From positions 1 through 64,000 of the IMG/VR virus record IMGVR_UViG_3300009168_000004: 64,000 bases of DNA; one strand, given 5' to 3'. Below are positions 1 through 64,000 of the stretch, piece after piece. The stretch comes from a virus. Every line of letters starts with the position of its first letter. Positions within the stretch are counted from its first letter, which is position 1. The translations under genes were made by a program, and so were the position numbers. The notes below the pieces were generated by a model. That model saw nothing but the letters and a program-made list of their open reading frames with translations, made no database searches and was not told the origin of the DNA.

Positions 1-10
1 GGGTTCCTCT

Positions 11-292
11 TCAGACGTGGTCGTGGAAGACGGTCAGGTCAAGCCACTCTTGTGTGACGGCGAAGGTCACCCCGACGGTCGGGGCGGCAGCCAGGACGAA
101 CTGCATGGCGCTTTCGCCGTCCATCGAGTTGATGGCTTCGACGTCCGGGGCGGACACGAAGTCCAAGGCGTAGCCCGGGAAGTCGACGTGGACTGCGACG
201 TTCTCCAGGCGGCTGTCGTGGACGACGGTGATCGTCGAGCCGGGGAAGAGCTTGGAGAACTCGCGGGTGAAGTACTGGACGACGGTGATCAT
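11..292 (-). CDS. hypothetical protein, 93 aa
   Basis: Unrecognised 93-residue protein. The ATG at 292 overlaps the stop of the 35-codon gene upstream (ATGA) and has AGAGGA about eight bases before it, so the two are translationally coupled. It has no signal peptide, membrane segment or familiar motif; the residues alternate in a beta-strand manner over about 1-50. It is the second gene read from the promoter at 422-453 and is probably expressed early. The transcript continues past the left edge of the window. Confidence 0.6.
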   Translation of the reverse strand: MITVVQYFTREFSKLFPGSTITVVHDSRLENVAVHVDFPGYALDFVSAPDVEAINSMDGESAMQFVLAAAPTVGVTFAVTQEWLDLTVFHDHV

Positions 293-396
293 CGGGCGAT
301 CCTCTGGCGGATGTTGGCGCGGGCGAGAGCGGCGGCTGGCCCCATCGTGGAGCGGAAGGACCAGTAGTCGAAGGCGAAGGTTAGAAGGTTGCGCAT
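289..396 (-). CDS. very small protein, 35 aa
   Basis: A 35-codon gene from ATG 396 to a TGA that overlaps the next ATG (ATGA). The start is chosen because AGGAG lies six bases upstream, within a leader that begins at the promoter 422-453. The product is arginine-rich and amphipathic, starting MRNLLTFAFDYW. No family is recognised. The Shine-Dalgarno site is in the 3' arm of a perfect 9-bp hairpin (399-424), so translation may be controlled by RNA structure. Because of the coupled stop and start, the hairpin would also affect the 93-residue gene that follows. Confidence 0.55.
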   Translation of the reverse strand: MRNLLTFAFDYWSFRSTMGPAAALARANIRQRIAR

Positions 397-398
397 CG

Positions 399-424
399 GG
401 TAGCTCCTGTTTGGTGGAGCTACC
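399..424 (-). promoter_or_regulatory. leader hairpin sequestering a Shine-Dalgarno site
   Basis: On the minus strand GGTAGCTCC (424-416) pairs perfectly with GGAGCTACC (407-399) around an 8-base loop. The 3' arm contains the GGAG of the ribosome binding site for the gene starting at 396. The 5' arm begins at the -10-like box of the promoter, so it would be among the first transcribed bases. This looks like a translational switch; the trigger is not visible. Confidence 0.5.
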
Positions 425-453
425 TTACTCATGAAGCATTTGCAGAGTGTTAA
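422..453 (-). promoter_or_regulatory. left-arm promoter family, member 1
   Basis: Minus-strand TTAACA (453-448), then 20 bases beginning CTCTGCAAA, then TAAGGT (427-422). The same architecture, with strict 20- or 21-base spacing, recurs at 976, 1811, 2540, 6544, 8714, 9134, 9413, 9792 and 10293, and more weakly at 3318. The -35-like box contains the TAA stop of the gene upstream (450-452). The 20-base gap is longer than the usual 17 for sigma-70, so a phage-modified polymerase or an activator may be involved. Confidence 0.6.
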
Positions 454-944
454 TCCGCAGAGACCTTCGCCTTATTTTTCAGGGGCTGGCCCATCTTTCC
501 AAGGGTGTCCTGGTACGCGAACGCCGCCCTCAGGGCAGCCACCCGGTCAGCCTCGGTCCGGGGCAGGACCTCGACCTTCGAGTCCAGCATCGTGCTGTAG
601 CGGAACTTGCCGTCGGCGTTGGCGAAGGTCACGTACATGACCGGCTGGCGCTCGGCACCGACGTAGGCGCCGACGTGGGGTTCGGAGATCTCGGTGACCG
701 TGAACTTCGCGCCGCCCGAGTGGATGCGGTTGCCAGCCACGACCTGGTCGGCCCGGACGGTCCGCTGCTCCTTGAACCAGGCGTACGCCGCAGCGCCCCG
801 CTTGGTCAGCTTCTTGCCCGTGCCGGCGCAGCCGAAGCAGGTCGAGCCGTGCATCTGGCAGTAGGAGTAGCTGCCCGATCCGCCGCAGCGGCCGCAGTGG
901 GTTCGCTCGAACTCGGTGGACGGGGTGGTGGGGGTCGCGGTCAT
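450..944 (-). CDS. zinc-finger protein with a DnaJ-like CxxCxGxG motif, 164 aa
   Basis: 164-residue protein. Residues 17-42 carry CGRCGGSGSYSYC followed by CFGCAGTGK, that is two CxxC/CxGCxG knuckles resembling the zinc domain of DnaJ, so it probably binds one zinc ion. Residues 65-125 look like a small beta-rich domain and the C-terminus (130-164) is a basic helix. The ATG at 944 follows an AGGAGAT element inside the recurring GGCACAGGAG leader and lies below the promoter at 976-1008. The stop falls inside the next promoter's -35 box. The function is unknown; an accessory nucleic-acid- or protein-binding role is inferred only from the zinc motif. Confidence 0.7.
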   Translation of the reverse strand: MTATPTTPSTEFERTHCGRCGGSGSYSYCQMHGSTCFGCAGTGKKLTKRGAAAYAWFKEQRTVRADQVVAGNRIHSGGAKFTVTEISEPHVGAYVGAERQPVMYVTFANADGKFRYSTMLDSKVEVLPRTEADRVAALRAAFAYQDTLGKMGQPLKNKAKVSAD

Positions 945-975
945 CTTCAGATCTCCTGTGCCAGTTGGTGCAGAG

Positions 976-1008
976 ACAGTAGCCCTAGACTCTTCAACAG
1001 CTCGTCAA
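976..1008 (-). promoter_or_regulatory. left-arm promoter family, member 2
   Basis: Minus-strand TTGACG (1008-1003), 21 bases containing TTGAAGAGTCT, then TACTGT (981-976). It drives the zinc-finger gene at 944. As in member 1, the -35-like box contains the TGA stop of the upstream gene (1005-1007). Confidence 0.5.
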
Positions 1009-1356
1009 TGCGTCCCGTCGTAGTCAGGATTTTTCTTGGAGAATGCGTCCTGCTCGGCAAAGAGCGCCGCCAGGCGGGTCCGCATCCCGACGGTCTGGTC
1101 CATCAGGGCGGCCAGGACGTCGGACAGCGACTCGATGCCGGAGCCCTGGGCGTCCAGGACCGGCAGGCCGTGGGCGATCCCGTTGCCGGTCACGAGCCAG
1201 TCCTGCCCGGACCAGACGAGCTCGACGGGCCCGCGCATCCACAGGACGGTTCCCGAGGGCAGGGGTCTGGCTGAACTCGAAGCCGGCCATCCTGGCGACG
1301 GCCTCGAAGGGGTGGGGTGCGGTGGTGGTGGTGGTGGTGGTGGTGGTGGTGGTCAT
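1005..1356 (-). CDS. small phage protein split over two frames (frameshift), poly-threonine start
   Basis: Translation probably starts at ATG 1356, preceded by GGAGAAGCAATC, and begins with eleven threonines encoded by an uninterrupted (ACC)11 tract, then APHPFEAVARMAGFEFSQTP. The sensible continuation, GTVLWMRGPVELVWSGQDWL and on to the stop at 1005, lies in the -1 frame; its own first ATG (1238) has no ribosome binding site. A slip near the CAGACCCCTG at about 1270 would join the two parts into one protein of about 116 residues. This may be a programmed -1 shift, a real mutation or a sequencing indel. The family is not recognised. Confidence 0.45.
1321..1353. repeat. (GGT)11 trinucleotide microsatellite
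   Basis: Eleven uninterrupted GGT triplets on the plus strand (ACC on the coding strand) immediately after the start codon of the gene at 1356. They encode eleven threonines. The unit is a triplet, so length variation would not change the reading frame. Confidence 0.9.
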
Positions 1357-1535
1357 GATTGCTTCTCCATCATCGTCTGGAACCTCTGGAGCCAGTCGTC
1401 CATGAAACGATGGTGGACCTCCATGGTCGAGTGCATGCTGCTCGCTGCTCTCTGCATTTCGCTTGCTGCCGAAGACATCGTGCTCGCGGCTCGGGAGACT
1501 TCCTCCGCTCCCAATAGAGTTATGTATCGTTCCAT
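1353..1535 (-). CDS. small amphipathic helical protein, 60 aa
   Basis: 60-residue protein with alternating alanine/serine and methionine heptads (for example ASTMSSAASEMQRAASSM), probably one long amphipathic helix or short coiled coil. The ATG at 1535 has GGAGAGAG seven bases upstream. Its TGA overlaps the ATG of the poly-threonine gene (ATGA), so the two are coupled. Function unknown. Confidence 0.6.
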   Translation of the reverse strand: MERYITLLGAEEVSRAASTMSSAASEMQRAASSMHSTMEVHHRFMDDWLQRFQTMMEKQS

Positions 1536-1547
1536 TTGCTCTCTCCT

Positions 1548-1784
1548 TCAGCGGTAGTAGCGGTTGGACTTGCGGCGGTAGGGGGACAGGTCGTAGCGGC
1601 GGGCAGCAGCCTCGTCGGCCTTGCTGACCGCGCGGGGGACGCTGGCCCAGCCCGACGCCCACTCGACGCCGTCCTCGGACAGCTTCGGCGCGCCCAGCTT
1701 CGTGTGGCCGGTGACGTGGGGGTTGGCGCTCTGCGAGAGACCGGACAGGCAGGCCATGCGGCCGAACTCAAAGGGGGTAGCCAT
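1548..1784 (-). CDS. hypothetical protein, 78 aa
   Basis: 78-residue basic protein with a tyrosine/arginine-rich C-terminus (RRYDLSPYRRKSNRYYR). The ATG at 1784 has AAGGACAACCCCG upstream and is the first gene after the promoter at 1811-1842. No family is recognised and no membrane segment is present. The basic tail would suit RNA or DNA binding, but that is only inference from composition. Confidence 0.55.
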   Translation of the reverse strand: MATPFEFGRMACLSGLSQSANPHVTGHTKLGAPKLSEDGVEWASGWASVPRAVSKADEAAARRYDLSPYRRKSNRYYR

Positions 1785-1810
1785 CGGGGTTGTCCTTTCG
1801 GGTTGCAGGC

Positions 1811-1842
1811 ACCTTACCCAAGACTCTTCAAAAGAACATCAA
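1811..1842 (-). promoter_or_regulatory. left-arm promoter family, member 3
   Basis: Minus-strand TTGATG (842-837 of this kilobase), exactly 20 bases, then TAAGGT (816-811). The TGA stop of the HD-hydrolase gene upstream (1839-1841) lies inside the -35-like box. It drives the gene starting at 1784. Confidence 0.55.
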
Positions 1843-2291
1843 CGCAGCATCCCCAGCAGAGCATCTTGCAGAACTATCTGGGCGGTCTCGTACCGACGGG
1901 CTAGGCTGGGTGTCAGCCCGTCGGACCTGGCGGGGTCCAGGTTGTCGGCCAGGTCGGCCAGCTTCACCCGGACGGCATCGAAGTTCCCCGACTGGGCGAT
2001 CGCCTGGATGTACTCGGCGTAGGTCTTCCGGTGGTCTCGGGTCAGGAGGGCGACCGACTCGATCACGCCCAGCGGGAAGCCAGCGAACCGGAGGTCGTCG
2101 GCGTCGACGTGCGTGTCCTCGATCGCGTCGTGGAGCAGGGCGACCATCTTTATCTCGAGCGGAGCGTAGGCTCCCAGCCGGCGCATCACGCGATCAGCGT
2201 GCTGCCAGTAGGGCTCGCCCCTCTTGTCCGTCAGCCCGTCGTGGGCATCCTTGACGAAGTCCAGGGTTCTCCTCAGGTCCATCGGCTGCAT
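1839..2291 (-). CDS. HD-domain phosphohydrolase, (p)ppGpp-hydrolase-like
   Basis: 150-residue metal-dependent HD hydrolase. Visible metal ligands are H in YWQHADRV, the HD of ALLHDAIEDT and the late D of VKLADLADNL, the pattern of the SpoT/MESH1-type (p)ppGpp hydrolase branch (HD_4). That branch removes the 3' pyrophosphate of alarmones; a nucleotidase role is the main alternative. The length fits a stand-alone hydrolase domain with no synthetase or TGS domain. The ATG at 2291 follows GGAGCAGGAAG. A phage alarmone hydrolase could keep the host from entering the stringent response during infection, but the substrate is inferred from motifs only. Confidence 0.75.
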   Translation of the reverse strand: MQPMDLRRTLDFVKDAHDGLTDKRGEPYWQHADRVMRRLGAYAPLEIKMVALLHDAIEDTHVDADDLRFAGFPLGVIESVALLTRDHRKTYAEYIQAIAQSGNFDAVRVKLADLADNLDPARSDGLTPSLARRYETAQIVLQDALLGMLR

Positions 2292-2302
2292 CTTCCTGCT
2301 CC

Positions 2303-2506
2303 TCAGATCGTGATGGTCTTGTGGGTGACTTCGGTCAGCAGGACCCGATAGTCGTGGTCCAGGCGAGCGCCGTCCCGGCGGATGCGGGCGACGGCAGCCT
2401 TCGCGATCTCCAGGGTGGTGAAGGTCTGGTCGTTGGCCGAGACGACGTCGGTGCCGTTCTTCGACATCCAGAGGGTGCTGACGCGGTAGAAGGTGTTCGT
2501 GCTCAT
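2303..2506 (-). CDS. hypothetical protein, 67 aa
   Basis: 67-residue protein beginning MSTNTFYRVSTLW, a short beta-rich domain of a kind common among small phage early proteins, with a probable helix at residues 28-42. The ATG at 2506 is chosen because GGCACAGGACTTCAGACC precedes it, the extended leader motif also found before other left-arm genes. It is the first gene after the promoter at 2540-2571 and lies 11 bases upstream of the HD hydrolase. No function can be assigned. Confidence 0.6.
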   Translation of the reverse strand: MSTNTFYRVSTLWMSKNGTDVVSANDQTFTTLEIAKAAVARIRRDGARLDHDYRVLLTEVTHKTITI

Positions 2507-2539
2507 GGTCTGAAGTCCTGTGCCTGTTTCGATGGGGCT

Positions 2540-2571
2540 AGCATATTCAAGAAACGTTTGCAGAGCGTTAA
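2540..2571 (-). promoter_or_regulatory. left-arm promoter family, member 4
   Basis: Minus-strand TTAACG (571-566 of the kilobase), 20 bases starting CTCTGCAAA, then TATGCT (545-540). It drives the gene at 2506 and the HD hydrolase behind it. Confidence 0.55.
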
Positions 2572-2574
2572 CGA

Positions 2575-2608
2575 TCACAGGTACCTCCAAGCATTTTCCA
2601 TGGCGCCC
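2575..2608 (-). repeat. 34-bp direct repeat, copy 1 (gene-end remnant)
   Basis: Identical over 34 bases to 2870-2903. On the minus strand it reads as the last ten codons of the 96-residue gene (GAMENAWRYL, stop) plus its downstream GGAGGTACCTGTG ribosome-binding/start signal. Here it is detached from that gene: a stand-alone 11-codon ORF (MGAMENAWRYL) follows the stop of the 86-residue gene. It looks like a recombination or duplication scar. Confidence 0.8.
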
Positions 2609-2612
2609 ATGA

Positions 2613-2873
2613 TCAGGTCGTCGAGTTGATTGCGGTGGATAGGGCGCTCATCGCGCAGTGGCAGGGGTGGTCGGCTCCGGTGCATCCGTCGCCGCAGTGG
2701 TTCTTGGATCGCTGGGCGGCAAACAGCTTGGCAAAGTCCTCCTGCGCCTTGTTCGCGATCGCCAGCTCCCGGGCCTCGTCGGCCGTCAACCACTCGCGGT
2801 CTTCGGGGGTTGGGGAGCCGCCCAGCATGAACAGCCGGGTGGCCATCGAGTCGTCGTTCGGGTCTTGGGTCAC
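2613..2873 (-). CDS. hypothetical protein with Cys/His cluster, 86 aa
   Basis: 86-residue protein starting at the GTG at 2873, which overlaps the upstream stop (GTGA) and has GGAGG five bases before it; this beats the internal ATG, which lacks such a site. Residues about 62-75 carry CGDGCTGADHPCHC, a compact Cys/His cluster likely to bind metal. The N-terminal half is helical and acidic (EDREWLTADEARELAIANK). The first bases of the gene lie next to one copy of the 34-bp repeat, and the other copy lies just after its stop. Function unknown. Confidence 0.6.
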   Translation of the reverse strand: MTQDPNDDSMATRLFMLGGSPTPEDREWLTADEARELAIANKAQEDFAKLFAAQRSKNHCGDGCTGADHPCHCAMSALSTAINSTT

Positions 2874-2903
2874 AGGTACCTCCAAGCATTTTCCATGGCG
2901 CCC
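2870..2903 (-). repeat. 34-bp direct repeat, copy 2
   Basis: Perfect match to 2575-2608. In this position it is the natural end of the 96-residue gene and the GGAGG-GTG start signal of the 86-residue gene. Confidence 0.8.
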
Positions 2904-3160
2904 TTGAGGGCTTCCTTCTGCGACAGGCCATAGCCCGACCACATCCGGCCGTTCGGATACCACACGACGATCTGGTCCGGACCGTCCTTGTGGCCGCGGG
3001 CCATCAGCCACTGCTTGCCGTGGAGGGTGGCCACCCGGAAGCCGACGAACTCGTCGATGCCGGAGTAGTCCTTGGCGAATGCGGGCTTGTCGACCAGCGG
3101 GAGGTCTACGCGGAACTCGGCGAAGCCGGTCGGGATCTGGATGGTGACGGTGCGGGCCAT
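2870..3160 (-). CDS. hypothetical protein, 96 aa
   Basis: 96-residue protein with a beta-rich first half (MARTVTIQIPTGFAEFRVD) and a C-terminal helix ending in MENAWRYL. The end of the gene is duplicated at 2575-2608. The ATG at 3160 follows the stop of the 40-residue gene by one base, and the stop overlaps the next GTG (GTGA), so three genes are coupled. No known domain is recognised. Confidence 0.6.
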   Translation of the reverse strand: MARTVTIQIPTGFAEFRVDLPLVDKPAFAKDYSGIDEFVGFRVATLHGKQWLMARGHKDGPDQIVVWYPNGRMWSGYGLSQKEALKGAMENAWRYL

Positions 3161-3161
3161 G

Positions 3162-3284
3162 TTAGCAGGCCCCCGTGAGGGTGATGCGGAGGCGGCCAGC
3201 GTCGGCCTTGAAGCCGATGCCGCGCTGAGCGAGGCCGGCGATCGTTTCGATGAATTGTTCGAGGTCTACGCAGTCGATGGTCAT
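3162..3284 (-). CDS. very small protein, 40 aa
   Basis: 40-codon gene from ATG 3284 to TAA at 3162, with AGGACAACTCCA before the start. The product begins MTIDCVDLEQFIETIAGL and has a helix followed by a beta hairpin ending in Cys. It is the first gene below the promoter-like element at 3318. The leader contains a short GCCTG/CAGGC hairpin. Function unknown. Confidence 0.5.
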   Translation of the reverse strand: MTIDCVDLEQFIETIAGLAQRGIGFKADAGRLRITLTGAC

Positions 3285-3317
3285 TGGAGTTGTCCTGTTG
3301 CCTGTTTCGATGCAGGC

Positions 3318-3349
3318 ACCGTACTCCAAGACTCTTCAACAGAACATCT
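3318..3349 (-). promoter_or_regulatory. left-arm promoter family, weak member
   Basis: The TACGGT -10-like box (323-318 of the kilobase) and the TTGAAGAGTCTTGG interior match the family, but the -35-like box is degenerate (AGATGT). It is positioned to drive the genes from 3284 down to 2613. Confidence 0.4.
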
Positions 3350-3377
3350 CATGCAGGGATCATTCGCAGAAAAAAGT

Positions 3378-3764
3378 TCAGGCCGGCTTCTTGGGCTCCG
3401 CCGCCAGGTGCTCCCCGGCCAGGCCTCGGGCGTCGTTCGCCCCGGCGGCGATCCGACGGACGACCTCCACGCTCGCCAGGAGCCACGCCCGTCGGGCATC
3501 GCTGTAGGCATCCCGTTCATCCCGGGCCTTCGACTCAGCCTCCCAGCGGGCTGCTCTGGTCGCCCGGAGGGCCTCCCGCTTCACCGGGTCGTGGAGGGCA
3601 CAGAAGCCCATCCGCTTGCCCTCGTACTGGCGCCAGACCTTCACCTTGTTTCGGCACTGGTGGCTGAAGTAGCTGCCCACTCCCCGGACGGCGCACCGGC
3701 ACCGAGTGGCGTCGGGCTGACGCTGACTGAGCGCCCGGTTCGGGGACCAGATGAAGAAGCTCAT
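3378..3764 (-). CDS. hypothetical protein with N-terminal Cys/His zinc motif, 128 aa
   Basis: 128-residue protein. Residues 22-58 hold RCRC, HQC and GFCALH, a Cys/His arrangement expected to bind zinc; residues 60-125 are a charged helical region rich in Arg, Ala and Glu. Similar architectures occur as small phage zinc proteins of unknown role. The ATG at 3764 lies five bases below the stop of the membrane-peptide gene, and the stop is 29 bases above the weak promoter at 3318-3349. Confidence 0.6.
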   Translation of the reverse strand: MSFFIWSPNRALSQRQPDATRCRCAVRGVGSYFSHQCRNKVKVWRQYEGKRMGFCALHDPVKREALRATRAARWEAESKARDERDAYSDARRAWLLASVEVVRRIAAGANDARGLAGEHLAAEPKKPA

Positions 3765-3768
3765 GGGG

Positions 3769-3885
3769 TCACCGGAGGAGGAGTGGACCGAGGACTGCGG
3801 CCAGGTACAGGCCGAGGATGACCACCCAGAAGACCAGCTCGCTCAGGCATCCTCGGAGCCTTCCGTTTCCGTCGCCGGATACCAT
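3769..3885 (-). CDS. short membrane protein, 38 aa
   Basis: 38-residue protein with one hydrophobic segment at residues about 14-37 (LSELVFWVVILGLYLAAVLG). The ATG at 3885, with AGAAGG six bases upstream, lies inside the 3' end of the 91-residue gene and overlaps it by 43 bases in another frame. Single-pass and very short. Which small membrane role it plays cannot be told. Confidence 0.4.
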   Translation of the reverse strand: MVSGDGNGRLRGCLSELVFWVVILGLYLAAVLGPLLLR

Positions 3886-4118
3886 CTCGCACCCTTCTCG
3901 CCCTGCGTCACTGCGCTGTGAACCTTGCCGCGATCGCGCAGCCACTTCAGATCCGGGTCGATCAGGTTCGACTTCAGCCCAGCCCTCTTGCGTTCTTCGC
4001 ACCGAAAGTACGACTTGAACACGTCGGCCCCACTCAGTCCGGGGCTGGCCCGGATGATGCTCTCGATGATGCTCCGACGGACCAGCGTTCGGCCATCAGT
4101 GTACTTGGGCATCTTCAC
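3843..4118 (-). CDS. hypothetical winged-helix-like protein, 91 aa
   Basis: 91-residue basic protein. Residues 10-75 suggest three helices followed by a beta wing (RRSIIESIIRASPGLSGADV, then DLKWLRDRGKVHSAV and GARWYPA), the order expected of a winged-helix DNA-binding fold, though no specific family is recognised. The ATG at 4118 follows GGGAGGAGTGAAG. It may be a small transcription regulator, but that is inferred from the secondary-structure pattern alone. Confidence 0.55.
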   Translation of the reverse strand: MKMPKYTDGRTLVRRSIIESIIRASPGLSGADVFKSYFRCEERKRAGLKSNLIDPDLKWLRDRGKVHSAVTQGEKGARWYPATETEGSEDA

Positions 4119-4145
4119 TCCTCCCTGATGGTCTCATCGCCGTTG

Positions 4146-4370
4146 TCATCGCGCTCTCTTATTCCACGCGGCGGAGGCCTCGGCTCGTCGTGGATAGCCG
4201 ATCGTGTTTGTCATTCCCATCGGACAGCCGTCTCGAATGTCACGGCAATAGGCGCGCCAGCTTGCGATTGTTGAGCCGTTGCTGTCGTGCTCCAGCCCGG
4301 CCTCCGATCCGCAAAACGGACACGGCTGCAACTCGCCCTTGATCGGCGGTACAATGACGGGCTCGGTCAT
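4146..4370 (-). CDS. Lar-like restriction-alleviation zinc protein, 74 aa
   Basis: 74-residue protein matching the Lar family pattern: LQPCPFCGSEAGL near the N-terminus, a second Cys pair region (YCRDIRDGCP) and the closing aromatic AEASAAWNKR. Lar of the Rac prophage modulates type I restriction in E. coli; most phage homologues are annotated by this zinc motif alone and their function is untested. The ATG at 4370 overlaps the stop of the gene upstream (ATGA), giving the usual length for the family. An anti-restriction role is plausible but not shown. Confidence 0.65.
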   Translation of the reverse strand: MTEPVIVPPIKGELQPCPFCGSEAGLEHDSNGSTIASWRAYCRDIRDGCPMGMTNTIGYPRRAEASAAWNKRAR

Positions 4371-4615
4371 GGCTTGGTTCCAAGAACTGCCGTCCTGGTC
4401 CTGTCGATCGCATCCACAAGGGGGTTGGTCCCGGCATCGCTCAGCTCTGCCCAAGTGACCGTGCGGGAGTCTCGAGCCTGCAGGGGGTGGTGCAAAGCGC
4501 AGGTCGTCACCGCGATGCCCTCCGGCACGATGCGCATCACGGTCGTCGCTTCGTCGAAGCCCTTGCCCCGGTGAACCCTGTCGACGTGGGCGGCGGCTCT
4601 CATCAGCATGTCCAT
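4367..4615 (-). CDS. hypothetical protein, 82 aa
   Basis: 82-residue protein with no recognised family; a helical start (MDMLMRAAAHVDRVHR) and a beta-rich middle containing two nearby residues Cys and His (TTCALHH). The ATG at 4615 follows GAGGAGAGAAGTGA. It is coupled to the Lar-like gene by an ATGA overlap. Confidence 0.6.
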   Translation of the reverse strand: MDMLMRAAAHVDRVHRGKGFDEATTVMRIVPEGIAVTTCALHHPLQARDSRTVTWAELSDAGTNPLVDAIDRTRTAVLGTKP

Positions 4616-4646
4616 TCACTTCTCTCCTCTGTTGCAATGGCTTGGG

Positions 4647-5693
4647 TCAACCGGCTCGCGTGGCTGACCTCCCCTTGAAGCGTTCGACCGAGTAGTCGTG
4701 GACGACGAAGCCGAGGGCGGCGTCGCCCCGCTCGTGCTCGGCGATCCACGTCTTGCCCTTCAGCGTCTCCCGCCAGAAGCCCCGGACCATGTGCCGCTTC
4801 CTGCGGGCCAGGGCCTGCACGCGGTCCAGGATCGTCATGGCCCGGATCGTCGGGACGGTCAGGGTGACGACAGTGTGCGAGATGAACTTCTTGTAGTTCC
4901 CCTTGGCCACGTAGCCCTTCGAGGGGTGGACTTCGCGGAAGGCGACGGGAAGGTCGTTGATCGTCGAGAGGAACGCCCAGAGATAGCGCAGGTCGCCGGC
5001 GAGCTCAGCGATCGGGTTGTGCTTCTGGATCTCGACCATCATCTGCGAGATGGTGGTCTCGATCAGGGGCGACGGCATGATCCCGACGTGGGGGCTCCTG
5101 TAGTGCAGGTCACCCGTGAGCACGCCCTCGACCGACGCCGTCGTCGTGGCCCGGTCGGGCTGCAGGTGCGAGGCGATCGGCATCTCCCGGTCCATGACCC
5201 TCCAGGGGAGGGGGTGGTCCTCCGAGCACCAGGCGTACGCCAGGAAGTGGGGCTGCGCTTGCTCGAGCGTCTCGTCGTGCGCACCGTAGGTGTGGCTGGC
5301 GCACTCGATCGCCGTGAAGGCGTAGTCGATCGTCGGGTGCTGGATGCACAGCCAGCCGAGGCGCGCGGGCATCTCCCCGATGGATGGGGGGTCCAGGAAC
5401 TGGGTGCCGATCTCGAGGGCCCTGCTGTGCCGGACCCTGGCGTTGTACTCGATCCACGTCACCCGGTGGGGCAGGCGAGACAGGAAGCGCATCGCGTTCA
5501 GCGACGCAGCCGTGTCCTCTCCGAGCCGATCCGCACCGCCGATGTCCGCGAGGAACGAACTCATCGAGTCGTCCATCACGAACTTGCGGGCTCCGGCCAG
5601 CGTCTCGGCGAACTTGCGCCCCCCGATCAGGTGCCCGTGCTTGGACAGGCACCGGCCGATGATCGCGTCGGCCAGGGTCGGGGGGTTCTTCAA
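4647..5693 (-). CDS. conserved-looking phage protein, 348 aa, function unknown
   Basis: 348-residue protein without a family I can name. The start is the TTG at 5693, chosen because AGGAGGG lies about five bases upstream and because it overlaps the stop of the cyclotransferase gene (TTGA). The N-terminal two thirds are mixed alpha/beta and rich in His and aromatic residues; the last 60 residues are basic (RRKRHMVRGFWRETLKGKTW, later ERGDAALGFVVHDYSV). The basic C-terminal block suggests nucleic acid contact. It belongs to the same transcription unit as the first cyclotransferase-like gene, the only hint of a shared role. Confidence 0.6.
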   Translation of the reverse strand: MKNPPTLADAIIGRCLSKHGHLIGGRKFAETLAGARKFVMDDSMSSFLADIGGADRLGEDTAASLNAMRFLSRLPHRVTWIEYNARVRHSRALEIGTQFLDPPSIGEMPARLGWLCIQHPTIDYAFTAIECASHTYGAHDETLEQAQPHFLAYAWCSEDHPLPWRVMDREMPIASHLQPDRATTTASVEGVLTGDLHYRSPHVGIMPSPLIETTISQMMVEIQKHNPIAELAGDLRYLWAFLSTINDLPVAFREVHPSKGYVAKGNYKKFISHTVVTLTVPTIRAMTILDRVQALARRKRHMVRGFWRETLKGKTWIAEHERGDAALGFVVHDYSVERFKGRSATRAG

Positions 5694-6184
5694 GCCACCC
5701 TCCTGTGGCTCTGGGTGCGCGCCCAGCTCAGCAGCCCGTCCGGGCCCGGTTGGACGTACCGGCTGCGCGGAACCTCGCCCCACGTGCGCGGCATGGGCTC
5801 GTAGACCCAAGCGATGTAGTCCTTCGGATCGCCGTCGATCCTGACCCGGCGCTTGACCCTGCGGTAGTGCCCGTGGGCTACGCCCTCGAGCCGGTCCATC
5901 GACTTCAGCATGTCCGCCTCGTCCGGGCCCTTCAGGTCGAAGACCTCGCCCCGGACCTGGGCTCCGCCGGGGTGCCCGTCACAGTTGAAGATGTAGGGGT
6001 AGCCCACGTTCTTCATCCGATACGTCGCCCTGGTCGTCGCCTCGCCCTGGAACGATGCTCGGTCCAAGTGCCAGTGGTTCCCATAACCTCTCATCAAGGT
6101 CCCGTACACAAACACCAGCGTCCGCTGGTCCCGGACCTTCGTCGGGGCGTTGCAGAACAAGATCGTGTCGCGCTTCGTCGTCAT
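5690..6184 (-). CDS. gamma-glutamylcyclotransferase-like (GGCT/AIG2) protein 1
   Basis: 164-residue protein of the GGCT/AIG2-like fold. It shows the family's substrate-cavity motif VFVYGTLMRGYGNHWHL and the LEG block (KSMDRLEGVAHGHYRRV) whose Glu is the usual general acid/base. Members cyclise gamma-glutamyl amines to 5-oxoproline or act on related isopeptide amides. The ATG at 6184 is preferred over 6202 because AGGAGAAGGCA precedes it. Together with the second GGCT gene (6590) and the amidoligase (7609), it suggests making and trimming of gamma-glutamyl or peptide tags, as proposed for phage amidoligase neighbourhoods. Confidence 0.8.
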   Translation of the reverse strand: MTTKRDTILFCNAPTKVRDQRTLVFVYGTLMRGYGNHWHLDRASFQGEATTRATYRMKNVGYPYIFNCDGHPGGAQVRGEVFDLKGPDEADMLKSMDRLEGVAHGHYRRVKRRVRIDGDPKDYIAWVYEPMPRTWGEVPRSRYVQPGPDGLLSWARTQSHRRVA

Positions 6185-6317
6185 TGCCTTCTCCTGTGCC
6201 ATTCAAATTCTCGAACGCCTGCCCGAGCTGGCGGGCCTTCAGCTTGGCGACCACCGCCCTCTCCGCCTCGCGAACGAGGCGGGACATCTCGGTGGCGATG
6301 GTCTCGCTGTCCCACAT
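5979..6317 (-). CDS. small helical protein; 3' part overlaps the GGCT gene out of frame
   Basis: Starts at ATG 6317, which overlaps the upstream stop (ATGA). The first 45 residues look like a genuine charged helix (MWDSETIATEMSRLV, EAERAVVAKLKARQLGQAF). The frame then stays open for another 205 bases inside the cyclotransferase gene, where composition looks like out-of-frame translation. Either the protein really has this long overlap, or a stop was lost by a frameshift near 6190. Only the N-terminal part is supported. Confidence 0.35.
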   Translation of the reverse strand: MWDSETIATEMSRLVREAERAVVAKLKARQLGQAFENLNGTGEGNDDEARHDLVLQRPDEGPGPADAGVCVRDLDERLWEPLALGPSIVPGRGDDQGDVSDEERGLPLHLQL

Positions 6318-6514
6318 CAGTCCGCCGAGATCCATCCCAGGTCGACCGGACCGAGGAGGACGCGGATGAAGGTGCCGCCCATGTAGGCTTCGTCGCCAGG
6401 GTGGTGCGGGCGGAACTCGATGTCGACGACCGTCCCGAAGGAGCGGGTGTTGCCGAAGCGGTAGTCGTCGCCGATGCGGAAGTCTGAGTCGTCGCGGTCT
6501 GAGCGGAAGTCCAT
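6317..6514 (-). CDS. hypothetical protein, 65 aa
   Basis: 65-residue acidic protein (MDFRSDRDDSDFRIGDDY), beta-rich in its second half. The ATG at 6514 has AGGAGATCACGACC upstream and is first after the promoter at 6544-6576; the stop overlaps the next start. Function unknown. Confidence 0.6.
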   Translation of the reverse strand: MDFRSDRDDSDFRIGDDYRFGNTRSFGTVVDIEFRPHHPGDEAYMGGTFIRVLLGPVDLGWISAD

Positions 6515-6543
6515 GGTCGTGATCTCCTGTTGCCGTTGGAAGC

Positions 6544-6576
6544 ACTCTACTCATGAAACCATTTGCAGAGTGTCAA
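6544..6576 (-). promoter_or_regulatory. left-arm promoter family, member 5
   Basis: Minus-strand TTGACA (576-571 of the kilobase), 21 bases starting CTCTGCAAA, then TAGAGT (549-544). It drives the unit from 6514 to 4647, which includes the first cyclotransferase. Confidence 0.55.
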
Positions 6577-6589
6577 CGCCGGCGAACTT

Positions 6590-7372
6590 TCAGGACGCCG
6601 CCTCCGCCGCCGGGGGAGGGAGCAGGATCGTGCCCTGCGCAGGCTCGGAGGTGTCGGGCTTGATCTCGTCGTCGGTCATCGAGGGCGACCGGGGCGTGAT
6701 GATCAAGTCCTTCGCCAGGTTCGGCGCACCGCGCTGGCGGTGCCGGTAGGCCAGGTACTCGGTCACGTCCTTGCCCGCCCAGCTCTGCTGCAGGGCGACG
6801 TCCAGGTAGGCCGGGTCGAGCCCACAGTCCACGTAGCCCTGCTCGATCGTCTTGAGGTAGGTCTCCGACGGGGGCTGGATGCCTTCGTCGTTCATCTGGT
6901 AGAACAGGACCCTGTAGACCTTCTTGTTGCCCCGGAGCTTGAAGTAGGACTTCCGGTAGGCCCCGGAGCCGACGCCCTCGTAGCGATCGAGCTTCGCCTC
7001 GTCCCGAGCCGTGATCGACCAGAGCGCACCGGGGCAGCGCGACCCCTCCTTGACCGTCACGTCGGCCACGCCCCGGAAGACCAGGGCGCAGTCGTCGACG
7101 TAGAGGGCGCGCCGGTACTTGGCACCGGGGCATCGCTTCTCCATCTGCGCCGCGTTCAGGTTGGAGCCGTAGGCCCAGTAGAGCTGCCGGACCTCGGGCT
7201 CCGGCCGGGTGCTCCGGACGATGGGCCGGTCCTTCCACACCCGCTCGGGCGTCAGCCGCTCCCTGGTGATGTCGTCGGCCCGGTCCTGCCAGGGCTCGCG
7301 CTTCGGGCCAGTGGTGGTCGGCATGTTGCGCTCGGCCATCCACTCGCTCAGGTTCTTGTATCCTCGTGCCAC
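6590..7372 (-). CDS. gamma-glutamylcyclotransferase-like (GGCT) protein 2
   Basis: 260-residue protein. A basic 65-residue N-terminal extension precedes a GGCT fold with the signature LYWAYGSNLN (YGSN loop) and the catalytic-type block KLDRYEGVGSGAYRK, whose Glu is the expected acid/base. After the domain (about 180 on) comes a C-terminal tail rich in Pro, Ala and acidic residues. Compared with the first GGCT gene this one has the canonical YGSNL motif and both termini are extended. It lies in one unit with a 77-residue gene and the amidoligase, supporting a joint role in building and cleaving gamma-glutamyl or amide linkages. The start is ATG 7372. Confidence 0.8.
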   Translation of the reverse strand: MARGYKNLSEWMAERNMPTTTGPKREPWQDRADDITRERLTPERVWKDRPIVRSTRPEPEVRQLYWAYGSNLNAAQMEKRCPGAKYRRALYVDDCALVFRGVADVTVKEGSRCPGALWSITARDEAKLDRYEGVGSGAYRKSYFKLRGNKKVYRVLFYQMNDEGIQPPSETYLKTIEQGYVDCGLDPAYLDVALQQSWAGKDVTEYLAYRHRQRGAPNLAKDLIITPRSPSMTDDEIKPDTSEPAQGTILLPPPAAEAAS

Positions 7373-7373
7373 T

Positions 7374-7607
7374 TCACTTCTCCTGTGCCAGTTCGATCAG
7401 TCCAATGTGGAGCAGATCCTTTACAAAGTCGTCAAACGAAGAGGTTCGAATTTCTCCTCCAGTCTGCATGACGATCCGCTCGGCCGCCTGCTTCATCCAG
7501 GTCGTGTCGTCCCCGACGGGGGAGTGGGAGGTCCGGTGCATGTGGCGGACCAGGGCTTCCGGGGTGGCCGCGTCGACCACCCGGCCGTCTACGATGTACG
7601 TGGTCAT
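7374..7607 (-). CDS. hypothetical protein, 77 aa
   Basis: 77-residue protein between the amidoligase and the second cyclotransferase, one base from the stop of the former and one from the start of the latter. ATG 7607 has GGAGCTCGCTGAC upstream. A short beta start (MTTYIVDGRVVDA) is followed by helices; no motif is recognised. Its placement suggests an accessory role to its neighbours, but nothing in the sequence shows what. Confidence 0.6.
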   Translation of the reverse strand: MTTYIVDGRVVDAATPEALVRHMHRTSHSPVGDDTTWMKQAAERIVMQTGGEIRTSSFDDFVKDLLHIGLIELAQEK

Positions 7608-7608
7608 G

Positions 7609-8619
7609 TCAGCGAGCTCCTCGGTTGAAGTGCACCGTCCGGGCGGCGAAGTAGGACTTCTCCGCGTCGTCGGCCTTGATAGCGTCCATCAGCTCATCCA
7701 GGTTGGCAGCCTGCTTCGGGCCCTCCTTCGAGGCTGCCGAAATCTTCAGGCAGAACCTGACCCAGTTGATGACCTTCTCCGCCTCGACCGTGCCCTGGTG
7801 GTGGCGGAACTCGATCGTGCCGTGCTGCCAGAAGGACTGCAGGTTGACCTTCCGATAGCGGTTGCCGTCCCGCATCGCCTGCACACCGTGCCGGCGGAAC
7901 GACTCTGAGCTGCCGTTCGTGTGGTAGGCTGCCGCAGCGACCTGGTCCACAGTCTGGGCGGCCATCAGCATCATCACGTTGAACCGGATCGGCTGGCAGA
8001 ACATGTTGGCCGTCCCCCGTCGGGAGGGGCTCATGAACCGATCGATCGTCGACTCAGCCGAGGAGTAGAGCTGGATGACGTTCTTGAAGAAGTCAGCCGA
8101 CTCGCCGCGGGCACCGATGTGGACGTGCAGACCGCACCGGACCGTGACCTTGCAGCCCATCGCCTTGAGGGCGTTGCAGACCGTGCGGACCTGCTGGAAC
8201 CCAGCCTCGCCCTGGAGGGGAGGGCTGACCGCCTCAGCGCCGCGGTCGTAGCCGACGGACTGGTCGGTCACGATCTTCCAGTGCCGGCGGAGGGAGTGGT
8301 TGTAGCCCTCTTCGTGGCACTCGACGCCAGCCTCGGTCACCTTCCGGGCGCAGGTCGCCAGGGTCATCCCGGCGGGGCGGACGAACTCCAGCTCGACGCC
8401 GAAGGTGAAGGCGGCCAGGTCGTAGCCGACCGGGGCCGTCGGGGACGTCAGGGCTGACGTCTGACCGAGCTGAGCCCGGAGCCAGTTCAGCCGCTCCCGA
8501 CGGTAAGCGATCGTCTCGAGGGGGCCGTTGAGGGTGCGAACGCGGCGGACGCCGCGGGCCTGTGCGAGGGGAACGAGGTCGTTCCATTCCGCTTGAAGCT
8601 GACGAAGAACCGAAACCAT
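7609..8619 (-). CDS. COOH-NH2 amidoligase (amidoligase_2 family)
   Basis: 336-residue member of the glutamine-synthetase-fold amidoligase family PF12224. Landmarks: FGVELEF at about residue 73 (the metal-binding ExE strand), DQSVGYDRGAEAVSPPLQG at 119-137, KVTVRCGLHVHIGA (the HVH metal/ATP site), and WQHGTIEFRHHQGT (basic active-site strand). Such enzymes use ATP to join a carboxylate to an amine, making peptide-like bonds; their phage neighbourhoods were noted to contain GGCT and class II amidotransferase genes, both present here. The start is ATG 8619, with AGGAAAACAACGTC upstream. The N-terminal 60 residues are a helical extension. The substrate is unknown. Confidence 0.85.
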   Translation of the reverse strand: MVSVLRQLQAEWNDLVPLAQARGVRRVRTLNGPLETIAYRRERLNWLRAQLGQTSALTSPTAPVGYDLAAFTFGVELEFVRPAGMTLATCARKVTEAGVECHEEGYNHSLRRHWKIVTDQSVGYDRGAEAVSPPLQGEAGFQQVRTVCNALKAMGCKVTVRCGLHVHIGARGESADFFKNVIQLYSSAESTIDRFMSPSRRGTANMFCQPIRFNVMMLMAAQTVDQVAAAAYHTNGSSESFRRHGVQAMRDGNRYRKVNLQSFWQHGTIEFRHHQGTVEAEKVINWVRFCLKISAASKEGPKQAANLDELMDAIKADDAEKSYFAARTVHFNRGAR

Positions 8620-8654
8620 GACGTTGTTTTCCTGTGCCGGGAAGATCTACTGGT

Positions 8655-8681
8655 AGTATCCCATCCAAGCCCTAGTGTAAA
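8655..8681 (-). promoter_or_regulatory. possible sigma-70-like promoter for the amidoligase unit
   Basis: Minus-strand TTTACA (681-676 of the kilobase) and GATACT (660-655) spaced 15 bases, 36 bases before the amidoligase start. TTTACA here also matches the TTTACAT element of the control region at 16951-17217, so it may be an operator. Confidence 0.35.
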
Positions 8682-8713
8682 CCTGGCGGGGGGCGAAGAA
8701 GTTCAGTGGAGGC

Positions 8714-8745
8714 ACCATACAAGAGAAAAGTTTGCAGAGTGTCAA
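8714..8745 (-). promoter_or_regulatory. left-arm promoter family, member 6
   Basis: Minus-strand TTGACA (745-740 of the kilobase), 20 bases starting CTCTGCAAA, then TATGGT (719-714). It drives the amidoligase and second cyclotransferase unit, in tandem with the possible promoter at 8655. Confidence 0.6.
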
Positions 8746-8747
8746 CG

Positions 8748-8768
8748 GGGGCCGAAGCCCCCGATTTT
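8748..8768 (+). terminator. GC hairpin with T-rich tail
   Basis: GGGGGC-CGAA-GCCCCC hairpin followed on the plus strand by GATTTTATTTT; on the minus strand it lies just after the stop of the gene at 8773 with an A-rich side. It may act in both directions, separating that gene from the promoter at 8714. Confidence 0.5.
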
Positions 8769-8772
8769 ATTT

Positions 8773-9099
8773 TCAGGCCACCGGGTGGAAGACGGCGCAG
8801 TCAGAGTAGGCGCCCTTGATCTCGGTCCGGTACTGGTGGCCGTCGATCAGGACGACCTCGCCGTTGGTCAGGGCAGGCTCGACGTTCAGGCGGTCGATCT
8901 CGGCGCGGTCTGCATCGCTGTACGAGGACTTGATGCAGCCGGCGATCTGCATCGCCCAGTAGACGCCGTCGCCGACCTTCGCGTAGTCGCGGTAGAGGGC
9001 GGCGCGCATCGGCAGGTAGTCCTTGGCCCGACGGGGGTGGGCGACGTTGAAGGTGTTGACCTGGTCGAAGGAGCCGGTGGAGAGGGTGAGGGTGCGCAT
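8773..9099 (-). CDS. hypothetical protein, 108 aa
   Basis: 108-residue protein starting MRTLTLSTGSFDQV at ATG 9099, preceded by AGGACAACCCCG. Beta strands at both ends surround a helical middle (DRAEIDRLNVEP); no family is recognised. It is a monocistronic unit with its own promoter (9134-9165) and a terminator-like hairpin (8748-8768). Confidence 0.6.
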   Translation of the reverse strand: MRTLTLSTGSFDQVNTFNVAHPRRAKDYLPMRAALYRDYAKVGDGVYWAMQIAGCIKSSYSDADRAEIDRLNVEPALTNGEVVLIDGHQYRTEIKGAYSDCAVFHPVA

Positions 9100-9111
9100 C
9101 GGGGTTGTCCT

Positions 9112-9184
9112 GTGTCTGTGTTTCAGTGTCAGCACCATACTGCAAGAGTGTTTGCAGAGTGTTAACAGCAGAGACTTTGCAGAA
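9112..9184 (-). repeat. near-identical promoter/leader cassette, copy 1 of 3
   Basis: About 65 bases covering promoter, leader and the start of the upstream 3' region match the segments at 9391-9466 and 9771-9842 almost perfectly (TTTCAGTGTCAGCACCATAC on the plus strand, then the promoter and ACAGCAGAGACTTTGCAGA). The copy numbers suggest recent duplication of an expression cassette with different small genes attached. Confidence 0.8.
9134..9165 (-). promoter_or_regulatory. left-arm promoter family, member 7
   Basis: Minus-strand TTAACA (165-160 of the kilobase), 20 bases, TATGGT (139-134). The interior holds a dyad CTGCAA-ACACTC-TTGCAG. It drives the gene at 9099. Confidence 0.6.
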
Positions 9185-9189
9185 AATAA

Positions 9190-9384
9190 TCAGGCCTCGT
9201 CTCCGTTTATTTTTTGCATGGCTGCCACGCCCTCCGCGACGGTCATCGTGCCCGCGCCGACCGCCTCCATGACGGATCGCATGTCCGGGTTCATCCTGGC
9301 GCGGTGGCGGGCCTCTGCCTCCGGGTCGTGGGGTCGCGGGTTCTGCTGGCTCCAGCGTCCCACCGTCTTGTTTGGCTTTGCCAT
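9190..9384 (-). CDS. hypothetical protein, 64 aa
   Basis: 64-residue basic protein starting MAKPNKTVGRWSQQ at ATG 9384, with AAGGAACACGGAC upstream. The N-terminal 30 residues are Pro/Arg/His-rich and the C-terminal half is one helix (MRSVMEAVGAGTMTVAEGVA). It is a single-gene unit under the promoter at 9413. Function unknown. Confidence 0.55.
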   Translation of the reverse strand: MAKPNKTVGRWSQQNPRPHDPEAEARHRARMNPDMRSVMEAVGAGTMTVAEGVAAMQKINGDEA

Positions 9385-9390
9385 GTCCGT

Positions 9391-9466
9391 GTTCCTTTGT
9401 TTCAGTGTCAGCACCATACTGCAAGAGTGTTTGCAGAGTGTTAACAGCAGAGACTTTGCAGAAAAA
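9391..9466 (-). repeat. near-identical promoter/leader cassette, copy 2 of 3
   Basis: Matches 9112-9184 and 9771-9842 across leader, promoter and flanking sequence. Confidence 0.8.
9413..9444 (-). promoter_or_regulatory. left-arm promoter family, member 8
   Basis: Minus-strand TTAACA, 20 bases identical to member 7, TATGGT (418-413 of the kilobase). It drives the gene at 9384. Confidence 0.6.
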
Positions 9467-9537
9467 GAAACCGTCGGACCTCTTGGCGGCGCCGCGTGGC
9501 TAGCGGCCTTGCCTAGGATTGCTCCCGGGTCCGACGG
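9462..9537 (-). terminator. long-stem structured 3' element
   Basis: CCGTCGGACC (9471-9480) and GGTCCGACGG (9528-9537) form a perfect 10-bp stem enclosing 47 bases that contain further palindromes (GGCGGCGCCGC, GCTAGC, CCTAGG). On the minus strand it starts about eight bases after the stop of the gene at 9545 and is followed by TTTCTTTTTC, so it probably terminates that transcript. The complexity of the loop leaves room for a small structured RNA. Confidence 0.5.
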
Positions 9538-9544
9538 CAGGGCT

Positions 9545-9763
9545 TCAGACGCCGCGGGCGATCAGCTCGGCGTCGATCAGCATGGTCGAGAGGTGGTCCT
9601 CCATCTTGTCGACCCACTTGTCCGCGTAGCGGGCGGAGGCCGAGATCTCCAGGTGGTCGATGCAGAAGATGAACTTCTCGCCGGTGGCGAACCAGGCGCT
9701 CGCGTCGGCGATCGTCAGGACTTCCAGCTTCTTGGCGAGGTAGTTGGCGGTCGAGGTGGTCAT
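9545..9763 (-). CDS. hypothetical protein, 72 aa
   Basis: 72-residue protein starting MTTSTANYLAKKLE at ATG 9763, with AAGGAACACGCAG upstream. It has a helix, a short aromatic strand (GEKFIFCIDHLEIS) and a second helix; no family is recognised. It is a single-gene unit between the promoter at 9792 and the structured terminator at 9462-9537. Confidence 0.55.
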   Translation of the reverse strand: MTTSTANYLAKKLEVLTIADASAWFATGEKFIFCIDHLEISASARYADKWVDKMEDHLSTMLIDAELIARGV

Positions 9764-9770
9764 CTGCGTG

Positions 9771-9842
9771 TTCCTTTGTTTCAGTGTCAGCACCATACTG
9801 CAAGAGTGTTTGCAGAGTGTTAACAGCAGAGACTTTGCAGAG
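9771..9842 (-). repeat. near-identical promoter/leader cassette, copy 3 of 3
   Basis: Matches copies 1 and 2 across the leader, promoter and ACAGCAGAGACTTTGCAGA flank. Confidence 0.8.
9792..9823 (-). promoter_or_regulatory. left-arm promoter family, member 9
   Basis: Minus-strand TTAACA (823-818 of the kilobase), 20 bases identical to members 7 and 8, TATGGT (797-792). It drives the gene at 9763. Confidence 0.6.
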
Positions 9843-9843
9843 A

Positions 9844-9874
9844 AAAGATTGGGGGCTCCCGAAGGAGCCCCCGG
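9844..9874 (-). terminator. intrinsic terminator
   Basis: On the minus strand GGGGGCTCC-TTCG-GGAGCCCCC is followed by AATCTTTTC, a UUCG-capped hairpin with a U-rich tail just after the stop of the gene at 9880. Confidence 0.7.
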
Positions 9875-9879
9875 CCGGA

Positions 9880-10248
9880 TCACATCGCCCAGTAAGCCTC
9901 TGACGACGGGCTGCAGTAGCCCGGAGTGTTGCTGGCTTCCTGGTAGGCCTGGCCCGACAGGAGGTTGGTGCGGGTGACCGTGCGGACGACCTTCGTCGCA
10001 TAGTGGTCGATCGAGCAGGCGCCGTAGGGGCCAGGGCCGACGCCGGCGGTCCGGTTGTCGCCGTGGGTGCAGCCGTACTTCACGATGTCGGCAGCGTCCT
10101 TAGCGATCGCCCGCTCGTTGAACTTCCGGCAGGTCGCCAGGGCAGCGCCCAGGGTCTTGTACTTCTTCGCTTCGTGGGTCGCCGGGTTGCCGAACTTGGT
10201 GGGGCCGACCTGCATCGTCGAGGAGATGTGGTAGATTACGTAGGTCAT
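9880..10248 (-). CDS. hypothetical protein, 122 aa
   Basis: 122-residue protein beginning MTYVIYHISSTMQVG, then a basic helix containing KTLGAALATCRKFNERAIAK, then a Gly/Tyr/Ser-rich C-terminal half with a third Cys near the end (GYCSPSSEAYW). The pattern of a short strand, a gapped helix and 'K-A-L-T-A-x-N-x-x' resembles small phage proteins of unknown role. The ATG at 10248 is below the promoter at 10293 and above a strong terminator, so it is a single-gene unit. The leader pairs GGTGTCC at the promoter with the GGACACC at the ribosome binding site. Confidence 0.6.
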   Translation of the reverse strand: MTYVIYHISSTMQVGPTKFGNPATHEAKKYKTLGAALATCRKFNERAIAKDAADIVKYGCTHGDNRTAGVGPGPYGACSIDHYATKVVRTVTRTNLLSGQAYQEASNTPGYCSPSSEAYWAM

Positions 10249-10292
10249 CGGGGGTGTCCTGTTTGCCGGGGTTGGTCTGTTTCGGTATGGAC

Positions 10293-10324
10293 ACCATACA
10301 AGAGAACCTTCAACAGTCCATCAA
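10293..10324 (-). promoter_or_regulatory. left-arm promoter family, member 10
   Basis: Minus-strand TTGATG (324-319 of the kilobase), 20 bases containing TTGAAGG, then TATGGT (298-293). It drives the gene at 10248. Confidence 0.55.
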
Positions 10325-10401
10325 CGCGGGAAAAAATCAAGAGGAAAGTTTGGGGGCCGGACGGCGTGGTCAAAAGTCCGTCAACGAGGTCCAGCAAACG
10401 C

Positions 10402-10440
10402 CATGAGGTGCAAGAGGTGCAAGAGGTGGCGTGAGGTGGC
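10402..10440. repeat. GAGGTGCAA short-unit repeats, left copy
   Basis: Plus-strand units of about nine bases (GAGGTGCAA, GAGGTGCAA, GAGGTGG) followed by GTGAGGTGGCTCTCA. A similar run lies at 10789-10837 (GAGGTTCAA, GAGGTTCAT, GAGGTGCAA, GAGGTGC, then GTGTGGCTCTCA). The two runs flank the zinc/helix-turn-helix gene as imperfect direct repeats. Confidence 0.6.
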
Positions 10441-10442
10441 TC

Positions 10443-10778
10443 TCACGCCGCGCGTTCGATCCTGCACCTGCAGTGCTTCAGGACGTGGTGCATCTTGCCT
10501 GCGAACTTGTCGAGCATCTGGCGAACCGCAGTGCTGGACACCCCCAAGCGCCGCGCGACCTCGGCCTGCTTCAGCCCTTCGCACATCAGCAGGAAGGCGT
10601 GCTCTTTGCGGGCCATGTTGTACGCATCGACGCCGAGCGGCTGCTCCTGGTCGAGCACAAACCACGACGACTCGTCGTAGCACTGCCGCGGCTTCTCGCA
10701 CACCTCGCACCTGTTCCACCCGGCGAACAGGCCTCCGGGCCAGCGCTTCTTGGCGCGGCACGCTTCACAGTAGATCAT
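10443..10778 (-). CDS. zinc-ribbon plus helix-turn-helix protein, 111 aa
   Basis: 111-residue probable DNA-binding regulator. The N-terminus has two Cys pairs (CEAC at residue 4 and CEVC at 24), a zinc ribbon; residues about 66-95 form a helix-turn-helix (GLKQAEVARRLGVSSTAVRQ). The C-terminus is basic with Cys residues (KHCRCRIERA). The ATG at 10778 lies within one of two flanking short-unit repeat runs, and the unit may be read from the TTTACATCGTCCG element at about 10966. Target unknown. Confidence 0.7.
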   Translation of the reverse strand: MIYCEACRAKKRWPGGLFAGWNRCEVCEKPRQCYDESSWFVLDQEQPLGVDAYNMARKEHAFLLMCEGLKQAEVARRLGVSSTAVRQMLDKFAGKMHHVLKHCRCRIERAA

Positions 10779-10788
10779 CGGGGGGCGT

Positions 10789-10837
10789 GAGGTTCAAGAG
10801 GTTCATGAGGTGCAAGAGGTGCTCATGTGTGGCTCTC
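10789..10837. repeat. GAGGTTCAA short-unit repeats, right copy
   Basis: Partner of 10402-10440: four units of about nine bases followed by a GGCTCTCA copy. On the minus strand they read as repeated CACCTCTTG and lie in the untranslated leader of the zinc/helix-turn-helix gene. Confidence 0.6.
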
Positions 10838-10851
10838 ATCCTGGGGAACAG

Positions 10852-10901
10852 CCGACCGGGGCTTTTCGAGAGGGGGCTTCGAAGGGGACGGCCCCGGTCG
10901 G
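10852..10901. terminator. 11-bp inverted repeat, terminator-like
   Basis: CCGACCGGGGC (10852-10862) pairs perfectly with GCCCCGGTCGG (10891-10901), followed on the plus strand by TTTTAC. On the minus strand it lies 58 bases after the dCMP deaminase stop, ending the nucleotide-metabolism operon; the U-run is on the plus side, so orientation is unclear. Confidence 0.5.
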
Positions 10902-10955
10902 TTTTACTCCCAGGCCAGTACTGACACGACTCAGCTGGGCTGGAGCAGCCAGTGT

Positions 10956-10978
10956 GGATCAGCTCCCGGACGATGTAA
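10956..10978 (-). promoter_or_regulatory. TTTACATCGTCCG element inside the dCMP deaminase end
   Basis: The minus-strand sequence GTTTACATCGTCCGG matches the three elements of the control region at 16951-17217. It lies 190 bases above the zinc/helix-turn-helix gene, a plausible promoter or operator for it. Confidence 0.4.
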
Positions 10979-11477
10979 ACTCCTTCAGAAGCTTCACCTC
11001 GACGCCGGCCTCCCGGAACATGTCGCAGGCCAGCAGGGCCTTGCTCTGCCAGGGCTCGGCCTGCGGGATCTCCTCGCACACGACCCGTCGGACCCCGCAG
11101 GCGATGATGGACTTCGCGCACTCCTCGCAGGGGAAGAGCGTCGCCACCATCGTCGCCCCCTTCGTGTCGAACTTGGCGTTGTCGAGGGCGTTCCGCTCCG
11201 CGTGGATCGTGTAGAGGTACTTGGTCGCCCGGTGGTTCAGCCGGTCCTCCGTGTCCCTGAGCCCTGGCGGGAAGCCGTTGTAGCCGAGAACCAGGTCCCG
11301 ACGGTCGGCCCCGACCAGGACCGCGCCCACCTTGGTGCTCGGGTCCTTGCTGCACTGCTCCGCCCAGAAGTGGGCCAGCGCCATGTAGCGACGATCCCAC
11401 TTGTCCTGGTTCAGACGCGGCAGGCGGTAGTCCTCCTCGGGGCCTCCGAGCCCGCTGAGATCGATCTCATCGCCCAT
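10959..11477 (-). CDS. dCMP deaminase
   Basis: 172-residue zinc-dependent deoxycytidylate deaminase. The zinc and catalytic motifs are clear: HAERNAL (His ligand and proton-shuttling Glu) and FPCEECAKSI (two Cys ligands). Members convert dCMP to dUMP, feeding thymidylate synthesis and balancing pyrimidine pools. The start at 11477 (MGDEIDLSG) is chosen to limit overlap with the MazG-like gene, although ATG 11504 is possible. It is the last gene of the operon containing the thymidylate synthase homologue and the C5 methyltransferase. The 3' end contains a TTTACATCGTCCG element that may serve as a promoter for the next gene. Confidence 0.85.
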   Translation of the reverse strand: MGDEIDLSGLGGPEEDYRLPRLNQDKWDRRYMALAHFWAEQCSKDPSTKVGAVLVGADRRDLVLGYNGFPPGLRDTEDRLNHRATKYLYTIHAERNALDNAKFDTKGATMVATLFPCEECAKSIIACGVRRVVCEEIPQAEPWQSKALLACDMFREAGVEVKLLKEFTSSGS

Positions 11478-11928
11478 CGTGGTCACCGACGGGCTTCCCG
11501 GCATTCATCTCGTCGTACCACCACGCGATGCGGCGGTTCAGGATCGCCCGCTGGTCCGCGTCCGGGGGCTTCCACCCGGCGGGCTTCACCACGTCGAGCG
11601 AGTTCTTCCGCTTGGATCTGTCGTCGTCCCCGCCGGTCGCCCGCTCCTTCGCCATGTTCGCCCTCTGGACGGTGTCCCAGAGCTCGCCCCAGGGCAGCCC
11701 CATCATGTGCCCGGTGCCCAAGGCGACGTAGACGAGGTCGAGCAGCGCGTCCGCCGCCTTCTGAAGGCTGCCCTCCTCGACCGCCAGCTTGTACTCCAGC
11801 AGCTCCTCCATCATGAAGTCGAACCGGAACTTGCTGTCGCCCTCGCTGAGCAGCTTCGGCGGGCCGGCGTCCGACCGATCGAGCCCGAACTTCCTGTGGA
11901 AGGCGCCGACGTCTTCAAACATTCCCAT
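11467..11928 (-). CDS. MazG-like NTP pyrophosphohydrolase
   Basis: 153-residue all-helical protein of the MazG/PRA-PH superfamily. The metal-binding signature is visible as FMMEELLEYKLAV (EExxE-type) and, one helix later, DALLDLVYVALGT (ExxD-type equivalent), followed by the conserved VVKPAGWKPPD end. Such enzymes cleave NTPs or dNTPs to monophosphates plus pyrophosphate; in phages they are proposed to tune nucleotide or alarmone pools. The ATG at 11928 overlaps the end of the thymidylate synthase homologue by 14 bases and has AGGAGAAGCAGAATGGGA upstream. It sits between that gene and dCMP deaminase, matching a role in dCMP/dUMP supply. Confidence 0.8.
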   Translation of the reverse strand: MGMFEDVGAFHRKFGLDRSDAGPPKLLSEGDSKFRFDFMMEELLEYKLAVEEGSLQKAADALLDLVYVALGTGHMMGLPWGELWDTVQRANMAKERATGGDDDRSKRKNSLDVVKPAGWKPPDADQRAILNRRIAWWYDEMNAGKPVGDHDGR

Positions 11929-12772
11929 TCTGCTTCTCCTGTGCCAGGTAGGTGTCCATGTCGTTCTTGAAGACGTGGAGCGAGGTCATGTGCATACTGT
12001 AGGTCCAGGGCACGATCTCGTTCCACACCTGCGGGTTCAGCCGGCGGCACTGCTCGATGACCCAGAGCAGGAGCCGGACGGCGAGGTAGCAATCGTCGTT
12101 GTAGTGCCGGATGAGGTCGCAGGACCTGAGCGGATACCAGATCATCGCCCGCTTGTCCCGGACCATGATCTGGTAGCCCAGGGTGCAGACCTTTCGGCCC
12201 CCGTCGGACAGCCCCGTGTCCTCCGGGAAGAACAGCGGGATGTAAGCCTGCCTTGTGTGGGGCTCCCGAGCCAGCAGGTCGATCAAATCCTGGAGGTCCC
12301 CGTAACCATGGGCGATCCCGTACTTGGGCCGGTTGTCCACCGCTGGCCATTTGCGAAGCCCGTACTCGCCGGCCGGCGGCTTGGGCAGGACCCCATCGTC
12401 GGTCCGACGGGCGAACTTCGGCCAGAGCCGTTCCATGTACGTGTGGTTGAAGCGTTCGGTTTTGAACTTCGCTGCCGACAGGCCCCACGGCCACTTCGCC
12501 CACTGGGTTCCAGGGTTCAGGGGCTCGCCCCCGACGCGCTCGAGGAAGTGGTCGTCGGCCCACGGCCGATTGCAGTTCGTGTCCTGTCGCCAGTGCTCCA
12601 AGCCTTCGCCCCCGTGCAGGGGCACGCTCACGTTCACGTCCTGGAGCTCGAACGTGTCCGTGTTGACCGGGACGCCCTGCCACCGCTCAGTCTTGACCGG
12701 CGGGGCCTTTCTCATCTCCGCCTTCAGCTTCTCCCTCAGCTCCGTGAACGTCTCCGCTTGCACCGCCAGCAT
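11915..12772 (-). CDS. thymidylate synthase / dCMP hydroxymethylase homologue
   Basis: 285-residue member of the thymidylate synthase superfamily. The catalytic cysteine lies in GRKVCTLGYQ, the phosphate/dUMP-site segment is LRSCDLIRHYNDDCYLA and the late SLHVF block matches the family's C-terminal motif. Aligning RSCD without gaps to E. coli ThyA puts Asp where Asn177 reads the uracil base; Asp there is the hallmark of dCMP-specific hydroxymethylases. So dCMP (making 5-hydroxymethyl-dCMP) is as likely a substrate as dUMP. The start is ATG 12772, overlapping the upstream zinc-protein gene. It is in one operon with MazG-like, dCMP deaminase and the C5 methyltransferase. Confidence 0.75.
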   Translation of the reverse strand: MLAVQAETFTELREKLKAEMRKAPPVKTERWQGVPVNTDTFELQDVNVSVPLHGGEGLEHWRQDTNCNRPWADDHFLERVGGEPLNPGTQWAKWPWGLSAAKFKTERFNHTYMERLWPKFARRTDDGVLPKPPAGEYGLRKWPAVDNRPKYGIAHGYGDLQDLIDLLAREPHTRQAYIPLFFPEDTGLSDGGRKVCTLGYQIMVRDKRAMIWYPLRSCDLIRHYNDDCYLAVRLLLWVIEQCRRLNPQVWNEIVPWTYSMHMTSLHVFKNDMDTYLAQEKQNGNV

Positions 12773-13034
12773 ACTTCTCCGCCTCCATCTTTGCCCTGGC
12801 CTCCGGCGTCATCGCGTGGACCAGGAAGTTGCATCCGTCCTTCTTGATGTCGGTCACCACGCCGCACTTATCACAGGACCCCGTCTCAAAGAAAGTGTTC
12901 GCCTCCGACATGGTCAACCGCTGACCGCAGCCGGCGCAGGAGAACTTCTGGTACACGTCCGCCCCTCGAGCGATCGCATCGTTGGCTGCGATCACGACTT
13001 CGTCGAACGGGTGGTTGAGCTTATTCGCTGACAC
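12687..13034 (-). CDS. zinc-ribbon protein, 115 aa
   Basis: 115-residue protein starting at GTG 13034 (GTG overlapping the methyltransferase end, GGAG just upstream). Residues 26-55 carry CAGCGQRLTMSEA and CDKCG, two Cys pairs forming a zinc ribbon of the kind seen in small phage zinc proteins. The last 30 residues overlap the start of the thymidylate synthase gene and are Gly/Glu/Asp-rich. No enzymatic motif is seen. An adaptor or nucleic-acid-binding role for the modification operon is possible. Confidence 0.55.
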   Translation of the reverse strand: MSANKLNHPFDEVVIAANDAIARGADVYQKFSCAGCGQRLTMSEANTFFETGSCDKCGVVTDIKKDGCNFLVHAMTPEARAKMEAEKYAGGASGDVHGAEGEAEGGDEKGPAGQD

Positions 13035-14439
13035 TGGCTGGCTCCGTTGATTGGGGAACTCCCCGGGGAATTTTACGGGGAGTTCTGGGACTTCTTGTGC
13101 GAACGCGGGGAGCATCCTCAGTCCTGGCGGCGCGGGGCGGCGGGGCGATGGGCTTCATCCCGTACTTGTCCACCCGGACGGCGCACCGACGGGAGAGCCA
13201 GCAGGCCCCGCAGGCCTTCTTCTGGTCCGTGTAGCCCACGTTCTGACAGTACCAGGTCTTGGCCTCGTCCACGTGCTCGTTGGGCTGATTGACCCGCTCG
13301 CCCGTCGTCTCGAACGGCTCCTTCTTGATGTGCGCCATGATCTGCTTCGAGACGTACGTGCAGAACTGGATGGGCATGGCCTTGCCGGTCTGCCGGACCA
13401 TGTGCTGGTTCAGGTCGTGGCTCCACTCCCCGCGGTCGTTGAGGACGGTTCCGTAGAAGACGAAGTCGTCGGGGAAGCCCTGGATGCGGGCGCGCTCCCG
13501 GACGGTGTAGGGCTCGCCCCGGTGGAAGTGGACCGAGGCGTTGCCGCCGGTCAGGACGTGCGCCGGTCCGTCCCAGTGGCCCTTGAGGAACCCGATCCGC
13601 TTGACCATGGGGTTGTCGCCCCGCGCCGCCCGCTCCTTCTTCGACTCCTCGCTCGGGTGGTACTCCAGGGTGAAGCCGCCCTTCTTGTCGCGGAAGTACT
13701 CCTTCACCTCATCCCATGAGTTCTTCTTCCTGTACCTGCCGAGGTTCAGGGCGCGGAAGCAGTCCAGCGTCCCGTCGGCCGGATCGTGGTTTGGAAAGTT
13801 GCCGCGAGCCCTGGGCTCGGGCAGGTCGCCGATCACGTCCTTGACCTTCAGCGAGTGGACGGCCTCGCCGGGGATGAAGGTCCACTTCTCCTTCCGCAGC
13901 GCGCCCAGCATGAACATCCGGTCTCGCCCCTTCTGAACGTTGCCGTAGCCCCAGTTGCTGACCCACTCCGGGAAGAGGTCGTAGTCCGGCAGCAGCTCGT
14001 GATACTTCGCCATCGGGAACGCCATGAAGGACTTGGGCAGGTCGTCCATCACGAAGTACCGGGGCTTGAACTCCGCCACCAGCTCGCAGAAGAGCGGGAT
14101 GTCTGCGGGGTCGAACATCTTCTCGCGCTGGCCGGGGTTGGCTCCGGACAGGCGGCTGAAGTTGCCGCACTCCGGGTGGCCGAGGGCGATGTCCGCGTTG
14201 CTGAACCTCTGGAACTCCTCCTCGGTCATCGTCGGCCGGTCGTTCGGGAAGAGCGCACCGGGGTAGTTGACCTCGAAGGTGTTCTGCCCGTGGGCGTCCT
14301 TCTCGTGGTAGTACTTCCGCCACTCCACGTTGCCTTCGATCTTGAACCCGGCTGCTCGGGCTCCGATCAGCATCGATCCGATGCCGCAGGTTATGCCGAC
14401 GGCCCTGAGCTGGTCATCGGTCTTCGGTCGTCGAGCCAT
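13021..14439 (-). CDS. divergent C5 cytosine DNA methyltransferase
   Basis: 472-residue protein with most motifs of DNA C5 methyltransferases in order: motif I (GITCGIGSMLIGARAAGF, residues 15-32, SAM site), motif IV with the nucleophile as GHPECGNFS (Cys91, replacing the usual PPCQ), motif VIII as KGRDRMFMLG, motif IX as RERARIQGFPDDF and motif X around GKAMPIQF. The ENV motif VI appears as MDDLP, so it lacks the canonical Glu. The C-terminus adds a four-Cys segment (CQNVG, CGACWLSRRC) that may bind metal and a basic tail. It probably flips and modifies cytosine in phage DNA, but the transferred group is uncertain. Start ATG 14439, one base from AsnB's stop. Confidence 0.75.
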   Translation of the reverse strand: MARRPKTDDQLRAVGITCGIGSMLIGARAAGFKIEGNVEWRKYYHEKDAHGQNTFEVNYPGALFPNDRPTMTEEEFQRFSNADIALGHPECGNFSRLSGANPGQREKMFDPADIPLFCELVAEFKPRYFVMDDLPKSFMAFPMAKYHELLPDYDLFPEWVSNWGYGNVQKGRDRMFMLGALRKEKWTFIPGEAVHSLKVKDVIGDLPEPRARGNFPNHDPADGTLDCFRALNLGRYRKKNSWDEVKEYFRDKKGGFTLEYHPSEESKKERAARGDNPMVKRIGFLKGHWDGPAHVLTGGNASVHFHRGEPYTVRERARIQGFPDDFVFYGTVLNDRGEWSHDLNQHMVRQTGKAMPIQFCTYVSKQIMAHIKKEPFETTGERVNQPNEHVDEAKTWYCQNVGYTDQKKACGACWLSRRCAVRVDKYGMKPIAPPPRAARTEDAPRVRTRSPRTPRKIPRGVPQSTEPASVSE

Positions 14440-14440
14440 G

Positions 14441-15811
14441 TCAATACTGCTCCCCTGTGAAGATCATGACGAGCAGCTTACGATAGTCCTCGGGGGATCT
14501 GTCCACCTCCTTTGTCCGCAGGGGGATCTTGGGAGCTTCTGCGAGCCCCCTCGGCAGGTCTTCGCTGAACATCGCCCGCAGCAGCCCCTTGTCCCGACGG
14601 TCGATCCAGGGCACGCCCATCGCCCCCTCGACCACGGACCGGGCCAGGAATGGGGACCTCAGCTCGATCGCGTGCCGCATCATCACCCGGTCGAGCCGGG
14701 GCAGGTGCCACATGACCATCTCCTGGAAGATGTCGCTGTACTGAGAGTCGTATCGCATCGCTCGGCCGTAGCCGCCGAAGCACTCGTCGGCCCCGTCCCC
14801 GGTCAGGACCACGGGCTCGCTGATCGCGTTGGCCAGCGCAATCTGGGGGATCAGGGAGCCGAGGTCGACGGGCTCCTGCATGTAGTGCAGGCCCTCCTCC
14901 AGGGTTCCGGCCTCCCAGCTAATCACCTTGGCCTCCGCATCGTTCTCGTTCATCAGGAGCTGCACCCTAGCAAGCTCCTGCGCGTTCGTCAGGTCGGTGG
15001 GGTGCTCGACGGGCTGGGCGTAGTAGGGGACGACCTGGTCGCTGAACCTGCGGGCCAGGGTGTAGACGATCGAGCTGTCGAGCCCGCCCGAGACGAGGCA
15101 GGCCACTGGCACGTCGGCCGACAGGACCCGCCGCTTCGTGGCCTTCACGATCTCCTCCCTGAGGTCGTCGTAGTTGCTGTGCCACTGGGGCTCCAGCTTG
15201 TCGACGACCTGCGCGATGACTCGGCCCGACGGGAAGAGGCGCACGTACTCTCCGGGCAGGACCTTCTTGATCTCGTTGTAGGGCGTCCTCCGCTGGTCCG
15301 GGCAGTAGCCCCACTTGATGCAGGCGGACATGTAGACCTTGTCGAAGGTCACCGGACCGCGGGACTTCAGAGGGTCCAGCTCGGAGCAGGCGGCGACGAT
15401 CTTGTCGGCTCGGTAGTAGAGCGGCTTCTGCGCCAGGTAGTCGACCAGGCAGTGGAGAGACTCCTCGTTGGAGTTCAAGGCGACGATCGACCAGAAGCCG
15501 TCGTACTCGGTGAAGCCCATCGGGCCCTGGTCGATCCACGTGTCCATCGCGATGGTGCTGTCGCAGTCGGCTCCGGGGAAGCGCTCCCGGAAGTCCAGGA
15601 TCTCGCCGACGAACCCGACGGACCACCCCTTCCGGTGCATGGGCTGATCGTTCTCTGGCCCCAGGCCCACGATGGGCAGGCGGACGTGGCCGATCGCCCC
15701 CGTCCTGGTCTGGGCGATCCGGGGCTCACGCGTGCCCCTGTGCTTCATCATCTCCACCGCTGCCGCGATGTCCTCGCCCTTCGCGCCGAGCTCGGCGTAC
15801 ACTCCGCACAT
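14441..15811 (-). CDS. asnB: asparagine synthetase B (glutamine-hydrolysing)
   Basis: 456-residue asparagine synthetase. The mature N-terminal nucleophile is Cys2 (MCGVYAELG), starting a class II glutamine amidotransferase domain (about 1-190); the synthetase half has the PP-loop SGGLDSS (241-247) and LTGDGADECFGGY (336-348), which bind ATP and aspartate. It makes Asn from Asp with ammonia from Gln. Both active sites look intact, although it is shorter than E. coli AsnB (554 residues). The start is ATG 15811, after AGGAGAACTCA. Phage homologues are uncommon; here the gene heads the DNA-modification operon, so an amidation of another substrate (base or peptide) is also possible. Confidence 0.85.
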   Translation of the reverse strand: MCGVYAELGAKGEDIAAAVEMMKHRGTREPRIAQTRTGAIGHVRLPIVGLGPENDQPMHRKGWSVGFVGEILDFRERFPGADCDSTIAMDTWIDQGPMGFTEYDGFWSIVALNSNEESLHCLVDYLAQKPLYYRADKIVAACSELDPLKSRGPVTFDKVYMSACIKWGYCPDQRRTPYNEIKKVLPGEYVRLFPSGRVIAQVVDKLEPQWHSNYDDLREEIVKATKRRVLSADVPVACLVSGGLDSSIVYTLARRFSDQVVPYYAQPVEHPTDLTNAQELARVQLLMNENDAEAKVISWEAGTLEEGLHYMQEPVDLGSLIPQIALANAISEPVVLTGDGADECFGGYGRAMRYDSQYSDIFQEMVMWHLPRLDRVMMRHAIELRSPFLARSVVEGAMGVPWIDRRDKGLLRAMFSEDLPRGLAEAPKIPLRTKEVDRSPEDYRKLLVMIFTGEQY

Positions 15812-15833
15812 TGAGTTCTCCTGTGCCTTGAAA

Positions 15834-15899
15834 CAAAAAAGGGGAGCAGGCCAAGGGGGCTACCACGGCGGGCAGTGCCAGAATGGCGACCTGCTCCCC
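15834..15899 (-). terminator. intrinsic terminator with long loop
   Basis: Minus-strand GGGGAGCAGG (899-890 of the kilobase) pairs with CCTGCTCCCC (850-841) around 39 bases and is followed by TTTTTTG. It ends the transcript of the genes from 16928 to 15950 and precedes the AsnB-led operon. Confidence 0.7.
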
Positions 15900-15949
15900 A
15901 GTCATTGGGGCGTCAGGGGTTAGCCCAACGTCCTCCCCTTCCGGGGAGC

Positions 15950-16216
15950 TCAGTCTGTCTTCTTGGCCGGCGGGCTCCGGGGCAGGAGCGGCTTCGCGTC
16001 CGGGTTGAAGAGGTTGCGGCCGGAGCCGAACGTGTAGTCCTCAGCGCTCCGGCTGCGACCTGGCATCCCTGCTGTGCGGCGGACGGGGCGCTGTGGGGGC
16101 GGAAGGTCCGTTATGAGGCGTGTGAGCTCCCTCTTGCTCCTCTGCCGGATCGCGTACAGCGCCAGGACGGCGACGACGAAGACCAGGATTGCGATTGCCC
16201 AAGCTATCGTGTTCAT
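15950..16216 (-). CDS. single-pass membrane protein, 88 aa
   Basis: 88-residue protein with an N-terminal hydrophobic helix (residues 4-23, MNTIAWAIAILVFVVAVLAL), then a basic Arg/Pro-rich cytoplasmic or periplasmic tail. It lacks a lipobox. Size and topology are compatible with a small inner-membrane protein, a spanin-like partner or an exclusion factor, but none of these is shown. The ATG at 16216 overlaps the upstream stop (ATGA), so it belongs to the 16928-15950 unit. Confidence 0.55.
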   Translation of the reverse strand: MNTIAWAIAILVFVVAVLALYAIRQRSKRELTRLITDLPPPQRPVRRTAGMPGRSRSAEDYTFGSGRNLFNPDAKPLLPRSPPAKKTD

Positions 16217-16485
16217 TTGTCTCTCTGTGCTTCTGGAATGCCGAGGTGTGCGTACCCGGCGATGTCGTCCCAAGTATCCTTCAGGTCCGGGTCGCCCGTG
16301 AGCAGGCGGTGGACTTTGTGCGCGATCATCCGGAGCGAAGCCCTCTGCCCCCGGCTCATCGCCTGCCAGTTCTTGGCCTTCTCCCAGATCTCGATCGTGG
16401 CCTCGCTGATCTCCGCTCCGTCGTCCCAGTTGCCGTGCGTCGACTTCCGCTCTTCTCGAAGTTCCTTCGTCGTGCTCGTAGACAT
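16213..16485 (-). CDS. DUF6378-like protein, 90 aa
   Basis: 90-residue helical protein. The segment SLRMIAHKVHRLLTGDPDLK followed by DTWDDIAGYA matches the recurring pattern of the small phage family DUF6378, whose function is unknown. The start at ATG 16485 overlaps the upstream stop. It is coupled to the uracil-glycosylase-like gene before it and the membrane-protein gene after it. Confidence 0.65.
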   Translation of the reverse strand: MSTSTTKELREERKSTHGNWDDGAEISEATIEIWEKAKNWQAMSRGQRASLRMIAHKVHRLLTGDPDLKDTWDDIAGYAHLGIPEAQRDK

Positions 16486-16928
16486 CAGTATCGTCCTTGG
16501 TACAGGTCAAGAAGGAGCAGGCCGACCAGCGCCCGCACCGTCGGGTCGTTGTAGAGCAGCGTCCGGCCGGAGGTGTGCGGGATCAGCCGCCAGATCACGC
16601 CGTCCACGAGCTGTGGGTGTATCAGGACTTTTTCAATCTTCCGTGAAAGCCGGTGGTTCAATTCCGCCCTGACCTCATCGCCCAGGACTACGACCGTGGT
16701 CCCGACGGGAGCGTGGAGCCGGAGCTCGAAGGGGTGGTCCAGGATGTTGCGGCGGCGGAACGATCGCTCGTAGTCCACGCTGCTGATGGTCGGGGCCACA
16801 TCCTTGATCAGCCGCCAGAGCCGCCACCCGGCGGACCGGATCGGGGTCGCGCACAAGGCGTCGATCGGGCGATCCGAGTGGGGGTTGGTCAGACCCAGCA
16901 GAAGCGGGGAGGTCTTCGGTTTGGCCAT
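16485..16928 (-). CDS. uracil-DNA-glycosylase-fold protein (putative)
   Basis: 147-residue protein resembling the uracil-DNA-glycosylase fold seen in some phages: LLLGLTNPHSDRPIDALC near the N-terminus (the GMNPP-like loop), a middle strand TTVVVLGDEV, and a C-terminal RLIPHTSGRTLLYND (like HPSG-x-x-x-W/YN). These correspond loosely to the water-activating and DNA-binding motifs, but the canonical Asp/His catalytic pair is not obvious. The start at ATG 16928 has AGGG upstream; GTG 16937 is possible. It lies at the head of the leftward unit read from the control region at 16951. An active DNA glycosylase is therefore not certain. Confidence 0.5.
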   Translation of the reverse strand: MAKPKTSPLLLGLTNPHSDRPIDALCATPIRSAGWRLWRLIKDVAPTISSVDYERSFRRRNILDHPFELRLHAPVGTTVVVLGDEVRAELNHRLSRKIEKVLIHPQLVDGVIWRLIPHTSGRTLLYNDPTVRALVGLLLLDLYQGRY

Positions 16929-16936
16929 GAGCTGCA

Positions 16937-17236
16937 CCCTGAACCGAACCGCGAACGATGTAAACTACGGGTAGAGCCTTGGTAAGAAGAATGCGGACGG
17001 CGCCGGGGCTCGCACTCCCAGCTTCGGGCTTCGCTCTTGGCACAGGAGCATTCGTCCTGGGCAGGCCGAAACGCACACTGCGGGCGAGAGGAACCAGATG
17101 GACTAGTTCCCAGCGCAGCAGCAAAGCCCTACCGCCAGGTCTGGACATTGGGGTCTAGGGCGAACGATGTAAACCTCGGTTAACCATGCACCCGCAATAG
17201 GTTTACATTGTCCGCGTTTCGGCTAAGACTGCCCCG
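16937..17236. promoter_or_regulatory. divergent control region (300 bp, no gene)
   Basis: Three copies of the element TTTACATNGTNCGC occur here: minus strand at about 16951-16965 and 17160-17174, plus strand at about 17203-17217. The outer copies extend as TTTACAT-N-GT-N-CGCG-N-TTCGG and sit as -35-like boxes 11 to 30 bases before the two divergent first genes (16928 and 17237), with TCAGGG and TAAGAC as the best -10 candidates at 16 bases. The inner minus and plus copies form a 9-bp inverted repeat (ATGTAAACC/GGTTTACAT). This looks like the repressor-controlled switch between leftward and rightward transcription, and the XRE protein encoded at 18879 is the natural candidate regulator. Confidence 0.6.
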
Positions 17237-17935
17237 ATGGCCAGGAGATGGTTTGCCCCGACGGGCAATAAACCAAAGAGGGCGGAGCACTCACTGCAGT
17301 CGAAGGCCGTCGCGGAGCTGACGGTCAAGCTGCGGCGCGAGGTGTTTCTCACTGCGATCCCGAACGGCGATCATCGTTTGATCCCGGTCGCTGTCCGGCT
17401 GAAGGCCGAGGGGGTGAAGCCGGGTGTGGCTGACCTCATGTTTCTCGCGCCGGGTCCCGAGGTGTCCTTCATCGAGATGAAGGCCGGCCGGGGCAGTCAG
17501 TCGGACGAGCAGCTCGGCTTCGAGGCCATGTGCGGTCGGCTCGGCATCAAGTACGTGGTGTGCCGGTCAGTCGAAGAGGTCCTTGAAACTGTTGGTTCGT
17601 GGGGGTATCTGAAGAATGTCCAATCCATTCCTGGATCACGCGGAGCGAATAGCTCCAGCGCCAGTCAAGCGAGAGTGGCGGCGCCAGGAGGCAAAGCAGG
17701 AGCGCGAAGACCAGAAGCGGTCGCCCGCCATGATCCTGCTGGAGAAGAAGCAGAAGGAGCAGAACGCGCAGTTGAAGTTGTACCGAGAGTGGAAGCGACT
17801 GGTCAGGGACGACATCAAGAAGGCGCACGGCCAGGACTTCGCCAACCTCATGCGCATCCTCCGGAACCTGAAGCTGGCCGAAGTCGACGTCCTGGTCCTC
17901 TTCGTCGCCGAAGCGCGGTGGCTCCTCGAGTCTGA
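17237..17935 (+). CDS. VRR-NUC nuclease, probably frameshifted at its end
   Basis: The first 125 residues form a VRR-NUC domain (PD-(D/E)XK superfamily): an early Lys-x-Val strand (SLQSKAVAELTVKL), the GVADLMF loop with catalytic Asp, then SFIEMKAGRG with Glu-x-Lys and a QSDEQLGFEAMCGRLG helix. Stand-alone phage members act as structure-specific (Holliday-junction-like) endonucleases. The reading frame then runs 100 residues further into the next gene with shadow-like composition. With four instead of five Gs at 17601-17605 it would end as GSWGI-stop, just before the next ATG, so a one-base indel is likely. No ribosome binding site precedes ATG 17237; the mRNA may be nearly leaderless. Confidence 0.7.
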   Translation: MARRWFAPTGNKPKRAEHSLQSKAVAELTVKLRREVFLTAIPNGDHRLIPVAVRLKAEGVKPGVADLMFLAPGPEVSFIEMKAGRGSQSDEQLGFEAMCGRLGIKYVVCRSVEEVLETVGSWGYLKNVQSIPGSRGANSSSASQARVAAPGGKAGARRPEAVARHDPAGEEAEGAERAVEVVPRVEATGQGRHQEGARPGLRQPHAHPPEPEAGRSRRPGPLRRRSAVAPRV

Positions 17936-18086
17936 CCTGACCACCCGGCTGGCGACCCTCAGCTACATCGACGGGTCGCTGGTCCGATGCAACGTCCGAA
18001 ACGGCCTGCCCCACTTCGACGACCCGCTGTGGGACGAGCCACCCAACGCGTTCTTGAAAATCCGCAAGATGCTGACGGGCGTCTGA
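17616..18086 (+). CDS. hypothetical helical protein, 156 aa
   Basis: 156-residue protein in the rightward cassette. Residues 15-75 are a highly charged Lys/Glu/Arg/Gln helical region (predicted coiled coil), followed by mixed helices with hydrophobic patches (VDVLVLFVAEARWLLESD). No family is recognised. ATG 17616 lies immediately after the VRR-NUC end and the TGA at 18086 overlaps the next ATG. A role with the neighbouring nuclease is plausible but unproven. Confidence 0.55.
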   Translation: MSNPFLDHAERIAPAPVKREWRRQEAKQEREDQKRSPAMILLEKKQKEQNAQLKLYREWKRLVRDDIKKAHGQDFANLMRILRNLKLAEVDVLVLFVAEARWLLESDLTTRLATLSYIDGSLVRCNVRNGLPHFDDPLWDEPPNAFLKIRKMLTGV

Positions 18087-18382
18087 TGCTGACCCGTCGG
18101 GACTTCCTCGCCGCGGCCATGACGACGTTCGTGGCATCGGCCGCCGCCGGAGCCAGGGAGCCCCTGACCTTCGAGGAGAGGTGGGAGGGGAGCGGAAAGT
18201 CCGATCGCCAGAAGTTCGGCGACCGGAAGATTGAGATGGAGATTGTCGAGCCGGACAAGCCGTCCGCCCTCGACGATGCGCCGTTCCGGGCGAGCCCGAC
18301 GGTGCGAAAGCAGCCGACCTTTCGGCGGCGCCGCCGGCGCTGGCGGAGAAGGCGGCGAAGAGCACAGGAGCAGAAGAAGTGA
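18086..18382 (+). CDS. small Tat-signal protein with polybasic tail, 98 aa
   Basis: 98-residue protein beginning MLTRRDFLAAAMTTFVASAAAG: a twin-arginine RRDFL motif, a hydrophobic stretch and an AxA-like cleavage region, so it is likely exported by the host Tat pathway. The mature part is short and acidic/mixed, ending in a 20-residue segment with more than a dozen arginines. The start at 18086 overlaps the upstream stop (TGATG). The mature function is unknown; a host-surface or superinfection role fits the export signal but is only an idea. Confidence 0.55.
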   Translation: MLTRRDFLAAAMTTFVASAAAGAREPLTFEERWEGSGKSDRQKFGDRKIEMEIVEPDKPSALDDAPFRASPTVRKQPTFRRRRRRWRRRRRRAQEQKK

Positions 18383-18858
18383 ACAGCAGACCACACCAGC
18401 CTCAGAGGTTCCCCCGCGAGGCAGTACTGATGGACAAGCTTGCCCAAGCGATCGATCTCGAACCCGAAGTCCGCCAGGAGCTGCCCCCGGCGGACGCCCC
18501 CGAGGCGGTCCGGGCCGGAATGGTCCTGCCTGACTACGTCACGCACATGGACGGGGCGACCCGGTCCGGGATGCTCTCGGCTGCCGCCGTCGTCCGGGAG
18601 TACGAGGCCACGGCCAAGATGATCGACGAGATGGGGCAGGAGCTCCGGGCGTCCCAGGACCGGGTCGCTGAGATGATGAGCACCTACGCCGAGGCGTTCA
18701 AGAAGCTCCAGGACACGGTCCAGGCCTACCGGGACGAGGGCAAGCGGCTGTTCGAGCAGGTCGAGTCCAGCTCCAAGCTGGCCGACCGCGTGTCTGAGAC
18801 CTGCGACATGCTCCGGCGGGAGCTCGAAGAGGCTGGCCGCCGCGACGACAACAGTTGA
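18379..18858 (+). CDS. coiled-coil protein, 159 aa
   Basis: 159-residue protein starting at GTG 18379 (overlapping the upstream TGA) or ATG 18430 (MDKLAQAIDLEPEV). From residue about 65 to the end it is a long helical heptad region (EYEATAKMIDEMGQELRAS, TYAEAFKKLQDTVQAYRDEG), so it likely forms a dimeric coiled coil. No enzymatic motif. It is part of the rightward regulatory cassette, ahead of the XRE gene. Confidence 0.6.
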   Translation: MNSRPHQPQRFPREAVLMDKLAQAIDLEPEVRQELPPADAPEAVRAGMVLPDYVTHMDGATRSGMLSAAAVVREYEATAKMIDEMGQELRASQDRVAEMMSTYAEAFKKLQDTVQAYRDEGKRLFEQVESSSKLADRVSETCDMLRRELEEAGRRDDNS

Positions 18859-18878
18859 CCACAGGGGAGGACGGCAAT

Positions 18879-19277
18879 ATGCCAGCTCAGATCGGACCGA
18901 AGAGGAAGAGGCCCAAGGAGCAGACCAAGCAGATCGACGAGCAGATCGGACTGCGAATAATGCAGCGCCGGAACCAGCTCAAGATGAGCCAGAGCGAACT
19001 GGGGGAGTGCCTCGGCATCACGTTCCAGCAGATCCAGAAGTATGAGCGGGGCCTGAACCGGGTCTCGGCCTCAGCCCTGGTCTTCTTTGCCAAGGCGCTC
19101 AACGCCCCCATCGCCCACTTCTACGAGGGCATCGAGGGCGTGCCCCCGCGGGAGCCCACCGCGATGGACAAGTTCGTCGCCACGCGGGATGGGATCGAGG
19201 GGCTGACAGCCCTGTCGAAGATGAAGCCCCCGCTCCGTCGGGCGTTCATCGACCTGGCCGGACAGGCCGCCAAGTGA
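18879..19277 (+). CDS. XRE-family transcriptional regulator
   Basis: 132-residue DNA-binding repressor. After a basic start it has a helix-turn-helix of the XRE/Cro type: MSQSELGECLGITFQQIQK followed by YERGLNRVSASALVFFAKAL, the pattern typical of alphaproteobacterial XRE regulators. The C-terminal 45 residues are a helical extension and lack a LexA/CI peptidase Ser-Lys dyad, so it would not be self-cleaved. The ATG at 18879 is chosen because GGGGAGGA lies nine bases upstream. It probably binds the TTTACAT elements in the divergent control region, regulating both directions. Confidence 0.75.
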   Translation: MPAQIGPKRKRPKEQTKQIDEQIGLRIMQRRNQLKMSQSELGECLGITFQQIQKYERGLNRVSASALVFFAKALNAPIAHFYEGIEGVPPREPTAMDKFVATRDGIEGLTALSKMKPPLRRAFIDLAGQAAK

Positions 19278-19492
19278 GGAAGTTCCTGACGCCGGACCAG
19301 CGGCTGGAGATCATGAGGCTCTACCTCAAGGGCGAGAAGGTGGACGCGATAGCGGCAGCCTTCGGGGTGGGGAGGACGTACCCAACTCAGCTGTGTCACA
19401 GAAGGGGACTGCCGAAACGAAGACAGAGGGGCAGCGCGCCGCAGCGAGAGGAGGTCGGGGTGACGCTTAGTGCCGCCTTCGGCAGCGACTAA
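19274..19492 (+). CDS. helix-turn-helix protein, 72 aa
   Basis: 72-residue basic protein starting at GTG 19274 (GTGA overlap with the XRE gene). Residues 7-40 read RLEIMRLYLKGEKVDAIAAA followed by FGVGRTYPTQLCHRR, the bihelical pattern of resolvase/transposase-type or sigma-like helix-turn-helix domains. The C-terminus is Arg/Gln-rich. It is the last gene of the rightward cassette and meets the leftward genes tail to tail (overlap 19489-19492). Confidence 0.6.
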   Translation: MRKFLTPDQRLEIMRLYLKGEKVDAIAAAFGVGRTYPTQLCHRRGLPKRRQRGSAPQREEVGVTLSAAFGSD

Positions 19493-19776
19493 GCGCTGAC
19501 CTTGAAGTCGGGCGTCGCCATCTGGACGGCGCCCGACTCGAAGCCCGAGAGGTCGGCGTCCGGGGACAGAACGGCCACCACGACCTCGGCCACCTGCCAC
19601 CTGGCCATCTGGATCTTCACCCGGAGATGCGCCAGGTCCAGGCCATCCTGGGCTGGCAGCCCCCTCAGCTTGGCCCAGGATTTGAGACAGGCGCGCTCGG
19701 AACCGACGTGAACTAAGGCCCCGACGGGGTTGAACAGGCCCATTTGGCCACGCTTGTGGTGCAGTTTGCCGCCCAT
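19489..19776 (-). CDS. hypothetical protein, 95 aa
   Basis: 95-residue protein with no recognised family; the first 15 residues are basic (MGGKLHHKRGQMGLF) and the remainder is mixed with a hydrophobic strand (AEVVVAVLSPDADLSG). ATG 19776 has GGGGAACCGACGA upstream; ATG 19743 is an alternative. Its stop overlaps the end of the rightward cassette by 4 bases (convergent). Position and lack of motifs give no function; it is one of three small genes between the tail operon and the cassette where lysis genes might be looked for. Confidence 0.5.
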   Translation of the reverse strand: MGGKLHHKRGQMGLFNPVGALVHVGSERACLKSWAKLRGLPAQDGLDLAHLRVKIQMARWQVAEVVVAVLSPDADLSGFESGAVQMATPDFKVSA

Positions 19777-19791
19777 TCGTCGGTTCCCCTC

Positions 19792-20031
19792 TCAGATTGG
19801 CTGGGAAGCCCAAGGAGCGGGCTTCCAGCCGAAGGCCACATATCGCCCACCCAGCCGCTCAGGCCACGCCGGCGGGCTCCTAATCAGCTCACCGGTTCCG
19901 GGGCTGAGCCCCTGCGTCCTGCAGATCTGACAAAAAAGCTCCCAGATCCTCTCTCCCCCCGGACTTCGCACAAGACGCTCAGCATGAGAGAAAGTTCGCT
20001 CCGGAGTTGCCCTGACATGCCCGGACAGCAC
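19792..20031 (-). CDS. hypothetical protein, 79 aa
   Basis: 79-residue basic protein from GTG 20031, with AAGGGG upstream. The middle contains WELFCQICRTQGLSPGTGE (a CxxC pair) followed by a Pro/Trp-rich end (SPPAWPERLGGRYVAF). A single CxxC pair could be redox or half of a zinc site. Function unknown. Confidence 0.45.
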   Translation of the reverse strand: MLSGHVRATPERTFSHAERLVRSPGGERIWELFCQICRTQGLSPGTGELIRSPPAWPERLGGRYVAFGWKPAPWASQPI

Positions 20032-20090
20032 AAGATTGCCCCTTCAGCTCCGACGCCAATGTCTCCATCCTGAATATCTATAACTGGCGG

Positions 20091-20261
20091 TCAGAAGACG
20101 GCCAGGTACTTCAGCATGACCAGGATGCCGATGATGATCACGACGATCCTGATGATGTTCTTGATCCTCGCGTCGCCGATCGGCATCAGGTCGACCAGGT
20201 AGACGATCAGGACGATGACCAGGAACGTGACCAGGATGCTGATGACTATGCTCATGCTCAT
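20091..20261 (-). CDS. two-helix membrane protein, 56 aa (holin candidate)
   Basis: 56-residue protein made almost entirely of two hydrophobic helices: residues 4-24 (SIVISILVTFLVIVLIVYLV) and 36-54 (IIRIVVIIIGILVMLKYLAV), with a short charged loop DLMPIGDARIKN between. This matches the size and topology of class II-type small holins, though many phages have other small two-pass proteins. The start at ATG 20261 follows GGGGTT-rich sequence upstream. It lies just after the tail genes, a usual place for lysis genes, but no endolysin is recognised next to it. Confidence 0.5.
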   Translation of the reverse strand: MSMSIVISILVTFLVIVLIVYLVDLMPIGDARIKNIIRIVVIIIGILVMLKYLAVF

Positions 20262-20282
20262 TGGGGTTCCCTTCCGGGGTGC

Positions 20283-20681
20283 TCAGGTCCCGATTGTGAA
20301 GCTCAGGTCTCCGGCCGAGAACAGGACCTGCTGGCCGGTCAGGATGGACTGCGGGGACGAAAGAGCCTTGGAGGCCAGCCGGTTCCCCGCGGAGGCGGCG
20401 TCGAACACGGCGACCCAGTCCAGATCGACGTCGCCCTCGGACGCGCCCCAGTCCACGTCGTCGGACGACTCCATGACGTTGACCGTGCCAGCCGAAGGCA
20501 CCGTCCAGACGATCGCTTGCCGTCCGGCTGAGTTGACGTCGGCCGACACCTCGACGCCGGCCGCCTTGGGGTCGCCGTCGAAGAGCGCCAGGTAGACCGT
20601 CGCTGGAGCCGTCGGCATGGCCTGGCCGCCGAGCCACCGGACGATCTTGTTTCCCAGGTACGTTGAGAGGTCGCTTGCCAT
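20283..20681 (-). CDS. tail-fibre-type protein A, 132 aa
   Basis: 132-residue protein of the small phage tail-fibre/attachment family with the pattern STYLGNKIVRWLGG, then APATVYLALFDGDP and the C-terminal VFDAASAGNRLASKAL, FSAGDLSF. It is paralogous to the gene at 31891-32265 (same STYLGD, VYAGLYNGDP, DAASAGNRLAKK blocks), so one arose by duplication. A role in the tail tip or fibre is likely from family and place. Start ATG 20681. Confidence 0.65.
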   Translation of the reverse strand: MASDLSTYLGNKIVRWLGGQAMPTAPATVYLALFDGDPKAAGVEVSADVNSAGRQAIVWTVPSAGTVNVMESSDDVDWGASEGDVDLDWVAVFDAASAGNRLASKALSSPQSILTGQQVLFSAGDLSFTIGT

Positions 20682-20692
20682 CACATCTCCTT

Positions 20693-23600
20693 TTATCGCC
20701 CCGACGGGATCGGGGACACTTGGACTCTGGTTACGGGTTCGTGAGCCTCCCTGGCCCGAAGCCTGCCCTCGTCGACGAAGTGGGCGGCGAGGTGCAGAGC
20801 GACCGAGGGGGCGGCTTCGAGGATGCTCTCGTCGACGAAGTGCGAGGACAGCTCGACGGGGCAGGACGCCATCACGAACTCGACCTCGACCAGGTACTGG
20901 AAGCCCATCGCGAAGCCCGAGGTTCCGAGGAAGCGATACCAGGAGTACGCCGTCGAGTTGACCGAGAAGTCCAGGAGCTGGTCGATCTGATCGATCAGGA
21001 GCGGAGAGCCGATGGCGGTCCAGGACGACCCGTCCGCGCTGCCCTGGAACTGGTAGGTGCCGAGCTGGTCCGCCGAGGACTGCACCACCCGGACGCCGGT
21101 GATCTTGGCCGGCACGTCGAGGGCGAACTTGATGTAGAGCCCGGTGACGTCCGCGTTCATGTCGATGCCGAGGGCGTCGGTGACCCCTGAGCTGAACCAG
21201 TTGAAGGCGCCGTCTACGATGTTGCTGGCGGTCCCCTCGAAGGTGGCCAGGTCCGTGGTGACCGCGATGCGCCCCGTCCGGTCGCCGATCCGCAGGTTGC
21301 ATGGGTTGGTGTCCGTGATCTCCACAGAGAGCACGCCCTCGTCCACGAAGTGCGCCTCGAGCGCCGCCGGTCCCGGCGGACCGCCATCGATGTCGAAGAT
21401 CGACTCGTCGACGAAGTGGGCTTCGAGGCTGACGACCGCAGGGGGATCTCCCGCGCACGCACCCGACGAGAGCTGGGGGAACATGCGAAAGTCGAACTCG
21501 TTGATGCCGATCGAGTTGAGCCAGCCGGGGGTGCTCTTCTGCCGGATGCGGTACCACCGATAAGATCCTGGGGCGTCGACGTTCTGCTCGCTCGTGAAGG
21601 CGAAGCCCGTGCCCGCGTGCCAGGGGTCGGTCAGGACGTGGACGTCTGAGACGAAGTCGTCGTTGGAGCCCTCGAAGTAGTGCTGACCATGGAAGTCGGT
21701 TCCGGGGGTGAAGCCGTTCATCTTCGTGGTCTCGATGAAGACCTTCTGCCGGAAGTCGAACTTGATGACCACGCCGGTCTGCGCCGTCGTGATGACGATG
21801 CCGCTCGCCGTGACGCCGTCCACCAGCTCGTGGATCGCCCCAGAGTCAAGTGTGCCAGTGAGGCTCATCCCGATCCCATACGGACCATCGTTGTCGCGGT
21901 TGCCCAGGCTCTGCACGTACTTGTAGGTTCCGCAGGGGTTCCCCGCGCTGCCGCCGTCGATCCAGAACTCCACCTCCTGGATCTTCAGGGCGCCGGAGCC
22001 GCTGACCCTGCGCATGCGGTAGTAGCGGAAGAACTGATCGTTGTCCTCGAGCGTCGCGACCGTGCGGAAGTAGGAGCCATTGTTGACGATCTCGTTGGCC
22101 AGGTTCGTGGGGACCGAGCAGATCGTCCAGGTCGAGCCGTCGTTCGAGCCCTCCCACACTGCAGTCTGGTTCGTGTCCGCGTTGCCGGTCTGCCAGTAGA
22201 TCGCCGCCTGGCGCACCATGCGGAGCGAGCCGAAGTCGAACTTGATCGCCCAGTTGGAGTCGACCAGGAGCGCGAAGGGGCTGAACCCGGTGCGCACCCC
22301 GTCCACGATGCAGTCCAGGTCAGAGCCCGTGTCCTCGGTCCCGGCGTCCAGGGAGACGACGATGTCTCCCGTCCGGTCGCCGGAGCCCAGGGCGTTCGCG
22401 TAGCTCAGGCAGATGTCGCCGGGGTCCAGGTTGGCCTCGAGGGTCCTGAACTGGACCTCCCGGACGAAGTGCGAGACCGACGAGCTGCCGGCCTGGAGCT
22501 CCAGCTTGTAGTGCAGGAACGCCTTGTCGTTCGCGTTGAAGCCGTTGTAGGTCGTGGTGTTGCCAATGTCGCTGCCGCCGATGCGGACGGGCTCCCGGCC
22601 GATCGCTTCGTAGGACGACCCGTCGTTCGATCCGTACGCGCGCCAGAGCCCTTGAGCCGATGAGCCTGACTGAACCCACTTCATCTCATTGATGACCTGC
22701 GCCCGGATGAAGTGGAAGACCAGGCCGCCCGAGGTTCCGATCGTCAGCCAGGCCACGTCGTCGCCCGTGTCGCCGTCGAACCAGGACCCGTCGGCTGCAG
22801 CCTCCGACGGGTTGATCGTGAAGTCAGCGTCCACCGCCGTGACCGAGATCGCCCCGGTCCTGTCCACCGTGATGTAGGCCGGCAGGGGGTCGGGCACCGC
22901 GTCCGTGGCGCCGATGATGAACTCGATCTCCTCGATCCACGCGTCGTCGGTCAGGATGACGTCGGGGTCTGTCTTGCGCAGGCGGTAGTACTTGTAGCCG
23001 TTCGGGTTGGTGAAGGTGTACTCTGCGTCTACGTCCTCGCCCAGCGCGATGCCAGTCATGAGTGGCACATAGCCGGTCTGTGGGGCATCTGACGCCTCAA
23101 ACGTCCACACACCCAGAGCCTCGACGCTCTCCTGGTACCACTTGAAGCCCACGATCCGCTGCTTGAACCCGGACGGGCGGAAGTCGAAGACGATCGAGGC
23201 GCTGGTCTGGTTCAGCGCCTCGTCGAACTTGAACGAGCCCGTGGCGTCGTTCGTGAAGCTGCCGTCGATCAGCTTGGCCGCGTTGCCGGACAGGTCAGAG
23301 AAGTTCTGCGAGACCCAGATGGTGCCCGTCCGATCGCCCGTCCCTCCGGGCTCGCCGTAGTCTGGAGCCGGCGGCGGGTCCGGCGGCGGGTCCGGCGTCG
23401 TCTCGGAGGAGTTGATCTTGAACTCGAACTCGATCAGCTCCGGCACCGACGGCGGGACGACCGACTTCCCCTGCGTCATGCGGAAGTAGCGATAGCCGAC
23501 GGTGCTCTGGAAGCCGGCGATCTCGATGCAGGCGACCGCGTACTCCTCGCCAGCCGTGAACAGCCACAGGCCGCTCGCCAGGTTGACGTAGGTCGCATCG

Positions 23601-23878
23601 TCGTCTGAGCCCTCGAACAGCCAGACGCCCATCGTCATGGAGTGAACGTGCGTCCGGATGTAGTACCGGAAGGCGTCGATGACGGGGTCGGCTCCTGAGC
23701 CGAAGTCGAACTTGATGTAGCCGTCCCCCTGACCTGGCGTCATGGCCAGCCCGGGGTTGGCGGTGGTGTCCCCGTTCACCAGGTCGTTCGGGTCCCCCGC
23801 AAACATGTTGGACGTGACGGTGATGTCGGCCGTCCGGTCGCCTGCGCCTCCGGGGTTGGAGTATGCTGTGTCGACCAT
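20693..23878 (-). CDS. large tail adhesin with about six discoidin-like domains, 1061 aa
   Basis: 1061-residue modular tail protein. The sequence is built from about six related domains of ~160 residues, each starting with GDRT-x-x-I-x-V (GDRTADITVTSN, GDRTGTIWVSQN, VDRTGAISVTAVD, GDRTGDIVVSLD, GDRTGRIAVTTD), then KFDFG, GxWxFEGSDD and RYYRxR strands, the layout of F5/8 type C (discoidin) galactose-binding folds. Later repeats are joined by short copies of LEAHFVDES. Such modules bind carbohydrates, so it probably recognises host surface glycans at the tail tip. ATG 23878; a single residue gap separates it from the upstream gene. Confidence 0.75.
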   Translation of the reverse strand: MVDTAYSNPGGAGDRTADITVTSNMFAGDPNDLVNGDTTANPGLAMTPGQGDGYIKFDFGSGADPVIDAFRYYIRTHVHSMTMGVWLFEGSDDDATYVNLASGLWLFTAGEEYAVACIEIAGFQSTVGYRYFRMTQGKSVVPPSVPELIEFEFKINSSETTPDPPPDPPPAPDYGEPGGTGDRTGTIWVSQNFSDLSGNAAKLIDGSFTNDATGSFKFDEALNQTSASIVFDFRPSGFKQRIVGFKWYQESVEALGVWTFEASDAPQTGYVPLMTGIALGEDVDAEYTFTNPNGYKYYRLRKTDPDVILTDDAWIEEIEFIIGATDAVPDPLPAYITVDRTGAISVTAVDADFTINPSEAAADGSWFDGDTGDDVAWLTIGTSGGLVFHFIRAQVINEMKWVQSGSSAQGLWRAYGSNDGSSYEAIGREPVRIGGSDIGNTTTYNGFNANDKAFLHYKLELQAGSSSVSHFVREVQFRTLEANLDPGDICLSYANALGSGDRTGDIVVSLDAGTEDTGSDLDCIVDGVRTGFSPFALLVDSNWAIKFDFGSLRMVRQAAIYWQTGNADTNQTAVWEGSNDGSTWTICSVPTNLANEIVNNGSYFRTVATLEDNDQFFRYYRMRRVSGSGALKIQEVEFWIDGGSAGNPCGTYKYVQSLGNRDNDGPYGIGMSLTGTLDSGAIHELVDGVTASGIVITTAQTGVVIKFDFRQKVFIETTKMNGFTPGTDFHGQHYFEGSNDDFVSDVHVLTDPWHAGTGFAFTSEQNVDAPGSYRWYRIRQKSTPGWLNSIGINEFDFRMFPQLSSGACAGDPPAVVSLEAHFVDESIFDIDGGPPGPAALEAHFVDEGVLSVEITDTNPCNLRIGDRTGRIAVTTDLATFEGTASNIVDGAFNWFSSGVTDALGIDMNADVTGLYIKFALDVPAKITGVRVVQSSADQLGTYQFQGSADGSSWTAIGSPLLIDQIDQLLDFSVNSTAYSWYRFLGTSGFAMGFQYLVEVEFVMASCPVELSSHFVDESILEAAPSVALHLAAHFVDEGRLRAREAHEPVTRVQVSPIPSGR

Positions 23879-23879
23879 C

Positions 23880-24656
23880 TTACGATCCCGGTATCAGCCC
23901 ACGTCGGCCAGCGAACGTTCCAGTGAACTCGACCGCAGACCCGTCGATGGCGACCGGCGGCATGATGGAGAGCCGATCGCCCGGCTCGAACTGCACCGCG
24001 TCCGGAAAGTCGATGGCGGGGTCCGTGTCCCCGGCGCCCCAGTTTAGCGTCCCGATCGGGGTGTCGTTCTTGCGGATCTCGAACTCCAGGGAGCTGGCAG
24101 GGCCAACGCGGAGCTGGAACAGCGAGTTGGCCAGGTTGTCCTCGAGGAAGACCTGCGTGGCGAAGAGGTGCGAGAAGAGCCGATCCTCGTCTGGGTCCAG
24201 CCCCAGGCCAGGCGCTCCGGGGACGAAGCAGGCCACGTCGTAGCGGTAGGGATCGTCGCCCCAGAGGCGCAGGTACGCGGGCTCGCCCAGGATGATCAGG
24301 TCCGGGTTGAACGGCAGGTCGATCGTGTGGTCCTGCAGGACCATGAACAAGCCTTCGCCGAACACCGTGATGATGTCCAGCTCGAAGACGGGCTGCCCGT
24401 CCTGCGCCTCGCCGCGCCACTCGAACGCTGCGACCGGCAGGGTGTAGGGCCCGAACGTCGTGCCGTCGGAGAGGAAGATCATCATCTGGCTGCCGATGAC
24501 CTCGATGTTGGAGATGCCAACCGCGCTCGGCGGGTTCTCCTCCATCTCCGTGACCCGGAAGTCCAGATCCCAGAAGTTCGTGTCGACCTCGGCCGCAGTG
24601 AGGGGCGACCCCGTGCCGGTGCCCCACACACCGTCTGTAACGTAGATGATGGCCAT
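23880..24656 (-). CDS. tail protein, 258 aa
   Basis: 258-residue tail-tip or baseplate-hub-type protein. It begins MAIIYVTDGVWGTGTGSPLT, is acidic, and ends with beta-rich segments typical of beta-sandwich virion proteins; no enzymatic motif. It is located between the large adhesin and the tail proteins at 24666-26962, so a structural role in the distal tail is inferred from position. Start ATG 24656. Confidence 0.55.
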   Translation of the reverse strand: MAIIYVTDGVWGTGTGSPLTAAEVDTNFWDLDFRVTEMEENPPSAVGISNIEVIGSQMMIFLSDGTTFGPYTLPVAAFEWRGEAQDGQPVFELDIITVFGEGLFMVLQDHTIDLPFNPDLIILGEPAYLRLWGDDPYRYDVACFVPGAPGLGLDPDEDRLFSHLFATQVFLEDNLANSLFQLRVGPASSLEFEIRKNDTPIGTLNWGAGDTDPAIDFPDAVQFEPGDRLSIMPPVAIDGSAVEFTGTFAGRRGLIPGS

Positions 24657-24665
24657 GTCCTGTCC

Positions 24666-25058
24666 TTACGCCGGGTCTTTCGTAGTGCGCACCTGGTCCC
24701 GCTTGATGATCTCGATGTTGTCCGCCGGCTGGATGCGGGAGAAGCCGATGCGCGTTCGCTTCTTGTCGATCTGGTTCCGGCCCTGGTACTCGGTCATGAC
24801 CTCGACGTCGACGTACTGGTTGGCGTCGTCCTTGTTCTTGATCCTGGCCACGTCGAACTTGCGGCGCTCCTCCTTCGGGTTCGACTCGGCTTCGACGTCG
24901 TTCTGGTTCGAGGCGCTGAGCTGGAAGACGCTGGACCCGCTGTTGCCCCACTCCATGACGGTGTCCTCGACGATCTTCTCCTCGGGCTTCGTCGTCCGGC
25001 CGGCAGGGAAGACGCCACCGGGCAGGAACGGGCGGACCAGGTTCTCGACGTTGCTCAT
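24666..25058 (-). CDS. tail protein, 130 aa
   Basis: 130-residue charged protein, beta-rich in the second half (QYVDVEVMTEYQGRNQIDK) with no recognised family. ATG 25058 overlaps the stop of the 635-residue tail gene (ATGA). Probably a small component of the distal tail, judged only by position in the operon. Confidence 0.5.
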   Translation of the reverse strand: MSNVENLVRPFLPGGVFPAGRTTKPEEKIVEDTVMEWGNSGSSVFQLSASNQNDVEAESNPKEERRKFDVARIKNKDDANQYVDVEVMTEYQGRNQIDKKRTRIGFSRIQPADNIEIIKRDQVRTTKDPA

Positions 25059-26962
25059 GCGGTGGCCTCCAAGTCGATCTGGGTCGGGATGACGAGATCT
25101 TCGACTGTGATGGTGACGAAGGTCTCGAAGGGTCCGGTCGTCAGGGGCTTCAGCGTGAGGCTGATGACCGTCGGGATCTCCTTGAGCGCGCCGTTGACTG
25201 CCGCCACGTCTGCGATCATCGGGATCAAAGGCTCGAGAACGAGGCGCTGATCCTTGGACGAGTTCGTGATGCTGACCGCCTTGACCAGGTCCTTGGCCTT
25301 CAGGTTCAGGAGGTCGATACCGTCGTCGTTGGGCGTGTAAGCGTCCACCGTGAACGCGAGCTCCGTGACCGTCGGGTCGATCAGGCTGACGAGGGAGTCG
25401 TAGACCTGGTAGTCGGCCCCGACGTAGTCGGCTGAGCAGTAGGTCGGGGTGCCGGCGCTCTCGGTGTAGGGGGGTTCGTCCTTCCCGATCAGGCAGGCGA
25501 AGGTGATCTTGCTGAGGGCGGCTCCCGTGTCCCCGTCCAGGGAGTGAGCAATGGTGATGACCTTGCCCGTGGCCTCGCCGCCGGGGAGCCGGCCGTTCGT
25601 GACCTGGGCGTTCTTGCGCAGGCTGAACTCCAGCCCGACGTCCATCGGGCACTCGAACGTGATCTCGACGGCCCTGGCCTTGCCCAGCAGGTTGGCCCTG
25701 GCGATGCAGAGCAGGTACTTGATGGCCGCCTGTCCGCGCTCGGTCGTGAAGAACTTGCGCCTTCGCACGTCGCCGATCGGGACCTCGTCGCCAATCCAGT
25801 CGCTGATCTTGTTGCCGTTGATCTCCACCCGGATGATCTCGTCCTCTCCGGGCTCGGTCACGATCGGCTGGCAGGACGTTTTGAGATTGATGACCAGGGT
25901 CTCGCGATACTTCCTGGACACGTCGTAGCCCAGCACAAGGCGACCGATCCCGTAGCCCAGGGGAGCGTAGGTCATCTCGACCTGGCTGCTGAAGCCAGCC
26001 GTCTCGCCGCTCCACCACTTGCCGCTGACCTTCGGCTCGAAGATGATCGAACCGACGGAGAGGGGCACCGGCGGGACGGGGTCGTCGAACGGGTGCTCCG
26101 GGTCGGCGAAGTAGTGCGGGATCTCCATCTCGGGGACGCTGAGCAGCGAGTGGTCTTCGAGCTCCCCCAGGATCACGATGTAGCCGCCGGGGACCTTGGC
26201 GCCGGTCTTGGGCCAGTCCCCAAACAGCCCCTTGAACGTGAAGGACGTCAGGAACTTCCCGCCCTGGTAAGCCTCGGGGTCGACCGGCCAGGCCTTCTCG
26301 ATGAAGGGCATCATGTTGAGCCCGTCCCCAACGTCCACCACCACATCCTGGTCCCAGTCGACGGTTCCCTGCAGGACGATGGCGGAGGCCGGGGAGGCGT
26401 TCAGGGTCAACTGCATGTTCTCGTAGAACTGATCGTCCTCGGACAGCGTGACCGTGCCGTCTTCGCCGGAGATGATCGAGCTGACCGTCAGGTCGTGAGT
26501 CACCGGGTCAACGTGCCAGTGCACGGCGCGGCTCTCCAGCACGACGTCCGGGTCGTCCAGCTTGTCCTCGGAGATGAAGATCGGATCGTAGAAGGGGGAG
26601 ACCTTGAGCGTGTCGGCCAGCGCAGCCTTCTGCTCCAGATAGTCCTCGGGGCGAGCCGTGAAGGTGACCGTCACGATCTCGGCGAAGACGTCCGTCGGGA
26701 CGCCGACGATGCGGCCATAGAAGATCGGGATGATCACGCCCGCGTCGATCTCCTTGGACAGAAACGCCCACCGCATCCGGCCAGGCTTCAGGAAGCCCCC
26801 GTCCCTCGGGTTCCTCAGGTCGATGTCGATCTGCGCGAACTCGCCCTCGGTGTGGATGAACTCGAACGCCAGGACGTCCTCGTCCACAACGTTGTGCACG
26901 TCAGGATCGAAGGCGATCCCGCCGGAGGCCACGTACGCGAAGTAGAAGCGGTCCTTTGCCAT
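25055..26962 (-). CDS. tail protein, 635 aa (central fibre or baseplate hub-like)
   Basis: 635-residue beta-rich tail protein without a clear named family. Start MAKDRFYFAYVASGGIAFD; the middle has repeated jelly-roll-like strands, and CxxC pairs are not present. In siphovirus operons the genes after the tape measure encode the distal-tail and hub proteins, and this is the largest before the adhesin, so a central tip protein is the best inference. The stop overlaps the next gene; the start abuts the 151-residue gene. Confidence 0.55.
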   Translation of the reverse strand: MAKDRFYFAYVASGGIAFDPDVHNVVDEDVLAFEFIHTEGEFAQIDIDLRNPRDGGFLKPGRMRWAFLSKEIDAGVIIPIFYGRIVGVPTDVFAEIVTVTFTARPEDYLEQKAALADTLKVSPFYDPIFISEDKLDDPDVVLESRAVHWHVDPVTHDLTVSSIISGEDGTVTLSEDDQFYENMQLTLNASPASAIVLQGTVDWDQDVVVDVGDGLNMMPFIEKAWPVDPEAYQGGKFLTSFTFKGLFGDWPKTGAKVPGGYIVILGELEDHSLLSVPEMEIPHYFADPEHPFDDPVPPVPLSVGSIIFEPKVSGKWWSGETAGFSSQVEMTYAPLGYGIGRLVLGYDVSRKYRETLVINLKTSCQPIVTEPGEDEIIRVEINGNKISDWIGDEVPIGDVRRRKFFTTERGQAAIKYLLCIARANLLGKARAVEITFECPMDVGLEFSLRKNAQVTNGRLPGGEATGKVITIAHSLDGDTGAALSKITFACLIGKDEPPYTESAGTPTYCSADYVGADYQVYDSLVSLIDPTVTELAFTVDAYTPNDDGIDLLNLKAKDLVKAVSITNSSKDQRLVLEPLIPMIADVAAVNGALKEIPTVISLTLKPLTTGPFETFVTITVEDLVIPTQIDLEATA

Positions 26963-27417
26963 CAGCTTGGGTCGTCGTCCAGTTCATACTCTTCGAGCGC
27001 AACGCTCCAGTTCACGCCCGCCGCCCACTCCTCCTCGGAGATCGAAAAGCTCATGACGCGCATGACCAGGACCGGCCGGTAGTAGGTCCAGGCCCCTTCG
27101 ACCACGTGGCTACCTGGCACCGCGTCGCGCTCCTGAGCTCCGCCGGAGGTCTTGTACGAGAGGAAGGACAGGCACCTGACGGTCACCAGGGTTCCGGGGA
27201 AGTACGCGAACGGCGGCCGCTGGTCGGCGCCGCTGACGCTCGAGGCGAACAGCTTGAACTGTGGCAGCGAGACGTCGATCAGCTTTCCGTTGATCGACCT
27301 GCGCATCTGCGCCGCCTGCTGGATCGGGGCCAGCGTCTGAGTCAAGCCTCGGGCCGAGTAGGGCGGCAGGCCGGCGCCGCTGATCTCGAGGAGCGTTGAG
27401 AACCCTGGTGCTGGCAT
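26962..27417 (-). CDS. tail protein, 151 aa
   Basis: 151-residue protein starting MPAPGFSTLLEISGAGLPP at ATG 27417, overlapping the stop of the tape measure (TAATG). The C-terminal half (SFSISEEEWAAGVNWSVALE) resembles the short distal-tail proteins found directly after tape measures. Position and size suggest a Dit-like or adaptor role; sequence similarity to a named family is not evident. Confidence 0.5.
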   Translation of the reverse strand: MPAPGFSTLLEISGAGLPPYSARGLTQTLAPIQQAAQMRRSINGKLIDVSLPQFKLFASSVSGADQRPPFAYFPGTLVTVRCLSFLSYKTSGGAQERDAVPGSHVVEGAWTYYRPVLVMRVMSFSISEEEWAAGVNWSVALEEYELDDDPS

Positions 27418-29579
27418 TATCGTCCCACCCACTGCGGCTTGCGTCCGGTCGACCTGGTCTGCCGCCGGACCGCGTACTTGATCAGGCCCCTGGCGCTGTC
27501 CTCGGACGCCGTCACCGGGAAGCTCTCGCCACCCGGCAGGTTCAGGACGATGGGCCTGCCCCCGGCGGCCGGAGCCTGGACTGGCCCCCCATCCGCGAAC
27601 CGTGGCCTGCTGACGCTGCCTGCGAGCCCGCCCAGCGCGTGCTGGAAAGCCCCGCCAGGATTGAAGGTCCCGTTGTTGACTGAGCGCATGAACGCGTGGC
27701 CGTACTTGCGGACCGCCCTGGCGCGGATGACCCACTCGTTGTTCGAGAGCCAAGCCGGGATGCTGTCGGAGGTGGAGGTTCCGGGTCCCCGGATGTGCCC
27801 GCCTCCGGCGGCCTTGACCTCCCCGCCGCCCGCCGCGTTGTTGGCCTTGCTCTTGATCTTGTCCAGGAGCGACAGGAGGCTCTGGGCGAAGGTGAAGAGC
27901 CCACCCAGCTTCGACATGACGAACTCGACCGCGGCATTCCAGACGTTCTGAAAGGTCTGCGTGATCGACGTCCAGATCCCGTTGACGGTGTCAGCGATGA
28001 ACTGGAGGCCAGACCTGATCGCGTCGGGCAGGGTGACGGTGAAGAAGTTGACGAGCCCGTTCCAGACGGCGATGCTCGCATCGACGATCCACTTCCAGCC
28101 CGCAGCTACGATCTCTCCGAGGCTCTTCAGAGCAGATGAGATCGCGTCGGGCAGAGTCGTTCCGAAGAACGTGGTGATGCCCTGCAGGATCGACGACACC
28201 CCCGACGAGATCGCCTGCGGAAGAGTCGTCCCGAAGAACGTGACGAGCGCCGCCCAGACCTTGGTGATGTCCCCGCCCATCGCCTCGAAGGCGGCGAACG
28301 CCAGCATAACCGCGGCGATGGCCAGGCCGATCGGACCGAGCGACGCGACCACAAGACGCAGAGCAACCGCCAGGCCCCGGAGACCAATGGCCGCAAATCC
28401 AAGCGCTTGGGGCAGGCGAAGGAGGACGCTGAGGACGATCTGGAAGGCGCCACCTCCGGCCTTGAGCAGCGCGAACAGGACCGTGAAGGCTCGGGTCATC
28501 AGTCCCACAAGAACGACGATGGCCAGGCCGCCGCCCGTGAGCTCCGTCCCGAAGACCGCGTTGATCGCGGCGGCCACCGGCTGCAGGGCAGCGACGAAGG
28601 AGTTGATCGCGGGGATGACCGCGTTCTGGATGATGTTCGCGATCGTCCCGACGGCCTGGCCGATCACGGTGAACGCCCGCTCGACGCCTCCGCCCTGGAC
28701 GAACGCGTCGATCTTGGCGGCGATCGAGTCGAACGTGGCGATGATCTTCGCTCGGTTCTGCTCGAACAGGGCGACCACGCGGTTGACGATGCCGGAGACT
28801 GCAGGACCGAGACTCCGCTGCATGTCGCCGATGAAGGTGTCCGCCGCCCGTCCGGCCGTGATGAGCGAACCGGCGAGGGTTCCGCCGAACGTGTCGGCCA
28901 GCTTGCCGAAGGCCTCCTGCTTGGCCGCCGTAGCCTGAAGCCGCTGCGTCTCCTCCCGCAGCGCCTCCTCCTGCTGCCGGGTGAACTCCGCTTCCTTCTG
29001 AGACTGCTTGTACGAGAAGTTCAGATCCTGGATCGCCTGGTCGTACTCAGAGAAGGAGAGCTTGCCGTTGGCCAGGTCCCGATTGAGCCCCTGAACCGAC
29101 TGGCGATAGCTGAACTGCGCCTTCTCGGTGGCCTGGGCAGTCTGGGCGGCTCGGATCTGCGCGTCGGTCTGCGAGTCCTGCGACTTGCCAGCCTCGTCGT
29201 AGGACTTGGCAGCCAGCCTCGCCCCGGCGATCAGGCCTCCGCTGACCGCCGCAGCCATCGTGGCGACCCGACGGGAGCCCATGATGAAGCGGTTCGAGGC
29301 AGTGGCTGCGCGTCCCAGCCCGGACGTGAGCTTGCCGAAGCCGCTGGACATCGCCTCGATCGAGCCGAGCGCGCCAGGTGCAGGCCTGAGCTGCTGCAGA
29401 GCCTTGGCTCCGGAGCGCATCTGCGTGAACCAGCTGCTCAGGCTCTTGCCGGACCGCGCCGCCGCGCCGTCGATCGTCGCGAACGCGGTCTGTCCGGCCG
29501 CGCCGAGCGCAAGGAGGCCAGCCTCGGCTTGGGGCAGGCCTTCGATCCTGACTTCGGAAACGAGGTCTTCGTCAGCCAT
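27417..29579 (-). CDS. tail tape measure protein
   Basis: 720-residue tape measure, a length that would fit a tail of about 100 nm on the usual 1.5 Angstrom-per-residue rule. The N-terminal half is a long coiled coil (for example EKAQFSYRQSVQGLNRDLAN); the centre has two hydrophobic membrane-insertion segments at about residues 355-435 (MTRAFTVLFALLKAGGGAFQ, LGPIGLAIAAVMLAFAAF); the C-terminus is glycine/aromatic-rich. It sits just after a likely minor tail gene and before the distal tail genes, the canonical position. It scaffolds tail length and probably helps DNA cross the membrane. Confidence 0.8.
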   Translation of the reverse strand: MADEDLVSEVRIEGLPQAEAGLLALGAAGQTAFATIDGAAARSGKSLSSWFTQMRSGAKALQQLRPAPGALGSIEAMSSGFGKLTSGLGRAATASNRFIMGSRRVATMAAAVSGGLIAGARLAAKSYDEAGKSQDSQTDAQIRAAQTAQATEKAQFSYRQSVQGLNRDLANGKLSFSEYDQAIQDLNFSYKQSQKEAEFTRQQEEALREETQRLQATAAKQEAFGKLADTFGGTLAGSLITAGRAADTFIGDMQRSLGPAVSGIVNRVVALFEQNRAKIIATFDSIAAKIDAFVQGGGVERAFTVIGQAVGTIANIIQNAVIPAINSFVAALQPVAAAINAVFGTELTGGGLAIVVLVGLMTRAFTVLFALLKAGGGAFQIVLSVLLRLPQALGFAAIGLRGLAVALRLVVASLGPIGLAIAAVMLAFAAFEAMGGDITKVWAALVTFFGTTLPQAISSGVSSILQGITTFFGTTLPDAISSALKSLGEIVAAGWKWIVDASIAVWNGLVNFFTVTLPDAIRSGLQFIADTVNGIWTSITQTFQNVWNAAVEFVMSKLGGLFTFAQSLLSLLDKIKSKANNAAGGGEVKAAGGGHIRGPGTSTSDSIPAWLSNNEWVIRARAVRKYGHAFMRSVNNGTFNPGGAFQHALGGLAGSVSRPRFADGGPVQAPAAGGRPIVLNLPGGESFPVTASEDSARGLIKYAVRRQTRSTGRKPQWVGR

Positions 29580-30135
29580 TGGTCCGCAGGGCCTCCCGGT
29601 AGTATCGACCGAGCCGCTTCTGCTCCTGCCGAACGATGTCTCGCAGCCGCCACTTGCGCGGGATGACCACGAACTCCTTGCCCACGTACTTGGCCTCCAC
29701 CGTCCCGGCGCCCGTCCGGGCCATCAGGAGCGGCGATCGGCCCAGCCGCTCGACGCGGAAGAGATTTCCGGGGTAGTCGCGTGCCCTGATCCCCTGGGCT
29801 TCCCTGGCCCACGGCAGGGGTATCCACAAGAGGGGGCGGCCAAAGATCTTCGCCCCGAACTCGAACACCCGCCAGTAGAACACGCTGTGCGTGACCCGGA
29901 TGCTCAGCCGAACGCGGCTCCGAAAGGACAGGTACGCCCGGAAGCCAGCCTGCCACCGAGCGCTGCCGAAGTTCCCTCCGGCCTTGATGTTTTCGCGACC
30001 CCGAGTCTCAATGGCCGCCGCTGCCCGACGGGCAGAAGCCTGCGTGGCCTTGACCATCTTCTCGGAGTAGCGCTTTGTCTGCGCACTCCAGAGCTGGCCG
30101 ACGGCCTTGCCATTGAACGAGACCCGGATGGTCAC
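29572..30135 (-). CDS. minor tail protein (putative), 187 aa
   Basis: 187-residue protein, basic (MTIRVSFNGKAVGQLW, many Arg/Lys), between the chaperone and the tape measure. Its location matches the minor tail or completion genes of siphoviruses, but no diagnostic motif is seen. The stop overlaps the start of the tape measure by 8 bases; ATG 30135 overlaps the end of the frameshifted chaperone frame. Confidence 0.5.
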   Translation of the reverse strand: MTIRVSFNGKAVGQLWSAQTKRYSEKMVKATQASARRAAAAIETRGRENIKAGGNFGSARWQAGFRAYLSFRSRVRLSIRVTHSVFYWRVFEFGAKIFGRPLLWIPLPWAREAQGIRARDYPGNLFRVERLGRSPLLMARTGAGTVEAKYVGKEFVVIPRKWRLRDIVRQEQKRLGRYYREALRTNG

Positions 30136-30763
30136 TGCGACTTGTCCTCCAGTTGCTTCATGAACTTAGCGAAGCCCTTCTTGTCGGCGTGCGCAGAGTT
30201 CCTCAGCAGCACGACCAGCCTGGCATCCCTCGCCATCTGGTCCCGTTCGATCACTTCGCACCAGGCGCTGAGCTGTCTGGGGGTGTAGCCCCAGGCGGCT
30301 TCGACGGGGTGCCCTGCTCGGATGACTGTGTTGAGGGCGCGGGCAATCTCGTAGCCGCTCCCTTGGTAGGCCCGTCGGCGACGCCGCCGCCCGCGCCCCA
30401 CAGCTCCGACAGGCCGTCGACGAAAGACTGCAGGCCCTGGGGGAAGGTGCACTCGACGATCCCCATGACCAGCAGGGCCGTGACCCCGGCCGGCAGCTCC
30501 AGGCACTCCTGGATCGCGTCCGGGTCGTCCTTCTTCCCCAGTCCGGCCGCGCACAGCTTGGCCAGCATGACGGGCGACTGCGAGAGTAGCGAGCTCACGA
30601 TGTCACCCTCGAGCCTCTTCTCGGCGAACACCAGACGCAGCTCCGGGATCTCCGACAGGAGGTTCATAATGAACGCAGCGCTGAGGCCCTTTACCTCAGC
30701 GATCTTCCGGTCCTTGACCTTGACCTCGAAGGTCATGGCACCCAGGTCAACAAGACTTACCAC
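30132..30763 (-). CDS. tail assembly chaperone, -1 frameshift product
   Basis: A second chaperone form produced by reading the 30251-30763 frame and slipping back one base near 30360 into the frame that ends at 30132. The extension is a plausible protein (GYEIARALNTVIRAGHPVEA, then WGYTPRQLSAWCEVIERDQM) while the zero-frame end is low-complexity Pro/Ser/Gly. This mirrors lambda G and GT, where about 4 percent of ribosomes shift -1. No perfect slippery heptamer of the usual type was found, so the exact site is uncertain, and the extension might also be a separate gene. Confidence 0.45.
30251..30763 (-). CDS. tail assembly chaperone
   Basis: 170-residue protein directly upstream of the tape measure region and after the tube protein, in the place of lambda G. 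The N-terminal 110 residues are a helical domain with a beta start (MTFEVKVKDRKIAEVKGLSA), and the last 60 are Pro/Ser/Gly-rich, as in G-type chaperones before a frameshift. It would bind the tape measure during tail assembly. GTG 30763 has GAGGAG nine bases upstream; ATG 30736 is the alternative. Confidence 0.6.
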   Translation of the reverse strand: MVSLVDLGAMTFEVKVKDRKIAEVKGLSAAFIMNLLSEIPELRLVFAEKRLEGDIVSSLLSQSPVMLAKLCAAGLGKKDDPDAIQECLELPAGVTALLVMGIVECTFPQGLQSFVDGLSELWGAGGGVADGPTKGAATRLPAPSTQSSEQGTPSKPPGATPPDSSAPGAK

Positions 30764-30782
30764 TCTACTCTCCTCGTTAGGA

Positions 30783-30808
30783 GGCGCCCGCTTTGGGAAG
30801 CGGACGCC
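30783..30808 (-). terminator. 11-bp hairpin between tube and chaperone genes
   Basis: On the minus strand GGCGTCCGCTT-CCCA-AAGCGGGCGCC forms an 11-bp stem (one G-U pair) without a U-run. It probably attenuates transcription so the tube gene is made in excess over chaperone and tape measure. Confidence 0.5.
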
Positions 30809-30835
30809 GCCGGGTTAGGGCCGCCCGAAGCAGGC

Positions 30836-31390
30836 TTAGCTGGCGTCCGCCAGGTTGGTCCACTTGAGGATGCCGAACTTGCCGAGCGTGTCGCCCACGG
30901 TCTCGCTGACGAGCATCTCGCCCTCGAGCTCCATGTTGCCCCACTCGTCCTCCTCGAAGGCTCCGAACTCCCCGTTCGGGTTCAGGCTGACCCGGTACAG
31001 GAGCCAGTCGATCCGCGGACCGACGTCATTGGTGGCTTCGATCTTGAGCTGACCGATGATCTCGGTCTCGGCGAAGATCTCGACCTCAGGTCCGCCGACT
31101 GCGTCTTCGTCGAGGGTGCCCATGACCATCAGAGCCACGTTGTACGGCGTGAACTCCTCCATGGTGATGGCGAGGGTTCCGCCCTGCTCCAGGAGCACGC
31201 TCAGGTCCTTCTGACGAATGCCTTCGCGAGAGGTGAAGTGATCGAGCTTTTCGTTCGTCGGGGTGATGGTCGCTTCGGTGCAGTTGCCGAGGTCGGTCCA
31301 GTCTACGGCGCCGTCCTTCTTGAACGACACTTTGCCCTTGCCGATCCGATAGTTGCCGGTGTTCGGGCTGATGAGGGTTGGTTCAGGCAT
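30836..31390 (-). CDS. major tail (tube) protein
   Basis: 184-residue tube protein of the phage tail-tube fold, judged by position and pattern: an early KGKVSFKKDG, a charged middle and the C-terminal LEGEMLVSETVGDTLGKFGI, typical of the two-layer tube proteins preceding chaperone and tape measure genes. No insertion of an extra Ig-like domain. Start ATG 31390; an attenuator hairpin follows. It would form the stacked hexameric rings of the tail. Confidence 0.7.
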   Translation of the reverse strand: MPEPTLISPNTGNYRIGKGKVSFKKDGAVDWTDLGNCTEATITPTNEKLDHFTSREGIRQKDLSVLLEQGGTLAITMEEFTPYNVALMVMGTLDEDAVGGPEVEIFAETEIIGQLKIEATNDVGPRIDWLLYRVSLNPNGEFGAFEEDEWGNMELEGEMLVSETVGDTLGKFGILKWTNLADAS

Positions 31391-31403
31391 ATCTCAAATT
31401 CTC

Positions 31404-31883
31404 CTATTGTCGCGTTGGATCGAACACGTAGGTGATGGAGAAGTCGAGCCGCATCTGACCTTCACCAGAGCTTCCACCCTTCATGTCGACGTCAGTGCCA
31501 GTCAGCTCGATAGCTCCGTTTGGTCCGACGAGGGTCCTCAGCGCCGCGTCCATTTCGACGGCGGCAAGGTATGCGAGCCTCATCGTATTCAACTCAGTAC
31601 CGATTTCTTCGTTTAGCGGCCGGCGGTCCTTCACAAGGAAGTAGACTTCAGGCCGCATCGTCACAAGCTGCGGGCCGATGCCGCTCGCTCCTCCCCTGCC
31701 CTGCCGCGACCCTGTGAGCCGCGAGGTCTCCGCGCCGTCGAGCAGGACAGAAGCTGGCCGCTCGTCCTGATCCACAAGCCCGCGGTTGCGATACGCGTTC
31801 TTGAACCGCGCCGAGTCAGTGACCGTCAGCCCTACGATCGTGGCGAAGAGCTGAGAGAGGATTTGTTCGCGCTTGTCGGCCAT
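31404..31883 (-). CDS. tail completion/terminator protein (putative)
   Basis: 159-residue protein upstream of the tube gene, the usual place of the lambda U-like tail terminator. The start MADKREQILSQLFATIVGLT and the later MRPEVYFLVKDRR and MRLAYLAAVEMD segments are alpha/beta in the manner of that family, though no strict signature is seen. Start ATG 31883. It would cap the finished tail and join it to the head. Confidence 0.45.
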   Translation of the reverse strand: MADKREQILSQLFATIVGLTVTDSARFKNAYRNRGLVDQDERPASVLLDGAETSRLTGSRQGRGGASGIGPQLVTMRPEVYFLVKDRRPLNEEIGTELNTMRLAYLAAVEMDAALRTLVGPNGAIELTGTDVDMKGGSSGEGQMRLDFSITYVFDPTRQ

Positions 31884-31890
31884 GCCGCCC

Positions 31891-32265
31891 TCAGTACGAA
31901 ACGTCTAGATCGCCGGTTGCGATGGCCACCTTCTCCCCGCTGTCCACGCCGACCGACGAGACAATTTTCTTGGCCAGGCGATTGCCAGCCGAGGCTGCGT
32001 CGTGGAGGGTCACGTAGGTCACGGTCGCTGCCCCGGAGGCGTCCCCGAAGTCGATCTCCGCCGTGTTCGACATGGCGCGAGCAGCGATGGAGCCGAACGT
32101 GACCGCCTGGCGGGTCAGGGCGACGGTGCCCGTGACCTCCGTGCCTGCCCCGTCGGGGTCGCCGTTGTAGAGTCCGGCGTAGACGTTTGCCGGGTCGGAA
32201 GGGAAAGCGCTGCTCTTCAGCCAGTTGAGCAGTGCGTCTCCGAGGTAGGTGGACATGTCGGACAT
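31891..32265 (-). CDS. tail-fibre-type protein B, 124 aa
   Basis: 124-residue protein of the same family as the gene at 20283-20681: shared blocks STYLGDALLNWLK, NVYAGLYNGDPDG, DAASAGNRLAKKIV and IATGDLDVSY, giving roughly one third identity by eye. Its placement among head-tail joining genes is unusual for a fibre. ATG 32265. Confidence 0.55.
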   Translation of the reverse strand: MSDMSTYLGDALLNWLKSSAFPSDPANVYAGLYNGDPDGAGTEVTGTVALTRQAVTFGSIAARAMSNTAEIDFGDASGAATVTYVTLHDAASAGNRLAKKIVSSVGVDSGEKVAIATGDLDVSY

Positions 32266-32293
32266 GGTCTAGGGATCTCCTTTGGTGCCCGTC

Positions 32294-32500
32294 TCAGCCT
32301 TCCAGCTTCGACTTGATGATCGGGATCGGCTCTTGCGGAGCCGGGTTGCTGGGATCGCGACGCGGCTCACCTGGCCGGCGCAGCCCCATGCTGAAGCCGA
32401 CCTTGCCGAGAACGACCTTCGTCTTGCCAGTCTCCGGGTCCTCGATGCGGTGGGGCTTCCTCTTGTCGATGCCAGCCTCCTCCGCGTACTTCTTTTCCAT
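32294..32500 (-). CDS. hypothetical protein, 68 aa
   Basis: 68-residue highly charged protein (MEKKYAEEAGIDKRKPHRIE) with a Pro-rich end. Located between the connector-fusion and fibre-type genes of the joining region; no family recognised. Confidence 0.5.
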   Translation of the reverse strand: MEKKYAEEAGIDKRKPHRIEDPETGKTKVVLGKVGFSMGLRRPGEPRRDPSNPAPQEPIPIIKSKLEG

Positions 32501-32512
32501 CGTTCAAACTCC

Positions 32513-34354
32513 CTACGGGGGTGTAGCTCTGATTTCGAAACCGAGCCCGTTCAGTTCGCGGAAAGCGTTTCCGCCCGTCGCCGTGATGGCCATCGTCTCG
32601 GCTGCGGTCGAAGCAGACTGACGTTGGGCGACGAGATACTGCATGCCCGGTACGGCCGTGCTTCCGTTGGTCAGGACCGTTGCAGCATTGGGTCCAAGAG
32701 CTGCCGTGTTGAAGTCGTCATTCTCCGCCGCCTCTCCAACCGCAACCGCCCCTCCCATCCAGACCCAGCGGGAAGAGGTGGTTTCGGAATTGACAGTCGA
32801 CAATCCCCAAGAGACGGCGCTCGCTCCGTTCGCGCTCATCGTCCGCGAACTGCGGATGAAGCTCTGCGGGCTTGCCGACACGCCCCAAACGGCTGCATGC
32901 CCGCCCGAGATCTCGTACGCGCCGATGAACGATCGCTGCTTCGTCCCGCCCAGCGTCGCCGTCACCGTCATTCCGGTCTGCGCAGTAGGAACAAAGATGA
33001 TGCGGAAGTCGATGACGCAGTTCTTCGTGACGGTCTGGTTCCACGTGGTCGCGTTCACGTCAACCGCAAGGACCGTCAAGCCCTTGTTGTTCGTGACGTT
33101 GCTGACGGTCGCGCCCGTGCCGACGACCATCGTCAGGACTGCAACGTAGCTCCCGGCCGCAACGTTGAACGAAGCGCTGGCAAGCGAGCCGCCCGTGGTG
33201 CCGCTGTTGACTGCGCTCTGGACGATGGTGGCCACCTGAAGGTTCGCCGACACGGCGGCCGTGCTGGCGGTCTCGATCGTCTCGCTGAAGCCCTCCCCGT
33301 CAGTGTAGGACACGCGGCAGCGCAGCGCCTTGCCGACCAGCGAGTGCTCCACCGTGTAGGCAGCGGACGTTGCGCCCGAGATGTCCACGCTGTCCGTGTG
33401 GTTGCGCCACTGATAGGTGATGCCGGTGGCCGGACCATCCGGGTCGTCGTCGTTGAACGTGCAGGTGATCGTCTGACCTTCGACGGGCGTCGTGTCGTCG
33501 ATCGATGCGGTCGCGTCGCCGCTGTCCACAGGACCCGACGGGATCGAAGTGACGATGGCGTTGTCGATCGCAAAGCCCAGCCCGAAGTTCACAGCCGGAA
33601 CATACTGCGTGTTCTCGACGACCGAAGCCATGCTGAAGCCCAGGCCGAAGCTCGCCGAGATGAACTCGGTGCTCATCGCCCTGACGATCGCCGCCGCGTT
33701 GAAGCCCAGGCTGAAGTCCGCAGCGATATACTGCGTGTTCTCGATGATCGCCGCCGCGTCGAAGCCCAGGCCAAACGCGACCGGGCCGATGTACTTGATC
33801 TCTGTGACCGGAGACTCGATGATGAAGCCCAGGTCGAACGATGCTTGCAGCTCATAGACCGCCCGCGCGATCGGGACCATGCCGAACCCGAAGCCAAAGG
33901 ACGCGCCGTGGATCTCGTTGACGATCGCGATGTCGGCGACCTCCGAGTCGAAGCCCACGCCCAGGGCGATGGCTCCGATGAGCTCGACGGGCCGGAGGTA
34001 GTTGACCGTCTGATTGTAGGTCACCGCACAGTCGTAGAAGAAGATCGTCGGGTCGCTCTGACGGGGACCCTTGATCGGCTCGACAATGTTGTACTCAGCC
34101 CCGGCGAAGAAGATCTTGTCAAGCTTGTGGTTCGGGGCCTCGCTTCCAAACTCCTCCAGGCTCAGAGCGGAGACGAGGATGCGGGATGCGCCTTCCTCGT
34201 GCAGCCCCTTCTCGCGCGGGTTGTACTCCAGGCGCGCAGCACGGCACTTCCTCGTCACGCCTCCGCGGACGATGAGAGCCTGGTCAGCGTCGATCTTCCC
34301 CAGCTTCTTGAGCTGGCGATCGACGACCTTGCGTGCCCGTGTGTAAGAGACCAT
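32513..34354 (-). CDS. head-tail joining protein fused to FGLGF-repeat, Ig-like and C-terminal domains, 613 aa
   Basis: 613-residue composite. Residues 1-120 look like a head-completion/adaptor domain (MVSYTRARKVVDRQLKKLG). Residues 125-285 are seven tandem copies of about 21-25 residues with the consensus ASFGLGF followed by a helix and ENTQYI (for example SFGLGFSMASVVENTQYVPA). Residues about 290-390 form an Ig-like domain (VEGQTITCTF, ITYQWRNHTDSV), and the rest is a beta-rich C-terminal domain that may be exposed on the virion. Start ATG 34354. Fused Ig domains often decorate virions and bind surfaces; the repeat block is unusual. Confidence 0.6.
   Translation of the reverse strand: MVSYTRARKVVDRQLKKLGKIDADQALIVRGGVTRKCRAARLEYNPREKGLHEEGASRILVSALSLEEFGSEAPNHKLDKIFFAGAEYNIVEPIKGPRQSDPTIFFYDCAVTYNQTVNYLRPVELIGAIALGVGFDSEVADIAIVNEIHGASFGFGFGMVPIARAVYELQASFDLGFIIESPVTEIKYIGPVAFGLGFDAAAIIENTQYIAADFSLGFNAAAIVRAMSTEFISASFGLGFSMASVVENTQYVPAVNFGLGFAIDNAIVTSIPSGPVDSGDATASIDDTTPVEGQTITCTFNDDDPDGPATGITYQWRNHTDSVDISGATSAAYTVEHSLVGKALRCRVSYTDGEGFSETIETASTAAVSANLQVATIVQSAVNSGTTGGSLASASFNVAAGSYVAVLTMVVGTGATVSNVTNNKGLTVLAVDVNATTWNQTVTKNCVIDFRIIFVPTAQTGMTVTATLGGTKQRSFIGAYEISGGHAAVWGVSASPQSFIRSSRTMSANGASAVSWGLSTVNSETTSSRWVWMGGAVAVGEAAENDDFNTAALGPNAATVLTNGSTAVPGMQYLVAQRQSASTAAETMAITATGGNAFRELNGLGFEIRATPP
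33580..33970 (-). repeat. seven tandem 60-75 bp coding repeats
   Basis: Within the 613-residue gene, about seven units encode [A/S/V]-x-F-[G/D/S]-L-G-F-x(4)-[A]-x(4)-ENTQYI-like segments. Divergence between units suggests an old internal expansion. Confidence 0.6.
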
Positions 34355-34355
34355 C

Positions 34356-34739
34356 TCAGATCGCGACGATGGCTGGTTTGTTGCGGGTCAGAAGTCGAAG
34401 ATAGTTCCGGCCATAGATCGTACTGGCGTAGTCGCTCATCCCGGAGGACAGGTCGGCCTTGTCGTCGAAGTACGAGATCGAGAGGACCCCGCCGAAGCTT
34501 TCGCTGGCGATCCGGCCGGAGCCCGTGTCGATCTCGGCGTCGTCCCCGGAGGAGTTCTCCGTCGCAATCATGTGCGCCGCCAGGTACATGATCGCCGGCT
34601 GGTAGTCGGGTTCCGCCCACGACTCGTCGACTGAGGCCGAAGCCTCAGTCAGGATCAGGGTGACGTAGTCGTCGTCCTGTCCCTCAAAGACCGGGAAGCG
34701 AGCTTTGAACTGGGCGGCGTCGGGAACAGTGTACGGCAT
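34356..34739 (-). CDS. head-tail connector, DUF4054 family
   Basis: 127-residue helical protein of the DUF4054 (HK97 gp6-like) adaptor family: MPYTVPDAAQFKARFPVFEG, then DDYVTLILTEASASVDESW with PAIMYLAAHMIA. These form a ring below the portal. The length is normal. Start ATG 34739. Confidence 0.7.
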   Translation of the reverse strand: MPYTVPDAAQFKARFPVFEGQDDDYVTLILTEASASVDESWAEPDYQPAIMYLAAHMIATENSSGDDAEIDTGSGRIASESFGGVLSISYFDDKADLSSGMSDYASTIYGRNYLRLLTRNKPAIVAI

Positions 34740-34772
34740 TGGATGGGTCCTCAGAGCTGAATAGCGGGCCGT

Positions 34773-34797
34773 GGAGCGGCCAATCCAGGGCCGCCCC
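34773..34797 (-). terminator. weak hairpin after the 270-residue gene
   Basis: On the minus strand GGGGCGGCC pairs with GGCCGCTCC around a 7-base loop (one G-U). It lies just after the stop at 34800 and may reduce read-through into the connector gene. Confidence 0.35.
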
Positions 34798-34799
34798 TG

Positions 34800-35612
34800 T
34801 CATCTCCCCTTGTTTCGACTGACCTGCTGGCGGGGCTGGCTCAGCCCTCGAGGCGGGCTGCGAACCGGGGCTTCGCTTTTGCCTGGTCCCGGACCTTGGC
34901 CGAGCTGGACGACCTTCGGCCTTTCGCCACCACTGCCTTCGCCTTCTTGGCCGCCGTCTCGATCGCGGCCACCGCCTTGCCCGGTGGCCGGACGCCCCGG
35001 CCCTTCATGGCCAGCTTCTTCGCTGCCGCCCTGGCCTTCACCTGAGCCGCCGTCTGCTTCTTCGGTGTCCTCATCGCCATCCGTTCCGCTGTTGGCATCA
35101 CTCAACTCCTCATTTTCACTGTCCTCATCCTCGTCGTCTCCGATCACGAGGCCGATCTTTTCGCGCTTCAGAACCTCAGCCGGGTCCTCCTTCTTGGGGA
35201 TCGGAGCCATCAAGACCGCGTTGGCCTCGTCGACTGCACCGGCTTGGATGTGGTGAGCAGCGTTGGCCGCCCGTCGGGCCAGCTCCAGGCGCATCTCGCC
35301 GTGGTTCGGGCGCGAGCCCATGACGCCTTCGCCGATGACCCGGTTGACCACGGTCAAGATTTCGTTGTACTCGAGCTGATCGTAGTTCCGCAGAGTGTCA
35401 AGAACCGCGATGAGCTGCGGGCTGTCCTTGTCGATGTCCGTCCCCTCGGGGACGATGACGATGTTCTTGTGGTGCTTCTTGATCCTGTCGATCGTTCGCT
35501 GGGTCAGCTCTACGTTGACCGGCGATCCGACGGGAGCCTGGCGCGGGCGACCGCGCACGTTCACGAACACGCGCGGGCCGTCGCCGAAGTTCAGGAGGGT
35601 GACGATTGGCAT
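34800..35612 (-). CDS. hypothetical head protein with acidic tail, 270 aa
   Basis: Residues 1-165 form an alpha/beta domain (MPIVTLLNFGDGPRVFVNVR, later IVIVPEGTDIDKDSP); residues 165-190 are extremely acidic (GDDEDEDSENEELSDANSGT); the remaining 85 residues are Gly/Pro/Glu-rich and overlap, in another frame, the basic gene at 34841. Position after the major capsid gene suggests a head accessory. Because a second good reading frame covers the tail, the true end may be near 35090 or may include both. Confidence 0.5.
   Translation of the reverse strand: MPIVTLLNFGDGPRVFVNVRGRPRQAPVGSPVNVELTQRTIDRIKKHHKNIVIVPEGTDIDKDSPQLIAVLDTLRNYDQLEYNEILTVVNRVIGEGVMGSRPNHGEMRLELARRAANAAHHIQAGAVDEANAVLMAPIPKKEDPAEVLKREKIGLVIGDDEDEDSENEELSDANSGTDGDEDTEEADGGSGEGQGGSEEAGHEGPGRPATGQGGGRDRDGGQEGEGSGGERPKVVQLGQGPGPGKSEAPVRSPPRGLSQPRQQVSRNKGR
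34841..35098 (-). CDS. histone-like Lys/Ala-rich protein, 85 aa, overlapping out of frame
   Basis: 85-residue protein starting at ATG 35098 (or GTG 35101) with GAGGAG about eight bases upstream. It is extremely basic and Ala/Lys-rich (TPKKQTAAQVKARAAAKKLA, KAVAAIETAAKKAKAVVAKG), like histone H1 tails. It lies wholly inside the 270-residue frame but in another frame and follows the acidic stretch. Either two overlapping proteins are made or a shift would fuse acidic and basic parts. Its composition suggests binding DNA in the capsid. Confidence 0.45.
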   Translation of the reverse strand: MPTAERMAMRTPKKQTAAQVKARAAAKKLAMKGRGVRPPGKAVAAIETAAKKAKAVVAKGRRSSSSAKVRDQAKAKPRFAARLEG

Positions 35613-35646
35613 CTTGGTTCTCTCTGGGTTTCAGTCTGGAGAAAGC

Positions 35647-35671
35647 CGGAAGAGGGAGCGACCCTCTTCCG
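35647..35671 (-). terminator. hairpin after the major capsid gene
   Basis: On the minus strand CGGAAGAGGG-TCGCT-CCCTCTTCCG forms a perfect 10-bp stem followed by GGCTTTCTCC. Placed directly after the capsid gene stop, it probably lowers expression of the downstream genes. Confidence 0.5.
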
Positions 35672-35697
35672 ACCCATTCAAGCTCAATCCAGAAGGA

Positions 35698-36663
35698 TCA
35701 GCTCGGCTCGTCCCCGGAGATGCCGTCCAGGTAGCGAACAGCGCCCGGACGCCGGATCTCGAGGCCGGCGACGCGGAAGATGCCGGGGATGTCGTACACC
35801 AGGGGTCCGGTCTGCCACACGGGCAGGAAGCGATGCGGCATGGGAATGTGCATCTTGAGCACAGCCGGATCGCGGCGATACGCGACCATGCGGCCCGTCC
35901 CGCCAGTGCCCGCGTCTTCCAGTCCGCGGACGGCGCGGATGATGATCGGCCGGCCGGTCTGGAAGCTCACGATGTTCTTCGACGCGACGAAGTCCAGGAT
36001 CGTGAGGGTCGTGTCGGGGACGCGCTTCGACACCAGGATGGTCATGGCCTCACCCGGCAGGAGCAGCGTGTCCGCGTATTCGATCTGGGCTGAGCTGGTC
36101 CACATGCCAGTGAGGATGGCGTTGATGTCCGCCATGATCTCGTCGGCAGTCTTCGAGTCCCAGTCCGTCGAGCCCTCGGCGCCCTCGGCTGCCTGCACCG
36201 TGGTGATGCCAGGGTAGTCGATGATGCCGTGGAAGTTCTTGTCGCTCATGCCCCGGAGGGCAAGGTTGTCCACGAACTCCTCGTAGGCCCTGCGGGCTGC
36301 GGAGGCGCGCTCGGTGGTCAGGTTCGTGCCGGGGACCATCATGGCCTGGCCGAGCTCCTGCAGCGAGTATCGGTATCCGATGTCGGCCATCTCAACGCCC
36401 ACTTCGAACTGCGAGCGTTCGACGTCTGCGATGTGGATGTCCTTCGCGAGGTGGTGGAACCATCCCGCCTTGCCGACCTTGTCGCTCGAGAAGTACGTGA
36501 TCGACTTGGCCCACTCGTTGGCTGCCGTGTCGACCGGGATGAGCGTCGGATACTGTATCTCCGGATACTGGACCTCGACGACTTGGGGTTCGATGTAAGA
36601 CGTCTGCGACACCAGGAAGCCGAGGGCCTGCTGTGCCGCATCCGCCGAGTAGATATTGAACAT
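35698..36663 (-). CDS. major capsid protein (DUF2184, HK97-fold type)
   Basis: 321-residue major capsid protein resembling the DUF2184 group: MFNIYSADAAQQALGFLVSQ start, SITYFSSDKVGKAGWFHHLA, then the spine-helix segment RASAARRAYEEFVDNLALRG and the terminal YDIPGIFRVAGLEIRRPGAV. Length is as expected for this group, without an N-terminal scaffold domain. It assembles the icosahedral head. Gene order scaffold/protease, cement, capsid supports it. Start ATG 36663. Confidence 0.8.
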   Translation of the reverse strand: MFNIYSADAAQQALGFLVSQTSYIEPQVVEVQYPEIQYPTLIPVDTAANEWAKSITYFSSDKVGKAGWFHHLAKDIHIADVERSQFEVGVEMADIGYRYSLQELGQAMMVPGTNLTTERASAARRAYEEFVDNLALRGMSDKNFHGIIDYPGITTVQAAEGAEGSTDWDSKTADEIMADINAILTGMWTSSAQIEYADTLLLPGEAMTILVSKRVPDTTLTILDFVASKNIVSFQTGRPIIIRAVRGLEDAGTGGTGRMVAYRRDPAVLKMHIPMPHRFLPVWQTGPLVYDIPGIFRVAGLEIRRPGAVRYLDGISGDEPS

Positions 36664-36708
36664 TGAATGCTCCGGTTGGGGTTCTGCTTGTTTGCGGATG
36701 GCGACCAG

Positions 36709-36726
36709 GAGGAGCTCGCGCTCCTC
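36709..36726 (-). terminator. GCGA-capped hairpin between cement and capsid genes
   Basis: On the minus strand GAGGAGC-GCGA-GCTCCTC forms a 7-bp stem with a GNRA-type loop. It has no U-run; perhaps an mRNA-processing or stability element before the highly expressed capsid gene. Confidence 0.45.
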
Positions 36727-36742
36727 TCAGTCTCCGATGGGG

Positions 36743-37231
36743 TCAGACGCCGTCGTTCTTCTCGAGGCCAGGGAAGTAGGCGATCGCACGCCCGTTCACC
36801 AAGGCACTGGTCTCCCAGCGGGCACCCTTGAGCGGACCGACGCCGCCGGTGTTCGAGAAGATGCCGGTGGTGCCGTCGAAGTGGACGGGGTCGCCAGCGT
36901 TGACCGCGACTGCAGGCTCGAGCCACATCATGCCGCGGCGGAGGACGCCGACGTTCTGATAGCGCTCGTACTTGTCGGGGTCGGTGGCGTAGGAGTTACG
37001 CATCGTGATGTCGCGGATGGACGCGCCGCGATAGAGGGCCAAGTCACCGCCGAGGATGACTGCGTTGTCGCCGAACGTGGCGATGGTCCCGCGGCTGACT
37101 GCCCGCCCGAACGGGATGCCCGTCTCGGGTTCGCAGTTCCCGGTGAACGCATCGGTCACGTCGTAGGAGCCGTGAACCGTACCCGGACCAGGCGGGCGAA
37201 TGGTCTCGACGTATTCAGTCTGGATGGGCAT
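36743..37231 (-). CDS. capsid cement/decoration protein (gp24-like)
   Basis: 162-residue structural cement protein: MPIQTEYVETIRPPGPGTVH start, then FGRAVSRGTIATFGDNAVIL, a middle with IRDITMRNSYATD, and a DGTTGIFSNT region. Members of this family lock capsomers from outside. It precedes the capsid gene and follows the protease/scaffold gene, as is usual. Start ATG 37231. Confidence 0.7.
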   Translation of the reverse strand: MPIQTEYVETIRPPGPGTVHGSYDVTDAFTGNCEPETGIPFGRAVSRGTIATFGDNAVILGGDLALYRGASIRDITMRNSYATDPDKYERYQNVGVLRRGMMWLEPAVAVNAGDPVHFDGTTGIFSNTGGVGPLKGARWETSALVNGRAIAYFPGLEKNDGV

Positions 37232-37282
37232 TATAGATTTCTCCGGTTGGATTTGTCTTGGTAGTTCTTCGGAGCCATCACC

Positions 37283-37300
37283 CGTCAGCCGAAGCTGACG
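37283..37300 (-). terminator. UUCG-type hairpin
   Basis: On the minus strand CGTCAGC-TTCG-GCTGACG: 7-bp stem, stable UUCG tetraloop, no U-run, between protease/scaffold and cement genes. Probably an mRNA-stability element separating differently expressed genes. Confidence 0.5.
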
Positions 37301-37321
37301 AGATCAAGCCGCCGGTCTTGT

Positions 37322-38545
37322 TCAGGCAGTTCCCTGCGGTGTCTTCCAAGCGTTCTGCATGCGGTTGTTGTAGTCGCTGTAGGACTTCTCTGCAGCCGCC
37401 CGGTCGCCCAGGACCGGCTGGCTGCCGCCGGTGAAGGCCGCCCTGGCGACATCGACTGCGCGGTTGGTGTCGACCGCCTTGACGCTTGCCGTGAGGGTGG
37501 CAAACGACGTGGCAACCTGCTCGTCGGTCCAGCCCTTGGCGACATCCTTGAGCGCGTGGTCGACGACCTGCCGGCGGATCTCCCCGTCGGTCTTGCCGTC
37601 CACCACCAGCTTGTCGCCGAGGATTGCAGCGGCCTTGCCCATGCAGATCGTGCGGTCGGCAACGAGCTGATCGAGCTGCTGCGGGGTCAGCTTGGCGCTG
37701 TCGAGCTGGCTCTTCAGCGTTGCGTTCTCCGCCGTTAGGGTGTCCTTGTCCTTCGACAGGGTGGTGACCTGGGCAGTCATGTCGGTGACCTGCTTGTTCA
37801 GGCTATCCGACACGCTCTTGTGCGTGGCCTCGAGCGCCTTCACCTGGTTGGCGGCGTTGTCGAGGGCGCGCTGCACGACTTGGATCGTCGTGTCGGTCAT
37901 CTCGCAGGTGATGCCGTCCACGGTCATTGTGCGCAGGTTCATTTGGTCTCTCCGGGTTGGGGGTGGTTCAGGCTCAGCGTCTTCGACGCCGAATGGCAGT
38001 TCGTCCCCGACGGATAGCCTGGCTCCGCCGCGGGCCGCTTTCACGAGGGCGATGTGGTTCGCCCGGATGTTGCGTTGGATGGCGTCGTAAGCCTCGCCGG
38101 TCGGCGTGGTGCCGGACGCAACCTCGATGTCGCACGAATACCCGACGGAGAGCTGTCGCTTGCCAGCCTCGATCGCCTTGACGGCGGACGAGTCCATGAA
38201 CAGCATCGGGACGCGGACGTATTCTTGATCTCGGAGGACGTCGCCGTCGCTCTGGCCGACCGCGTACTCGCTCCAGTTTTCGGAGGTGACCTCGACCTTC
38301 GGGTGGTCGTTGGTCAGGGGGCGGTGGGCGAGGGACGCCATCGCGTCCTTGTGGAAGACTTCGCTCTCAGGCCGGTAGACCCGGACGACGTCCTTGTCCG
38401 CCAGCTCGCCACCAATCTCCTTGCCGAGATAGAGTTGAATGCCGGTGCGCGAAACGCGGGGAGCAGCCGCCAGATAGCCCCCGGCCTTCTTGGACATGTG
38501 GGCGGCGTCGAAGGACAGCCGGTCGTACAGGTTCAGCTTGATCAT
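37322..38545 (-). CDS. head maturation protease with fused scaffold (DUF2213 type)
   Basis: 407-residue protein. The N-terminal 1-190 region matches the DUF2213 prohead protease group: MIKLNLYDRLSFDAAHM, VYRPESEVFHKDAMASLAHR, PLTNDHPKVEVTSENWSEY, later LSVGYSCDIEVASGTT and NHIALVKAARGG; the likely catalytic His is in the LAHRPLTNDHP area. Residues 205-407 are a coiled-coil scaffold (ALEATHKSVSDSLNKQVTDM). An internal ATG at about 37941 could give scaffold alone. It clears the scaffold and matures the capsid. Start ATG 38545 with AAGGAGG upstream. Confidence 0.75.
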   Translation of the reverse strand: MIKLNLYDRLSFDAAHMSKKAGGYLAAAPRVSRTGIQLYLGKEIGGELADKDVVRVYRPESEVFHKDAMASLAHRPLTNDHPKVEVTSENWSEYAVGQSDGDVLRDQEYVRVPMLFMDSSAVKAIEAGKRQLSVGYSCDIEVASGTTPTGEAYDAIQRNIRANHIALVKAARGGARLSVGDELPFGVEDAEPEPPPTRRDQMNLRTMTVDGITCEMTDTTIQVVQRALDNAANQVKALEATHKSVSDSLNKQVTDMTAQVTTLSKDKDTLTAENATLKSQLDSAKLTPQQLDQLVADRTICMGKAAAILGDKLVVDGKTDGEIRRQVVDHALKDVAKGWTDEQVATSFATLTASVKAVDTNRAVDVARAAFTGGSQPVLGDRAAAEKSYSDYNNRMQNAWKTPQGTA

Positions 38546-38570
38546 GCAGCCTCCTTGCGGAGGCCAGGGA

Positions 38571-39305
38571 TCAGGGCCTCCAGTACCGCGAGACCCAGTA
38601 GTCTTCGCGGATGGTCTCGACCTGCCAGGGCTTCCGTCTGCCGTTGAAGAACATGATGCAGGTCCGCTTCGAGATCTCGCGGAGCTTGCGATAGTCGACC
38701 GAGTAGGAGGCCACCGTCGGATAGGTGAAGCCGTCGCACCCTTCGAGACCAACCAGGTTCATGCTCAGCCACGACTGGTCGGAGCCGAGCCACTTCTTCT
38801 TGAACGTCTGAGCTGGGCTGGTGGCCGGGTCGAACTTGGACCAGATGAAGTCGAGGTCTCCGGCTGTGAACATCTGCAGCGAGCCGTTGAAGACCTTCGG
38901 ATGGTGGGCACCCGCGCAGGCCCAGCCCATGAAGCGGAACTTCTCCGTGGACTCGATCATCGGGGTGATGTCGCGCATGATGATCGCGTCCAGGTCGATC
39001 CCCATGATGCGGTGCCCGTCCCGGATCTTCATCTGAAACTGGGTGGCCGGATCGTACAGCTTGAGCCGCCTGTAGCACGACGGCAAATTTCTTTTTGTGG
39101 CGTTGGCCAGGTCTGCACCGTCCGACCACAAGGGATGCGTCTCGCAGGCGAGACCAGTCGGATCGTCCGTGACGCAGACGATGCGATGGGGCACCTTCAC
39201 GTTGGCCTGCAGAGCCTTGACCATCGCGTTTACGTGCACAGCGGAGTAGGTCGCTCGGACTGGGTTCTTCCAGTCGGTCCACTTCCAGAGGACTATGTGC
39301 AGCAT
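38571..39305 (-). CDS. glycosyltransferase-like protein (GT-A, DxD) 1
   Basis: 244-residue putative glycosyltransferase with a GT-A layout: a first strand MLHIVLWKWTDWKN, VPHRIVCVTDDPTG, then the metal-binding DxD in GIDLDAIIMRDITP and a late SMNLVGLEGCDGF strand. The pattern resembles GT8-like enzymes that move a sugar from a nucleotide donor; donor and acceptor are unknown. Its start overlaps the next transferase (39305). It is part of the inserted modification cassette. Confidence 0.6.
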   Translation of the reverse strand: MLHIVLWKWTDWKNPVRATYSAVHVNAMVKALQANVKVPHRIVCVTDDPTGLACETHPLWSDGADLANATKRNLPSCYRRLKLYDPATQFQMKIRDGHRIMGIDLDAIIMRDITPMIESTEKFRFMGWACAGAHHPKVFNGSLQMFTAGDLDFIWSKFDPATSPAQTFKKKWLGSDQSWLSMNLVGLEGCDGFTYPTVASYSVDYRKLREISKRTCIMFFNGRRKPWQVETIREDYWVSRYWRP

Positions 39306-40030
39306 CAGAGGACCCGCACCCACTCGAAGCGAACAGGATTGACAGCGCGATACGGACCAGAGCCGATCTTGGCGCGGAGGACAGGGTTGCGGCGAGCGTG
39401 CCACTGCGTGTCCTTGCGTCCCCAATCCTTGGTGTTGGCGTCGAAGATGTCATCGGCCCGGAAGACTATCGTCGAAAACGCCTTGGTCGGCATTTCGATG
39501 AGGCCGGCGCCCTTAGCGCAGCGGCGGAAGTTTCCGTCTGACCCGTAGTGCCCAGCGAAGTCTTCGTCGTACCCGCCCATCGACCAGAAGTCTTCAGCTC
39601 GCATCAGGTAGCTGTTCGGATGCGGCCGTTCGAGCGAGGTACCGTTCGTGAGCACCTGGTTCGGCATGTAATATGTTCCCGATCGGACGTCCATCTGGAA
39701 AATACTCAGGAGCTGGTCCCGCGGGACCAGGTGATCCATGTCCGTCAGGAACGCCCACTCGGTCTCAACGTTCTGCATTGCCAGGTTGCGAGCCCCGTCC
39801 TGGTTCCAAGGAATGTTGGGCACCACCCGGTAGAGTTTGGTTCCTATAGGGCTTTGCTGCCCCCACTGCCAGATCGCCGTAGCGGCATCCCACCGGGGGC
39901 TCCCGTCGTCCACCAGCACGACCTTCACCCGATCCTGGAGCACCGGAGGGTAGGCTGCCCACTCGTCCAGGTGACGCTTCAGCATGTTGGGGTTGTCGTA
40001 GTAGGCCAGCACCAGGGTCAGGTCCTTCAT
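39305..40030 (-). CDS. family 2 glycosyltransferase
   Basis: 241-residue GT-A glycosyltransferase, family 2 type: MKDLTLVLAYYDNPNMLKRH, VKVVLVDDGSPR (nucleotide-sugar site), and the DxD as FLTDMDHLVPRDQL, with the acceptor-side WSMGGYDEDFAGHYGSDGNF. It transfers a sugar to an unknown acceptor, possibly a virion protein or host-surface glycan. Start ATG 40030. Confidence 0.75.
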   Translation of the reverse strand: MKDLTLVLAYYDNPNMLKRHLDEWAAYPPVLQDRVKVVLVDDGSPRWDAATAIWQWGQQSPIGTKLYRVVPNIPWNQDGARNLAMQNVETEWAFLTDMDHLVPRDQLLSIFQMDVRSGTYYMPNQVLTNGTSLERPHPNSYLMRAEDFWSMGGYDEDFAGHYGSDGNFRRCAKGAGLIEMPTKAFSTIVFRADDIFDANTKDWGRKDTQWHARRNPVLRAKIGSGPYRAVNPVRFEWVRVL

Positions 40031-40758
40031 GGCTTTCCCCTGCTCGGCCAGGCGTCGCCCGTCCAGTACTTCGTTGTCAGTTCAAACCTGTCCGGAGGGT
40101 ATCCAAGAGACGAGTTGGCCTCCCCGAGGGTGTGGTTGACCAGGCACGGGACCCGCCAGAACATCGTCAGCCCGATCGCCTGGAAGCACGCGGAGACGAT
40201 GCCGTCCACGTTCTTGTCCCAGTGCTTCGGCCCCTCCAGGTAGTTGTGGAGCTCAGCCGAGTCGAGCAGCGCATGCGCGGACGCACGCGACAGGACCAGG
40301 CACTGGGCTCCCCACATCTTGAAGCCAATCTGCATCCCATGCGAGTGGATGCCGTCCCGGAGTCTGCTGGTGCTCTCAGCCTTCTCGCACATCTTGGACA
40401 TCCGGATGGGCAGGTACAGCGAGAGGCAGCCGAACCCCTCCCAGGTCTGGATGTTGAACAGGTCGTCGCGCAGAGCCCTGTGGGAGTTCTTCGCCCACAG
40501 GATGTCGTCCTCGCACACCATGAGGAACGGCTCCTGGGTAATTTCGACCAGGGTCCGCAGAGCCTTGAGCCAGTTGCGCAGGTTCCCCAGGAGCGGCACG
40601 TTTCTGCGAACGTACATGTTCTCGTCGAGCCGGCAGTCGACGGAGCCGTCGGAGAAGATGCGGATGTCCTGGTCGAAGCCCGCATCCCGCATCGAGGCGA
40701 GCGACCGCTCCAGCGTCAGGACTGGCCGGGGCGCAGTGATGTAGGCGATCGCTATCAT
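40027..40758 (-). CDS. glycosyltransferase-like protein (GT-A) 3
   Basis: 243-residue protein with the GT-A pattern of the same cassette: MIAIAYITAPRPVLTLERSL, an IRIFSDGSVDCRLDE strand, EPFLMVCEDDILWAKNSH with an EDD metal site. Similarity to GT25 or related families is only by layout. It overlaps both neighbours by ATGA. Function in the cassette is inferred from company. Confidence 0.6.
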   Translation of the reverse strand: MIAIAYITAPRPVLTLERSLASMRDAGFDQDIRIFSDGSVDCRLDENMYVRRNVPLLGNLRNWLKALRTLVEITQEPFLMVCEDDILWAKNSHRALRDDLFNIQTWEGFGCLSLYLPIRMSKMCEKAESTSRLRDGIHSHGMQIGFKMWGAQCLVLSRASAHALLDSAELHNYLEGPKHWDKNVDGIVSACFQAIGLTMFWRVPCLVNHTLGEANSSLGYPPDRFELTTKYWTGDAWPSRGKP

Positions 40759-40898
40759 GAGTCATCGCCAAACCGGGCCAGCAGCGTCCGCCACAGGAGC
40801 TCCCACTGGCTCCGGCTCGTCCACGAGGGCCTGTCGATCCGGCACCCCTCGAAGACGACGTAGTCCAGATAGATGTCGACCGACGGGCGATCGGTCAC
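40755..40898 (-). CDS. very small protein, 47 aa
   Basis: 47-codon gene from GTG 40898 (overlapping the methyltransferase stop, GTGA) to the TGA at 40755 (overlapping the next ATG). The product is MTDRPSVDIYLDYVVF through WTSRSQWELLWRTLL. The tight overlaps on both sides make it a likely real gene. No function known. Confidence 0.5.
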   Translation of the reverse strand: MTDRPSVDIYLDYVVFEGCRIDRPSWTSRSQWELLWRTLLARFGDDS

Positions 40899-41488
40899 AG
40901 CTGGACCCACCAGTGGGCGACAGACATGAGGTAGTCCTTGGTGGGGCGCTTCACCTCAGCCTGCACCCGATCGCCGAACGCTTCGTGGACGGCCTTGTGC
41001 ACCCCAGGCCACAGGTAGTCGTCGCCGGACATGACCGCCCCATCCCTCATCAGGGGCAGGTAGTCGGCGATGTCCTGCTGCACGGCTTCGTAGGTGTGCA
41101 GCCCGTCGATCATGATGTAGTCGATGGACTTCGGCTCGAACAGGACCCGCGCGTCGTGGGAGTACAGCCGGTGGGGCATGATCACAGAGCTGACCGGCTT
41201 GGTGTTATCGTTGAAGACCTCGAGGGCATCCCTGCCCCTCAGGAGGGCAAAAAACTCGGTGTGCTTCAGATCGCCCCCGCCGTCGGTCCAGGGGTCGATG
41301 CAGTGCAGGGTGATGGGCTTGCCGGAGTTCAGGATCTCCACAGCCATGAACGCCGCCGACCGCCCCATCCACGATCCTATCTCCACGAAGGTGGAGGGTC
41401 GGTCCTGCGGGGCGCGCTGCACGGCGTCGACGTAGAGCTGGATGAACGACGCCCATCCGTGAATGCTCTTGTAAAAGTGTTCCATCAC
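40895..41488 (-). CDS. class I SAM-dependent methyltransferase
   Basis: 197-residue methyltransferase of the Methyltransf_24 type: motif I TFVEIGSWMGRSAAF (SAM binding), ITLHCIDPWTD (acidic motif II), and IDYIMIDGLHTYEAVQQDIA followed by DGAVMSGDDY (post-II and III). The family often modifies small molecules or sugars, which suits a glycan-modifying cassette. Start ATG 41488. Confidence 0.75.
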   Translation of the reverse strand: MMEHFYKSIHGWASFIQLYVDAVQRAPQDRPSTFVEIGSWMGRSAAFMAVEILNSGKPITLHCIDPWTDGGGDLKHTEFFALLRGRDALEVFNDNTKPVSSVIMPHRLYSHDARVLFEPKSIDYIMIDGLHTYEAVQQDIADYLPLMRDGAVMSGDDYLWPGVHKAVHEAFGDRVQAEVKRPTKDYLMSVAHWWVQL

Positions 41489-41718
41489 TGCGGATGTCCT
41501 TTGTTCAGGTTGGGGCGAGCGAGGAGGTCGTCGGCGTCAGAGAGGCCCGCCTTGATCACTCGCCTGAGGTCGAACGGCCAGGTCAGGACGGCGAAGATGC
41601 TGGTCTGCCTGTCCTCCAGGAAGAAGCGGTTCAACGGCTCAGCCAGCAAGAGAACGTAGACCCCAGTCAAGAGATAGCACGTCACCACGCCGAGGATGAA
41701 GTAAGCTGCGTATTCCAT
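41485..41718 (-). CDS. single-pass membrane protein, 77 aa
   Basis: 77-residue protein with one hydrophobic N-terminal helix (AAYFILGVVTCYLLTGVYVL) and a charged tail. ATG 41718 is chosen for its AAGGA seven bases upstream. It lies between the ATP-grasp ligase and the methyltransferase; perhaps it an anchors a modification complex, but this is inference only. Confidence 0.5.
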   Translation of the reverse strand: MEYAAYFILGVVTCYLLTGVYVLLLAEPLNRFFLEDRQTSIFAVLTWPFDLRRVIKAGLSDADDLLARPNLNKGHPQ

Positions 41719-41731
41719 CTGCATTCCTTTC

Positions 41732-42814
41732 TTACGAGTCGAAGGTGCCTTGCTCAATCTCGTTGACCAGGACCGCCCAGGCGTCCCGGCCAACCTTTCC
41801 CGTTGGCTTCCATTCACCATCTGTTCTGGCGAAGAACGCGCAGTCGACGTAGCCGCCCATCGTCCATCCGACGGTGGTCTCGAGGATGTACCAGCGAGTC
41901 TCGTCGCGAACCATGTCGACGGCCGCCCACTTCATCCGCTCGACCTCGAAGAAGCGGTCAGAGTAGTCGAGGGCGGACCGGACCTCGTCATCTGCGTCGA
42001 CGACGCTCTGGAAGTTCCGGCTGCCCGAAGCCATCGGCCTGTCCGTCCGGTTGAACCTCCGCAGGACCAGGCGCTGCCTGCCGATCCCGACGACCCGGAC
42101 GTCGTGGTCGTTCTCCGGGATGAAGCGCTGCCACAAGAGGTAGCCAAGCTGGGCCAGGTCGTAGTGCATCGGGATGCCCCGGTCGCTGAACGCCGCCCTG
42201 ACCTCGGCCATCGCCTCCTGGTAGCTGTTGATCATGCGGACGTTGTTCGACGAAGCCCCCTCGGCGGACTTGGAGAGAAACGGGTACGCTGGCTCGTCGT
42301 TGTTCAGATACCCCTTCGCCGCCATCGGCGTGAAGAAGGCCTTGGTCGGCGGCATCCACCGCGCCAAGTGCCTGGCCTGCTCGAGCTTGTCGTCGTACAG
42401 AACCGACGAGCGATAGTCCGGAATGAGCGTGAGCCCGTTGTTGACGCTGAGGTTCTGCATCAGCTTCTTGTGGAGGCGGCGCAGGTTCGGATGGTGGTGC
42501 ATGTGCACGAAGGCGTAGCCCCGGTCCGGCTCGACGGCAGCCTCGAACATGCGGCAGGAGATGCCCCTGCCCCCGCAGGCTTCGTGGAGCCGCTTGCCCC
42601 AGCCCTGCGGATCGTCGTAGGCCCAGACGCTCAACTCCTGTCCCGATGCTGCTCTTCCCAGGATGGCACCCCCAACAGGATTGCTGAGCCCGCGACCAGG
42701 AGGTGAGCTACGATCTCCCAGCCGAACGGAGTGGCGAGCACCGACACGCACAGGCACGTCGCCCCCGCCGACTGGGCGTCCAGCAGCATCCACCGATGCC
42801 ATGTTGTCACTCAC
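41732..42814 (-). CDS. ATP-grasp ligase-like protein
   Basis: 360-residue protein whose C-terminal 230 residues fit an ATP-grasp fold: AYPFLSKSAEGASSNNVRMI (nucleotide-binding loop), LLWQRFIPENDHDVRVVGIG (base/hinge strand), then WYILETTVGWTMGGYVDCAF (metal-binding end, ILE-N/T). ATP-grasp enzymes join carboxylates to amines through acyl phosphates; RimK-like members add amino acids to proteins. GTG 42814 is favoured by GGAGG four bases upstream and the overlap. The N-terminal 65 residues are low-complexity. It stands next to glycosyltransferases inside the head operon. Confidence 0.6.
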   Translation of the reverse strand: MSDNMASVDAAGRPVGGGDVPVRVGARHSVRLGDRSSPPGRGLSNPVGGAILGRAASGQELSVWAYDDPQGWGKRLHEACGGRGISCRMFEAAVEPDRGYAFVHMHHHPNLRRLHKKLMQNLSVNNGLTLIPDYRSSVLYDDKLEQARHLARWMPPTKAFFTPMAAKGYLNNDEPAYPFLSKSAEGASSNNVRMINSYQEAMAEVRAAFSDRGIPMHYDLAQLGYLLWQRFIPENDHDVRVVGIGRQRLVLRRFNRTDRPMASGSRNFQSVVDADDEVRSALDYSDRFFEVERMKWAAVDMVRDETRWYILETTVGWTMGGYVDCAFFARTDGEWKPTGKVGRDAWAVLVNEIEQGTFDS

Positions 42815-43857
42815 AGGTCCTCCGTCGTGAACCGTCGGTCGCGCGCAGGCACGAACACGCATCGGCAGTGCGGGTGCGCGGGGATCAAGCTGCGGGCAAC
42901 GTTGATGCGGTAGGGTCCCTCCTCGGCGATGTCTTCGCACTCCGGGCAGACCTCGTCGTCGCCGGCCGTCAGGACGTTGACGCGCTTCAGCTTCTCGATC
43001 GCCTCCTGCGCCTTCCTGATCCTGCGGACGGTCTCGCGGTGGGGCACCGTGGTCCGGCTGACCTTCGAGCCTGCCCCCGTGTTCGGATTGAACTTCCGCT
43101 TCTTGTCCTCGAAGAACGACACAGCGTCCTGCGCAGGGCGGCGGATCTTCCTGACCTCCGGGATGATGCCGACCTCGGTGACCCCGACGGACTCGTAGGA
43201 CGACAGGCTTCCTTCGTTGAATGTCCGCATGACGATCGTGTCAGCCAGGGCGTCGATGCGGGTTCCGCCCACCTTGTCGATGCGGGAGTACATCGCCCGG
43301 AGCAGGAGGTTCGCATTCTTCTTGGACAAGATCCCGTCGGCTGCAGCCCGAACCAGGTTCTGGCTGACCGCCTCGCTGATGCCCTGCAGCTCCACAAACG
43401 CAGACTGGACGATGGTGTCCACCCTGTCCCTGTGGTTCTCCGGCGACCTGGCGACGTTCAGATCCCGCGTGTTCCTGTCCGCGAACCGCAGCCCCTTCTC
43501 GAAGGCGCGCTCAACGTAGCCTGCCAGATACCGGCCATCGTGCTCGAGGACGTTCTGGGTCAGGGCGGAGTCGACGAACTGCTGGAAGCCCATGATCTTG
43601 GCTGGCCCAGCCGTGACCATGGCCGCGGCTGACATGCCCGAGAAGGCGGTCATGGGCTTCAGCCCGAGCGCGTCGTTGTCGATGATCTGCATCCGCAGCA
43701 GGGCGCGCAGCCGGTTCATGCGGATGGCCATGGCCGATCGCATGGCGGAGCGAATGGTCTTGGTCCCCGACGGGTCTCGGCTGGTCGGCTTGGCGTCCGA
43801 CAGGTAGGTGCAGCAGGAGCACCTGTCGTGGATGACCTCGTTCTTGTACTTCAGCAT
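42811..43857 (-). CDS. phage head morphogenesis protein (Mu gpF / SPP1 gp7-like)
   Basis: 348-residue minor head protein of the Mu F/SPP1 gp7 type: a long helical N-terminus, then the C-terminal metal-binding pattern VLTAGDDEVCPECEDIAEEG, followed by SLIPAHPHCRCVFVPAR. Members bind the portal vertex and take part in head assembly or DNA entry. Start ATG 43857. Gene order after portal and fibres is shifted relative to most phages by the inserted fibre genes. Confidence 0.75.
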   Translation of the reverse strand: MLKYKNEVIHDRCSCCTYLSDAKPTSRDPSGTKTIRSAMRSAMAIRMNRLRALLRMQIIDNDALGLKPMTAFSGMSAAAMVTAGPAKIMGFQQFVDSALTQNVLEHDGRYLAGYVERAFEKGLRFADRNTRDLNVARSPENHRDRVDTIVQSAFVELQGISEAVSQNLVRAAADGILSKKNANLLLRAMYSRIDKVGGTRIDALADTIVMRTFNEGSLSSYESVGVTEVGIIPEVRKIRRPAQDAVSFFEDKKRKFNPNTGAGSKVSRTTVPHRETVRRIRKAQEAIEKLKRVNVLTAGDDEVCPECEDIAEEGPYRINVARSLIPAHPHCRCVFVPARDRRFTTEDL

Positions 43858-43864
43858 CGGTTCC

Positions 43865-44380
43865 TCACTGGAGCAGGAGCAGGTCGTCGTCCAGGACCAC
43901 CGCGTCGACGAAGTCCACGGTGATCCGGAACCGATCCGGCCTCTCGGTCGGCATGGCTGTCAGTTGCACGCGCTTGCCGGCGTGCGGGGAGGGCTCCGGG
44001 ATCAGGGTGGGGATTATCACCGATCCCCCGATCGGCAGCACCAGCGGGCTCCGCACGTGCTCTGGGACGGGTGTCTGCTCGGGTCCCTTGTGGGGATGGA
44101 CGTAGAAGGAGAACACGTCGGGCAGCTCCCGAACGTGGAGCTCCAGACTCCGGGGACGAAGCGTCCGCCAGCCGAGACCTCCCCCCGTCCCGAACCGGAC
44201 GGGAGGAGCAGCCGGCACCGTGAGCTCGAACGCGAAGACGTCAGGGGCCTCGGTGACCTCGAACGAAAGTCCGACGCCAGAGACGCCGTCGGGGGCAAAC
44301 GACAGCTTGAACCAGGCCGGAGCGGTCCCCCTGGGGAACCACCCGGATGGGCTCAGGAGCCGGTTGTAGAACTCACGCAT
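43865..44380 (-). CDS. hypothetical structural protein, 171 aa
   Basis: 171-residue beta-rich protein (MREFYNRLLSPSGWFPRGTA), with Pro-rich segments. It lies between the head morphogenesis and spike genes. No family is recognised. The start overlaps the next gene by 8 bases (44373-44380). Confidence 0.5.
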   Translation of the reverse strand: MREFYNRLLSPSGWFPRGTAPAWFKLSFAPDGVSGVGLSFEVTEAPDVFAFELTVPAAPPVRFGTGGGLGWRTLRPRSLELHVRELPDVFSFYVHPHKGPEQTPVPEHVRSPLVLPIGGSVIIPTLIPEPSPHAGKRVQLTAMPTERPDRFRITVDFVDAVVLDDDLLLLQ

Positions 44381-44750
44381 GGGTGATCTGACCCGACACG
44401 CAGGTGACCGTGCCGTTGACCTCGATGGCCAGCTCGCTGACGATGACCTCGCCCCCGCCGCCCATCAGGCTGACGAGCATGGCGTCCACGACGGTGACGC
44501 CGTCCCCGTCGGCCAGGCGCGCCAGGTTGGCAGAGCCAGCTCCGGTGGCCAGGGCCTCGATGGGCGTTCCCCTCAGGGTCATCGTCCCTCCCGACGGGGC
44601 GGAGAAGGACGGCTTCTGCAGGGGGATGGTCGCCAGGAGCTCGCTGGCAGCCGTGAAGAGGAGCAGCATCCCCGGATCTGCCTTGGCGTCGATCCGATCG
44701 ATCACGATCTGGAGCCGGTCGTTCTTGGTGGGCATCGAGTACGATGACAT
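44373..44750 (-). CDS. hypothetical structural protein, 125 aa
   Basis: 125-residue protein with a central hydrophobic strand (PGMLLLFTAASELLATIPLQ) and Gly-rich loops; acidic C-terminus. Possibly a small tail-tip component, by position only. ATG 44750 has no strong ribosome binding site. Confidence 0.5.
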   Translation of the reverse strand: MSSYSMPTKNDRLQIVIDRIDAKADPGMLLLFTAASELLATIPLQKPSFSAPSGGTMTLRGTPIEALATGAGSANLARLADGDGVTVVDAMLVSLMGGGGEVIVSELAIEVNGTVTCVSGQITHA

Positions 44751-44771
44751 TGCCTGTCCCCTGTTCTTCTG

Positions 44772-44999
44772 CTAGACCCACGCTGTCCCGTTCCAGAACC
44801 GGACAGGCTTGGTGATCCACGCCACGCCGTCCCACACCTTCGACGGCTTGCTGCTCCACGACGTGTCGTTCCAGACCTTGAGCCTCGAGGCGGCTGCGGC
44901 GGTCGTCACTTCGCCGGAGAAGAAGCCGCCCGACATCGCGAAGTCCCGCGGGCCGTCGTCGACGACGTATCCGCCCGTTGCGCTGAAGCTTCGACTCAT
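44772..44999 (-). CDS. small fibre-associated protein with WNGT repeats, 75 aa
   Basis: 75-residue protein. The C-terminal half has three copies of KVWNDTSW, KVWDGVAW, RFWNGTAWV, a tryptophan-rich repeat found at the ends of phage fibres and attachment proteins. ATG 44999 overlaps the stop of the spike gene (ATGA context). A trimerising or tip role is possible. Confidence 0.55.
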   Translation of the reverse strand: MSRSFSATGGYVVDDGPRDFAMSGGFFSGEVTTAAAASRLKVWNDTSWSSKPSKVWDGVAWITKPVRFWNGTAWV

Positions 45000-46315
45000 G
45001 ATGTCACCACCGGCTTCGGGTCGATGTAGAACGTCGAGTTGTTTCGCATCGCCATCGGATAGATCGTGATCGGTCCCTTCTCCCTTGGCGTCACCGTCAC
45101 AGCCATCGAGAACTTCGCGGTCAGCGCGCCGGCCCACGTGCCGTGTCCATCAGGCAGCGTAACAGGAGGGGCGAGATAGGAAACGTCCGCGGCGCTCGTG
45201 GCACGCGAGCCGCTGACCTGACCGTCAGTGCCGAGATATTCAACGTCGATCCAGATGTCTTGGTTGGTCGGCCGCACGCCGCCCGCCCAGATGCCTTCGA
45301 CCGTGACGGTGACCGGCACTCCAATCACTTCATTCCACACCGTGATGGGCAGGGCTTCGAACGGAAGCTTGTTGCGGTTGGACCCTGTCGCCAGTCGCCA
45401 CGAGATCGGGAAGGTGCCATCGCTCGCTCCTCCGCTCCTGACGATGGTCGCCTCGGTGAACATGCCGCCGGCCCTGTTGTGCTTCTCAGTCCTGTAGTTG
45501 GTGTCGCCGGTATCGCATCGAATGTACGTGATCTCAAGTCCGCCGAGCGAGGCGATGATGGCGCTGTACGGGGCGCAGGGTCCGATGCGACAATCCTTGA
45601 AGACGTAGGTGTGAGAGTTGGACGCCGCCCCAGAGATCATGGACTTGCCTGCCCCCATGACCGACAGGTCGCTCCCCTCCTGAAGCAATGTGCCGATAGC
45701 CGCGCCGGGAAGGTAGAGCGTCGTCGGTACGATGGCGCCAACGATGAACGGTTCGCCAAATCCACGAATGCTGACGCGCCCGCCCGGCGAGACGCCTTGC
45801 GAGACGTTGCCGAAGCTGACTTGGGTTCTCTCGAGAATTGTTATCGAGCCGTTGACGCCCGGAGCAATGCGAGATCCAGTCGCCGTACTGACCAGAGCCA
45901 GCAAGCAACGAACCATGCGCCACGACGTTTGCCCTGAGCCTATGGCAATGCTTGTGACGTTGGCGCCGGTGCCGCAGTAGAACTGCACGCCGTAGCATTC
46001 GGCGACGCTTCCGGAGAGAACGAGGTTGCCGCCTAGCTGCGTTGTAATCTTGGCCGTCGTTCGAAGGTCGGCAAAGACGGGAGGAACCGAACCGCCGACG
46101 CGCAGAACGCAATAGACGTAGCACGGACTGGCTTCGGTGCCTGGCGAAGTGATGAGCGCAGCGCCGGCGTTGATCTCATTGTGGTCATCAGCAAGAAAGA
46201 ACACATCACTGATTGCCTTGCTCGTCATCGCCGCGGCGAGCGTCAGGTATGCGTTGGCCCAGTCTGCCCCTGAGGCAGCGCCCGTCGCTCCGCTCCATAC
46301 GAAATAGTTGGCCAT
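44996..46315 (-). CDS. tail spike-like protein (parallel beta-helix), 439 aa
   Basis: 439-residue protein. Start MANYFVWSGATGAASGADWA is the typical opening of phage right-handed beta-helix proteins; the following 300 residues are repeated short strands (for example TTQLGGNLVLSGSVAECYG, YTFVFKDCR) and the C-terminus is a beta-sandwich. Such spikes bind or degrade host surface polysaccharide; no catalytic Asp pair is apparent, so binding alone may be its task. ATG 46315 overlaps the small gene upstream. Confidence 0.6.
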   Translation of the reverse strand: MANYFVWSGATGAASGADWANAYLTLAAAMTSKAISDVFFLADDHNEINAGAALITSPGTEASPCYVYCVLRVGGSVPPVFADLRTTAKITTQLGGNLVLSGSVAECYGVQFYCGTGANVTSIAIGSGQTSWRMVRCLLALVSTATGSRIAPGVNGSITILERTQVSFGNVSQGVSPGGRVSIRGFGEPFIVGAIVPTTLYLPGAAIGTLLQEGSDLSVMGAGKSMISGAASNSHTYVFKDCRIGPCAPYSAIIASLGGLEITYIRCDTGDTNYRTEKHNRAGGMFTEATIVRSGGASDGTFPISWRLATGSNRNKLPFEALPITVWNEVIGVPVTVTVEGIWAGGVRPTNQDIWIDVEYLGTDGQVSGSRATSAADVSYLAPPVTLPDGHGTWAGALTAKFSMAVTVTPREKGPITIYPMAMRNNSTFYIDPKPVVTS

Positions 46316-46572
46316 CAGTTGGTGTCCACCCAGACGTCGTAGAGAGCAGGGTCGAGCGGAGCCATCGTGCCGACGGTCATCCTGGCGATCCTCTCCCAGT
46401 CCGCGTTCTCTCTCGCGTACAGCTTGTCGTCGATCGGAGCCTCTGGAAGTGTATTGGCTGCCGACGCTGCCTTCCATCGCGCGCCGTCCCAGATGTACTG
46501 CGGGACGCCGCCCAGAGGAGGGACGGGATAGAGCTGACCAACTGTTGGTGAGGCAGGGAAGTTGAGGGCCAT
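46315..46572 (-). CDS. small fibre-associated protein, 85 aa
   Basis: 85-residue protein: MALNFPASPTVGQLYPVPP, then GVPQYIWDGARWKAAS. This start pattern (FPASPTVGQ..., IWDGxRW) is common in small tail fibre accessory proteins. It sits directly between the collagen-like fibre and the spike. Start ATG 46572. Confidence 0.6.
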   Translation of the reverse strand: MALNFPASPTVGQLYPVPPLGGVPQYIWDGARWKAASAANTLPEAPIDDKLYARENADWERIARMTVGTMAPLDPALYDVWVDTN

Positions 46573-46573
46573 G

Positions 46574-49500
46574 TTATCTATACTCCTTGATTATAACTCC
46601 ACCACTGCCACCACTGCCGCCAAGAACTCCAACATTTTCATTCACTGAATAGCCAGCAGAACCGCCGCCACCGGGGAATTGTCCACCGCCACCGGCCACT
46701 AGATAATCCCCCACCTTTCCGCCAGAGCCGCCCATCGGTGCATTGCCGCCGACGCCCGGAAGCACGAACGTTGGAGTCATGCTGCCAACAGCCCACGTTC
46801 CGGGAGCGCCCGCGATGTTAAGGTCGCCGCCTGAACTCGTCCCGCCCGCGCCACCAGCGATGTTGCTAACTGCGCCACCGGCTCCACTCGTGCCGCCGCC
46901 ACCACCGCCAGCGGTCAACAAGTCTCCGAATGTCGTAGTGCCGCCAACTGCTGCGCCACCACCACCAGCGCCGATCGTCACGGTTTGCGTCGTTGGTGAA
47001 TTGATGCGCTTGCGAGCGTATCCGCCTGACCCGCCGCCGCCTCCGGTAGAGACCTGCCCCGCGGTTGTCGCGCCACCATTGCCGCCGCCGCCACCGCCGC
47101 CCCATGCTTCCACAACGATGAAAGCAACATCGTCGCTTGACGGCGACCACTCGCCGCTTGCTGTGATGATGGTCTCGCCGATCAGCAAACCATCACCGGG
47201 CAGCACGCCCTGAATGGCGACACTCCATGCATCAGACGCCACGCGCATCGTCACGTCCTGCCAGAAATAGTTACCCTCTCCGTAATTGGTTCTAGGACAG
47301 CCCGCGCCGGAAGTCGTGTACGTCGCAAGCACGTACGTAACTTCATCTGGATACTGTGCGGCTGGCGGTGGGGTCGTCATAAAATAATTGTCGTCATCGC
47401 GGGCAATGCAAATGAAAGTACCGGCAGCAACGTTGGCTGGCACTTCAAGCGCAGCCTCCACCCATCCCTCACCGATGCTTTCATCGGTCATGACGGTGGT
47501 GCCGATAAGCACGTCGAAATCGAAGTCATAAAGAAAGAGTTGTCGCGTTGATACTGCTGACGGAGCGCCCGACCTGTAGAACCTTAGATGCGTTATCTGA
47601 CAATCCACATTCATCAAAAGGACGGTACCAAAGCGAAGGTTCGCGGCCTCGACAGTTGTCGAAGGTACAGCGGCATCCGGGAAAATGTGATGGGCTGCTC
47701 CGAGTGCACTTTCTGTATCCTTCGGGCCATACAGAGCATGACCTTCTGTGTCGATGTAGTAATCTCCATCAAGCCCAAGACTGCTGGCAGGGGGACCGAC
47801 GCCGTCATGAATGATGGCTCCCGTCGCCTGTATGGCAACCGGCCACGTCTCGCCCAAAGACATGTACTGCCATTCAAGGTCGGTGCCGTAGTTGTATGGG
47901 GCCTCGTAGCCACTAGGAGGAAAGACGTCCGGGCCGTCGCCGACACCCATGCGGATGCCGAAGTGAACGGCGGCATCAGGATTGGTTGGTACCGGGGCAA
48001 CGGTTTGCGCGTAAGCTAGAGCATCAAAGGAAGCGACAATCGCCAAGTGCTGATCGGCCACAACAGGAATTGGAGCGGGGAAGGCGGCGGACACCCAACC
48101 GTCAAAGCCCGCAGTCTCAACCGTCGCATTGGTTACACCAAGCAGCGTCCCCGTCGTTCCGTCGTACAGATAAAGTTGCCGCGTCGTATTTGCAGAAGTG
48201 GGGTTGCGCCGAAACTTCGCGCTGATGACCTGCCCATCAACGAGTGCGATGAACTCGTTGCCGACCACTAATGGATTTGGGTCGAACTCCCACAAGGGAG
48301 GTTCGGTCAACATGAACTCTGGGTCCAGCATCACGGCTTCGAACTTCGGGCCGTAAAGCGTGTCCGTGTCCGTATCGATGTAGTAGTCGCCGCCCTCGCC
48401 CAGCGCATCGTCGGGCAGGCCTGTGCCTGAATGAATTGTCTGGCCGCTGCCGCCGCCGCCTCCGGTTCCTGGTATGCCTTGTGGACCTTGCGGTCCCTCC
48501 GGACCTTCAGGTCCAGCAGGACCTGCGGCACCGTCAACGCCGTCAGCTCCATCTGCACCATCAGCACCGGGCACGCCCTGGATGCCCTGAGGTCCTGCCG
48601 GGCCCACCGCTCCGTCAGCACCGGCAGGTCCTTCAGGTCCTTCAGGTCCAGCCGGTCCGGCTTCTCCGAGGGGGACCGCCACCGTCTCGACCCACTGGAT
48701 GGTGTCGCCGTCGTCGTAGTTGATGAAGAGAACGCCGATCGAGCTGTCCCACCACAGCGCGCCGACGGGCGCACCGACGGGGGCGGTGTCGCTGATGATG
48801 ATGATCGAAGCGTCGCCCCCTCCCGTGCCTGGCTCACCTTGCGGACCTTCAGGACCCATCGGCCCTTCAGGTCCCATCGGTCCCACATCGCCGGTATCTC
48901 CCTTCGGACCCTGAGATCCGTCTGCTCCATCTGCTCCAGGAGGGCCTGCTACGCCGTCAGCGCCAGCAGGACCAGCAGGACCAGCAGGGCCAGCACTGCC
49001 GTCAGCACCAGCAGGACCTTGCAGTCCAGGTTCACCGTCATCTCCCTTTGGTCCTTCTGGTCCTTCTGGTCCTTCTGGTCCTGTCGCTCCGTCGATGCCC
49101 GTCGGTCCCTGGGGTCCCTCGGGTCCAGGAGCACCTGGAGCACCGGGTTCTCCTGGGTCGCCCTTCTCGCCCACGGTCCGGAGGAGGACGGTGATGGCCT
49201 GGTTGGCTGCGAACACGCCGGAGCCCGACGCGGACACGAACTCGACGGGCACCGTGAAGTAGTCTGCGAGGTTGGTGGCCGGCGCAGTCATCCGCCAGAC
49301 CTGGTTGCTCAGAGCGAAGTCCCGGTCCTGGATGATGAACTCGTCGTCGGTGTTGGCGAGGGACAGGAGGACGGACAGGTCGAAGTCGTCCTGCGTGATC
49401 CAGTCGACCGACAGCATGGTGGCGGCCTGCTGGTCTGTGTTGTTCCAGCGCAGCTTGCCGGTGCCGGGGTCCGCCATCGCCACCGAACTTGTGTCGGCCC

Positions 49501-49903
49501 GGTAGTGGAAGACCGAGGTCGAAGCCCCCTGCTCCCCGGTGGCGCCAGTCTCACCCGGCGGGCCCTGGTCGGCGGCGTCGCCGAACACGGTCGACTGGGC
49601 TGGCCCCAGGGTCCGGACCCGCAGAGGAGCGACGATCGCCCCGTCGTTGTGCTGGAGGAAGACGAGGACCTGCTCCGACGGGTCGTCGTTGTACACGGTC
49701 ACCAGCTCGACCGTCCGGAGGATGCCCGCCCCAGGCGAGGGCGACGCCACGACGGTGCCCCCGCCCGCGTCCGCGACGATCGTGTTGAGCCTCCCCGGCG
49801 TGATCGTGTCGTCGATGGTGGTCTTGTCGACCCACGACGCGTGGACGCGCGCCGCCCTGTCGGTGACGACCTCCAGCGTGTCGCCCTCCTGGAGTATCAG
49901 CAT
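46574..49903 (-). CDS. collagen-like tail fibre with DUF4082-like and Gly-rich tip domains, 1109 aa
   Basis: 1109-residue fibre. Residues 1-235 are a beta-rich attachment domain; 236-375 and 420-490 are long collagen Gly-x-y repeats ([19 protein letters not shown] and similar); residues about 500-900 hold two copies of a ~190-residue domain starting [16 protein letters not shown] and [16 protein letters not shown], resembling DUF4082 carbohydrate-binding folds; the last ~190 residues are a polyglycine tip like that of Gly-rich adhesins. The repeated DUF4082-type part has more A and T than its neighbours, suggesting recent exchange. It likely determines host range. Confidence 0.75.
48440..49160 (-). 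repeat. collagen-like GXY coding repeats
   Basis: Two long runs of codons for Gly-x-y triplets, in the DNA seen as repeated ACCTTCAGGTCC-type nine-base units. They form the stiff stalk of the fibre and are prone to length change. Confidence 0.8.
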
Positions 49904-52524
49904 CAGGTTGCCTCATCTTCGCTGTCGTCTTCGTCCTCAGTGATCCGCTCGAACTCTTTGATGCGGCCCTTCTCGTCGTGCTTCGTGACCGTCGTGATCT
50001 CCCGCCCGCCCCTGTTGACGATGGTCACGGGGACGGTGACGTGGATCGTCTGCTCGTCCTTCGGGGCGCGCTTGCTGAGGGCGGTCGCCGCGTCCTTCTG
50101 GGTCTTGAAGTTCCCGATCTTCCCGTTCTTGTCGTCGGCCCTCCACCTCACCGCCTCGCCCCGTCCCGACGCGACCGCACCCCCTGCGCCGCCGGACCTC
50201 TGCTCGTTCGTGACGACCTGCTTGACGGTGCCCACCTTGGTGTTGCCCTTGTAGGCGTTGTAGGACTTGAGCTTGACCGGCGCCTCCTTGCCCAGGACCT
50301 TGGTCTCGCGGTTGTGGTCGGAGGCCTCGTACATGTCCAGGCCTGCGACCTGGCCGGCGAACTTGCCCTTCTCGGTGGTCTCTCCGACCTTGGGCGCAGC
50401 CGCTGCCGCCCCTCCGCCCCCGCCCGATCCGAACTGCCCGTTCTCTGCTCGCTCCTGGTTCTCGTTGTACTCGTCCAGGGCCACCTCGGGGACGTCGGTC
50501 TCGTTGTTGAAGCCCGTCATCTGGATCTCCTGGAAGACCTCGGGCCCGAGGACGATCTCGCCCCGGTAGGGCTCCATCTCGTCGATCTGCTCAGGCCCGT
50601 TGTAGGTGATCGTGACGTGCGGGTTGTAGTCCTCGTAGTCGTACGAGCAGCCCTGGTGCTTCAAGGAGGAGTGGCGCCAGGACAGGTCGGAGTTGCCGAA
50701 GGCGAGGACGACAGCCTTGCCGAACCTCTCGACGATGCGGGGTCCGCCGGGGACGACGCGGATGTGCCCCTCCAGGTCCTGGCCCCAGGCCTCGCCCATC
50801 TTGATCCAGTCGACCGCCTCCTTCGAGTACATGATCGTGACGTGCATCTCGGCCGGGGTGACCGTGGACTTGAAGCCCTGCGAGGCCGCCCAGTCGATGA
50901 TGGCCTGCGCGTTCAGCACCCTGCGGTAGACGTAGAGGGGCTTCGGGGTCGCGTCGGCGAGGGCGTCCCGGACGGCGGCGTTGCCCGACGGGGTCCGCAT
51001 CCTGTCCCTGCCCTTGATCCTGCGGCGCCGCTGGGCAGCCCGGAAGTCGTTGGCCGCCCTCTTGGCCGGGTCCAGGTTGCTGTTGGCGGGCTCGGGCAGA
51101 TCCGCGTCTGGGTCCTCGGGGTCCACCTCGGCGTTCGGGTCAGCGTTCGGATCGACCACGGGCTCAGGTTCTGCGCGCAGACCCTCCTCGTGGTCTGGGT
51201 CGTCGAACTCCTCGATGATCTGCTCGATGCCTGGGTAGGTTCCGTCCTCGATGAGCTGCGCCTCCCTGGCCTTCTTGAGCACCACCGGGTCCAGGATCGC
51301 GGCATCCACGTCCACCTTGAACGTGTCGGCCTTCTTCTTCTCCAGGTCAGCCTTCTGCTCCGGCGTCATCTGCCAGAGGGAGTTCCACACGTAGAAGATC
51401 TCCTCGGGCTTGGAGCCGAGGGCGGACCGGATCAAGACTTCGTCCAGGCGCCAGAGCACCGGGGAGTCGTCGTTCTTCTGCTTCGAGGAGACCGAGTCGT
51501 AGTAGTTCCTGGTGTCGCTCTCGCCCGTCGCGCTCATGCCCGCGGGGGACTGGCCGAAGAAGCGGGTCGCCGGGATGTCGGCTGCGCCGCAGACCATCAG
51601 GAAGTACATCTGCAGGATCTCGGGCAGGGACGCGAACGAGGCCACCTGCCTCTGCCACTCCTCCTCCTTGTCGATCAGGAGCATGGAGTGCACGCCCTTG
51701 ATGATGTTGGCGAGGCCGAACCGCTCGAGCAGGTTCCGCTCGTAGGTCCTGGATGAGATGTTCAGCGTCAGCCCTGGGATCTTGATGATGTCGATCTTCG
51801 ACTCCGCCACGAGCTGAGCCACCGACGCAGTCACCAGGCCGCAGGACTTGATGGCGTCGGCGACGTTCAGCAGGACGGAGTCGCCCCAGGGCTGCTTGGT
51901 CGTCAGGACGTCCTGTCTCGGCATCCCGACGAAGGGGACGACGCGGCTCGGGTGGAAGCGGACCAGGGTGCCGTTGAACAGGGAGTGGCGCTCGTAGTAG
52001 GAGGGCTCACCGTACCAGGGCGAGGTGATGTCGTCGATCATGGGGCCAGGCGACACGTCCCAGCGGCTCACCGGGTGCAGGAACTCCAGGTCTCCGACCC
52101 TGACCGCCTCGATGTCCACCGGGGTCTCGTTGGATGCGCCCTTGATGCCCATGACGATGCCGGCGCCCCCGTAGAGCCGAGCCTTCTGCTTGGCCACCTT
52201 CATCTTCTGCTGCAGGCCAAGGCGCTGCTCCTCCGCCTCGATCGCCGTGATCTCCTCCGGGTCGCCGGCCTGCCAGGACCGCCACTCCCTGGTGGCGTCC
52301 TCCGCCGGAATGTCGATGAGCTTCCGGGCGATCCAGTCGCCGCGGTAGGCCGCGTCGGCCTGCGCCTGGTCCATGTCCGGCATGACCCAGTTGACGCCGG
52401 TCATCTTGTCCTTGGCCGTGCCGAGGCCCGTCGCCAGGTTCTCCAGGCTGTCCCGCGCAGACTTCTGGCTCGGTGGGGGCTTGGATGCCCGACGGGTTGG
52501 TGCGGAAGCTGCTCTCTTAGCCAT
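49903..52524 (-). CDS. portal protein fused to Acb1-type anti-CBASS 2H phosphoesterase
   Basis: 873-residue fusion. Residues about 25-440 form a DUF1073-type portal ([20 protein letters not shown], later [20 protein letters not shown]). Residues 528-668 match the T4 Acb1 2H phosphoesterase: [34 protein letters not shown] (H561-V-T563) and [14 protein letters not shown] (H636-V-T638), both catalytic HxT motifs intact. Acb1 degrades cyclic di- and trinucleotide signals of CBASS defence. The last 200 residues are a Gly/basic tail. The portal would be the DNA gate; the fused enzyme could be delivered with the virion or act from newly made protein. ATG 52524; overlaps both neighbours. Confidence 0.8.
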
Positions 52525-54070
52525 CTGTGTTACCCCTGACCCAACTGAGCGATGTGTCGTAGTTGTAGGTCTTCTCGATCATCTTGTTGAAGGCGCCGGC
52601 CGAAGCGTCCACCTGGTCCTTGAACTGGCCCGACGGGAAGGCTTCGTGCTCGTTGATGAAGTCCCGGTTCCACTTCTTTCGCAGGAGCTTGACGTTGCCT
52701 GCCTGCACCGCAGCCGCGTAGGGCTCGGCCCGGACCTCCTTCTTGCCGGTCACCCGGTCGATGAAGCAGAGGTGCCCGTGCAGGTTGGCGACCGTGCGCT
52801 GCGCGCTCTCCTTGCCGCCGGACCCCGGCTCCTGCTCCACGTAGACGACGGTCCGCTGGATGCTGTCGTCCAGCTCGGCCGTCGCCTTGATCTTGGTCTC
52901 TCGGGTGTAGGCGTCCCACTGGCCCCGGACGACGTCCTCGACGATCACGGTGCCGTCGGCCATCTGGTTCATGAGCACGCCCGCCGTGTGGGCGCCGCCT
53001 CCGGACGTGCCGGCCTTGTCCCAGTACCTGACCCGCTTCTTGATCTCGGACTGGGGGAACGAGCCGATGATGCGCATCTCCTCGATGGGGAACATGCCGC
53101 CGCCCTGGATGATCGGGTTCTGCTGATACAGGCTCTCCCACGAGACTTCGGTGTAGGTCTTCCGCTGCTCCAGGAGGAACTCCAGGGACTTGAACTCTGG
53201 GAACAGGGCCTCGCCGACGGACCGGGGCTCGCAGTTCACCCGGATCGACTCCTCGGTGGCGAAGGCCGGGTAGCGGAGGATGGTCATGTCGGGGAAGCGC
53301 TCGATCAGTCGGCCGGCGGGGTCGTCCACGTGCCACCTGGTGACGGTCATGAGCATGCCCGCCCGGTCGTCGAACCGGGACATGAAGTCGTCCGTCATCC
53401 AGGACCAGGTCTTGTCTCGGATGGTCGGCGACTGCGCCTCGCCCCGGCCCTTGATCGGATCGTCGACCACGCCGAAGTCCAGCGACTTCCCGGTGATCTG
53501 CCCGTCGGGGGCGGTCGTGTTCTCGAAGTAGCCCTTGCGCCCGACGAAGTGCATCAGGTGGCTGTTCCGCTGGTACTGGCCCGCGTACTCGCCGCCGCCC
53601 TTCAGGGGCAGGATGCGCGTGTCCGGGAACGCCCTCTTGAAGCGATCGTCCTCGAACCGCCTCTGCAGCTCCGTGTTGGTCTTCGTGCCCAGGTCGCCCG
53701 AGTACGATGCGAAGATCGTCCGGAAGTCGGGCTCGTGCCCGTGGAACCAGGACACCCCGTCCTGCACGCTCCTGGACTTTCCATGTTGCGGCGGAGCCAT
53801 CAGGAGCAGCTTCGGCCGGTGGCCGTTCTTCAGGCGGATGAAGAACCTCTGCAGGAGGCCGCTGACCTGGCGCGGCCACCAGCCGACCCGCATCTCGGGG
53901 TCCATCATCTTGCGGTAGGCGTACAGGTTCTCCCTGGCCTCCGCCGCTTGCAGGTCCATGATCAGGTCCAGGTCCTGCTGGGTGAACCTGGGGCGGTTGC
54001 GGCTGTCGTGCTCTGCGCGGGCGATGGCCTCCCTGATCTGCTCCTTGCGGGGGTTGTGCGCGTCCATCAT
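52517..54070 (-). CDS. terL: terminase large subunit
   Basis: 517-residue DNA-packaging motor. ATPase: Walker A LLMAPPQHGKSRS (residues 92-99 core), Walker B FGVVDDP (200-205) with the coupling region around MTVTRWHVDDPAGR. Nuclease: Asp351 (RYWDKAGTSGG), Glu412/Glu414 (VVYVEQEPGSGGK) and the KDQVDA Asp488. It translocates and cuts concatemeric DNA together with the small subunit. ATG 54070 overlaps the upstream stop. Length is normal. Confidence 0.9.
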   Translation of the reverse strand: MMDAHNPRKEQIREAIARAEHDSRNRPRFTQQDLDLIMDLQAAEARENLYAYRKMMDPEMRVGWWPRQVSGLLQRFFIRLKNGHRPKLLLMAPPQHGKSRSVQDGVSWFHGHEPDFRTIFASYSGDLGTKTNTELQRRFEDDRFKRAFPDTRILPLKGGGEYAGQYQRNSHLMHFVGRKGYFENTTAPDGQITGKSLDFGVVDDPIKGRGEAQSPTIRDKTWSWMTDDFMSRFDDRAGMLMTVTRWHVDDPAGRLIERFPDMTILRYPAFATEESIRVNCEPRSVGEALFPEFKSLEFLLEQRKTYTEVSWESLYQQNPIIQGGGMFPIEEMRIIGSFPQSEIKKRVRYWDKAGTSGGGAHTAGVLMNQMADGTVIVEDVVRGQWDAYTRETKIKATAELDDSIQRTVVYVEQEPGSGGKESAQRTVANLHGHLCFIDRVTGKKEVRAEPYAAAVQAGNVKLLRKKWNRDFINEHEAFPSGQFKDQVDASAGAFNKMIEKTYNYDTSLSWVRGNTDG

Positions 54071-55158
54071 CAGAATGCAAAGCTCACGTTGGTGGCTTCG
54101 ACCTTGTCGACGTCGAGCGGGTCGTCCGGGTCCGTCTTGAACGTGATCGAGACCGTGATCGTGCCTGGCCCCCTCTTGGTCTCCCCCGTGTTGAAGGTCT
54201 TGTAGACCCCGGCCATCTCGTCCTCCGGGAAGCGCCCGACGTCGTCGTGGTCGACGTTCGGCGGGAAGAAGGCCGGGGCGCCTGCGTAGAAGTCGACGTC
54301 GGCGTTGAAGATGTCGTCGGTCGCGACGTCCTCGGGCTGAACCACCGGCCACGCCTCGTACCCCATGACCTTCAGGTACCGGGCGAACCAGAGCTTGCCC
54401 TCGTAGCTGGCCTTGCCGCCGATCGCCCCCGGACGGGACCAGGTCACGTCGAAGGTCACCACCTTCTGGCCGACGGCGACAGCGGCAGACTTGAGGGCGT
54501 CGTAGGCGATCCAGATCAGGCGCGTGCCCGGACCGACGGTCTGGGTCTTGGACGCTCCGACCTCGTCGTGGCCGGCAGTCTCGGTCAGCAGGAAGATGTC
54601 CCAGTTGAAGCCGGCCAGGCCGATGTCCGTCGCGATCGACATGGCGAGGACGTTCGAGTAGAGCGAGCTGGCATCGTCGGGCGCAGTGTAGTCTGAGCCG
54701 CCCGCTCCATTCCACGAGACTGTGAACGGCACCTCCTGCTCGCCGAACGGATCGAAGCCGGAGGAGCAGATCGCCCCGGTCAGCGTGTCGATGAGGACGT
54801 ACTCACCGGCGTCGATCACGTGGAAGGTCAGCCCGGAGAAGACCTTCGACCTGGGGTCGGCCACCGCAGGGAACGCGTGGAACTTGTTGGGGGCTGCGGT
54901 GAAGGCGGGCACGGGGTCGGCTTCGCTGCCCGGAGGGGCAGACACCTTCTCTGGGAACGGGCCGTAGGCCAGGACGCCGTCCTGCCAGCCGAACCAGGGG
55001 AAGTCCGACTGCAGAGTGATGCGGACGCTGGGGTCCGTGCCCCCCGACGGGATGCTCGAGTCGACCTGCCCCATGCCCTGGACGAACAGCAGGAGATACC
55101 GGCCTCCGGGCCAGTTCACGTTCACCAGGTGCTGGGTGGGGTCGTGGGCTAGCGGCAT
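54070..55158 (-). CDS. hypothetical protein, 362 aa
   Basis: 362-residue beta-rich protein (MPLAHDPTQHLVNVNWPGGR; later FSGLTFHVIDAGEYVLIDTL) with Gly/Asp-rich turns, the composition of a structural virion or surface-binding protein. No family is recognised. It lies between the GcrA-like gene and terminase, overlapping both by ATGA/TGATG, so it is part of the packaging operon. Confidence 0.55.
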   Translation of the reverse strand: MPLAHDPTQHLVNVNWPGGRYLLLFVQGMGQVDSSIPSGGTDPSVRITLQSDFPWFGWQDGVLAYGPFPEKVSAPPGSEADPVPAFTAAPNKFHAFPAVADPRSKVFSGLTFHVIDAGEYVLIDTLTGAICSSGFDPFGEQEVPFTVSWNGAGGSDYTAPDDASSLYSNVLAMSIATDIGLAGFNWDIFLLTETAGHDEVGASKTQTVGPGTRLIWIAYDALKSAAVAVGQKVVTFDVTWSRPGAIGGKASYEGKLWFARYLKVMGYEAWPVVQPEDVATDDIFNADVDFYAGAPAFFPPNVDHDDVGRFPEDEMAGVYKTFNTGETKRGPGTITVSITFKTDPDDPLDVDKVEATNVSFAF

Positions 55159-55832
55159 CAGCGTGCAGTCCGGCCGAAGGTTCGCTTTGGGAGGTAGCTG
55201 TCGGCCCCTGGGGGCTTGCGGAGGGGCTGGACGCTGGCCCGGTGGTGATACGGGCAGTAGGCCAGCGGACGCGCTCGGCTGGCCCCTGAGGCCCGTGGCG
55301 CGTCGCACACCAGCCCGTCGGGCATCGGCCACTGGCAGCGATCGCCCTCGGGGACGGTGGCATCCCCTGCCGAGGTCGCCATCGGACCCTCGAGGCTGGC
55401 GGCTCCCTTGGTTTCCTTGGACTTCGGAGGCCTCACCTGGTCGATCTGCATGGTCCTGGACACAAACACGGTGGTGTTCCCCATCCCCATGTTGACCCTG
55501 CCAGCCCGAGGCTCAGGTCCGGTCTGAGTGTCCTGGGACTTGTAGTTCGCCTTGGCTCTGACCCTGCTGATCTGACGCATCTTCACGTCCATCCGCACGC
55601 CAGTTGCCCTGCCGGCGGTCCTCGGATACTTCTTCTGCAGGTCGAGGCGGTGGATCTTGCCCCCGACGGCAGAGATCGTGAAGGTGACACAGGAGCGGGG
55701 GAACTCCGCCCGCATCGCCTTGACGATCTTGGCGATCGTCAGGTAGGCCCCGCGCGTGCCCGAGTACAGGAGCTCGAGGTGCGCGATCTCCTGAGAGGTC
55801 CACCTGCTGTTCGGGGAGTCGGTCTTTGTCAT
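55158..55832 (-). CDS. GcrA-family cell-cycle regulator-like protein
   Basis: 224-residue protein with the two ends of the GcrA family: an N-terminal helix-turn-helix (RWTSQEIAHLELLYSGTRGA, later AVGGKIHRLDLQKKY) and a C-terminal Cys/His segment RCQWPMPDGLVCD with AYCPYHHRASVQP. In alphaproteobacteria GcrA is a sigma-70-interacting activator of cell-cycle genes; phages of that class often carry homologues. Here the ends are separated by a 120-residue insert, longer than in host GcrA. ATG 55832, directly downstream of a 62-bp repeat unit. It may activate phage or host promoters. Confidence 0.75.
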   Translation of the reverse strand: MTKTDSPNSRWTSQEIAHLELLYSGTRGAYLTIAKIVKAMRAEFPRSCVTFTISAVGGKIHRLDLQKKYPRTAGRATGVRMDVKMRQISRVRAKANYKSQDTQTGPEPRAGRVNMGMGNTTVFVSRTMQIDQVRPPKSKETKGAASLEGPMATSAGDATVPEGDRCQWPMPDGLVCDAPRASGASRARPLAYCPYHHRASVQPLRKPPGADSYLPKRTFGRTAR

Positions 55833-55880
55833 CATCAACAGAAGTCTCGTTTTGTTGCGTACAAGTTTAACGACCAATCC

Positions 55881-55946
55881 TCATGGTCTTTCTACGTTGA
55901 CAGCATTCTCGTTTTCCTGACAGCAATTGCATCCTTCTGTTCTCAT
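55881..55946 (-). CDS. micro-ORF A3 of the repeat array, 21 codons
   Basis: Reads MRTEGCNCCQENENAVNVER then a final residue and TGA. ATG 55946 overlaps the previous micro-ORF's stop; its TGA (55881-55883) overlaps the ATG at 55884. Shares the CNC motif and the (E/Q)NE...VNV core with the other three. Purine-rich sequence (AGAAAGG) precedes the ATG as a weak ribosome binding site. Confidence 0.35.
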   Translation of the reverse strand: MRTEGCNCCQENENAVNVERP

Positions 55947-56008
55947 GACCTTTCTACGTTGACAGGAACTTCGTTTTGGAACCAGCAATTGCATCCTTCT
56001 TTTCTCAT
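55943..56008 (-). CDS. micro-ORF A2 of the repeat array, 21 codons
   Basis: Begins MRKEGCNCWFQNEVPVNV and ends ERS. ATG 56008 has AAAAGGTC upstream and overlaps the previous TGA. Aligned to its relatives, the conserved third-base and conservative changes (ENEISVN against QNEVPVN) fit selection at the protein level. Confidence 0.35.
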   Translation of the reverse strand: MRKEGCNCWFQNEVPVNVERS

Positions 56009-56070
56009 GACCTTTTGGGGTTAACAGAAATCTCGTTTTCCGCGTTGCAATTGCATGCTTCAGTTCTCAT
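56005..56070 (-). CDS. micro-ORF A1 of the repeat array, 21 codons
   Basis: Begins MRTEACNCNAENEISVN and ends PKRS. ATG 56070 follows CCCCAAAAGACC. It is also the in-frame end of a longer open frame that comes through the GTG-rich segment from ATG 56229, so a fused 74-residue form could exist. Confidence 0.35.
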   Translation of the reverse strand: MRTEACNCNAENEISVNPKRS

Positions 56071-56124
56071 GGTCTTTTGGGGTTGACAGAAATCTCGTTT
56101 TGACCCGTAGAAGTTTAACTGATC

Positions 56125-56419
56125 CTGTGAGCCACATACGCCGGGTGTGTGCCTCATCGGCCGGCCAGTGTGCCGGATGTGTGGCCAGAGGTTCAGGTGT
56201 GAGCCGCATACGCTAGCAGTGTGCCTCATCGGTCGGTTCCCCGACAGGTGTGTGGCCAGAGGTTCAGGTGTGAGCCCTCATTGCCAGGTGTGAGACTCAC
56301 AGGCGCGGACGGGATCTTGTGCGACGGGTGCAGATCCGATGTGTGGCTCACTGGCCGGGTTGTGAGGCTCACTGCTCCGCTGTGGTCCGGATGTGGGGCG
56401 TGTGTGCCAGGTGTGTTGG
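56125..56419 (-). repeat. GTGTG-rich segment with 72-bp repeats
   Basis: Different in composition from the 62-bp units. Plus strand TGTGGCCAGAGGTTCAGGTG occurs twice (around 56180 and 56251) and TGTGAGCC three times at 56126, 56198 and 56269, giving a 71-72 base unit. Minus-strand ATGAGG starts recur at 56281 (MRAHT, stop), 56229 and 56157 (MRHTASV and MRHTPGV, same frame). It interrupts the two arrays A and B. Confidence 0.6.
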
Positions 56420-56637
56420 TCAACAGAAGTCTCGTTTTAGTCCGTACAAGTTTAACTTCCATTCCTCATCTTCTGCCAACGTTAACAGGAACTTCGTTTT
56501 GATCCAAGCAATTGCATCGATCAGTTCTCATCTTCTGCCAACGTTAACAGAAATCTCGTTTTAGCCGACGCAAGTTTACCGATCTTTCCTCATGGTCTTT
56601 CTACGTTAACAGAAATCTCGTTTTATTCAGTGCAAGT
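56420..56637 (-). repeat. 62-bp phased repeat array, block B (4 cores)
   Basis: Cores start at 56420, 56482, 56544 and 56606, exactly 62 bases apart. Micro-ORFs on the minus strand: ATG 56593 (MRKDR, stop), ATG 56531 (21 codons with CNC) and ATG 56469 (MRNGS, stop). The first unit also supplies the TAA stop of the cysteine-rich gene at 56638. Confidence 0.9.
56466..56531 (-). CDS. micro-ORF B2 of the repeat array, 21 codons
   Basis: Begins MRTDRCNCLDQNEVPVNV and ends GRR; TGA (56466-56468) overlaps the next ATG at 56469. It is the only long micro-ORF in block B, surrounded by five-codon ones. Confidence 0.35.
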   Translation of the reverse strand: MRTDRCNCLDQNEVPVNVGRR

Positions 56638-56985
56638 TTAACTGCACTCCTCCCGGAAGCGCCGGCAGTTGCCCTGGCCTCGGTCCCCGCGTTCGTCCTT
56701 GAACATGCAGGCGCGGCGCAGCCGCTCGCAGCGGCCACCTCTACCACCGCCACCAATGATGTCGCCGATGCCCCCAATGACGCCGCCGCCGCCGCCGCCT
56801 CCCCTTCCACCGCGCTCATCTCCGCACTGCTCTCGGAAGCGCCGGCAGTTGCCGTCGCCCCGCTCGCCCAGCGAGTCACGCATCAGGCAGGCTTGGCGCA
56901 GAGATCGGCAGTCTTGTGCCTCGACGAGGGTCGGGATCAGCCCGACGGTTGCGAGGGAAGCGGCGATCAGGAGTGCCTTGAGCAT
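56638..56985 (-). CDS. secreted cysteine-rich protein with two repeats, 115 aa
   Basis: 115-residue exported protein. Residues 1-24 are a Sec signal peptide (MLKALLIAASLATVGLIPTL, then VEAQD). The mature part holds two copies of a four-Cys motif, CRSLRQACLMRDS with GNCRRFREQC and CERLRRACMFKDE with GNCRRFREEC, joined by a Gly-rich linker (GGGGGGGVIGGIGDIIGGGG). Each copy could close two disulfides in the periplasm or outside. The ATG 56985 lies at the position where a micro-ORF would begin and has AAGGGG upstream; the TAA is in a repeat unit. Could be a cargo gene that replaced repeat units. Confidence 0.65.
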   Translation of the reverse strand: MLKALLIAASLATVGLIPTLVEAQDCRSLRQACLMRDSLGERGDGNCRRFREQCGDERGGRGGGGGGGVIGGIGDIIGGGGRGGRCERLRRACMFKDERGDRGQGNCRRFREECS

Positions 56986-57003
56986 TTGGTTGTTTCCCCT
57001 TGG

Positions 57004-57283
57004 TTGACAGAAATCTCGTTTTGGAACCAGCAAGTTTACCGATCCGCTCTCATCTTCTGGTGACGTTGACAGAAATCTCGTTTTATTCCCAGCAAGTTTA
57101 CCGACCGATCCTCATCTCTCTTCAACGTTGACAGAAATCTCGTTTTGATCAGTGCAAGTTTACCGATCAATCCTCATGGTCCGTTGGGGTTGACAGAAAT
57201 CTCGTTTTGATCGGTAGAAGTTTAGCTTTCAGCTCTCATCTTCTGCCAACGTTGACAGAAATCTCGTTTTCCTGACAGCAAGT
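57004..57283 (-). repeat. 62-bp phased repeat array, block C (5 cores)
   Basis: Cores start at 57004, 57066, 57128, 57190 and 57252, perfectly 62 bases apart. Minus-strand micro-ORFs are all the five-codon type: ATG 57239 (MRAES), 57177 (MRIDR), 57115 (MRIGR) and 57053 (MRADR), each ending TAA inside the middle module. The TAA of the small-terminase-like gene (57284-57286) occupies the same place as these stops. Confidence 0.9.
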
Positions 57284-57760
57284 TTAATCATCCTCGCCTG
57301 TCGTCTGGAAGGCTTCGTCCTCGATCTCAGTAAACTCTGCGTCCACGACCGACGGGTCGTCGGGCAGGGATGGGTCGTGCTCGATCAGGGTCGGCGGGCG
57401 GTAGCCCCGGTCCAGGAGCTGCTGCCTGAGCTGGGCGGCGGTCATCTTCGGGCCGCCGTCTGCGCCGACCGCCGCAGCCGTGATCGTCGCATCGACCTGC
57501 TTGGGGATGATCTTGCCGACGAGCGGACCGAAGATGTCGGGCTTCTTGCGGGACAGCCACACCAGGTAACCGATCGCTCCGTCCTTGCCCTTCCCGTCTG
57601 ACCCGCTCTTGTGCATGGCGTCGATCACGAGCTCTTGGACGATGCGCCCGTTCTTGTTGGGAATGCCCTTGCGGGTCTTCGTGGCCTTGTCGCCCTTGTG
57701 GAGCGGCTTGAGGCCCCGGTATTGGGGCAGGTCCAGCTTCGGAGATCTTGATCCGGCCAT
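57284..57760 (-). CDS. small-terminase-like DNA-binding protein (putative)
   Basis: 158-residue helical protein: KGDKATKTRKGIPNKNGRIV (basic N-terminus), VQELVIDAMHKSGSDGKGK, IGYLVWLSRKKPDIFGPLVG, KIIPKQVDATI, then an acidic C-terminus. The layout (Lys-rich NK segment, short helices, 'P-x-x-F-x-x-L-x-GK-x-P') matches the unnamed phage family encoded just before terminase in many alphaproteobacterial phages; some small terminase subunits look like this. It is separated from terL by the repeat locus and two genes, which is unusual. ATG 57760. Confidence 0.5.
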   Translation of the reverse strand: MAGSRSPKLDLPQYRGLKPLHKGDKATKTRKGIPNKNGRIVQELVIDAMHKSGSDGKGKDGAIGYLVWLSRKKPDIFGPLVGKIIPKQVDATITAAAVGADGGPKMTAAQLRQQLLDRGYRPPTLIEHDPSLPDDPSVVDAEFTEIEDEAFQTTGEDD

Positions 57761-58169
57761 CCGACACCAAATCTAGTTGTTTGACGGACCGATGAAGGAA
57801 CCGAACCTGGGCGTCGACCTGGCCGAGCGACGATAGGGGCCGCTTCCGGACCTTTTTCGAAACCACAAACTCCTATTAGGAACGTTCGCTGGACCCACCG
57901 GACCCGACGGTCTGGACGGGGAGGGGCTCCCTATACTGCTCCTACCCTTATTTTAACCCCTTTTCCCCCCTTTCCTACCCGACGGGACAGCATATTCTCA
58001 CACACACACGTGCAAAGAATATCCGTCCAGGCGTCCAGTTCCTCGGCTAACCATCTTGTAATCAAACAATTTTTTGATAGGACGCGTCACTGGACGCCTG
58101 GACACGAAAATGGCGGCACCCGTTTTCTGATCTGGACGGCCCGACGGGTGGAGGACGGGTCCGGACGGG
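57761..58169. other. non-coding region after the primase gene, candidate origin
   Basis: 409 bases with no plausible gene. It contains an AT-rich patch (around 58044-58080) with the dyad ATCAAA-CAATTT-TTTGAT, a 14-bp inverted repeat GTCCAGGCGTCCAG / CTGGACGCCTGGAC at about 58025 and 58092, several scattered CTGGACG or CCGGACG heptamers, and a pyrimidine-rich run (57945-57975). These features next to the primase-helicase gene fit a replication origin; a leftward promoter for the small-terminase gene may also be here. Confidence 0.4.
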
Positions 58170-60947
58170 TCAGCCCAACGGGGGCACCCGTCCGCGATGC
58201 TGCCGGGGTACTTCCGCGTTCAGATCCTGGTCCGTTCGGCTCAGGGTGGTGTGTCCGCCCTGCCGGTTCGCAAGGAACCCAGCCCTCGCATTCCAGTGCG
58301 CCAGCCCCGCCTCGTTCAGCTTCAGACCGCCCACGTGCCGCTGCGGCTGCCCGAACTTGTCGAACTTGAACATTGCGCTATCCGGGTGGAACTTCAGGGC
58401 CTTCGCGAATGCGCCAGGCGACGGGATCGGCAGGCCGTGGTTCTCCTCTCGCCAACTGTGAAACGCCGCGTAAAGATCCGCGCTGACGTTCATCGCGGTC
58501 CGGTCGTACTCGCAGCAATCCCTGACGAAGCCGATCGAGATGTTGCTGTCCTCCCGGAGCTCAGCCGAGGCCTCGTCCATGTCAGGAGTGTACGAGTAGT
58601 GGCCCCTCGCCAGGGCCCGCTTCATCCCGGCAATAGCCCAGTTCAGGACGCCTGACTTCTCCTCCTCAAGCACCCAGTCCGCCGGAGACGAGTAGCCCCT
58701 CGCAACCGCCTCAGCGGCCACGCCCGTCGGGCGCAGGGGGTCGAACACCGTCCGGATGCGCAGGATGGCCAGGCGGTTCTCCATTGCCCTGCTCATCTCC
58801 CTGAACTGCGGCATCACGTTCGCGCCCCAGAACGACGGCCCGCGGTAGACGTGCGCGGTCTGGGCACCGTTCTTGATGTTCACCCCGACGGGGTCCGACG
58901 ACAGCAGCGCCTTCACCATCGAGCTGATCTCCCACTTGGACTGATCGAAGGCTTCGTGCAGGACCCAGGGCACGCTGCGGAGGAACGGCTCCGTGCCGTG
59001 CGGCTTTGAGAGCTGGTCGATGGGCTGCGTGATCGGGGCGTTCGTTATCAGGCCGCTGAGGACGTTCAGGAGGGTCGACTTGCCGGAGTTGCTCTCGCCG
59101 ACCAGGACCAGAGCCCGCATCAGCGCCTTCTGCTTCCGGGCCAGGAGCGCCATGCCTAGGTTCTCCTGGATGAATGCGACCGCGCCGTCGTCCTTCACGA
59201 TGTCCTTGAGCGTCCGCATCCAGATCGGGCAGGCGGCCGCCGGGTCGTACTCGCACTCGATGCGGGCTGTGGCGTAGTCGTCCGGCCTATGCGGCCGGTG
59301 GTGCATGGTTTCCAGGTCGACCAGGCCTGACTGCGTTGAGATCATCCCGTGCGCGTCCCACTGCACGTCAGCTTCGTCCTGGTGGATCTCCCCCATCCGC
59401 TGCAGGTGGGCGATCGTCTCATTGATCACGGTCGTCGTGGGCACGATGCCCAGGGCGTCGCACCCGACGTTGATCTCTCGAGCTAACCAGGACTTTTCCT
59501 CCTTCGTCACCCCGTACATCGCCCACAGCCCATCCCGGTAGCGCCAGGGCACAGAGCCGATGTACATGAGCTGCTCGCCCCGCTGCTCCAGAGCTGCCAG
59601 GACGCCGGCGGCCAGGACCACGTGGGCGTCCTTCTTGCCCTTTTTCTTCCTCCCCTCCTTGGGCTCAGGCCGGGGCTCGCTCTTCCGCTGCGCACGGACC
59701 TGGTCGAGGTGCACCACCTGGGCAGCCCTCCCCGTCGGGCGGGGTGCTGGCTTCGGCATGGAGGCGAGCTGCTGCATGCCCCGGTTGGCCTGCAGGGAGG
59801 CCAGCTCCGGCGGCTCCCCGCCCATCGCTTCGTCTAGGATCTCGCCGCTGTCGTCCTCAGGATCGTGTGAGCCCTCATCGGCCGTGAGTGCCCTCTCTTC
59901 CTCCACTTGGTCCTCTGGCGGCTCCGCCGGGAACTCGTGGCCCACCTTCTTGATCCACCCCCGCATCGCGCCTCGGACCTTCCGGCGCTCGACGTCCATG
60001 TTCCAGCTGTCCTCGGCGACGCGCTCTAGGGCCTCCATCATCTTGGCCTCGACGAAGTCCTCGGTGTAGCCCTGGGACAGCATGCCCGACGTGACGTCGC
60101 GGATGGTCAGGTGGACGGAGAAGGTCTCGTCTATGCCCTCGTCCCGGCGCTGCTCCAGGTACTCCATCCGGGCCAGGCGGTCCCGCCAGTCGATGTGGTC
60201 GGTGTAGCCCTGCAGCTCAGCCACCCGGAGGAACGGGTTCTCCTGCTCCGCCACCTTCCGCTCCCGGACCTTTCGCGTCAGCACTGGAGGGGCCTCCTGG
60301 GCGGCCAGGGAGCCCAGCCAGGCGCTCAGCACCGCTCGGGGGTACCTTTCCCCCTCGCCAGCCAGCACGCGCACCAGCGCCCACGCCCCGGCTTTGGTGT
60401 TGTGGGTTCCCGGAACCCGGAGCAGGGTGACAGCGTGCCGGGTCGCCTTGTCCCCCGCCAGGTGGTTTCCAAGGACTTGGAGTTCCGCCTCGTAGGCTCT
60501 GACGTCCTCGGGTCCGGGCGCATCCGTCGGGTCGGTGAAGAACCAGTAGGCGTGGACGCCCCCTCCGGACCTGTGCATTCGGCTGGGCGGGTTCGGCAGG
60601 GCGGCCAGGGCTGCCAGGACCTCGTCCTCGGTGTTCAGGATGTCCTTGAAGTCGATGTCGACGTGCAGGCACGTCAGGGCGGCCACGTTGGGCTTGACCC
60701 GCTTGTGCCCCTTCAGGATCGGGCTGACGCAGTGGAAGCAGCCCCGCTCGGCCCTGTCGTGCTTGACCAGGAACCGGCGGATGCGCTCTGGGTCCCTCGT
60801 CAGGACGTGGACTTCGCCCTTGCCTGACTGGCCCCGGACGTTGGGCAGGCTGCACACGTAGACGGGGTGGTCGTGCCCCTGCAGCATGTAGTCGACATAG
60901 AGCGTCAGGTCGGCGCCGGGGCCGACTTCTTCGTTAATCTCAGTCAC
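58170..60947 (-). CDS. primase-polymerase / SF3 helicase replication protein
   Basis: 925-residue replication initiator. Residues 1-210 are an archaeo-eukaryotic primase domain with catalytic LHVDIDFKD (Asp97/Asp99) and the nucleotide-binding SGGGVHAYW (His132). A Pro/Lys-rich linker (390-440) follows. The C-terminal part is a D5-N/SF3 helicase: Walker A GESNSGKST (617-625), Walker B-type VLHEAFD, and the late GANVMPQFREMSRAMENRLA arginine region. It would open the origin and prime DNA synthesis, as in P4-type plasmid and phage replication. ATG 60947. Confidence 0.85.
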   Translation of the reverse strand: MTEINEEVGPGADLTLYVDYMLQGHDHPVYVCSLPNVRGQSGKGEVHVLTRDPERIRRFLVKHDRAERGCFHCVSPILKGHKRVKPNVAALTCLHVDIDFKDILNTEDEVLAALAALPNPPSRMHRSGGGVHAYWFFTDPTDAPGPEDVRAYEAELQVLGNHLAGDKATRHAVTLLRVPGTHNTKAGAWALVRVLAGEGERYPRAVLSAWLGSLAAQEAPPVLTRKVRERKVAEQENPFLRVAELQGYTDHIDWRDRLARMEYLEQRRDEGIDETFSVHLTIRDVTSGMLSQGYTEDFVEAKMMEALERVAEDSWNMDVERRKVRGAMRGWIKKVGHEFPAEPPEDQVEEERALTADEGSHDPEDDSGEILDEAMGGEPPELASLQANRGMQQLASMPKPAPRPTGRAAQVVHLDQVRAQRKSEPRPEPKEGRKKKGKKDAHVVLAAGVLAALEQRGEQLMYIGSVPWRYRDGLWAMYGVTKEEKSWLAREINVGCDALGIVPTTTVINETIAHLQRMGEIHQDEADVQWDAHGMISTQSGLVDLETMHHRPHRPDDYATARIECEYDPAAACPIWMRTLKDIVKDDGAVAFIQENLGMALLARKQKALMRALVLVGESNSGKSTLLNVLSGLITNAPITQPIDQLSKPHGTEPFLRSVPWVLHEAFDQSKWEISSMVKALLSSDPVGVNIKNGAQTAHVYRGPSFWGANVMPQFREMSRAMENRLAILRIRTVFDPLRPTGVAAEAVARGYSSPADWVLEEEKSGVLNWAIAGMKRALARGHYSYTPDMDEASAELREDSNISIGFVRDCCEYDRTAMNVSADLYAAFHSWREENHGLPIPSPGAFAKALKFHPDSAMFKFDKFGQPQRHVGGLKLNEAGLAHWNARAGFLANRQGGHTTLSRTDQDLNAEVPRQHRGRVPPLG

Positions 60948-61035
60948 AATCTCACCCCGCCGTTGTCACGAACAGACGGTTGGGGGACCGACCCGAGCCA
61001 AATTCCCGGATCGATCCCCCGCTCAGACCGTCAGG

Positions 61036-61914
61036 TCAGCGGCGCCTTGCGGTGCCGCCGTTCTTCTTGGCAGGTGCAGCAGCCCTCTGCGCCGGAGTGG
61101 CCGCGCGCTGGTTCGGGCGGGCTGCCCTGACGGGAGCCTCCTCAGCCTGCGCCTCGGCCTCCTCGCCGGCCTCCTCCCCCTCGTCGCCAGCGTCAGCCGG
61201 GTCGGAGGGGGTGTACTCGAACAGGGACTTCTCCTCCCATCCGACGACCTTCATCGTCGGCACCTTGATCCATCCGAACTCGGGGTTGGAGTGCTTGTAC
61301 TTCCTGACGCCGACGGCCACGATCGGCCACTCGTCGGGACGGGTCCGCATCTCCTTGCCGTAGACTTTGCAAAGGTCGCCCATCATGCCCAGGCCGCCCT
61401 TCGACGAGGTGGCGAACGTGAACAGCTGCTCCTCCTCGGCTTGGTCCCCTGGGGTCTTGAGGAGCAGGTAGTTGCTGTACTGCCAAGGGTCCCGCGCCTT
61501 GCCCTGGTCGTCGACCTCCCACTGCTCCTCGTCGGAGTCACCCAGCTCTTCGCGTCGAGCGGGCCGGAAGCCGGACGCCAGCGGACCCATGAGCTGTTCC
61601 GCGGGCTTGTTGTCCACCCACTTGATCCAGCCGATCATGAGCTGGTTCATGTTGCAGGTGTACTCTGTGCCCTCTTCGATCTCCTCGTCGTCCTCGCCGC
61701 ACAGCCAGTCCCCCTTGTTGAACTTCAGGAGCTGCCCGACGATGAACCGACCGGCGAACTGGTCGCCGTAGGCCTCGAAGGCGTTGCGCTCGTTCACTCC
61801 GCCGACGGACGTCTGGGCGGGTCGGGCCACGGCGGTGCCGGTGCTCGGTGGTGCCTCGTCTGCTGGCGGGATGATCGTCTCACGGTTTGGTGCGCGTGGT
61901 GTGCTTCTTACCAT
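61036..61914 (-). CDS. hypothetical protein with acidic C-terminal tail, 292 aa
   Basis: 292-residue protein between the primase and the Cas4-like nuclease. The middle domain (55-215) is aromatic-rich (FIVGQLLKFNKGDWLCGEDD, WQYSNYLLLKTP, KVYGKEMRTRPDEWPIVAVG); residues 225-260 are strongly acidic and the last 30 basic (AAPAKKNGGTARRR). An acidic tail after a beta domain recalls single-stranded-DNA-binding proteins, but no motif proves this. ATG 61914 is assumed; GTG 61962 would add 16 residues. Confidence 0.55.
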   Translation of the reverse strand: MVRSTPRAPNRETIIPPADEAPPSTGTAVARPAQTSVGGVNERNAFEAYGDQFAGRFIVGQLLKFNKGDWLCGEDDEEIEEGTEYTCNMNQLMIGWIKWVDNKPAEQLMGPLASGFRPARREELGDSDEEQWEVDDQGKARDPWQYSNYLLLKTPGDQAEEEQLFTFATSSKGGLGMMGDLCKVYGKEMRTRPDEWPIVAVGVRKYKHSNPEFGWIKVPTMKVVGWEEKSLFEYTPSDPADAGDEGEEAGEEAEAQAEEAPVRAARPNQRAATPAQRAAAPAKKNGGTARRR

Positions 61915-62021
61915 TTTTCTGTCTGCCTTCTGCTGTTTCACTGCTTGCTGCTTTCGATCCACATCGGGCAGGGTGCCCTAGTGGGGACGCAACGTGGTGG
62001 AGAGTGATGTTCCCACCCCGC

Positions 62022-63122
62022 CTATCCGCGCGCCCGGAGCTGCTTCTTCCGGGGCGTGGAGTTCTTTGTGGCCTCAGCCTCGAGCGCCACCCTGACCATC
62101 AGCATGTCCGACGGGTCGCCGGTCGTGCTGTATGCCTCGACGTCCACGCCAGCCTCGGTTGCTGCGGCGCGGATGCCCTTCATGTCGTAGTTCCGCCGGC
62201 CCTTCACGGCCGACCAGGTCACCACGCCGGGGATGCGGCGGATGCCCTTGTCCTTCAGCCTGTCCTTGATGAGCTGCTTCTGGGTGTTCAGGGCGATCTC
62301 GGCCTTGTCTTTCAGGCCGTCCAGGCGCTCGTGCTCCCGGCACAGGTCGGTGATCTCAGCGGTGAACTGGGGGTCGGCTGCCGCCTCAGACTCCGGGACG
62401 GAGTGGCGGACGATGCCGCAGGCCTGGGTGAACGGGCAGTACTCGCACTCCTTGCCGCCGGCGATCCACCCCTCCGGGGGCAGCTCGTCGGGGCGGGTTG
62501 CGGTCTTGATCCGGACGGCGCGCTTGTGGCCTGCGTCGTAGACCTTCGGGTCGAACTTGATCGCGAACTCGTGGACTTCGTCCAGGAAGGAGGCGTCCAT
62601 GTAGGACAGGATCGCGTACTCCGGCTTGTAGACGGTCAGCTCCCGGACCAGGCCGAGCTGCATCTGCGTCTGGAACTCGTTCTCCTCCTTGGCCCTCGAC
62701 ATGTTCACGCGGGGGTCCACCGACTTGCACTCGACCAGGACGCACTGCCCCGCGCCGATGTCAGCGATCCCGAAGTCCTTCAGGAGCAGGTCCCGAGGCT
62801 GGTCGATCAGCAGCCCGTCTGGGGTCGCCGACGCGTATCGGTCGTTGAAGGTCTTCTGGTCCTTCCCGGCCCACAGGAGCTTCTTGCCGTACTTCCTGCG
62901 CATGGCGGGGACGTAGAAGTGCTGCTCGAGCAGCTTGCCCCTGGCCCTGGCGCCCCATCGGTCGCCGTGCCCCTCGTCCACTCGCCCCTCGGTCTTCACC
63001 CAGTACATCCTGCGGGAGCAGAGCCCGATCTCCGACGCGCCGATCGTGCGCTGCCGGTCCATCACGAACGTCGTCTCCATCGTTGGTGACAGCGCGTAGG
63101 CTTCCAGGGCTTCTCTAATCAT
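62022..63122 (-). CDS. Cas4/RecB-like PD-(D/E)XK nuclease with Fe-S cysteines
   Basis: 366-residue nuclease. Catalytic core: DRWGARARGKLLEQHF (motif I Glu), PDGLL (Asp102), CVLVECKSVD (Glu131-x-Lys133) and EFQTQMQLGLVREL (Gln motif). Cys35 (SEIGLCSRRMYW) and CEYCPFTQAC (Cys226, 229, 235) match the four cysteines that hold a 4Fe-4S cluster in Cas4/AddB. Such phage enzymes process DNA ends for recombination or degrade host DNA. There are no Cas genes beside it. Start ATG 63122. Confidence 0.8.
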   Translation of the reverse strand: MIREALEAYALSPTMETTFVMDRQRTIGASEIGLCSRRMYWVKTEGRVDEGHGDRWGARARGKLLEQHFYVPAMRRKYGKKLLWAGKDQKTFNDRYASATPDGLLIDQPRDLLLKDFGIADIGAGQCVLVECKSVDPRVNMSRAKEENEFQTQMQLGLVRELTVYKPEYAILSYMDASFLDEVHEFAIKFDPKVYDAGHKRAVRIKTATRPDELPPEGWIAGGKECEYCPFTQACGIVRHSVPESEAAADPQFTAEITDLCREHERLDGLKDKAEIALNTQKQLIKDRLKDKGIRRIPGVVTWSAVKGRRNYDMKGIRAAATEAGVDVEAYSTTGDPSDMLMVRVALEAEATKNSTPRKKQLRARG

Positions 63123-63366
63123 GTGGGATCTTGCTCACGTCGATGGTGGCGTCGTAGTCCCGCAGGGCATCGTCAGCGAACAGGAGCGCGTTCGCCCGCA
63201 TCTGGGCGATCCGTTCGCGATTGCGGAGGATGACGACAGCGTTCATTGCGCCCGGGATCTGAAGCTGGGCGGACACCGCCGCCACGTACGCGTCGCCCCA
63301 GAACTTGGCTCGAAGCTCGTGAACTTTTTCTTTTTTGACAAAGATGTCAGGCCTGGGAATTGTCAT
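63115..63366 (-). CDS. hypothetical protein, 83 aa
   Basis: 83-residue helical protein starting MTIPRPDIFVKKEKVHELR at ATG 63366. Residues 40-75 form one helix (RNRERIAQMRANALLFADDA). No family recognised. Its stop overlaps the start of the Cas4-like gene by eight bases. Confidence 0.55.
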   Translation of the reverse strand: MTIPRPDIFVKKEKVHELRAKFWGDAYVAAVSAQLQIPGAMNAVVILRNRERIAQMRANALLFADDALRDYDATIDVSKIPHD

Positions 63367-63420
63367 TCGGCATCTTCCTTCGGGTTATCTGAAGCCCCGC
63401 CGTCCGCGCTGGCACCGCAC

Positions 63421-63470
63421 GCGGATGGTCTGAGGCGAAACGGGGCCGACTGCGTGACCAGCCGACCCCA
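63421..63470 (-). terminator. possible terminator hairpin
   Basis: On the minus strand GGGGTCGGC pairs with GTCGGCCCC (two G-U pairs) around a 10-base loop and is followed by GTTTC. It follows the stop of the gene at 63477. Weak. Confidence 0.3.
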
Positions 63471-63476
63471 TCCCGC

Positions 63477-63758
63477 TTACGCTGCGATCTGCAGCGGCAC
63501 GCAATCCGAGGACAGCGGCATGCCAGGTCTCGGTCTGCACCGAAACTGGATGATCGTGCCCGTCGGGGTGGCCTGCACGGACTGGATCATATCCTTCCGG
63601 TCCATGATCGACTGCGCCCTGGCCATGATCGCCAGCCGCTCATCGCGCTGCTTCTGCTTCAGCGTGCGTCGCTCCACGCTGCCGAAAAGGTTGCCCAGGA
63701 AGTCGTCCATGGACTCTTCGCGGCGTGGCGTGGGAACGAACTCTACTCGTCCGCACAT
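63477..63758 (-). CDS. hypothetical protein, 93 aa
   Basis: 93-residue basic protein (MCGRVEFVPTPRREESMDDF), with a helix KQKQRDERLAIMARAQSIMD and a beta C-terminus. ATG 63758 has AAGGAGG upstream, so it is preferred over ATG 63710. No family recognised. Confidence 0.55.
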   Translation of the reverse strand: MCGRVEFVPTPRREESMDDFLGNLFGSVERRTLKQKQRDERLAIMARAQSIMDRKDMIQSVQATPTGTIIQFRCRPRPGMPLSSDCVPLQIAA

Positions 63759-63856
63759 CGAAGCCTCCTTGTCTACGCACAGGGGTCAACTGGGGAAGGT
63801 GCGTGCGCTTCCAGCCTGCCCGACGGGGACCATACCACTTCGGCCCAGCGAGGCCA

Positions 63857-64000
63857 CTAGGAATTTGAGGGTTGTCCCCCAGCAGTGTGAATGCGAAACA
63901 AGCGGAGCTGACTGGACGACTCCAGCATCAGGGGATGGCGGGGATGCCCGTCCTTCGTCAGACCAAGGCAATGCACCGGAATGCCCTGTCGGTCAAGCAT
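63857..64000 (-). CDS. partial hypothetical protein (runs off the window edge)
   Basis: At least 47 codons, ending TAG at 63857. The visible N-terminus reads MLDRQGIPVHCLGLTKDGHP then RHPLMLE; the CLGLTKDGHPRHPL segment has the look of a conserved phage motif. The ATG is the last triplet of the window, so the true start may lie outside. Function not known. Confidence 0.5.
   Translation of the reverse strand: MLDRQGIPVHCLGLTKDGHPRHPLMLESSSQLRLFRIHTAGGQPSNS

Follow-up and report, generated by a model that had tools for sequence, protein, structure and literature searches.

A phage operon with a lysine-type DNA C5-methyltransferase homolog and an asparagine synthetase homolog: a candidate two-stage route to an amide-bearing cytosine

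Introduction

Here we describe a six-gene phage operon in which a divergent DNA C5-methyltransferase (MT) homolog with an invariant lysine is accompanied by an asparagine synthetase homolog (AsnB) and by a thymidylate synthase (TS)-fold enzyme that has an aspartate at its base-reading position (TS-Asp). Together the genes may encode a two-stage hypermodification of cytosine that ends in an amide, a reading to which we give an even chance. Phage DNA hypermodifications guard against host nucleases and are a source of DNA-labelling enzymes. All functional statements made below are derived from sequence, from fold and from the linkage of genes. In the open-access literature that was searched (subscription papers and preprints being outside the scope), no description of this gene set was found.

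Genome and operon organization

The DNA analysed, called here the window, is a stretch of 64,000 nucleotides (positions 1 to 64,000 of IMG/VR record IMGVR_UViG_3300009168_000004). The contig that bears it is 75,335 bases long (75.3 kb; contig C31 of G000), and its first 123 bases are the same as its last 123. From this end repeat it appears to represent an entire circular phage genome. It was binned with a bacterial assembly of 5.77 Mb, and because a complete circular phage contig lies in a bacterial bin, the host of the phage is uncertain. The contig encodes a terminase, a portal, a major head protein, a tape measure, a primase and a DNA polymerase. The phage is taken to be a tailed one.

The initial annotation had described AsnB, a C5-MT, a zinc protein, a TS-fold enzyme, a MazG-like NTPase and a dCMP deaminase as one operon. 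All six open reading frames were found on the minus strand and in this order, which confirms both the genes and their grouping in one operon (Table 1). The AsnB and MT genes are separated by a single base and the later junctions overlap by 95, 86, 14 and 38 bases; good Shine-Dalgarno-like sequences precede AsnB, MT, TS and MazG. Pfam matches bear out the identities given to AsnB, the MT, MazG and the deaminase. The TS-like protein has no Pfam match and was recognized by its PHROG match and TS fold instead.

Table 1. Operon genes and neighboring features of the window
Feature	Position in window	Strand	Matches and remarks
Six-gene operon	10959-15811	-	
AsnB-like class II glutamine amidotransferase / AMP-forming amide ligase, 456 aa	14441..15811	-	PF00733 4.9e-33, PF13522 2e-9
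Divergent Lys-type DNA C5-methyltransferase homolog, 472 aa	13021..14439	-	PF00145 2.8e-17
Small CxxC/CxxC protein, 142 aa	12687..13115	-	Overlaps both neighbors
TS-fold enzyme (TS-Asp), 285 aa	11915..12772	-	PHROG 160 1e-21
MazG/PRA-PH all-alpha NTP pyrophosphatase	11467..11928	-	PF01503 1.8e-13
dCMP deaminase	10959..11504	-	PF00383 3.9e-23, PHROG 174 3e-45
DUF6378-like small protein, upstream of AsnB	16213..16485	-	PF19905 1.5e-5, below cut-off
Small protein of unassigned function	16485..16937	-	PHROG 12275 1.6e-12; 1-base overlap with the DUF6378-like gene
Five copies of a 45-nt repeat	8702-10325		Spaced 279-501 bases, between small genes
Amidoligase_2 protein	7609-8619	-	PF12224 1.3e-42; just downstream of the operon
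Gamma-glutamyl-cyclotransferase-like protein	6590-7372	-	Downstream of the operon
Gamma-glutamyl-cyclotransferase-like protein	5690-6202	-	Downstream of the operon

Several further features lie next to the operon (Table 1). The Amidoligase_2 gene, which was not found in the relatives, and the two cyclotransferase-like genes have the same orientation as the operon, and a tie to the modification is possible. Three of the five copies of the 45-nt repeat extend to 85 nt with 88-100% identity, and the repeats are possibly repeated promoters or leaders.

The TS-fold enzyme

The enzyme had been noted to have Asp at the position equivalent to Asn177, as expected for dCMP rather than dUMP, and an alignment had been named as the means to judge whether this is the base-reading residue. 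The alignment was run and the proposal held: Asp227 stands at the base-reading position in 86/86 relatives, aligned with Asn in solved TS chains and with Asp in MilA, a CMP hydroxymethylase. The nucleophile Cys196 and the phosphate-binding Arg174 and Arg216 are equally invariant (86/86), and the family has Thr or Ser at the position of E. coli His147. In the T4 enzyme, Asp at the base-reading position protonates N3 and sets the specificity for dCMP (PMC6400193). In MetaGPA, Asp177 was enriched in the TS of modified-cytosine contigs, alongside the PRA-PH and dCMP deaminase domains, and position 147 was the second discriminating position (PMC8670742). A cytosine substrate for TS-Asp is well supported by these residues and by the nearest fold neighbors, all of them CMP or dCMP enzymes, and the enzyme is predicted to be a dCMP hydroxymethylase or a dCMP hydroxylase. 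The relatives were found by an alignment-based scan of viral contigs; a scan with the single sequence retrieved none.

Similarly to T4 dCMP hydroxymethylase (gp42), TS-Asp combines the TS fold with a Cys nucleophile and Asp at the base-reading position, and an NTP pyrophosphatase and a deaminase are encoded nearby. The two proteins, however, are distant in sequence (15% in the structure alignment), and no glucosyltransferase was seen among the genes of the window operon.

The Lys-type methyltransferase

An alignment-based scan gave 42 viral MT loci, and the MT alignment comprises 45 sequences, the window MT included and some of them near-identical. The most telling residue is Lys353, which the initial annotation had overlooked: it occupies the position of HhaI Asn304 in 45/45 sequences. 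Asp132 takes the place of Glu119 (the Glu of ENV), likewise in 45/45. Since the median pairwise identity among the relatives is only 42%, the invariance of both residues is informative. The catalytic Cys91 is found in 43/43 sequences. A PEC loop in place of PPC had been reported, and it is indeed there as HPEC (residues 88-91), with E90 kept in 41/43 and HPE/D-C-G standing where PPC is expected. As to the reported MDD instead of ENV, motif VI is altered, but the register was off by one residue, as it is D132-D133-L134 that aligns with E-N-V. The GxG is kept and followed by Ser22. At the F18 position there is Thr or Ile in place of an aromatic residue, and there is no conserved D60, which makes the cofactor pocket hard to assign. 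The replacement of HhaI Asp16 by Gly was considered as a special mark of the protein and rejected, as HaeIII also has no Asp there.

The protein has the fold of C5-cytosine methyltransferases with a Cys nucleophile and the QxRxR motif. Its AF2 model (pLDDT 90.6) was matched by Foldseek to HaeIII (6e-17), to CmoX (8YF3, 1e-14, rank 16) and otherwise to C5-MTs. Fold, catalytic Cys and motif order are shared with HaeIII and HhaI, whereas motifs IV, VI and X and the F18 position are altered and a C-terminal Cys4 extension has been added. The latter has the pattern C-x11-C-x2-C-x5-C (residues 398-419), with Cys in 37/45 sequences at each column and the exact spacing in 30/45; it is absent from the L008-type subgroup and may possibly hold zinc or an iron-sulfur cluster.

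In the tree, rooted at midpoint and containing several long branches, the Lys clade comprises 43 rows with support 98/94, while a long branch of its own carries CmoX. Judged by sequence, the window MT is a member of a distinct phage clade of C5-MT homologs. The nearest outgroup is the MT of L084 (4821-5942), which is encoded beside TS-Asp and has Asn in motif X and Glu in motif VI; a scan for more relatives of it found L084 itself only. Another related MT beside TS-Asp, in L128 (8300-9325), also has Glu in motif VI and, by a weak alignment, Lys. Both can be seen as useful intermediates. Matches of the MT in named phages were only distant, which also holds for AsnB, and no isolated phage with the module was among the phage records searched. 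A pattern scan of bacterial genome contigs found no relatives, nor were any found in the one other genome of the genus.

Some members of the clade are of interest on their own. The MT gene of L096 (2892-5054) matches intein/Hint and DUF559 endonuclease-like models and seems to be intein-bearing. L035 (8806-11468) and L038 (4422-6829) each have two different Lys-type MT copies in tandem, perhaps with different target sequences.

AsnB and the smaller genes

AsnB has the ligase domain and the N-terminal glutaminase Cys (PF00733, PF13522). Cys2 is kept in 40/40 sequences and SGGxDS in nearly all of them, which makes plausible the earlier suggestion that AsnB donates an amide group. It is predicted to amidate a carboxylate with ammonia from glutamine. 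The predicted role of the MazG/PRA-PH protein is the removal of dCTP or of nucleotides related to it. The 'zinc protein' does exist in the operon as an open reading frame with two CxxC motifs, but it is no part of the conserved set. It had no PHROG match and a Pfam match only below threshold, and since its single relative, in L020, lies away from the module on that contig, the protein is placed outside the conserved module.

Gene linkage in related contigs

Linkage was analysed in 38 non-redundant loci, including the window, all of which have the MT by construction. AsnB was found in 36/38 loci, TS-Asp in 34/38 and dCMP deaminase in 31/38; where AsnB or TS is missing, the locus mostly lies on a short contig or at the end of one, and in L044 the TS sits elsewhere on the same contig. 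MazG of the window type occurs in 14/38 loci, and in 16 others a different NTP pyrophosphatase is encoded between AsnB and the MT. A dNMP-kinase-like gene was found in 10/38 loci, a DUF6378-like gene near AsnB in 12/38 and a PHROG 12275-type gene near AsnB in nine.

Seen from the side of TS-Asp, the majority of its 80 loci have no MT. AsnB was found in 0/26 contigs with TS-Asp and no MT, and in 0/5 named phages (Fisher p = 6e-16 for the AsnB linkage, uncorrected for kinship and made optimistic by shared ancestry). It is also absent from the L084 contig (37.7 kb) and the L128 contig, L084 being the one contig on which the link between an Asn-type MT and the lack of AsnB is based. From these reciprocal counts it follows that AsnB accompanies the Lys-type MT, which in turn accompanies TS-Asp.

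Comparison with known systems

The closest parallel is the CmoX/CmoY system. In CmoX of Synechococcus phage S-B43 the counterpart of HhaI Asn304 is Arg350, which touches the carboxymethyl group of Cx-SAM, a compound made by CmoA; the engineered M.MpeI N374K likewise accepts Cx-SAM (PMC12783734, Nat Commun 2025). CmoY is an asparagine synthetase homolog that forms the amide on cytosine C5 after CmoX, and the glutaminase domain present in one large CmoY cluster points to ammonia as the substrate (PMC12783734). Common to this system and the window are an asparagine synthetase homolog, a C5-MT homolog that is basic where HhaI has Asn304, and a predicted amide on the C5 substituent. Lys353 falls on the Arg of CmoX in the profile alignment, and AsnB has the domain composition of the glutaminase-bearing CmoY cluster; with hhalign it matched the GATase-bearing CmoY homolog of Streptomyces phage TurkishDelight at 2.4e-30.

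The two systems nevertheless differ. CmoX has Arg, SPPC, Glu in motif VI and an aromatic residue at F18, whereas the window MT has Lys353, HPEC, Asp and Thr/Ile, belongs to a separate clade and has no neighboring CmoA. TS-Asp, the NTP pyrophosphatase and dCMP deaminase are present in the window system; TS-Asp is absent from TurkishDelight and S-B05, in both of which CmoX relatives were found, and also from FpV9, which has a related MT. Having neither the SPPC nor the Arg of the definition, the window MT is not a CmoX as defined, and in outline it would work like CmoX/CmoY. The tree, with its midpoint root and long branches, makes a convergent origin of Lys and Arg likely.

The MetaGPA phages with TS-Asp and a carbamoyltransferase, which have 5-carbamoyloxymethylcytosine (PMC8670742), are similar in their base layer of TS Asp177, PRA-PH and dCMP deaminase. 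In the window, by contrast, the second layer consists of the Lys-type MT and AsnB. A carbamoyltransferase was rejected as second layer, its C-terminal domain PF16861 being found in 0/50 contigs tested.

Proposed pathway

In the first stage, at the nucleotide level, MazG and dCMP deaminase would lower dCTP and dCMP, and TS-Asp would add a substituent at position 5 of dCMP. The product, most likely 5-hydroxymethyl-dCMP, would then be phosphorylated and incorporated into DNA. In the second stage, on DNA, Cys91 of the Lys-type MT would attack C6 of the modified cytosine, and Lys353 would position a carboxylate-bearing group that ends up on the 5-substituent. AsnB would then activate the carboxylate with ATP and convert it, with ammonia from glutamine, to a primary amide.

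The nature of the group that is added is a guess: a small carboxylate-bearing nucleophile, for instance an amino acid, may be added to the methylene formed from 5-hydroxymethylcytosine (5hmC), which we hold to be possible though doubtful. A chemical precedent for a nucleophile at the methylene in the absence of a methyl donor is the ability of C5-MTs to join thiols to 5hmC (PMC7176277). The full Cx-SAM-independent route, in which a C5-MT fold, transferring no methyl group, joins such a nucleophile to 5hmC of DNA and a dedicated AsnB amidates the product, is slightly more doubtful.

The initial annotation had proposed a cytosine modified partly before and partly after polymerization. This proposal is broadly right. 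It fits Asp227, the way in which MT, AsnB and TS-Asp stay linked across dozens of diverged phage contigs, and the parallel with CmoX/CmoY. The support is partial, as the MT signature had been read out of register, the zinc protein stands outside the conserved set, and Lys353 and the missing CmoA had not been considered. Against the pathway, Lys353 could have another role, the cofactor pocket of the MT is hard to assign, the linkage counts share ancestry, and Cx-SAM may come from the host or a non-homologous enzyme.

Alternative explanations

A variant of CmoX/CmoY would use precisely such Cx-SAM: the Lys-type MT would carboxymethylate cytosine, at C5 or at the hydroxyl of 5-hydroxy- or 5-hydroxymethylcytosine, and AsnB would amidate the product. 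In its favor are the Lys that, as in M.MpeI N374K, occupies the position where the carboxylate is bound, the same pairing of an MT with an AsnB homolog, and the glutaminase domain shared by AsnB and many CmoY relatives; moreover, CmoA is typical near CmoX and not universal, and E. coli CmoA can supply CmoX with Cx-SAM (PMC12783734). On the other hand, the CmoA model found nothing in the whole assembly, in the 11 first relatives or in 24 further contigs of up to 160 kb, although it recovered CmoA of TurkishDelight (1.3e-26) as a positive control. With L084 and L128 outside the Lys clade and three of the 24 contigs already among the first 11, this covers about 30 Lys-clade contigs, many of them fragments, against 4257 CmoA found alongside 5615 CmoX (PMC12783734). 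Phage-made Cx-SAM was therefore rejected, and it is probably not the donor of the MT. The CmoA cut-off was not reached by any of 58 genomes from the same bacterial family, a soft result, as weak matches occur and the cut-off is so strict that only E. coli of 14 controls passes it. The Phe that stacks on adenine in CmoX is Thr/Ile in the window clade, and TS-Asp, missing from the two CmoX phages, accompanies the Lys-type MT. We consider this variant unlikely.

Less probable again is plain modification with nucleotide supply, where TS-Asp would produce nucleotides of 5hmC or 5mC, the MT would be an ordinary methyltransferase or an inactive relative that protects specific sites, and AsnB would be a metabolic gene. 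Many phages do have TS-Asp, dCMP deaminase and an NTP pyrophosphatase with neither MT nor AsnB, and the MT retains its catalytic Cys and GxG. Yet Lys353 and Asp132 are invariant only in the AsnB-bearing clade, AsnB was never seen with TS-Asp alone in the 26 contigs mentioned above, and the adjacency of AsnB and MT is kept across a large divergence. Lowest of the three we place the possibility that TS-Asp is, like AfhB, a dCMP 5-hydroxylase giving 5-hydroxycytosine DNA, the 5-oxygen of which is decorated by the MT and AsnB. The best profile matches of TS-Asp were to AfhB (chains 9iqu/9iqc, 8e-18), but in the order of fold neighbors (MilA, AfhB at ranks 3-4, T4 dCMP hydroxymethylase) MilA and the T4 enzyme are equally near, and the TS-Asp family keeps RSCD, as do folate-dependent TS, where AfhB has RSQN. 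As TS-Asp is as near to AfhB as to the dCMP hydroxymethylases, the first product of the two-stage pathway may not be 5hmC.

Implications

If true, the two-stage pathway would be a second, apparently CmoA-independent answer to the problem solved by CmoX/CmoY, carried out on a cytosine that has been modified beforehand. It would have Lys353 and Asp132 as its active-site signature together with a defined set of partner genes, and it predicts a cytosine amide that has not yet been described.
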